Source: a virus
Virus record (IMG/VR): IMGVR_UViG_3300017750_000110
Coordinates: 1-24,664 of that record
Strand: one strand, 5' to 3'
Length of the DNA stretch: 24,664 bases
Shown here: piece by piece, positions 1 through 24,664 of the stretch
Numbering within the stretch: position 1 is the first letter of the stretch
Layout: each line of letters begins with the position of its first letter
Notes under the pieces: generated by a model
The model's database searches: none
What the model was told of the DNA's origin: nothing
Seen by the model: only the letters and a program-made list of their open reading frames with translations
Translations under genes and position numbers: made by a program

Positions 1-1
1 A

Positions 2-244
2 AGAAAAACTCCTACAAGTTTCAAATCCTATGAGGATCTGGAACGTCGCTTGAATCAAGTCCTACGAGTTCAACAACGTCGTGTTGTTGCTGATGAGTCT
101 TATGAAGATGAATCAGAAGGTCGCGGTAGTATTACTGCTGACTTTAATTCTTCTGACATCATCCCATCTGCTCCCGTTGTGGAGTCAAAGAATGAGGATG
201 AAGATGATGCCCTGAGTTACTTTCAGAAACTCGCTGAGGCATAA
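2..244 (+). CDS. C-terminal end of a phage DNA-binding protein, probably gp32 (partial)
   Basis: The open frame runs in from the left edge of the window, so only the last 80 residues are visible. Any start inside the window (such as the TTG at 50) would be internal. The segment begins with a basic, probably helical stretch (FKSYEDLERRLNQVLRVQQRR). It continues through a Ser/Asp/Glu-rich, probably disordered linker and ends in an acidic run followed by ALSYFQKLAEA. A basic region, an acidic flexible tail and a short conserved terminal peptide is the layout of T4-type gp32 single-strand DNA-binding proteins, whose acidic tail recruits replication partners. I infer gp32 from this and from memory of cyanophage gp32 tails; the OB-fold core lies outside the window. 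Its TAA directly abuts the stop codon of the convergent gp53 gene. Confidence 0.45.
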   Translation, partial: RKTPTSFKSYEDLERRLNQVLRVQQRRVVADESYEDESEGRGSITADFNSSDIIPSAPVVESKNEDEDDALSYFQKLAEA

Positions 245-904
245 TTAACCGATGTTGATATTGCTAGCTTTCTTTAATTTATCGTTGATATATTGAGAAG
301 ATTGAGAGTAAGTCATTACTCTCTCGATGTCATCTAATACTATACCCAAGAAGGCAGGTCTCAAAATGTAGATCTGCCTTCTTTCATTTTGTAGTTTTGT
401 CTCAAATTGCTCATTTGTAATGCCATCTGTAATTCCTGATGCAATAACTTCTTTCCCCATTGCCACATCTCTGTAAGTAACAGTGAAGTCCTCATCAACT
501 TGCAATCCTGCTGGAATAATTATATTGTCTGCTTGATCTCTAACTTCTTCTGTTTCATAGTGATGAATACTACTATATGCAGAGATACTGCCATACTTAT
601 CAATCAAATGATTCTTAAATGAAACATTTGTGAGTGGCCATTCTTCTCTCACGTTGATAATATTATTAATGTATAATATTACCCAATCTAGATCCGCATC
701 TTTATAAAACTTCTGCGCTACGTTGTCTGGTCTTTCATCACCTTTAATTGTATAGCGTGTGAAAGCAGTGAAGTTCTGAAAGAAATCTTCTCTTACTTTT
801 GCTCTCTTAAAAATATTTTTTACTTCAATGTAATCAGAACTAGAAACTTTTTCATCTAGTCTTGAAACGTAATTGAAGTTGGGTAGTTGTCTGAAATAAC
901 CCAT
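245..904 (-). CDS. 53: Baseplate wedge protein gp53
   Basis: This 219-aa protein matches T4 gp53, a wedge component that helps join wedges around the baseplate hub. The family signature is visible: an N-terminal FRQLPNFNYVSRL segment, KNIFKRAKVRED near residues 29-40, and GDERPDNVAQKFYKDADLDW followed by WPL at about 55-91. That last stretch resembles a LysM-like fold (ordered, 'persistent-use' segment with the phage-type WPL ending). The length is close to the T4 protein. The ATG at 904-902 overlaps the gp48 stop as TAATG, so the two genes are probably translationally coupled. It is the last gene of the minus-strand operon and ends directly against the upstream plus-strand gene, leaving no room for an intergenic terminator. 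Confidence 0.9.
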   Translation of the reverse strand: MGYFRQLPNFNYVSRLDEKVSSSDYIEVKNIFKRAKVREDFFQNFTAFTRYTIKGDERPDNVAQKFYKDADLDWVILYINNIINVREEWPLTNVSFKNHLIDKYGSISAYSSIHHYETEEVRDQADNIIIPAGLQVDEDFTVTYRDVAMGKEVIASGITDGITNEQFETKLQNERRQIYILRPAFLGIVLDDIERVMTYSQSSQYINDKLKKASNINIG

Positions 905-2223
905 TAGAATCCTGTGCCCTCAGCGCCCTCGTCGTTCTCATAATCTACATCGTATATAGGTTCCATCTCACTGAACGAAAATTGTAAATTGTATGCCACA
1001 GGAGAACCATCTTCATATGTCATGTATGCACCATCAGGTGTGAAGTTTACACCAAGACCAGTGAGCGCACACGGTTTGATCTTATTCAAGAATGGATGAT
1101 TTTGACCCCTGTGTATAAAATTAATAAGGAATACATTTGGTGTATATAAGAAGAGAGCACCACCTTTTACCTTAGGTGCCATTGCCTTCTTAAACATTCT
1201 AATAATCTGCTTACAACTCTGTGCTTCTGCTTTGTCTCTGGGAGTCATCTTGTAGTCAAAACTGAACGTTCGTAACGAAGGACCTTTGAACAAAAGTTCC
1301 ATGTTACTATTCAGAACTGCACCTGTTGTTCTGGTGAGAAGGTTACCACCACCAACAATATCCTGAGTAATTTTTGCTCTGAGTGCTTTCTTTGCTTCAC
1401 TTGCGTTGGCATTTGCGGCACCGCGTGCATTATTAAGAGCATTACCTATATCACCTTGAATAGCATTTGAAACTACGTCCTGAGCAGCTGCTTGGAATGC
1501 ATTTATATTGTCGTCTGAGAAATTCACATTATTCTGTGAAGAAATATTCAGTGGCATGGGTAGGATGACTGATCCCACTGGACTTTGATTTTTCAATCTC
1601 CCGGATGGTCTTCCACCACCACCTGTTTCAATTATAGCTGCTAATGCACCCTCTCCTCCGGGGACATATTCAACGATACTAAACTGAACGAAGTCGTAGT
1701 TACCATCAATTTGATTTGCTGGATACCTTACTGTTGACCCGTCAAGATCTTGAACCTCAGCTGGTTTTTGTACTACTGGTGCTGCTGGTGATGGTGCAGC
1801 AGTATCACTTTCCTGATCACTACCAGTTGGTGGTGCTGGTGTCGTATCAATGTCTGGTTCTGCTGGTGTCGTTACACCTTTAATGTCGAGTTTATCTCCA
1901 TATCCCATGTCTCTCAGATTTAATTTCTGAGTAGTTGATGCGTTGTTGTTGAGTATTGCTTTATTTTCGTTTTCTACTGCACCTTTTACTTTTGATTGCA
2001 AATCTTTATTTAAATTTCTACTTCTGCTTCCTGAAAGACCAAGTAATTCTTTTTGTGCTGTTGAATTTCCACCAGAAAAATTTATATTACCACCAGAAGC
2101 AGAGTCTCCGGATCCAATTATTCTACCTTTACTGTCCTTTACCGTATAGGCACCATTTTCCAACTCCGTCTCAACAGTTACTGATTTCCCATTGATATTT
2201 AACTTGGAACTTTTCTTTGCCAC
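904..2223 (-). CDS. 48: Baseplate tail-tube cap protein gp48
   Basis: This 439-aa protein is assigned to gp48, which with gp54 caps the central baseplate and seeds tail-tube assembly. The C-terminal part (about 300-425) carries the conserved tube-fold signature: RTFSFDYKMTPRDKAEAQ, KQIIRMFKKAMAPKVKGG and YTPNVFLINF. The N-terminal 170 residues are Ser/Gly/Asn- and Pro/Ala-rich, look disordered, and make the protein longer than T4 gp48 (364 aa). The middle (about 165-225) has a beta-rich stretch ending in a Gly run and SVILPMPLNIS. The start is GTG (2223-2221): an in-frame TAA lies 18 bases upstream and no earlier ATG is available. A GATAAATA octamer at 2246-2239 could supply its own late transcript. 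Confidence 0.85.
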   Translation of the reverse strand: MAKKSSKLNINGKSVTVETELENGAYTVKDSKGRIIGSGDSASGGNINFSGGNSTAQKELLGLSGSRSRNLNKDLQSKVKGAVENENKAILNNNASTTQKLNLRDMGYGDKLDIKGVTTPAEPDIDTTPAPPTGSDQESDTAAPSPAAPVVQKPAEVQDLDGSTVRYPANQIDGNYDFVQFSIVEYVPGGEGALAAIIETGGGGRPSGRLKNQSPVGSVILPMPLNISSQNNVNFSDDNINAFQAAAQDVVSNAIQGDIGNALNNARGAANANASEAKKALRAKITQDIVGGGNLLTRTTGAVLNSNMELLFKGPSLRTFSFDYKMTPRDKAEAQSCKQIIRMFKKAMAPKVKGGALFLYTPNVFLINFIHRGQNHPFLNKIKPCALTGLGVNFTPDGAYMTYEDGSPVAYNLQFSFSEMEPIYDVDYENDEGAEGTGF

Positions 2224-2238
2224 AACAATCTTTTTAGT

Positions 2239-2246
2239 TATTTATC
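2239..2246 (-). promoter_or_regulatory. Late-promoter-like octamer GATAAATA upstream of gp48
   Basis: Read on the minus strand the sequence is GATAAATA, seven of eight bases matching the T4 late consensus TATAAATA. It ends 15 bases before the GTG of gp48, and its TAA is the stop codon of the 115-aa gene. T4-type late promoters need only this -10-like element with the gp55/gp33/clamp machinery, so no -35 is expected. Position and match support it; function is inferred. Confidence 0.45.
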
Positions 2247-2589
2247 CACTGACGCGGAGTTTCTTATATGGTATGGCTCGAAGAGTTGCGAACTCTTCTG
2301 CGTTCACTCTATACATGGGTCCAATAATTTCTGGAAACGTATAATTTCTCACCATGTTCCAGTGATAATTAAATCCTTTGAATCCCCAACTTGTGATATC
2401 AACTACCTGTACCAAGGGATGTTCGTCATATAATAATGCTGGTGTTTTTGCTTGATATATGAAAGTATAGTATGCTCCTATGCTATCAGGTGCATATTCA
2501 GTATCATTCAGAGTTTCCATAATATCCATCATCAAATCATCTGGACTTTTCATTCCACTCTTGTCCAAGATTTTAGATAGGCGGTTCAT
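2242..2589 (-). CDS. Conserved cyanophage virion-region protein, function unknown
   Basis: This is a 115-aa protein I cannot assign to a T4 gene. The N-terminus looks helical (MNRLSKILDKSGMKSPDDLM). The rest is aromatic and probably beta-rich: YYTFIYQAKTPALLYDEHPL, DITSWGFKGFNYHWNMVR and IPYKKLRVSG. The Tyr/Trp-rich segments and lack of charge clusters suit a small structural protein. The ATG overlaps the gp4 stop as ATGA (2589-2586) and gp48 starts 18 bases after its end, so it is embedded in a head-completion/baseplate operon. I believe similar short proteins occur beside gp4 in other cyanomyoviruses, but that is memory rather than a search. An assembly or tail-connector role is inference. 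Confidence 0.7.
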   Translation of the reverse strand: MNRLSKILDKSGMKSPDDLMMDIMETLNDTEYAPDSIGAYYTFIYQAKTPALLYDEHPLVQVVDITSWGFKGFNYHWNMVRNYTFPEIIGPMYRVNAEEFATLRAIPYKKLRVSG

Positions 2590-3011
2590 AAACCTAGTTC
2601 TTTTTCGGTGATGATTTTGAATTCATACTTACGATCATCGCAAAATTCTTGTGCTGCTTTCCACTTTGCTTCATTGACAGCATATGTTTTCATCTCACTG
2701 AGATATCTTTTCGACTTCTTTTTGGGCGGTACAGTCTGTTTAAGCGGTTTAACTTCGATAACGTACCTCTTAATCCCTCCGTTTCTGGTTCTTGTTCTGA
2801 CATAGAAGTCGGGAAAATAGCGGTGAATCCTACGATCAACAGGACTAATGTACGGGATTGCAATTTCTTCACTTCCCCATTCAAGTATATTATTGTTCTT
2901 ATCACACCAGTTCATGAACTTTAATTCCCAGAGAGATCGATAAATAATCTTAGTGGGGTCACCTTTATATTTCAAGTAGTTGCTTGGTCTAAATTTGCCC
3001 TTATAGCTCAT
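2586..3011 (-). CDS. 4: Head completion protein gp4 (PD-(D/E)xK nuclease-like fold)
   Basis: This 141-aa protein matches T4 gp4 (also called gp50; 150 aa), needed to finish DNA-filled heads before tail joining. Diagnostic segments are YRSLWELKFMNWCDKN, ILEWGSEEIAIPYISPVDRR and HRYFPDFYV followed by YVIEVKP. The last two form a nuclease-type motif: P67-D68 then E86-V-K88, with E29 upstream as in TnsA/Holliday-junction-resolvase-like folds. The C-terminal half is Lys-rich (KPLKQTVPPKKKSKR), consistent with DNA contact. It is the first gene of the minus-strand operon, starting at the edge of a 29-bp divergent gap. In T4, genes 4 and 53 are adjacent; here two genes separate them. Confidence 0.87.
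   Translation of the reverse strand: MSYKGKFRPSNYLKYKGDPTKIIYRSLWELKFMNWCDKNNNILEWGSEEIAIPYISPVDRRIHRYFPDFYVRTRTRNGGIKRYVIEVKPLKQTVPPKKKSKRYLSEMKTYAVNEAKWKAAQEFCDDRKYEFKIITEKELGL
2939..2946 (+). promoter_or_regulatory. Late-promoter-like octamer GATAAATA, plus strand
   Basis: GATAAATA lies on the plus strand inside the antisense gp4 gene, about 95 bases before the ATG of the tube-fold gene at 3041. It matches seven of eight positions of TATAAATA. If active, it gives a leader of roughly 80 bases running antisense to the start of gp4. Confidence 0.35.
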
Positions 3012-3033
3012 ACATAGTATAGTAGGACTAAGG

Positions 3034-3040
3034 TATTTAG
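3034..3040 (-). promoter_or_regulatory. Late-promoter-like CTAAATA for the gp4-115aa-gp48-gp53 operon
   Basis: Read on the minus strand the divergent gap starts with CTAAATA, ending 22 bases before the gp4 ATG. The same heptamer precedes gp26 (3697) and the tail-fibre gene (17115), which makes it the best candidate late -10 element for the minus-strand operon. No Shine-Dalgarno sequence is visible between it and the ATG. Confidence 0.4.
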
Positions 3041-3700
3041 ATGTCAGGTGCAGTTCCGTTTAGAAATCTAAGCACAAGCGACTTCCTTAAACGTTTTGGT
3101 CACCTGGCGCAGACCAGTCAGTTTCGTGCTGTGTTGCAGGTGGGAACTCTACCATTTACTAAGGATTTTAATCCTCAGGGTGGTAGATTCTATGATGATC
3201 TTAGTTTCTTGTGCAATTCTACAACTCTCCCCGGTTCTAGTTTCTCAACTACTGAGAACTTACAGGATTACTATGGCATCAATCAAAAGTTTGCATATCG
3301 TAGAGACTTTGATGATCTAACTTTGGATTTTTATGTTGATGCGAAGTATCAAACTTTAAAATTCTTTGAGCAATGGATGGATTATATTTCTAGCACAGGT
3401 GATTCATATACTGTCCAAACAAATGCCGGTCCAGAGTCTGAGGCTGCATTTTATAGGTTTAGATATCCAAAAGAACTATTAGGATATAAGTGTAGGATTG
3501 ATCTACACAAGTTTGATAAAGACTATGATAGAACTAAAAATGATATGCTTTATACATTCGTTAATGCATTCCCAATCAGCATCAGTTCTATTCCAGTATC
3601 TTATGATGGAAGTGACTTACTAAAATGTAGTGTTGCCTTTACGTTCGATAGATACTTTGCAAATACTTCAACTAACATCATTCAGAGAAACGCCCTCTAA
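3041..3700 (+). CDS. Tail-tube-fold protein, likely baseplate tube initiator (gp54/gp19-like)
   Basis: This 219-aa protein looks like the T4 gp19/gp54 tube-fold superfamily, whose members stack as tube or tube-initiating rings. Supporting segments are FLCNSTTLPGSSFSTTE near residue 57, an aromatic YYGINQKFAYRRDFDD, the strand-rich LTLDFYVDAKYQTLKFFEQW around 92-112 (typical of gp19: two strands, then a helix with FFE.W), and a C-terminal strand LKCSVAFTFDRYF. It lies between gp48 on one side and gp26 on the other, which favours a gp54-type initiator over the major tube protein, normally encoded beside the sheath gene. It is shorter than T4 gp54 (320 aa), so the exact assignment is open. Confidence 0.65.
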   Translation: MSGAVPFRNLSTSDFLKRFGHLAQTSQFRAVLQVGTLPFTKDFNPQGGRFYDDLSFLCNSTTLPGSSFSTTENLQDYYGINQKFAYRRDFDDLTLDFYVDAKYQTLKFFEQWMDYISSTGDSYTVQTNAGPESEAAFYRFRYPKELLGYKCRIDLHKFDKDYDRTKNDMLYTFVNAFPISISSIPVSYDGSDLLKCSVAFTFDRYFANTSTNIIQRNAL

Positions 3701-3703
3701 ATA
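3697..3703 (+). promoter_or_regulatory. Late-promoter-like CTAAATA upstream of gp26
   Basis: CTAAATA overlaps the TAA stop (3698-3700) of the tube-fold gene and ends 25 bases before the gp26 ATG. It is identical to the elements at 3040-3034 (minus strand) and 17115-17121. Confidence 0.35.
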
Positions 3704-3728
3704 ATCACACTGAATTGTATAAGACATT

Positions 3729-4448
3729 ATGCCATTACCAAAGATTGCGACACCATATTATGATCTTGAACTACCCTCTTCTGGGGACAGCATTGAATAT
3801 AGACCTTTCCTTGTAAAAGAAGAAAAACTTCTAGTCTTGGCTATGGAGAGTCAAGATCAAAAACAGATTACCAAAGCAATCAAAGAAGTTATTAGGTCAT
3901 GTATTCGCGGAGATATTAAAGTAGAATCTCTGCCTACATTTGATATTGAATACCTCTTTCTTAACATTCGTGGTAAGTCTGTTGGTGAAGAGATTGAACT
4001 CAAAATTATTGCACCAGACGATGGTGTGACAGAGATTGATGTTACCATTAACATCGACGATATCAAAGTCATTAAAGATGACGACCATAATAGAGATGTA
4101 GATCTTGGTGGTGGACTCGCATTGAGATTAAAATATCCTTCCCTCGAAGAGTTTATTACAGACAACTTTGACTTTGATGAGAATTCTTCTAATGTTGAGA
4201 AAACATTTGATCTGATTGGTTCTTGTATTGAAACCATTTACAATGAAGAGGAGGCATGGCCTGCTGCTGATTGTAGCAAGAAAGAGATCAAAGAATTTGT
4301 TGATCAACTGAATACCAAACAGTTTCAGGACATTGAGAAGTTTTTCTCTACCATGCCTAAGTTATCACACACTGTTAAGGTAAAGAATCCTAAGACTAAG
4401 AAGTCTAGTGAAGTTTTATTGGAGGGATTATCTAGTTTTTTCGCGTAG
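3729..4448 (+). CDS. 26: Baseplate hub assembly protein gp26
   Basis: This 239-aa protein matches the T4 gp26 family (208 aa in T4), required for hub formation. It opens with MPLPKIATPYYDLELPSSG, then a segment typical of the family (IEYRPFLVKEEKLLVLAMES, residues about 22-41). An acidic beta-rich middle (about 90-135) and a helical C-terminal half follow, with FDLIGSCIETIYNEEEAWPA at about 160-180. It is followed after 11 bases by gp51, reproducing the T4 order 26-51-27. No strong Shine-Dalgarno sequence precedes the ATG; a CTAAATA late-promoter-like element lies just upstream. Confidence 0.85.
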   Translation: MPLPKIATPYYDLELPSSGDSIEYRPFLVKEEKLLVLAMESQDQKQITKAIKEVIRSCIRGDIKVESLPTFDIEYLFLNIRGKSVGEEIELKIIAPDDGVTEIDVTINIDDIKVIKDDDHNRDVDLGGGLALRLKYPSLEEFITDNFDFDENSSNVEKTFDLIGSCIETIYNEEEAWPAADCSKKEIKEFVDQLNTKQFQDIEKFFSTMPKLSHTVKVKNPKTKKSSEVLLEGLSSFFA

Positions 4449-4459
4449 CCCTTTCCCAC

Positions 4460-4630
4460 ATGAATTTGGAGGCATATTTTAGAATCAATTTTGCCCTCAT
4501 GCAGCATCATAAATATAGCTTGACAGAGATTGAAAATATGATGCCCTGGGAACGGGATGTATACGTTGAACTTTTAAAACAGCATGTTGAAGAACAAAAG
4601 TTAGAGCAAGAGAAACAACGTAATGCTTAG
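4460..4630 (+). CDS. 51: Baseplate hub assembly catalyst gp51 (56 aa)
   Basis: A 56-codon frame starts MNLEAYFRINFALMQHHKYS and continues LTEIENMMPWERDVYVELL before a Lys/Glu/Gln-rich tail. The MMPWERDVYV core, with a helix and Lys/Glu-rich end, is typical of the short phage hub or tail-assembly chaperones of this position (T4 gp51 and similar small proteins). Its location exactly between gp26 and the hub/tape-measure genes supports gp51, which acts catalytically in hub assembly in T4. The stop (4628-4630) overlaps the ATG of the next gene by eight bases in another frame, indicating coupling. It is short enough to be missed by common ORF length cut-offs. A CATAAATA octamer lies inside it. Confidence 0.78.
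   Translation: MNLEAYFRINFALMQHHKYSLTEIENMMPWERDVYVELLKQHVEEQKLEQEKQRNA
4508..4515 (+). promoter_or_regulatory. Possible internal late promoter CATAAATA
   Basis: CATAAATA matches seven of eight bases of the T4 late consensus and lies 107 bases before the ATG of the 686-aa gene, inside gp51. Chance occurrence in AT-rich DNA is a real alternative. Confidence 0.25.
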
Positions 4631-6683
4631 TCTACCACCATCAGGAGGAACTGGTAATAAGATTGTCCCCGCCAAACTATTTGGCGAGGATAGATATGAC
4701 AAAATTTACCAGGAACTCGTCTCTGACGGTAGGATAGAAGGTGAGAACCTGACACCAGATGAAAGAAAGGAAGGTGTAAAAGCATACAGAAGAAGTAAGA
4801 TAGATTTTGAGAAGTTTGTAAATAGAGTTAATACAATTAAAGCAGAAGTTTCTGCGTCAAAACCAGCAACACCACTCACTCCAAAATTAGCATTAGCACC
4901 TGCTGCTCCACCTGCTCCTGAGGCACCACCATCTCCCGATGTGGTTGAGGATGAAGACATTGATGGAATAGATCAGAAATTGGATGATCTTCTCGATGAG
5001 ATTCGCACTCAAACTGAGATTGAAGAGAAGCAAGGGGAGAGAGAACGAAAGGACAAGGAAAAAGAAAAGAGAAGTAAGAAAGAAAATAAACTTGAATCGG
5101 CAAAGAAATTCTTACTGAAACCAATTACAAAGGCATTGGCACCTGTCAATAATCTTTTCAATAAGATTCTTAGTGGACTGTTCAAGATCCTTGCTGCAAA
5201 AGCACTGATTAAACTGATTGACTGGTTTACAGATCCAGAAAACAAAGAGAAGATCGATTCAATCGGTAGGTTTATTAAGGATTTCTGGCCTGCTATTGTT
5301 GCTGGATTTCTCTTATTTGGAACGGGTCTTGGTGGTTTAGCGAAACTTCTTATTGGAACTGGTGCTAGACTAATTGGATCACTATTAAAACTTGCTATCG
5401 GTCTAGGAAAAATTACTGCAAAACTAGCAGCGAAAGCAGCAAAGGGTGCTCTTAGACTTGGTAAAGGTGCTCTTGGTTTAGTGAAAGCTAATCCATTAGC
5501 AGCGACTGCTATTCTTGGAACTGTCGCAGCTGGTGCTGCGCTTTATGGTGCAGGAAAAATGTTAGGAAAGGATAAGGTAGTAGAAACTGAAACTCAAAGA
5601 CAAGATGCTACTCGTAAGGGATTGAATGCAGCACCTAGCACTAAGGATTTGAGTGCTGGTGATACAGAAGCAATGGTCCAGGGCACTAGATTAAGAGATG
5701 CAGGTGGACCTGGATCATTAAATGATATGCCAAATATGTTTACCAACCCACTTGGAATTAGTGGTGGTGGCATGGCACAAGGAACTGATGTTGTTCCTGC
5801 TATGTTGACACCGGGTGAATTTATTATGAGTAAAGGTGCAGTGCAGAAGTATGGAACTGATACTCTTGAATCAATGAACGCTGCTGGCGGTGGCACAAAC
5901 AAACCTAAGCAGTTGGGTGGCACAACATACGCTGCTGGTGGTGGTAAGATAGATGTAAAGGGAACTGGAAACTCTGTCGAAGGAACGTTGAAAATGACAG
6001 ATGCCAGTGGTAAGCAAGTCGGTAAGACTTATGGTGTCATTAGTGGCACCTATGCTGGCATGAACATACCACAGAATGCCAGATCTACCACCCCACAAGC
6101 TCCTATTCCTGATGGTAGTTATAAATTAGTTGGATTTGAGAAGCATGGTCCTTATCCTGGACTGGCTGGTATTGGTGATTGGAGTACATATATTGCAAAC
6201 GGTAGTGGATCTATTGGTAGTCGTAGTGGATTAATGTTGCATAGTGATATTGGAAGTAACGGAACTCTTGGTTGTATTGGTGTTGAACTTGGTGGTAAGG
6301 CAGGAACAAAGGCAGAACAGGAGTTCTTAAAAACATACGAAGCAATCAATCCACAGTCTATTAAGATTGCATTAGGTGGGGGTGGTGGTGATGCTTCTGA
6401 GATTGCATCTGTTGATAGAACTGCATCAGCTGATAACTCATCTAAGTTAGCAGCACTACAACCAGCACAATCAGGATCTCCTAGGGTATCCCCTGGTGCT
6501 ATCACTCCCCCATCCACAGGGGGTGGTAAAGTAGCACCAGGATCTCAGAGTATCGTTCCCATTCCTACTGGTGGTGGTGCTAAGAAAGGTGCCAGATCAG
6601 ATGTACCAACTCTTGGTAGCGTTGATCCATTGAACATTGCTCATCTTGTGATGCGATCGATGTATAATCTGGGTAGTGCATGA
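4623..6683 (+). CDS. Tape-measure/hub-like virion protein with L,D-transpeptidase-like domain
   Basis: This 686-aa modular protein starts with a helical N-terminus and a Pro/Ala linker (about 78-105). A very charged coil follows (about 112-158, rich in Glu, Lys and Arg), then an amphipathic block with ALAPVNNLFNKILSGLFKIL (171-190), and long hydrophobic Gly/Ala/Leu-rich segments (about 224-316) like membrane-active parts of tape measures. Residues 387-424 carry the tape-measure-associated motif GTDVVPAMLTPGEFIMSKGA and MNAAGGGTN. Around 497-560 is a YkuD-like pattern: IPDGSYKLVG, then LMLHSDIGSNGTLGCIGV with H540 and C551 as likely catalytic residues. The end is Gly/Pro-rich with SIVPIP. I infer a structural role at the hub or tail interior and peptidoglycan cleavage or binding at entry. 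It occupies the place of T4 28/29 and is paralogous to the next gene. Confidence 0.65.
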   Translation: MLSLPPSGGTGNKIVPAKLFGEDRYDKIYQELVSDGRIEGENLTPDERKEGVKAYRRSKIDFEKFVNRVNTIKAEVSASKPATPLTPKLALAPAAPPAPEAPPSPDVVEDEDIDGIDQKLDDLLDEIRTQTEIEEKQGERERKDKEKEKRSKKENKLESAKKFLLKPITKALAPVNNLFNKILSGLFKILAAKALIKLIDWFTDPENKEKIDSIGRFIKDFWPAIVAGFLLFGTGLGGLAKLLIGTGARLIGSLLKLAIGLGKITAKLAAKAAKGALRLGKGALGLVKANPLAATAILGTVAAGAALYGAGKMLGKDKVVETETQRQDATRKGLNAAPSTKDLSAGDTEAMVQGTRLRDAGGPGSLNDMPNMFTNPLGISGGGMAQGTDVVPAMLTPGEFIMSKGAVQKYGTDTLESMNAAGGGTNKPKQLGGTTYAAGGGKIDVKGTGNSVEGTLKMTDASGKQVGKTYGVISGTYAGMNIPQNARSTTPQAPIPDGSYKLVGFEKHGPYPGLAGIGDWSTYIANGSGSIGSRSGLMLHSDIGSNGTLGCIGVELGGKAGTKAEQEFLKTYEAINPQSIKIALGGGGGDASEIASVDRTASADNSSKLAALQPAQSGSPRVSPGAITPPSTGGGKVAPGSQSIVPIPTGGGAKKGARSDVPTLGSVDPLNIAHLVMRSMYNLGSA

Positions 6684-9031
6684 TGCTAGCACTCATAGGG
6701 AACGTAGCAAGAGGTGCAAGCACAGTTAGATCAGCAACTAAGATGCTGCCAAAGGGGAAGAAAGGTGGTGCTTTGGTTTCATCTCAACGTCCTGGTCTTA
6801 GTCAATTTTATGATCAGGCACGACAAAAGAAGGCAGCTGCTGCACCCACATTAGATAGAAGTAGTTTTTTCTCTGCGCCAAAGATTGGTGATGCGAAGAA
6901 AGGATCAACAAATGTAGAGAGTGCTGAGAATAAAATTAGTTTAATAACTAACTTCATTAGAAAGGGGAATCAGAAGAGGAGAGAATCTTTTAAATCATAT
7001 CTAAACACAAAACAAGACGAAAAGAGAAAGGAAAAGGAAGAAAAGAAAGAAAACTTTGCCAAAGGATTGGTAAAAGGAGTTGCATCAAGAGCACTCGCAC
7101 CAGTTAAGAGTATCTTTGATAGGATTCTCGATGCTGTTGGTAAGATTATTATTGCCAAAATTGGCATGTGGGCAATTGATAATCCAGAAGCCTTCGCAGC
7201 AATCATTAAGGGAATTGCTGCCACGATGGAAGTTATTACAGATATCTTTATTGGAACTGTTGATTTTCTTGCAACACTTGTCAATGAAGGATATAAACTG
7301 GTTGATGGATTTGATGATTGGAAGGACACGAATCTAGGTGAGGATGTATCTGCCACGTTAGATAATATTGGGTCTAAGTTTGTAGACTTCCTGAATGCAT
7401 CTTTGATTGTTGGTGGATTGTTGATGACTCTGGGCAACCAAGAGTTAGGAAAGAAGGATGATGTTGATACTAATACACCTGGAAATGCAAAGGTAAACCC
7501 AAAAGTAAAAGCAGATAAAAGAACTAGAACGAGAAGAGCAAGTCAAGAGGCACGAAAGAGATTTGCTAGAAGGTATGGTGGTGACGCTGCTAGGAGGAGA
7601 TTTGCTGGTCAAACCAGAGGACCTATAAAGAGTTCTATTACTCGTCGTGGTCTCGGAAGATCTGTCACACGTCTGGGTATCAAAATGAACCCTGGCATGG
7701 TGAAGAGCATGAAGTCTATCTCTAAGTTGGCAAAGGGTATTAAGATTCCTATTATTGGACCATTGATCATGGGTGTCACCTCCTACCTGGGTGATGGTAA
7801 TCTTGGTAGAGCAGTGTTCATTGCTTTGGGAACTGGTCTTGGTGAGTTACTGGGAACTGCTATTCCAATTCCTATTGTTGGAACACTACTTGGCAGTATA
7901 CTTGGTGCTTTTGTTGGTGATTTGCTTTACGATTTAATCATTAAGAGAGACCCTGGCGCAGCATTAGAAAAGGTAAAGGCTGCTGGTAAGAAAATATTTG
8001 AGACAGGTAAGGCAGTCTTTGAATGGTTAAAGGGTGGATTTGGTAGGTTCATCGAGAGTTTCAAGGAGAAGAATCAAATTGGTGTTGGGTTTGCTAAGAC
8101 TACTAACTGGCTTGCTCTCTTAAATCCACTAATCACACTCCCTCTGTTAAAGGATGGATTCTTCCCACCCAATCCTAACGCACCATCACCTGATCTCAGT
8201 AAGTTTAAAGATGGAGCATCTGCGACTGCTGTTGATGGCGTCACTGGTGGAGCAGTTTCTGCAACTGTTGGTGGTAGTGAGATGGATTTGTTCAAACGAC
8301 TTGTTCTTGCAGAATCAGGTGGTGAAGGTGAACTGGGTATGGCATTAGTAGCACGTAGTGTGATGAATCGTGCCGGACTTATTCAATCTGGTAAGGTTGG
8401 TCCTGGAATGTTCATGGCAAATGATAAGAGCATAACTGGCGTCATCATGGGTAAAGGTCAGTATCAACCAGTTTCTGATGGATCAATTAATACTGAGAGA
8501 AGTGATGCACAAATGGCAAAGGCAGCTGCCGCTATTAAACTTGCTAAGAATGTTGATCAATTAAAAGCAAAACTTAAAGCTGCTGGCATGTCTACTGATG
8601 AGATTAATAAACTTGTAGCATCCACTGGTTTTAGAACCGGTTCTGCATTCAATGATCCATCTCAGAACGTTAACGTTGTTAAGTTTAAGAATCATTTCTT
8701 TAACACTGCTGGCAATGCTGGACTTACAGCAACCAGTGCTAGGATAAGTACAGAAGATAATGCACAACAGGCACAGATTCCTACCAACCCAACACCATCA
8801 TCTCCATCAGCTGCTGCTGTCTCGACTCTGAGCAGAGGAAGTGGTGGTAGTGGTGCAGGAGGACCTTCTGGTGGTGGAAAGGCACAGGTAGGCGATCAGG
8901 CAATCGTCCCCATACCCATACCATCTCAGCAGGGAGCACCCTCTGGTGGTACTTCCAGTGCCGGTGGATCTACTTCGTTAAATAGTCTTTATATGGCTCA
9001 ACTGTTTGGGTTCTTATATAAACAAGGATAA
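6680..9031 (+). CDS. Tape-measure/hub-like virion protein with SleB-type cell-wall hydrolase domain
   Basis: This 783-aa protein has the same plan as its upstream neighbour. It has a Lys/Arg/Glu coil (about 99-126), a matching amphipathic block (RALAPVKSIFDRILDAVGKI, 137-156), an Arg-rich stretch (about 280-333), hydrophobic Gly/Ile/Leu segments (about 352-421) and an SQ/GGG-rich end with AIVPIPIP. Residues about 531-680 resemble SleB/Hydrolase_2 cell-wall hydrolases: FKRLVLAESGGEGELGMALV with E545 as candidate catalytic Glu, then ARSVMNRAG, and further on NVNVVKFKNHFF. These enzymes cut peptidoglycan glycan strands. The ATG overlaps the previous stop (ATGA), and a second ATG follows at once. 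Length and hydrophobic segments make it a tape-measure candidate, but the length ruler could be either paralogue. Confidence 0.67.
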   Translation: MMLALIGNVARGASTVRSATKMLPKGKKGGALVSSQRPGLSQFYDQARQKKAAAAPTLDRSSFFSAPKIGDAKKGSTNVESAENKISLITNFIRKGNQKRRESFKSYLNTKQDEKRKEKEEKKENFAKGLVKGVASRALAPVKSIFDRILDAVGKIIIAKIGMWAIDNPEAFAAIIKGIAATMEVITDIFIGTVDFLATLVNEGYKLVDGFDDWKDTNLGEDVSATLDNIGSKFVDFLNASLIVGGLLMTLGNQELGKKDDVDTNTPGNAKVNPKVKADKRTRTRRASQEARKRFARRYGGDAARRRFAGQTRGPIKSSITRRGLGRSVTRLGIKMNPGMVKSMKSISKLAKGIKIPIIGPLIMGVTSYLGDGNLGRAVFIALGTGLGELLGTAIPIPIVGTLLGSILGAFVGDLLYDLIIKRDPGAALEKVKAAGKKIFETGKAVFEWLKGGFGRFIESFKEKNQIGVGFAKTTNWLALLNPLITLPLLKDGFFPPNPNAPSPDLSKFKDGASATAVDGVTGGAVSATVGGSEMDLFKRLVLAESGGEGELGMALVARSVMNRAGLIQSGKVGPGMFMANDKSITGVIMGKGQYQPVSDGSINTERSDAQMAKAAAAIKLAKNVDQLKAKLKAAGMSTDEINKLVASTGFRTGSAFNDPSQNVNVVKFKNHFFNTAGNAGLTATSARISTEDNAQQAQIPTNPTPSSPSAAAVSTLSRGSGGSGAGGPSGGGKAQVGDQAIVPIPIPSQQGAPSGGTSSAGGSTSLNSLYMAQLFGFLYKQG

Positions 9032-10320
9032 TGGCAGACGAACAGGCAAACATAAAATCATTTGTCATCCAAGCAGCAAAGGATGAGGGGAGAGGTGTAG
9101 ATGTAAAGAATGGTCTGACATCATTCTCATTCTATGAAAATATTTTGTCTAATAATATTACTGCTCAGGTAAAAGTATTTGATAGTGGCAATAGTATAAA
9201 AGATGATAGTGGAAAACTTGTCAGCATTATAGAAGGATTGCCTATTCGTGGTGGTGAAGAGATAAGATTTGATATTGAGGATGAAAGTAAGAACAAGTTA
9301 AAGTATGAGTTATACCTGAATAAGATGATGAATCTTGATCAGTCTACGACTCAGGATAATTTTGAGATCCATTGTGTATCGAAGGAATGCTATTCAAATG
9401 AGATGACGAGAGTCACAAAGAGATATGAGGGAAAGATCTCTGAAAGTGTGACAACGATTCTTAAAGAACGTTTGAAAGCAGAATTTAAACCAGAGAATAT
9501 TGAGGAGACATCTAATACTTACAATTTCATTGGCAATGATCGTAAACCATTTTATGTTTGTACATGGTTAGGAACAAAGAGTGTTCCAACAGAGAACTAT
9601 GGAAAGACTGGTGGATACTTCTTCTATCAAACTCAGGATGGAATGAATTTTAAATCCGTTGATAATCTTCTGGGTCAAGACGCCAAGAAAAAGTATGTTT
9701 ATAATGAATCTGATACATTGCCAAACGGGTATGATAGGAAGATTTTAAATTATGATTTGAAACGTTCAGTTGATTTGCAGTCTAACTTAATGTTAGGTGC
9801 ATATAAAAATAGAACTCTTTATTGGGATCCATATCAATTTAAATATGAAGTCAAAACTTTTGATATCACAGAACAGAAAGATGTCAAACATGCTGGATCG
9901 TCTGATGATTTTGACTTTGTTAATCCAGTTTTTACGGAAACGCCCACACGACTGATGACATCCATCCTAGATGTTGGTACAATGCCTAGTGGTAAGGATG
10001 CAAAGGAACAACTGAAAAGATTCATCGATAAAACAGATGAATCTAACGATAAGGTTATGGATCGCATGGTTCAGTCCGTCATGCGCTATAATCAATTGTA
10101 CTCTGTTGTTACATCTATAACTATACCAGGAGATTTCAGCTTACGAGCTGGTGATATGATCCAATGTGATTTCCCCAGAGTTTCTGAGGAAACCAAGGAT
10201 GTTGATAAAAAACTGAGTGGTAAATACTTAATAGCAAGTTTATGCCACTTTGTATCTCCAAAGGAGTGTTACACACAACTAGGACTGATCAGAGACTCAT
10301 ACGGGAGGAAAACAAGTTAA
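9031..10320 (+). CDS. 27: Baseplate hub protein gp27
   Basis: This 429-aa protein (391 in T4) is assigned to the gp27/gpD hub family, a trimer that adapts the hexameric tube to the trimeric spike. N-terminal segments FVIQAAKDEG and FSFYENILSNNITAQVKVFD are the first tube-like strands. IEGLPIRGGEEIRFDIEDE and FEIHCVSKECYSNEMTRVT fit the repeated tube domains. The C-terminal YSVVTSITIPGDFSLRAGDM followed by SGKYLIASLCHFVSPKECYT is a typical hub ending. It follows the two tape-measure-like proteins and precedes gp5, as in T4-like hubs. The ATG overlaps the upstream stop (TAATG) with AAGGA just before it, so it is coupled. Confidence 0.8.
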   Translation: MADEQANIKSFVIQAAKDEGRGVDVKNGLTSFSFYENILSNNITAQVKVFDSGNSIKDDSGKLVSIIEGLPIRGGEEIRFDIEDESKNKLKYELYLNKMMNLDQSTTQDNFEIHCVSKECYSNEMTRVTKRYEGKISESVTTILKERLKAEFKPENIEETSNTYNFIGNDRKPFYVCTWLGTKSVPTENYGKTGGYFFYQTQDGMNFKSVDNLLGQDAKKKYVYNESDTLPNGYDRKILNYDLKRSVDLQSNLMLGAYKNRTLYWDPYQFKYEVKTFDITEQKDVKHAGSSDDFDFVNPVFTETPTRLMTSILDVGTMPSGKDAKEQLKRFIDKTDESNDKVMDRMVQSVMRYNQLYSVVTSITIPGDFSLRAGDMIQCDFPRVSEETKDVDKKLSGKYLIASLCHFVSPKECYTQLGLIRDSYGRKTS

Positions 10321-10547
10321 TGGAAAACATCGAAGCACACTTAAAGAAAGATCAGGAAATTCTTGCTGATCCAACTACAAATCCACAGATGCGTCGTCAC
10401 ATTGAGGGCGAATTGCATGAGTTGGAGGTCTATATAGAGAATCATAAGAAAGATATTGAAGCAGGAGATCATCATGATCCCACAGCACTTGAACTTTTTT
10501 GTGAGGTTGAACCAGACGCAGATGAATGTAGAATCTATGACGACTGA
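10320..10547 (+). CDS. Conserved 75-aa cyanophage protein between gp27 and gp5
   Basis: This is a 75-aa, mainly helical, acidic protein. It has an N-terminal helix with DQEILADPTTNPQMRRHIEG, then ELHELEVYIENHKKD, a His/Asp patch (GDHHDPTALELFC) and the ending CEVEPDADECRIYDD with two cysteines. The start at 10320 is chosen because TAATG links it to the gp27 stop and GGGAGG lies 11-17 bases upstream; an in-frame earlier ATG would sit deep inside gp27. It ends TGATG into gp5. I recall this short protein at the same spot in other cyanomyoviruses. Its position suggests a chaperone or adaptor for gp27-gp5 assembly, which is inference. Confidence 0.8.
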   Translation: MENIEAHLKKDQEILADPTTNPQMRRHIEGELHELEVYIENHKKDIEAGDHHDPTALELFCEVEPDADECRIYDD

Positions 10548-13396
10548 TGCTTGAACAAGGACTCTTAAAAAAGAATTTTGTAGGAAGAGACGGGTTCTTC
10601 TGGTGGCTTGGACAGGTAGTTGATTCCAAAAAATGGAAAGACAACTCACCTGGATTCCCATCCAAAGATCTTCCTGGCATGAAACGCCGGGTAAAGGTTC
10701 GCATTATGGGATACCATACTGCACAAGTAGAAGAACTTACGGATGATGATCTACCATGGGCATACTGTATGATGCCTGTCACTGCTGGTGGAAACCAGGG
10801 TGGCATGTCTCAGAGTGTGAACTTCTCTGGTGGTGAATGGGTCTTTGGTTTCTTCCTTGACGGTGAAGATGGACAACAACCTGTTGTCATGGGAGTCCTT
10901 GATAAGTCAAGTCAAACTACATTTCCCAAAGAGATACCTGACGTTGGGTTTACACCGTTCAGTGGATTTACCAATGGATTAGTAGAATCTCAACATAATA
11001 TTAAAGAAGACGGAGCTCCATCTGAATCTGATCCGTCACAACCATCTGTTCCTGTAAAGAGTGCCGGAGTAAAGGTCAAGCCAACTCTTGCTACTGAGGG
11101 TGCTCAGTTAGAATCTGTGCGTCAGGACATTCCTGATCATGGAACGAAAGCAGCACATGAAAATGCAAAGAACACTGGCGAAGTAAAACCAGCACAAGCA
11201 TGTGCTGATGATAATCCACAAGCAGGAATCAAACTTGCATTGACACGCCTTCAAAAACAGATGGCGTTTCTTGAAGAACAGCAAAGCATCTTCCTTGATC
11301 CACTGTCACAGAAGATAGGTGACATTCAGGGTGAGATAGAAAGAGCGAACCAGAACGTCAATGCATACGTCAAAGACATCATGGACAAAGTTCGTGCTGT
11401 CGCTCTTACAGAAACTGCCAAGGAGATGGCAAAGATATCAATCAATTTACCGATTGATGCCATGGGAGAATTCAAGGATAAACTTGACGAGACACTGGAA
11501 GGTCTAGGATGTTTGTTTGAAAATATTATCGGCGGACTCAACGATACTTTGAATAGTCTGTTGGATGATGTTAAGGATAAAATCACTGGTGTTCTTGATT
11601 GTATTGTCAACGATGTTATTGGTGGTGTACTAGACGCTGCTTTGGGAGCAGTCAACAGTGTTATGAACTCTCTCACTGGTATTCTGGATAGTATTGGTGG
11701 TGTTGATGGATTCGGTGGTTTGCTTGGTGCCATTCAAATTCCTCTGATTGCAGCAGTAGATTTTATCTCTTCACTCAAACAACTCTTCTCCTGTCAAGAG
11801 GAGACTGAGTGTGCTGACATTGCTCAGGCAAACATGCTCAGCGGTAATGCATCAGAAGAACCTGGTGATTTCTTAGGTCTCATCAGTTCTGCCATGGGTG
11901 GTGGTGGATTAATTCCAGAACCTGTTGGCGGACTTCTTGATGCCGCAGAAGGTATTCGTGATTCAGTCACTGGTATTACCGATGCATTTGGTAATGTTGT
12001 TAATAACGTAGAATCAGCAATCGATACTGTTGGTAATACCATGCAAACGGTTGCTGGTATTCCTGGACAAGCACTTGAAGGACTCAAAGAATGTAATCCA
12101 TTTGCAGATGAATGTACACCACCACTTGCGGTAATTTTTGGTGGCGGAACAACAGCAGCAACTGCTAATGCTATTATTAATCAATCGGGAAGAATTCTTG
12201 GCGTTGATTTAAATGGTAGTGAAGTATTAGATCGTGTTTATAATTCTGTACCATCTATTAATATTAAGAGTAACTGTGGTCAAGGTGGTGGTGCCAGTGG
12301 CAAAGTTAGATTAAATTCTGATGGATCTATCGATAAAGTGGTTGTTGTTAAGTCAGGAGTTAACTTCCCACCCGCTCCTGATGGATCTGTCGGTGGAAAC
12401 GGTGGAACGTTTTGTCCTGGCGATTTTTGTATCGTTAGAACCAGTGATGGAGCAAGCACAAAACTGAAACCAGGTAGTGATTGTACTATCCCACCCGATT
12501 GTCTGGTTTATATTCCTAAGGGTGCTAGTCTCGTCTTGCCTGATGGATCAACAGATGAAAATGGAGACGATGCTAGCGGACTACAACCGGGCAAAGGATT
12601 GACTGTTCCCAATGGATTCTATGTTCCAGAAGAATATTCTTTCAGGGCACCGACACCAGAATTTGACGATGAAGAATTGTCAGAAGAACTTGTATATCCA
12701 GTAATTATGGAACTAGATGAGATTGATGTAACTAAGACTGGCGTTTCTTTCAATGCAGGAGATACAATTACCGTCAGTGGTGATGGAAATGAATTGACAT
12801 ATACCCCACTTCTTTCTGTGAACGGATCAATTATTGGTGTTGAGATTCCAGATGAAGATAGAGGTCAAGGATTTACTTCTATTCCTGATGTCACTATAAA
12901 TACATCTACCGGTGCCGGTGCTCAACTGACACCAATTCTTCGTGTTAAGTATAGGGGAAGAGATAGCATTAATGATGTTATTGAATCTGTTAGACAGGAT
13001 CAAATTATTTCAGTTGTCAATTGTGTTGGTGCAAAACCAGTAGGATATGTGAACGGAAAACCATACTATGGTCCTTTCCACGTACATAATGGTAGAAAAA
13101 TGGTGGGAGCAGAACATACTTCTACTCCTCATGGATTTATCGAAGACACTCCTCAAATTTCCCAAAGTTCGACGCGGAGAGTAAGAGTACCAAGATATAC
13201 ATCGTCTGGCGTTGGTGGCGGCGGAGCCCCAATAGGAGATACAGGACTTTCAAGAGCAGCATCTTCTTCTTCCCCATCAACACCTAGCCCATCACCTACC
13301 CCGGCACCATCACCCACACCTACACCCACACCTAGTCCATCCCCCTCACCATCACCAGGTGGTGGAGGATCTGGCGGAGGATATGGAGGATATTAA
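10547..13396 (+). CDS. 5: Baseplate hub/spike protein gp5, large form without visible lysozyme domain
   Basis: This 949-aa protein begins with a gp5-type OB fold (about 12-125): FFWWLGQVVDSKKWKDN, MKRRVKVRIMGYH, LPWAYCMMPVT and GGEWVFGFFLDGEDGQQPVV. After a linker there is a coiled region (about 225-290), then a helical, Gly/Leu-rich stretch (about 310-510), then beta-rich parts with repeated Gly-Ser turns. Near 838-862 is a His-rich segment (PYYGPFHVHNGRKMVGAEH, then TSTPH). The end is a Ser/Pro/Thr tract (about 905-935) and a Gly-rich tail. In T4, gp5 is OB fold, lysozyme and beta-helix (575 aa). I see no lysozyme signature such as the Glu...Asp...Thr active-site context, and the beta-helix seems to be encoded by the next gene. 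OB-fold identity is firm; the roles of the added regions are unknown. Confidence 0.78.
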   Translation: MLEQGLLKKNFVGRDGFFWWLGQVVDSKKWKDNSPGFPSKDLPGMKRRVKVRIMGYHTAQVEELTDDDLPWAYCMMPVTAGGNQGGMSQSVNFSGGEWVFGFFLDGEDGQQPVVMGVLDKSSQTTFPKEIPDVGFTPFSGFTNGLVESQHNIKEDGAPSESDPSQPSVPVKSAGVKVKPTLATEGAQLESVRQDIPDHGTKAAHENAKNTGEVKPAQACADDNPQAGIKLALTRLQKQMAFLEEQQSIFLDPLSQKIGDIQGEIERANQNVNAYVKDIMDKVRAVALTETAKEMAKISINLPIDAMGEFKDKLDETLEGLGCLFENIIGGLNDTLNSLLDDVKDKITGVLDCIVNDVIGGVLDAALGAVNSVMNSLTGILDSIGGVDGFGGLLGAIQIPLIAAVDFISSLKQLFSCQEETECADIAQANMLSGNASEEPGDFLGLISSAMGGGGLIPEPVGGLLDAAEGIRDSVTGITDAFGNVVNNVESAIDTVGNTMQTVAGIPGQALEGLKECNPFADECTPPLAVIFGGGTTAATANAIINQSGRILGVDLNGSEVLDRVYNSVPSINIKSNCGQGGGASGKVRLNSDGSIDKVVVVKSGVNFPPAPDGSVGGNGGTFCPGDFCIVRTSDGASTKLKPGSDCTIPPDCLVYIPKGASLVLPDGSTDENGDDASGLQPGKGLTVPNGFYVPEEYSFRAPTPEFDDEELSEELVYPVIMELDEIDVTKTGVSFNAGDTITVSGDGNELTYTPLLSVNGSIIGVEIPDEDRGQGFTSIPDVTINTSTGAGAQLTPILRVKYRGRDSINDVIESVRQDQIISVVNCVGAKPVGYVNGKPYYGPFHVHNGRKMVGAEHTSTPHGFIEDTPQISQSSTRRVRVPRYTSSGVGGGGAPIGDTGLSRAASSSSPSTPSPSPTPAPSPTPTPTPSPSPSPSPGGGGSGGGYGGY
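12895..12902 (+). promoter_or_regulatory. Perfect T4-late octamer TATAAATA inside gp5
   Basis: TATAAATA matches all eight bases of the T4 late consensus, in sense orientation, about 500 bases before the spike gene at 13399. It could give a separate late transcript for the spike and the two fibre-domain genes; a coincidental match inside codons (Thr-Ile-Asn-Thr) is possible. Confidence 0.35.
13267..13395 (+). repeat. Low-complexity Ser/Pro/Thr and Gly tract at the gp5 3' end
   Basis: Short CCA/CCC/ACC-rich units alternate to encode SPSP, TPTP and PSPSPSP runs, followed by GGA/GGT units for GGGGSGGGYGGY. Such DNA is prone to slippage, so length variation among relatives is expected. Confidence 0.7.
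13385..13390 (+). promoter_or_regulatory. Shine-Dalgarno GGAGGA for the spike gene
   Basis: GGAGGA sits 8 bases before the ATG at 13399 within the Gly codons of gp5, so the end of gp5 supplies the ribosome-binding site of the spike gene. Confidence 0.6.
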
Positions 13397-13398
13397 TA

Positions 13399-13980
13399 AT
13401 GTCAGAACCATCTAATCACTTTACAAGTTGGATTGAAAATAATTATGGACAAATTGAATTTGGACGTTTAGATCCTGATGAGACTCGTGCTGCTGTCTAT
13501 CTTGGAAACAAACAAGATGTAAGGCATAGATTTTACATGGATATTGATCGTGACATGGGTGGTGGAACTCACAGTGTCACTACACTTGAATCTCCTGGTG
13601 GAATTGTGATAAAGTGTGGACAGGATCGTAAAAGACCTGATGTTACGTTTAATATTCAAGTAGAGAATGGAAAACTAGCACTCACCTGTCAAACTGGTGA
13701 TGTTCTAGTGCAAGGAAAGAACGTTGTTATTGAGGCAAAGGGAGATTCTGGTAATGATGGGGTTATTACTTTGAAGAGTAATTCAAAAATTGACATGCAA
13801 TCTCCAAAGATTGAGATCAATGGTAAGCAAAAGGTTGGATGTTATAGTGAACAAAAGATTGATATTCAATCACAAGGAACTTTGCAGATGTATGGAGCAC
13901 AAGCATCCTGTCAGTCTGCATCATCTAGGTATGGACAACGTGGCACGTCACAAGAAGCACCAATTACGCCGGAGGATTAA
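13399..13980 (+). CDS. Beta-helical spike/needle protein (gp5 C-terminal or gpV/VgrG-like)
   Basis: This 193-aa protein has an N-terminal globular part (GQIEFGRLDPDETRAAVYLG, about 15-34, then RFYMDIDRDMGGGTHSVTTL). A regular strand-turn-strand repeat follows from about residue 65: GGIVIKC, VTFNIQVENGKLALTC, GDVLVQGKNVVIEAKG, GVITLKSNSKIDMQSPKIEI and QKIDIQSQGTLQMYG. Period and hydrophobic/polar alternation match the trimeric beta-helix of gp5, gpV and VgrG spikes. It starts two bases after the gp5 stop with a good Shine-Dalgarno sequence, so I infer it is the membrane-piercing needle that T4 carries as the C-terminus of gp5, or that sits on it. The end is Ser/Gln-rich and probably disordered. 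Confidence 0.65.
   Translation: MSEPSNHFTSWIENNYGQIEFGRLDPDETRAAVYLGNKQDVRHRFYMDIDRDMGGGTHSVTTLESPGGIVIKCGQDRKRPDVTFNIQVENGKLALTCQTGDVLVQGKNVVIEAKGDSGNDGVITLKSNSKIDMQSPKIEINGKQKVGCYSEQKIDIQSQGTLQMYGAQASCQSASSRYGQRGTSQEAPITPED
13971..13975 (+). promoter_or_regulatory. Shine-Dalgarno GGAGG for the 233-aa gene
   Basis: GGAGG lies 7 bases before the ATG at 13983 and overlaps the last codons of the spike gene, fixing the start at MAWTSDD. Confidence 0.55.
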
Positions 13981-13982
13981 TT

Positions 13983-14684
13983 ATGGCATGGACTAGTGAT
14001 GACCAACAGGTACATAAACAATGTGTCATTGGAGGGAAGACCTCTTCATCTGTTGGTAAATCTGATGACGAAAAGATTTTAGGTTCCGCATACGTTGAGA
14101 ACGGTATGCATGTGGGATCACCTGATGCCTTTGGGTTGATGGAAGGCACATGTATGGTCAATAAAAGTGCTGAACAACAGGGTGAATTTGCCATGGAGGT
14201 TCAGGATGACCAGCACATTCGTGACAACCTCTGGGTAGAGCAAGAGACTAAGACCAAAACTCTTGTTGCTGATAAGATTGATGTAAGAAAAGCATTTATT
14301 ACAACGATCAACAAAGGTTCTTGTAACTTTGTGATCGATCATCTTAGGATTCCTGGTTATAAACTTCGTTATACCTGCATGGAGGGTCCTACCAAGGATG
14401 TCTTTGTGCGTGGTAGACTAAGAAATGGTGATACTATTACACTTCCAGAAGAATGGGAGTGGTTGGTGCATCAAGATACAATCACAGTAAATCTGACTCC
14501 TATTGGAGCTCCTCAGATCTTATTTGTGAAGGGGCAGCAGGGAACAACAATCAAAGTTGGATCACACTCTGCTCTTCCAATTAACTGCTACTATACAGTC
14601 TACGGTGAGAGAGCAGATACTCCTAGGGAACCTAACGTTTTCCCTGCCGAAGATCTTTTAACTGATAAATTTGTAGGACAATAG
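13983..14684 (+). CDS. Virion protein with fibre-associated EGP-RGR domain, copy 1
   Basis: This 233-aa protein has an N-terminal half that is polar and partly beta-rich (MHVGSPDAFGLMEGTCMVNK, about 42-61, and a coiled QETKTKTLVADKIDVRKAF). Residues about 116-210 form a compact domain shared with the next gene: IPGYKLRYTCMEGPTKDVFV, RGRLRNGDTITLPEEWEWLV, DTITVNLTPIGAPQILFV and a CYYTVYGERAD end. I recall this domain in structural and fibre-associated proteins of cyanophages, often near Peptidase_S74-like fibre ends, but I cannot name a Pfam family. A role in baseplate-fibre attachment or spike decoration fits its place after the spike gene; this is inference. Confidence 0.65.
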   Translation: MAWTSDDQQVHKQCVIGGKTSSSVGKSDDEKILGSAYVENGMHVGSPDAFGLMEGTCMVNKSAEQQGEFAMEVQDDQHIRDNLWVEQETKTKTLVADKIDVRKAFITTINKGSCNFVIDHLRIPGYKLRYTCMEGPTKDVFVRGRLRNGDTITLPEEWEWLVHQDTITVNLTPIGAPQILFVKGQQGTTIKVGSHSALPINCYYTVYGERADTPREPNVFPAEDLLTDKFVGQ

Positions 14685-14689
14685 GAGGT
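14683..14689 (+). promoter_or_regulatory. Strong Shine-Dalgarno AGGAGGT for the 229-aa gene
   Basis: AGGAGGT is a near-perfect anti-16S match 5 bases before the ATG at 14695, one of the strongest in the window. It overlaps the stop of the preceding gene and suggests high expression of the second copy. Confidence 0.65.
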
Positions 14690-14694
14690 AAATC

Positions 14695-15384
14695 ATGCCA
14701 CATGGAGGATGTCAGGGACTATACGGAGATCCCGAAGCAGGTTGCGGTGGAGGTTCATGGCAACAGAACAGCACATTTGGTGCTGCTGACGATAAAGAGG
14801 AAGATTGTTGTAATCCAATCTCTGCTCACTTAAAAAATGGTTTGTTTGAGGTAAATTTGGAGGTTGAAGGTGTTACTACATGTCCCACATTCATTGGAAA
14901 TTTGACTGGAAATGCCACCTCAGCAAAAAGTATTGGAGGTGCATTTGATATTCCTAATCTGAAAAGACCAGGTTGGAGGGTTCGTCATGTCATTCCCGAA
15001 GGTCCAGAAGCTGGTATCTATGTGAGAGGAAGAATCAAAGGACATAATAAAATCTATCTTCCTGAATATTGGCAGGGTCTTGTTGACACAGAGTCAATTA
15101 CTGTAACGTTAACTCAAATTGGATCATCTCAGGATCTTATTATCGAGAGTATTGATTGGGGTAGAGTCGTTAATCTCAAATCTGGAAATGGTTGTGAAAT
15201 CGATTGTTTTTATGAAGCATGGGCAGCAAGACACCTTGATCCACTAAATCCAGATGAAAAACTGCACGTTGAATATGAGGGTAAATCTCCTGATGATTAT
15301 CCCGGTGACAAGAGCAGGTTCTTGGTCGGTGGATGGGACTATGACAGACGAGATCCTGTCACAGGGGAGCGTGTGCAATCCTGA
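14695..15384 (+). CDS. Virion protein with fibre-associated EGP-RGR domain, copy 2
   Basis: This 229-aa protein has a Cys/Gly-rich N-terminus (C6, C17, C38, C39) and a fibre-type phrase TFIGNLTGNATSAKSIGGAF (about 65-84). The domain shared with its upstream neighbour covers about 85-180: KRPGWRVRHVIPEGPEAGIY, VRGRIKGHNKIYLPEYWQGL, VDTESITVTLTQIGSSQDLI and CFYEAWAARH. The C-terminus is acidic with PGDKSRFLVGGWDYDRRD. Tandem position and domain sharing point to duplication, while the N-terminal parts are unrelated. GNATSA-type segments are common in phage tail fibres, so it may be a short fibre or fibre-attachment part. It is the last gene before the small-gene cassette. Confidence 0.65.
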   Translation: MPHGGCQGLYGDPEAGCGGGSWQQNSTFGAADDKEEDCCNPISAHLKNGLFEVNLEVEGVTTCPTFIGNLTGNATSAKSIGGAFDIPNLKRPGWRVRHVIPEGPEAGIYVRGRIKGHNKIYLPEYWQGLVDTESITVTLTQIGSSQDLIIESIDWGRVVNLKSGNGCEIDCFYEAWAARHLDPLNPDEKLHVEYEGKSPDDYPGDKSRFLVGGWDYDRRDPVTGERVQS

Positions 15385-15391
15385 TCATCTA

Positions 15392-15400
15392 TGCTATAAT
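15392..15400 (+). promoter_or_regulatory. Extended -10 promoter TGCTATAAT before the 68-aa gene
   Basis: TGC followed by TATAAT gives a perfect sigma70-type -10 with the extended TG element. The -35 position (about 15372-15377, TGTGCA) is poor, as is common for extended -10 promoters. It lies in the 42-base gap after the structural genes and about 27 bases before the ATG, so the cassette may start with host-polymerase transcription. Confidence 0.55.
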
Positions 15401-15426
15401 ACATAGGTACAGCAAGGCACCGACCC

Positions 15427-15633
15427 ATGCACGAAGACGACTATCTCAGCAGAGTTGTGGTTGACACTTCATCCCGCAAGTTCAATCTATACAGTGAGAG
15501 TGGCGACCAGAAGGTCATTGAGTGTGATAGCATCGATGAGTTTATGGGAGTCCTTGAATTCTGTCGTGAGATCCTTGATGATGACGTGTTGGCATACGCA
15601 GGTCCGCTTGTAGCCAGCGAGAATTCACTTTGA
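15427..15633 (+). CDS. Small conserved cyanophage protein, unknown function
   Basis: This is a 68-aa acidic protein. A likely beta-hairpin (SRVVVDTSSRKFNLYSESGD) is followed by CDSIDEFMGVLEFCREILDD, probably a helix, and an Ala/Gly end. It has no signal peptide, membrane segment or recognised domain. It has its own extended -10 promoter and is followed by a hairpin-like sequence, so it looks like an independently expressed early or middle gene rather than part of the virion operon. I believe similar short proteins occur in other cyanomyoviruses but cannot verify that here. The Shine-Dalgarno sequence is weak. Confidence 0.65.
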   Translation: MHEDDYLSRVVVDTSSRKFNLYSESGDQKVIECDSIDEFMGVLEFCREILDDDVLAYAGPLVASENSL

Positions 15634-15641
15634 GTTTGAAA

Positions 15642-15680
15642 AATAGGCGATAAAAAATTCCGGTAAAAAATTGCCCTATT
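15642..15680 (+). terminator. Possible weak hairpin terminator after the 68-aa gene
   Basis: AATAGGCGAT and ATTGCCCTATT can pair over about ten base pairs with one bulged C and a G-U pair. They enclose an 18-base A-rich loop with two direct TAAAAAATT copies, and CCTTTT follows. The long loop and weak stem make termination uncertain; it may instead be regulatory. The rest of 15634-15737 shows no gene I can support with confidence. Confidence 0.25.
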
Positions 15681-15737
15681 ACCTTTTATGAATAGATACT
15701 CAGACAAACTTTATGCGGAAATCCTGGATTTTTACGA

Positions 15738-15929
15738 ATGGAACAGTTTACAGTTGACGAATTCCAACGAAATTTTGATGCACTTTTTGAAAGAGTTGAA
15801 AAAGGAGAAAGTTTTAAAATCACTTCCGAAGACGGAAAAGCAGTAGTTATCGTTCCAATTGTTTCTGAGGCAACAGAGTCAGATTGGGAAGATTTTTGGT
15901 ATAACGAACAATCGCTCTGTGATATATGA
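15738..15929 (+). CDS. Phd/YefM-like antitoxin
   Basis: This 63-aa protein closely follows the Phd/YefM pattern. An N-terminal TVDEFQRNFDALFERVEKGE (helix-helix, residues 5-24) is followed by SFKITSEDGKAVVIVP (about 25-40), the strands of the DNA-binding fold. The C-terminal part (SEATESDWEDFWYNEQSLCD) would be the toxin-contacting tail. Such antitoxins bind their own operator and neutralise a small RNase or Doc-type toxin. No recognisable toxin follows; a 57-aa HTH-like peptide overlaps its stop as ATGA. It may act against a host toxin or as a small repressor, which is inference. Confidence 0.65.
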   Translation: MEQFTVDEFQRNFDALFERVEKGESFKITSEDGKAVVIVPIVSEATESDWEDFWYNEQSLCDI

Positions 15930-16099
15930 GAATTGAAACACGAGAATCCATGGAGATGCTATTCTCTGCTAAATGGAATTTACCGAAAGCAGCAAAACAC
16001 TGCAATTTGACCGAAAAAGAGATGAAAATCACTTTCAATGAATACTGTAATTTTCATCCACCAACTTGGGATATAAATGAAGCAACTATTCATAGTTGA
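15926..16099 (+). CDS. 57-aa HTH-like peptide coupled to the antitoxin gene
   Basis: A 57-codon frame starts inside the antitoxin stop (ATGA). It encodes MRIETRESMEMLFSAKWNLP, then KAAKHCNLTEKEMKITFNEY, then CNFHPPTWDINE. The middle reads as a helix-turn-helix (KWNLPKAAKHCNLTEKEMKI: helix, a turn at CNLT, second helix). Its last 23 bases overlap the next gene, whose ATG is at 16077. Overlap at both ends and the plausible fold support a real gene. It resembles no toxin I know; a DNA-binding or transcription-related role is likely but inferred. Confidence 0.55.
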   Translation: MRIETRESMEMLFSAKWNLPKAAKHCNLTEKEMKITFNEYCNFHPPTWDINEATIHS

Positions 16100-16370
16100 T
16101 ATCGGTGATAATGAATGTGTCACTCACGATGGTTATATCCAGATCGGTATCTTTAATCATTCAGTTGAAAAACATCTCGAATTAAATCCTATGGTTGACT
16201 GGCAGGTAACTTATTGGATGCCTGATGTTTGGGCAAATAGGTATAGGAGAGTATCATTTCAAAAAACTGAAAAGAAAAATGAAGGTTCACCTAGAACTGA
16301 TAATGCAACAGATAGTCGCCCAAGAGATTTTCCAGATCAACCAACTGTACGATTAGAGAGAACCCTGTGA
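16077..16370 (+). CDS. Small protein of unknown function
   Basis: This is a 97-aa protein. The N-terminal 60 residues are beta-rich and ordered (LFIVDIGDNECVTHDGYIQI and LNPMVDWQVTYWMPDVWANR). The last 40 are basic-polar and Pro-rich, so probably disordered (KNEGSPRTDNATDSRPRDFP). It overlaps its upstream neighbour by 23 bases and the next gene by three, so it is part of a compact operon. No family is recognised and no role is proposed. Confidence 0.55.
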   Translation: MKQLFIVDIGDNECVTHDGYIQIGIFNHSVEKHLELNPMVDWQVTYWMPDVWANRYRRVSFQKTEKKNEGSPRTDNATDSRPRDFPDQPTVRLERTL

Positions 16371-16588
16371 TTACGCCTCAGACATACATCGATATGAATA
16401 AAGAGTTTGAAGAGGATAATATTCCTTTCCGAATCGCTATTCCTACACAGGAAGCAATTGATGAGTGGCAGTCAAAACCACCAGCACATTACCAAACACC
16501 ACCAGCAGTGGATATGGTTGCTGAGATGTGGGCAGAGCATAATAGAATAGAAGAAGAACGCAAACTACAACTCGAACTTGATTTATAG
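16367..16588 (+). CDS. Small acidic helical protein of unknown function
   Basis: This is a 73-aa protein with a GTG start that overlaps the upstream TGA (GTGA). An ATG at 16394 (residue 10) is a possible alternative start. It reads TYIDMNKEFEEDNIPFRIAI, PTQEAIDEWQSKPP and VAEMWAEHNRIEEERKLQLE, a largely helical acidic chain with a Pro-rich hinge. No domain is recognised. The last base of its TAG is the first base of the tRNA-Leu gene, so the tRNA follows with no spacer. Confidence 0.5.
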   Translation: MITPQTYIDMNKEFEEDNIPFRIAIPTQEAIDEWQSKPPAHYQTPPAVDMVAEMWAEHNRIEEERKLQLELDL

Positions 16589-16672
16589 GGAGTGTGGCGG
16601 AATCGGTAGACGCACCAGACTTAAAATCTGTTGAGAATTAATCTCGTGGGGGTTCAAGTCCCCCTACTCCCA
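16588..16672 (+). tRNA. tRNA-Leu (anticodon UAA)
   Basis: The acceptor strand GGGAGTG pairs with TACTCCC (one G-U), followed by discriminator A. The D arm has GCG/CGC. The anticodon loop CTTAAAA carries TAA at 16622-16624. The long variable arm (GAGA/TCTC) marks class II tRNA-Leu. The T arm is GGGGG/CCCCC with TTCAAGT. CCA is not encoded. The 27-43 pair of the anticodon stem looks mismatched (C with T), a small oddity. It reads UUA codons, common in this AT-rich genome and less favoured in GC-richer Synechococcus hosts. It overlaps the preceding stop by one base and ends two bases before the next ATG. Confidence 0.95.
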
Positions 16673-16674
16673 TT

Positions 16675-17118
16675 ATGAAATTAGTAAAAGAAAAATTTTT
16701 AGATGAACTAAAATGTAGAGAGATCATTGATCAATACATTTGGAATTATCCACATGCCATAAAACATCGAGATACATATCCCTTAAATATGTCGTCGATA
16801 ACAGGAGTTACTGATACTATTGAATCTATTGCAAAATCAATAGATCCATCTGTTAAACTAGATTTATGCCAAGTTGTAAAATGGCCATGTAATTCTAAGA
16901 TGGATCCACATCGAGACACAAATAAAGATGATGCTTTTGCTGCAATAGTTTACCTAAATGATAATTTTGTTGGAGGCGAAACTTGCCTTGAAGATTTTGT
17001 TTGTAAACCAGAAATTGGAAAATTATTAATGTTTTCTAATTCAGAATTGCTTCATTGGGTTAACCAAGTAACAGAAGGAACACGTTATACAATTGCCCTT
17101 TGGTTTATACGCGACTAA
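16675..17118 (+). CDS. 2OG-Fe(II) oxygenase (prolyl-4-hydroxylase-like)
   Basis: This 147-aa protein fits the iron/2-oxoglutarate dioxygenase fold. The iron triad is visible: H79-R80-D81 (MDPHRDTN) and H127 (LLHWVNQV), with R137 (TRYTIALWFI) as the 2-oxoglutarate-binding residue. AAIVYLNDNFVGGETCLEDF (about 89-108) is the classic core strand of P4H-type enzymes. Such enzymes hydroxylate peptide side chains or small molecules. The substrate is unknown; neighbouring Pro-rich virion proteins are candidates. The ATG is two bases after the tRNA end and no Shine-Dalgarno sequence is possible outside the tRNA. Codons are strongly A/T-ending, which could indicate recent acquisition. Confidence 0.8.
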   Translation: MKLVKEKFLDELKCREIIDQYIWNYPHAIKHRDTYPLNMSSITGVTDTIESIAKSIDPSVKLDLCQVVKWPCNSKMDPHRDTNKDDAFAAIVYLNDNFVGGETCLEDFVCKPEIGKLLMFSNSELLHWVNQVTEGTRYTIALWFIRD

Positions 17119-17121
17119 ATA
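17115..17121 (+). promoter_or_regulatory. Late-promoter-like CTAAATA upstream of the tail fibre
   Basis: CTAAATA overlaps the TAA stop (17116-17118) of the oxygenase gene and ends 29 bases before the fibre ATG. It is identical to the elements before gp26 and gp4, and is the natural late promoter for the fibre cluster. Confidence 0.45.
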
Positions 17122-17136
17122 ACATATAGGAAAATT

Positions 17137-17181
17137 ATGGTCGAAATACAATGGGTCTCAGTAGACTTCAAAACTTCTTAA
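17137..17181 (+). other. Mini-ORF (14 codons) overlapping the tail-fibre start
   Basis: The only Shine-Dalgarno-like sequence before the fibre (TAGG at 17127-17130) sits 6 bases before the ATG at 17137, which opens MVEIQWVSVDFKTS and stops at 17181, out of frame with the fibre. The fibre ATG at 17151 lies inside it. It may act in translational coupling or be meaningless. Confidence 0.25.
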
Positions 17182-20100
17182 AGAACGCTAAGGGTAATAT
17201 TTTATATGTGAACCCCAATGATCTAGATGCTACTGATAGCATTGAAAATCAGGGTAACTCACTAACAAGACCCTTTAAGACAATTCAAAGGGCATTGATC
17301 GAGGCAGCAAGATTCTCGTATCAATCAGGACTTGATAATGATAGATTTGGGCAAACTACGGTTTTACTATATCCTGGTGATCATGTTGTAGATAATAGAC
17401 CAGGATGGATTCCTTATGACGATGGAACTACCACAGCAAAATATAGAACTAGAAACGGTGCATCTGGACTGGTACTTTCACCGTTTAACCTAACTTCCAA
17501 CTTCGACCTTTCGGTATCAAATAACGATCTCTATAAGCTTAATAGTATTCATGGTGGTGTAATCATCCCAAGAGGAACCTCTTTGGTTGGTTTAGACCTA
17601 AGAAAAACTAAGATTAGACCGAAATATGTTCCCGATCCTTCTAATGATGCTATTGCAAGAAGCACTTTATTCAGAGTAACTGGTGCTTCATATTACTGGC
17701 AGTTCAGTATCTTTGATGCTGATCCTAATAGCACTGCATATAAAGATTATACGAACAATATCTTTGTTCCTAACTTCTCTCACCATAAACTCACCTGTTT
17801 TGAGTATGCTGATGGTGTAAACAACGTTGTTATTGATGATGGTTTCCTGGATATTGCAACAGGAAGCACTGATCTTGATATGTTCTATCAGAAAATCTCT
17901 GATGTATATGATGATGCAACTGGTAGACCTATTTCTCCTGATTACCCTGCTGGGAATGTAGATATTCAACCTAAGATTGATGAATATCGTATTGTTGGTT
18001 CAAAAGGTGCCGAAGTTGGAATCTCATCCATCAGAGCAGGTGATGGTGTAAATGCAACTACAACTATCACAGTACAAACGACCTCTTCAATTAAGAACGT
18101 TGGTATTGATGTTGATACTCCCATTAGAGTTAGTGGTGTTACAGCATCTGGATATAATGGCAACTTTGTTTGTGCTGGTGTTACAAGCACCACGGAATTT
18201 ACATATAGTTTGTCAAATGCTCCTGCCATTGCATTAGAAAACCCTGCAAATGCTAATGTTAATGTTGTCGTTGACACTGTAACATCTGCCTCACCATACA
18301 TCTTCAATATCTCTTTGAGATCAGTGTTTGGTATGTGCGGAATGCACGCTGATGGCAACAAGGCCACTGGATTTAAATCCATGGTTGTTGCACAATTTAC
18401 TGGTATTGGTCTACAAAAGGATAATAATGCCTTTGTAAAATACAATACTACAACTGGATCATATGATGATGCAACTACAATTGCAAACTTATCATCTGAC
18501 TCACGTGCAATTTATAAACCAGATTATGCAAACTTCCATATCAAGTGCTCGAATGATTCTGTTTTACAGTTAGTTTCGATCTTTGCTATTGGTTATGCTC
18601 AACACTTCATTGCGGAGTCTGGTGGTGACCAGTCTGTTACTAACTCAAACTCTAACTTTGGTGCTAAGTCTTTAATTGCTAGTGGATTTAAGAAGAACGC
18701 ATTTGCTAAGGATGACGTTGGATATATTACTCACATTATTCCACCAAAAGAAATTGAAGCATCAGATACATCTATTGAATTTGATGCAATTGATGTGCAT
18801 CAAACCGCCGTTGGCGTTGGATCAACTGGTAGATTGTATCTTTATAACAGAATTAACGTAGCAGATAAACCGTTAAGTGTTATTGAAGGTTATAGAATTG
18901 GTTCTAAGGTAAATGATGATCTCAAAGCTCAATTAAGTGTTGGTGGTACTGTAACAGAGTTCACAGCAAGAGTTACGATGCCTGTTAATGGCATCAGTAC
19001 AACACAATTTACATCTATTAAAGAGTCATTTGTTGGCAACTCTATTGGATTCAATAGTATTACCTCTAATATTATGACTCTGAAAGGCAATCATAGTTTC
19101 GTTAATGGCGAATCTATTCGTGTCATTTCTGATGATGGATCACTTCCTGATGGTCTGAGATCTAATAGAATTTACTTTGCAATTACAAAAGAAAATCCTA
19201 ATGCTGGATTTACTGGTGAAAACCAAATCCAAGTTGCAACATCATTAAACTCTGCTCTTTCTGCTGAACCAATTGGTATTAACAGTCTGGGCGGTAATTT
19301 AAAAATTGAATCCAGAGTTTCTGATAAAGTCTCTGGTGATATTGGTCACCCAATTCAATATGATACCTCTGTAAGTCAGTGGTTTATTAATGTTTCTGGA
19401 TCTACAACTGATAACAGTTTGCATGGTCAGATTGTTGGTCTTGGAACTGCTAACCTAGGTGAGGCTACACCTAGAACATTTATTACAAGAAAACAGGATG
19501 ATAGAGGACTACTAGACACAGTATATCGTGCCAGATATGTAATTCCTGCTGCATCTGGTATTACATCTGCTAGACCACCTGTTGATGGTTATGTTCTTCA
19601 ACAGTCTGGTGATACTTCTGCTTCAACTGATGCAGAAATTCAATCATTGTATGCACCGTCTGTTAAGACACTTAATAATGTCAGTGAGTTAAGGAATCCC
19701 TCGTTTATCTCTACTTGTACCTATAATTCCCCATTCGCCTATATTGATACGGAGAAATCTCACAACCTAACAGTTGGATCTAAGGTCAGTCTTGTTAATG
19801 TCACCAGTACAGATAATACTACTGGTTTAGCTGGTACTGGATTCAACAGAGATTATACTGTTGTTGGTGTTTCTAGTGCGAAACAATTTGTTGTTGGTCT
19901 AAACACAAGTCCTGGTGTATTTACTAATGCTACTAACGTTAGAGGAACTGCTCTACCAAGATTTAAGGCATTTAAAACCAATGAAACTCTGAGTCTTTAC
20001 AGATCCAGAGAGGTAAGTAGATATCAAACTGGACAGCAAGATGGTATCTACCACCTACTGTTAACCAAGAGTTCTATTGCTCCGACTTCTGCACCATTTA

Positions 20101-23100
20101 GAGGTGACAGGTATAGTCAGAACATTCAGTTCTTCTATCCTCAAACAAATAGAGATAATCCTGTTGCTGACGCAACTCCAACGAAATCATATGCTCTAAG
20201 GAGTCCTATCGGTGAAGTTACGGTTAATAATCCTCAGAATAGTTTAACAAAGGAAACAGAGTACAGCAGATTAACTCAATTTGGTAACTTAGTTGGACTT
20301 GGTGTCACTGATATTCAATCTAATAGTGCCGGTACTGCACATACAGTCTTTACGAAGATCGATCATGGTCTGAATAGAATTGTATCTGTAAGTATTGCAA
20401 GTAGTGGTGGAAATTATGGTGTTGGATCTGGTATCACTGAGAGATACTATAATGCATCTCTTGTTGGATTTGCAGGATCTACCGTAGGTAAGAATGCAAC
20501 CGCCAGAGTAACAGTTGAACCTGCCGGTGGTATTAGTGATATTAAGATTATTGATGGTGGTTCTGCATATGGTGTTGGTAACACTGTTACGATTAATAAT
20601 ATTCCTAAACTAGCTGGTCAAACAGACGCTATTCTTCAAATTCAGAGGATCTATGATGCGACTAATGAAGTCTTAGATATTCAGGGTATTAGTTCTGAGA
20701 CATATAAGTCTCACAACACTCTGTATAGGATTTCTAGTGTTGCCATTGGACAAGACAGAAAGATCAATGTAGTATCTTCTACCGCAGTTGGTGGTGCAAA
20801 TACCATTGGTATTGGATCTGCATCATGCGAAGATGCGATTGTCCTTAATGGTGGTTTAAGTGTTGATGTTTCTGGGTTTAGTTATGATGCTGGATCTGGT
20901 ATTGGCACGTTTGCCACAGTTGATCAACACGGTCTGAGTGTAGATAATAAAATTAGAATTAGTGATGCAGCTAGTTCCTTATACAATGGTGACTTCGTTG
21001 TCAAGAACATTATTGGATTGACATCATTTACTGCGCTTATTGGTGCTGGAACAGTAACTCCTGCCACAGGAACTGCAAAGGTATTGAAGCATGGTTTGAC
21101 TTCTTACGGTGGATTTGTTACAGGTGAGGATGAGAACATTGATGGTCGCATGATGTATAATTATGCAGGCATTACGACTACATTGTCTGCTGCTATTAAT
21201 AATACAACCACTACCAGTATCTCTCTTCAAAATGTAGAACAAACTGATTTTGAAGTTGGCGACTTCATTCAGATTAATGAAGAGATGATGCGTATTAAGT
21301 CAACAACTGCTACTAGTAGTGTTGATGGTTCATCTGGTGCCCCTACGAACCCAATCACTGTATTCAGAGGTATCTTTGGAACAAAATCCTCTTCTCATCC
21401 CATTAATAGTGTTGTCAGAAGAGTTACATGTTCTCCTGTTGAACTTCGTAGAAACTCTATTATTCGTGCATCTGGTCACACATTTGAATATGTTGGATTT
21501 GGTCCCGGTAACTATTCAACTGCCCTTCCAGAAAGAAATGACAGGAGACTAACTCCTCAGGAAGAACTCTTAGCACAATCAACAAAAATTGATGGTGGTC
21601 TGAACGTCTACACCGGTATGAATAACGATGGAGACTTCTTCATTGGTAACAAGAAGGTTAGTTCTGCTACTGGTCAGGAAGAGGTGTTTGATGCACCAAT
21701 TCCATCTGTTACTGGTGAGGATGTTACTGATACGGGAGTCAGCGTTGGTTTTGACGTTCTAACTCCACTTGAAATTACTATCTCTCGCTCCATCAAAGTT
21801 GAAGGTGGACCTGATGGTAGTATCATTTCTGAATTTGATGGTCCTGTTATCTTCAACGATAAGATTACCTCCACTTCTTCTAGTGGATTAGAGGCAAATT
21901 CCTTGTTCCTACAAGGTTCAACCACTGTTTCTAGAAACTTCTCAGTTGGTGTCACTCAACCCACCTTGGCAGGTAACGCAGGTGACGTTGTATTCAATGC
22001 AAACCCAGTTAAGGGTGGATATATTGGATGGGTTTACACTACCGACAATGATTGGTTCACCTTCGGCAATGTAAGTGCTTCTAAAACTGAGATTGCTGGT
22101 CAATTTGATAGAATTGGAATTGGCACAACAACTGCTGGTAGTTCAGAGCTCTTCATCAATAGTGGTGGCAGAGCAATTGTATCTCTGGGTGGATCGTTTG
22201 GTGTTGGTACTGCAAATCCTCAGTATGATCTTCACGTCGAACAGAACATTTATGCTTCTGGATTTATTACTGCTAGTACCTTCCTCTATGGTGATGGTAG
22301 ATACATTGCTAACCTTCCAACGGATTCTAAGTGGGATGCCACTGAAACCGCATCTGGTGCAAAAGCTGGTATCTACACTGGTTCGGAAGCAGGTGACATC
22401 TTTGTTGGTATCGGAACCACTACTCCAACTGCACTTCTGACTGTTGGTATTGGAACAACTACCACTAATAAGGCATTTATTGTCGAAGATTCTGGTGGAA
22501 TCGAACTGATTGGAATCACCACTACCGGTAGATTGGGTGTTGGTAACACTAATCCTCAGGGATTACTAGATGTTAATGGACAATTTATTGCTAATCAATA
22601 TTCATTGTCTGGGGTCGGCACAATTGCTGCTGGCATCATCACTGCAACTGATACTCTTCAAGCTGGTGTTGGTGGTACTGTATTCCATGCTTCTGGATCA
22701 AGGGTTGGTGTTGGAACCGTTACTCCAAGAGCAACTCTTGATATTGCTGGTAGCACAAGATTACAGTCCTACTTTGAACCTGCCTTTGCTGTTGGACCAG
22801 TTGCTAACGTTGTTAGTATTGATCTTTCACAGGCACAAACGTTTAATGTTGACGTTACAGCTACTGTCGATTCTTTGACTATTCTGAATTCTCCTAATGA
22901 ATCATGTTCATTCACACTTAAAGTGACGCAAGATGGAACTGGCGGTTATTCTGTTGGTATAGATACCTTTAAGGATAGTGGTGGTGCTTCCATCCCTGTT
23001 TATTGGTCGGGATCTGTGATTCCAATTGTTACTACAACTGCCAACAAAACTGACATTTACTCATTCATTACATTTGACGGTGGTTCATCATTCTACGGTG

Positions 23101-23126
23101 TATCAGGAGGACAGAACTTCGGATGA
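17151..23126 (+). CDS. Giant tail-fibre / virion structural protein (1991 aa)
   Basis: The start MGLSRLQNFLKNAKGNILYV, followed by NPNDLDATDSIENQGNSLTR and FKTIQRALIEAARFSYQSG, is characteristic of the large cyanomyovirus fibre protein and fixes the start at 17151. A pectin-lyase-like repeat follows (LLYPGDHVVDNRPGWIPYDD; GGVIIPRGTSLVGLDLRKTK). A long beta-rich shaft has three diverged copies of an approximately 65-residue module (about 300-363, 854-920 and 1237-1301), and a GxGY-type strand repeat lies at about 1113-1150. Near the end are GIGTTT...NPQ..LDV repeats (about 1650-1870), typical of phage fibre shafts, then a terminal beta-sandwich ending VSGGQNFG. It probably forms a trimer and mediates host recognition. 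The adjacent adhesin-like gene overlaps its stop by ATGA. Confidence 0.8.
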   Translation: MGLSRLQNFLKNAKGNILYVNPNDLDATDSIENQGNSLTRPFKTIQRALIEAARFSYQSGLDNDRFGQTTVLLYPGDHVVDNRPGWIPYDDGTTTAKYRTRNGASGLVLSPFNLTSNFDLSVSNNDLYKLNSIHGGVIIPRGTSLVGLDLRKTKIRPKYVPDPSNDAIARSTLFRVTGASYYWQFSIFDADPNSTAYKDYTNNIFVPNFSHHKLTCFEYADGVNNVVIDDGFLDIATGSTDLDMFYQKISDVYDDATGRPISPDYPAGNVDIQPKIDEYRIVGSKGAEVGISSIRAGDGVNATTTITVQTTSSIKNVGIDVDTPIRVSGVTASGYNGNFVCAGVTSTTEFTYSLSNAPAIALENPANANVNVVVDTVTSASPYIFNISLRSVFGMCGMHADGNKATGFKSMVVAQFTGIGLQKDNNAFVKYNTTTGSYDDATTIANLSSDSRAIYKPDYANFHIKCSNDSVLQLVSIFAIGYAQHFIAESGGDQSVTNSNSNFGAKSLIASGFKKNAFAKDDVGYITHIIPPKEIEASDTSIEFDAIDVHQTAVGVGSTGRLYLYNRINVADKPLSVIEGYRIGSKVNDDLKAQLSVGGTVTEFTARVTMPVNGISTTQFTSIKESFVGNSIGFNSITSNIMTLKGNHSFVNGESIRVISDDGSLPDGLRSNRIYFAITKENPNAGFTGENQIQVATSLNSALSAEPIGINSLGGNLKIESRVSDKVSGDIGHPIQYDTSVSQWFINVSGSTTDNSLHGQIVGLGTANLGEATPRTFITRKQDDRGLLDTVYRARYVIPAASGITSARPPVDGYVLQQSGDTSASTDAEIQSLYAPSVKTLNNVSELRNPSFISTCTYNSPFAYIDTEKSHNLTVGSKVSLVNVTSTDNTTGLAGTGFNRDYTVVGVSSAKQFVVGLNTSPGVFTNATNVRGTALPRFKAFKTNETLSLYRSREVSRYQTGQQDGIYHLLLTKSSIAPTSAPFRGDRYSQNIQFFYPQTNRDNPVADATPTKSYALRSPIGEVTVNNPQNSLTKETEYSRLTQFGNLVGLGVTDIQSNSAGTAHTVFTKIDHGLNRIVSVSIASSGGNYGVGSGITERYYNASLVGFAGSTVGKNATARVTVEPAGGISDIKIIDGGSAYGVGNTVTINNIPKLAGQTDAILQIQRIYDATNEVLDIQGISSETYKSHNTLYRISSVAIGQDRKINVVSSTAVGGANTIGIGSASCEDAIVLNGGLSVDVSGFSYDAGSGIGTFATVDQHGLSVDNKIRISDAASSLYNGDFVVKNIIGLTSFTALIGAGTVTPATGTAKVLKHGLTSYGGFVTGEDENIDGRMMYNYAGITTTLSAAINNTTTTSISLQNVEQTDFEVGDFIQINEEMMRIKSTTATSSVDGSSGAPTNPITVFRGIFGTKSSSHPINSVVRRVTCSPVELRRNSIIRASGHTFEYVGFGPGNYSTALPERNDRRLTPQEELLAQSTKIDGGLNVYTGMNNDGDFFIGNKKVSSATGQEEVFDAPIPSVTGEDVTDTGVSVGFDVLTPLEITISRSIKVEGGPDGSIISEFDGPVIFNDKITSTSSSGLEANSLFLQGSTTVSRNFSVGVTQPTLAGNAGDVVFNANPVKGGYIGWVYTTDNDWFTFGNVSASKTEIAGQFDRIGIGTTTAGSSELFINSGGRAIVSLGGSFGVGTANPQYDLHVEQNIYASGFITASTFLYGDGRYIANLPTDSKWDATETASGAKAGIYTGSEAGDIFVGIGTTTPTALLTVGIGTTTTNKAFIVEDSGGIELIGITTTGRLGVGNTNPQGLLDVNGQFIANQYSLSGVGTIAAGIITATDTLQAGVGGTVFHASGSRVGVGTVTPRATLDIAGSTRLQSYFEPAFAVGPVANVVSIDLSQAQTFNVDVTATVDSLTILNSPNESCSFTLKVTQDGTGGYSVGIDTFKDSGGASIPVYWSGSVIPIVTTTANKTDIYSFITFDGGSSFYGVSGGQNFG

Positions 23127-24436
23127 GTCCCTTAGCATTCCATCGAAAATTACAAACGAAAGTTAGGTTAAATCCTCCTACACTTAGTATCGTTACACAA
23201 CCTGTATCAAGTGGATCCATTGCCAACCTTGGATCTACTTCATTCACTGGATTGGCAACAGTTACTTTCCCAACAATTGCTGGGATAGGAACAATTGGAT
23301 ATGAATGGAGAGATCAAAATGGTGTCATCGGTGTCGGCACTCAATTGACTTTATCCAACTTGACTGCTGTAAATGATACTGGTAGAGAGATATTTCATCG
23401 TGCAATTTATTATCCAGATCCTACAAGAACTGGTATTCAAACCTTTGAACCTGGTGCAAATAATTCACCATTAGATTCCAATTCAGTTACTTTGAATGTC
23501 AGATCCGTAATTACATTCTCTCAACAACCAACAGCTGAGGGTGGCGAAGATATTGTAGATGAAACCATTGCGATTAGTCCTGCAACTCCAAACGGAACAG
23601 GAACGATTAATCTGGAAAATGGTGATTTCTCCGACTTTGAGACGGGTATTTCGTATACACTAACACCTAGTTCAACAGTAGTAATCAACGCAGTTTTTGG
23701 AGGCGGAGAGGGACAATCGGGAATTCCGAGAGATAGTGCTCATAATGGTGGAAAAGGTGGAAAGGCGTCTGGCCGAATCATCTTACAAAAAGGATTTAGT
23801 TATGTTTTAGTGGTTGGTTCAGGATTCGGCAATCATCCAACTCCACCTGATCCTTACCCTTATGGAGATAAACAGAGTTTAGGACCTGGACCTCTTGATA
23901 TTAGTGGTGGTGGACTTGGTGGTGGAACCGGTGGTGGTAACGGTGGTGGATTCACCGGTCTCTTTGTGACATCAGTGTTACAAACTAATGCATTATTAAT
24001 TGCCGGTGGTGGCGGTGGTGGTGCTGGTATTAATGCTCGTGTTGGTGGTCTTGGTGGTGGACTAGAAGGTGGTGATGCTCCTGAATGGAATGGTAAAGGC
24101 ACACAAACTAACCCTGGACCTGGATTCTATGTTGATTATGGAGATCAATATGCATTTATGAATGGTGAGGCACTTGAAGGTGGTGATGGGCAAGGATATG
24201 AATATGAGGATCAAAGTGGAACTTGGACATACGGAGATGACGCACCTATTGGCGGCGGCGGTGGCGGCGGTGGATACTTTGGTGGCGGTGCCGGTCGTTC
24301 TGATAACAACACTACCCCTGGTTCTTATGGAGGCGCTGGTGGTTCTGGGTATATTCATCCAGAACTTGTGACAAATGGAACATTCGAAGGTGAGAATGCC
24401 GGTCCAGGCACAGCAGTTCTTTCAAAGGTAAGTTAA
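23123..24436 (+). CDS. Ig-like and glycine-rich adhesin-like fibre protein
   Basis: This is a 437-aa protein. An N-terminal Ig-like region (about 20-130) has LSIVTQPVSSGSIANLGSTS, IGYEWRDQNGVIG and TLNVRSVITFSQQPT. A second beta domain follows (about 145-190), then a strongly Gly-rich region (about 193-420) built of SGRIILQKGFSYVLVVGSG, ALLIAGGGGGGAGIN and GGGGGGGGYFGGGAGRSDN, with intervening loops. This pattern resembles glycine-rich folds of receptor-binding adhesins (the polyglycine-II fold of S16-type gp38) and of the ALK-type Gly-rich domain. It lies just after the long fibre, where T4-like phages encode fibre-tip functions, and is coupled by ATGA. Receptor binding is inferred. Confidence 0.65.
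   Translation: MSPLAFHRKLQTKVRLNPPTLSIVTQPVSSGSIANLGSTSFTGLATVTFPTIAGIGTIGYEWRDQNGVIGVGTQLTLSNLTAVNDTGREIFHRAIYYPDPTRTGIQTFEPGANNSPLDSNSVTLNVRSVITFSQQPTAEGGEDIVDETIAISPATPNGTGTINLENGDFSDFETGISYTLTPSSTVVINAVFGGGEGQSGIPRDSAHNGGKGGKASGRIILQKGFSYVLVVGSGFGNHPTPPDPYPYGDKQSLGPGPLDISGGGLGGGTGGGNGGGFTGLFVTSVLQTNALLIAGGGGGGAGINARVGGLGGGLEGGDAPEWNGKGTQTNPGPGFYVDYGDQYAFMNGEALEGGDGQGYEYEDQSGTWTYGDDAPIGGGGGGGGYFGGGAGRSDNNTTPGSYGGAGGSGYIHPELVTNGTFEGENAGPGTAVLSKVS
23697..24354 (+). repeat. Glycine-codon-rich (GGT/GGC/GGA) tract
   Basis: Many GGTGGT and GGCGGC units code the Gly-rich part of the adhesin-like protein, for example 23907-23955, 24002-24060 and 24250-24293. The units are imperfect, but such tracts can expand or contract and change the receptor-contact loops between strains. 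Confidence 0.65.
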
Positions 24437-24664
24437 ATGGCGAATATTAGTAAAATTTTCGCAAAAGGAACTATTATTGCGATTACTGCCAAGGCAGAAA
24501 TTCCTGCATCTGATTCCAACTTACTTCAATACAGTTGGAGAAAGAATGGGGCAGTTGTTACTAGTGTGCTTACATCTGGAACTGCAACACTTATTACATC
24601 AACACCTGGATCTTATGATGTAGTTGTTTCTCACCCCAATGCAGATACAGTTACATCTATTTCT
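24437..24664 (+). CDS. N-terminal part of an Ig-like virion protein (truncated by window)
   Basis: The 76 visible codons start MANISKIFAKGTIIAITAKA directly after the preceding TAA. They continue LLQYSWRKNGAVVTSVLTSG and TLITSTPGSYDVVVSHPNAD. The W-x-K-N-G core and the following strand look like an Ig-like (Ig_2/PKD-like) fold, similar in style to the Ig part of the gene before it (YEWRDQNG). The stop lies beyond the window. It is probably another fibre or decoration protein of the same late operon, but no specific role can be read from the fragment. Confidence 0.65.
   Translation, partial: MANISKIFAKGTIIAITAKAEIPASDSNLLQYSWRKNGAVVTSVLTSGTATLITSTPGSYDVVVSHPNADTVTSIS

Follow-up and report, generated by a model that had tools for sequence, protein, structure and literature searches.

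In phage T4, gp5 is made as one chain comprising an OB fold, a lysozyme and a needle, and in the mature particle the needle is already a separate chain, released by cleavage at Ser351/Ala352 (PMC3004832). In mycobacteriophage TM4, a working wall enzyme resides in the tape measure protein and aids DNA entry (PMC1796659). The gp5 proteins of cyanophages are often labeled "baseplate hub and tail lysozyme"; among phage records, 507 match the gp5 analyzed here, most of them from cyanophages. Our search of the open-access literature (the subscription papers on Syn9 and S-PM2 lying outside its scope) found no paper stating that cyanophage gp5 is lysozyme-free. Here we examine a cyanophage hub operon that, in our assessment, probably encodes a puncturing device of Kyanoviridae type, divided over more genes than that of T4 and with wall enzymes that would be borne in the tail tube.

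The window, meaning the whole stretch of DNA that was analyzed, is a 24,664-base virus record carrying a T4-like cyanophage hub operon, whose genes from gp26 to that of a 193-aa protein are tightly packed and all on the + strand. gp26 (3729-4448, +) precedes two long proteins: X (686 aa; 4623..6683, +), putatively tape-measure-like with a C-terminal wall-active cassette, and Y (783 aa; 6680..9031, +), of the same build, whose C-terminal region holds a cassette of its own and whose C-terminal peptide, FLYKQG, is conserved. These are followed by a gp27-type hub protein (429 aa; 9031..10320, +), assigned by its match to phrog_350 (E 3e-97) and by gene order; a CP12 gene (10320-10547, +; Pfam CP12, E 4e-11); a gp5-type hub protein of 949 aa without a recognizable lysozyme (10547..13396, +; Pfam Gp5_OB, and phrog_1922 with E 2e-94); and, after a gap of two bases, the gene for a predicted separate central spike of 193 aa and of the VgrG or T4 gp5C type (13399..13980, +), so designated from its family profile, model and conserved position. 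The last two ORFs, both on the + strand, lie where the initial annotation had placed them. CP12 is a Calvin-cycle regulator, and its gene occupies the gp27/gp5 interval of the hub operon in several relatives as well; the proximity of cp12 to gp5 was remarked on by Sullivan et al. 2010 (PMC3037559). Two adjacent paralogues lie 3' of the spike gene, at 13983-14684 and 14695-15384 (phrog_17490 / phrog_28536).

The order gp26-gp51-X-Y-gp27-(CP12)-gp5-small gene is common to P-TIM68, P-SSM2, S-SSM7, P-HM2, S-CAM9 and S-PM2; DSL-LC03 has the same order without an annotated gp51, and S-SCSM1, SynMITS9220M01, B23 and S-SM2 share it within the part of the locus examined. X and Y fall between gp51 and gp27 in nearly all relatives with sufficient flank, and the window (gp26, X, Y, gp27, CP12, gp5, spike) fits this Kyanoviridae arrangement. 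Of 72 related contigs, counting complete gp5 genes that have a downstream ORF, 70 have a spike-family gene directly after gp5. In the two exceptions a short gp5 is succeeded by a very long ORF, as in S-SM2, whose spike lies one gene further downstream. Loci of this S-SM2 type (L016:2756-8910, L063 and L073) have gp5s of 520-615 aa and a very long extra structural gene ahead of the spike, which is another way of splitting the distal part of gp5. The proximity of the gp5 and spike genes, two bases apart, could suggest that a single gene was broken by an assembly error or a frameshift; however, the split recurs in named isolates as well as in the 70 contigs, and each spike gene has its own start codon, so that this explanation is already refuted by the relatives and its probability is negligible. 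Judged from genome comparison, the split, lysozyme-free layout is standard for Kyanoviridae and not peculiar to the window's phage.

Pfam places Gp5_OB at gp5 residues 61-136 (E 5e-6, above cut-off). In an AlphaFold2 model drawing on 70 relatives and of moderate confidence (mean pLDDT 64), residues 15-143 (10589..10975, +) form an OB fold that aligns with T4 gp5 residues 6-124 (1k28_A; Z 11.7, rmsd 2.9, 110 residues). A disordered linker (144-218) leads to a long-helix region at the place of the T4 lysozyme (219-413; 11201..11785, +; pLDDT ~50-84), its longest helices measuring 41 and 43 residues and its sole structural matches being generic helical bundles. Residues 412-519 are helical with low model confidence; beyond them lie beta modules (525-802; 12119..12952, +), of which that at 723-800 is similar in structure to a domain from gp18, the T4 sheath protein (3foa_C; Z 7.9, with 24% identity across 75 aligned residues), a second beta stretch (833-876), and a disordered Pro/Ser/Gly-rich tail (877-949; 13175..13393, +). 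The succession initially read from the sequence, an OB fold followed by helical and beta regions, is recovered by the model, and its OB fold by Pfam. Across 70 gp5 proteins Cys 352 is invariant, and Cys 322, 416, 516, 523 and 826 nearly so (window 11510-13024); these conserved cysteines may possibly form disulfides or a metal site. Residues 833-949 (window 13043-13393) contain the motif YYGPFHVHNGRKMVGAEH, followed by Pro/Ser-rich sequence and GGYGGY. A similar C-terminal tail occurs in S-SSM7 and S-SCSM1, and in the closest relatives (L007, L008, L009 and L011) gp5 ends at about residue 830, without the window's later C-terminal part.

No lysozyme family was detected by Pfam in the window gp5, which besides Gp5_OB gave weak coiled-coil matches, and neither Gp5_C nor Gp5_trimer_C was detected by Pfam in this or the other cyanophage gp5s. 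The scan comprised 56 gp5 proteins, 55 from cyanophages and that of T4, deliberately added as a control. The Pfam lysozyme family (PF00959) occurred in none of the 55, nor did any other wall-enzyme family of the set checked; the T4 control was positive, and the sole protein among the 56 with Phage_lysozyme, Gp5_C and Gp5_trimer_C has E-values equal to those of this control. A profile of four lysozymes, that of T4 included, aligned with the gp5 family at 0.1% probability over 5 columns (hhalign), compared with 100% for T4 gp5 as positive control. The surroundings of the T4 cleavage site, at the boundary of lysozyme and needle, are nonexistent in the window gp5, and phmmer of the single protein against the PDB gave no meaningful match. 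Weak matches to Baculo_PEP_C, hemagglutinin HA2 and Sarcoglycan were taken as coiled-coil or beta-repeat look-alikes and set aside.

It might still be argued that the helical or beta regions of gp5 conceal an unrecognized domain with wall-degrading activity, since residues 412-519 are modeled with low confidence, long models can miss single-domain matches, and CHAP or VanY occurs in the gp5 of other T4-like phages. Weighing against such a domain are the 0/55 count for Pfam wall enzymes in the set checked and the negative lysozyme profile comparison with its positive T4 control; in addition, the most conserved gp5 residues are glycines, cysteines and the OB core, and a lysozyme fold does not accommodate helices of more than 40 residues, as modeled in the helical region. 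No lysozyme fold is among the matches listed for the gp5 model, although absence from this list alone proves nothing. A concealed enzyme is accordingly very improbable, and we conclude from sequence profiles and modeling that gp5 is an OB-fold hub protein with no predicted lysozyme, as the initial annotation had proposed. The "tail lysozyme" label misleads, because none of the 55 cyanophage gp5s tested carries a lysozyme, and it affects work on the entry of ocean cyanophages into Synechococcus and Prochlorococcus.

The 193-aa protein taken alone matches DUF2345 with E 0.007, under the curated Pfam cut-off, and the domain is found in 24 of 50 members of the spike family at E <= 0.1. Searched against the PDB, the family profile retrieves VgrG (1e-5), a T4 gp5C construct (8e-4) and an Anabaena eCIS spike (0.002), with more VgrG and the PVC, AFP and AlgoCIS spikes ranking lower; phmmer with the single protein found no meaningful match there. 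An HMM from the window's closest group recognized 48 of 55 independent downstream genes initially and 53 once iterated, and none of 360 shuffled sequences. The AlphaFold2 model, a single chain, has a small beta domain (1-66) followed by the predicted needle (67-170; 13597..13908, +), where pLDDT is 82-93 and intrachain strands are absent; a confident segment devoid of hydrogen-bonded strands within the chain is the expected appearance of one chain of an intertwined, triple-stranded trimeric beta-helix. Aligned with residues 457-606 of the VgrG needle 8gra_G, the model scores a middling Z of 8.0 (rmsd 3.6, 148 residues), and structural ranks 2-8 are all contractile-tail spikes. Foldseek E-values are weak (best 0.27), its top three matches being contractile-system spikes. 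A hydropathy test for period 8 was negative for this protein, T4 gp5C being positive for periods 2 and 8, and for that reason we claim no octapeptide regularity.

Whether this protein sits as a needle on gp5 or is a beta-helical part of the baseplate or of a fiber is a separate question. The model represents the monomer alone, its comparison with T4 gp5C (Z 3.7) is weaker than that with VgrG, and direct hhalign of the spike family with T4 gp5 gives 21% probability over 28 columns, all of which would suit a fiber or baseplate part. Yet the gene adjoins gp5 in all but two of the 72 contigs, the best solved-structure profile matches are central spikes, with VgrG and T4 gp5C among them, and no second needle candidate was seen in the operon; moreover, the equivalents in P-HM2 and S-PM2 are annotated as gp5 or base plate lysozyme, that of P-HM2 matching Gp5_trimer_C in Pfam (E 0.002). 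We therefore hold a role elsewhere in the baseplate or fiber to be quite unlikely, and regard the protein, on its profile and model, as the predicted central spike of VgrG/T4 gp5C type. The expectation that the gene after gp5 encodes a beta-helical spike has thus held, and of the outcomes named beforehand as contrary to the initial annotation neither appeared: no lysozyme fold was found in gp5, and the 193-aa model is of needle type. PAAR-type tip genes near the spike exceeded the curated cut-off only in the tested cluster C cyanophages (L105:13078-13401, L106:13105-13395, L107:12057-12350 and L104:19281-19625); no confident PAAR was detected in the other Kyanoviridae tested, most of which have a short spike.

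Two wall-active domains had been claimed upstream. That in Y, a SleB-type cell wall hydrolase (Hydrolase_2) at residues 548-622 (8321..8545, +), is clear, with a Pfam E-value of 9.2e-6 and 26.7 bits against a cut-off of 27. That in X, a Tlde1 or L,D-transpeptidase-like domain at residues 471-554 (6033..6284, +), is weak (Tlde1_dom, E 0.067), and is accompanied at residue 540 by a motif of the HSD...GCIG type, HSDIGSNGTLGCIG, present also in X of P-TIM68. Neither domain gave a meaningful phmmer match in the PDB. The predicted catalytic residues are a Glu in the SleB-type domain and the Cys of the GCI motif in X. Both proteins have considerable length, some helical content and hydrophobic segments; residues 364-422 of X match the tape measure family phrog_37649 (E 1e-4), and X carries at residue 395 an LTPGE motif that is rare among relatives (6 of 60 X, no Y). 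These features hint weakly at a tape-measure identity for X and Y.

Alignment with close relatives locates the variable part of both proteins. Relative L008, whose gp5 is 76% identical to that of the window, has a Y mostly 50-80% identical to residue 540, 20-33% identical over 541-720, and 100% identical in its last residues; X of L011 is 40-66% identical before the cassette, ~20% within it and 57% beyond it. M23 is found in X of L009; in L011, X has Amidase_2 and Y matches a DPBB lytic transglycosylase. As far as these alignments indicate, close relatives swap only the wall-enzyme segment of X and Y, the C-terminal cassette; plausibly, this exchange is a host-adaptation trait.

A Pfam census of wall enzymes covered X from 60 relatives and Y from 61. 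M23 was present in 6 X and 18 Y, Hydrolase_2 in 3 and 7, Phage_lysozyme2 in 2 and 4, VanY in 1 and 3, GH19 in 2 and 1, and Phage_lysozyme in 1 and 2, respectively; Amidase_2 (two proteins) and Glucosaminidase (one) occurred in X only, and SLT types were also represented in the X/Y set. At least ten wall-active families are thus distributed across X and Y, and a Pfam-detectable wall enzyme is missing in about two-thirds of X and one-third of Y. The T4-type lysozyme family (PF00959), which in T4 belongs to gp5, is borne by Y in three phages, S-CREM2, S-N03 and S-H34, and by the sole protein of this type, an X, in S-CRM01; in the whole records of these four phages no T4-type lysozyme was found in gp5. 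In S-PM2 the enzymes are Phage_lysozyme2 for X (E 7e-25) and M23 for Y. The X of this phage (L113:693-4193) bears in addition an N-terminal ADP-ribosyltransferase-like domain at residues 66-218 (ART, E 1e-5), so that the activities it delivers may go beyond wall cleavage.

Homologues of X and Y have been detected in purified virions of S-CREM2 (ORF208 and ORF209, with 73 and 71 unique peptides; PMC10665884) and of S-SCSM1 (ORF213 and ORF214; PMC9602691), whose authors considered these ORFs non-structural and possibly packaged or carried-over enzymes (PMC10665884, PMC9602691). By that account X and Y would be endolysins, packaged in the capsid or carried over and acting at lysis, or internal head proteins, and no tail enzyme would be needed; it agrees with the sparseness of tape-measure marks in X and Y and with the contractile phage phiCD508, which enters without a detectable hydrolase (PMC11948020). 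It accords less well with the confinement of X and Y to a tight hub operon, in the gp51-gp27 interval of nearly all relatives with enough flank, with their length, partly helical character and hydrophobic segments, with the high peptide counts in S-CREM2, or with the separate PF00959 lysozymes that stand alone elsewhere in S-PM2, DSL-LC03 and S-CRM01. We consider it unlikely that X and Y are such endolysins or head proteins. Because of their gene position, length and tape-measure marks, a site in the tail tube appears more likely for the virion-borne X and Y than packaging or carry-over. In S-CREM2, with a tail of 418 nm, X and Y have 1565 and 1456 aa (L104:4484-13555); S-N03, with a tail of 138 nm, has proteins of 933 and 722 aa, and the tail of S-H34 measures 129 nm. 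The S-CREM2 proteins are thus ~1.7-2 times as long as those of S-N03 and S-H34, which is not proportional to tail length, and we do not retain a simple relation between the summed length of X and Y and that of the tail.

In the mechanism we propose, a gp27 trimer would carry a gp5 trimer through its OB folds. The gp5 OB trimer would be capped by the separate spike trimer, which would pierce the outer membrane on sheath contraction. X and Y would lie inside the tail tube in the manner of tape measures, with their C-termini by the hub; once the spike had come off, both would pass out of the tube and open the peptidoglycan with their enzyme domains, and the hydrophobic helices of X and Y, perhaps with those of gp5, may aid in reaching the inner membrane. 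If tube proteins X and Y bear the wall enzymes, the hub lysozyme of T4 would thus have been replaced by an exchangeable cassette. Comparison singles out the X and Y cassettes as the real candidates for entry enzymes. Cassette swapping, the T4-type lysozyme in X or Y, and the two virion proteomes lend weight to the suggestion in the initial annotation that four proteins may share the entry functions. A bolder version, in which each tail of marine T4-like cyanophages holds two tape-measure-type proteins whose swappable enzymes are shot through the tube, wall opening has thereby moved from the hub to the contents of the tube, and the conserved cysteine-containing helical region of gp5 is a new membrane-reaching part, is conceivable but somewhat less likely to be right than wrong.

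Comparison with described systems indicates how far this device departs from each. It shares with the gp27-gp5 device of T4 an OB-fold hub protein adjoining gp27 and, by prediction, a trimeric beta-helical needle; it differs in that gp5 has long helical and beta modules in place of the lysozyme, the needle has its own gene and is nearer to VgrG than to gp5C, and the predicted wall enzymes are on X and Y. The initial contrast with a one-chain T4 gp5 stands as regards the genes, which are split here, and not as regards the mature T4 needle, itself a separate chain; since proteolysis frees the needle in T4, the cyanophage genes specify directly a division that T4 achieves by cleavage, and giving the needle a gene of its own is less of a departure than the earlier wording implied. 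The gp5s of Stenotrophomonas phage Moby, Xanthomonas phage X1 and Vibrio phage D479 likewise have an OB fold and no lysozyme domain, but keep the beta-helix (Gp5_C / Gp5_trimer_C) on the same chain; gp5-type OB proteins of IC12 (L109:1517-2431) and Melnitz (L110:6986-10029) have CHAP and VanY, respectively, in the lysozyme's stead. Across T4-like phages, therefore, the enzyme slot of gp5 can hold different domains, or none, as in the Moby type. By their domain content, Moby-like phages exemplify an absent enzyme without fission, to which cyanophages add genetic separation of the needle, and the locus provides a concrete case of a multi-domain puncturing protein dismantled during evolution. VgrG and eCIS spikes (DUF2345) resemble the predicted needle in sequence profile and fold, but in VgrG the gp27-like, OB and needle domains form one chain, where here they occupy three genes. 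Tape measures with wall enzymes, in TM4 and in phages of other Gram-positives, share the placement of a wall domain on a long, putative tube protein; TM4, however, is a siphovirus and has a single tape measure, whereas the present tail is contractile and T4-like, usually with two such proteins. The Anabaena myophage A-1(L) (PMC10966104) is also a cyanophage with its wall enzymes off the central spike, but it is not T4-like, bears the enzymes on its hub protein gp15, and combines OB fold and beta-strand needle in one chain.
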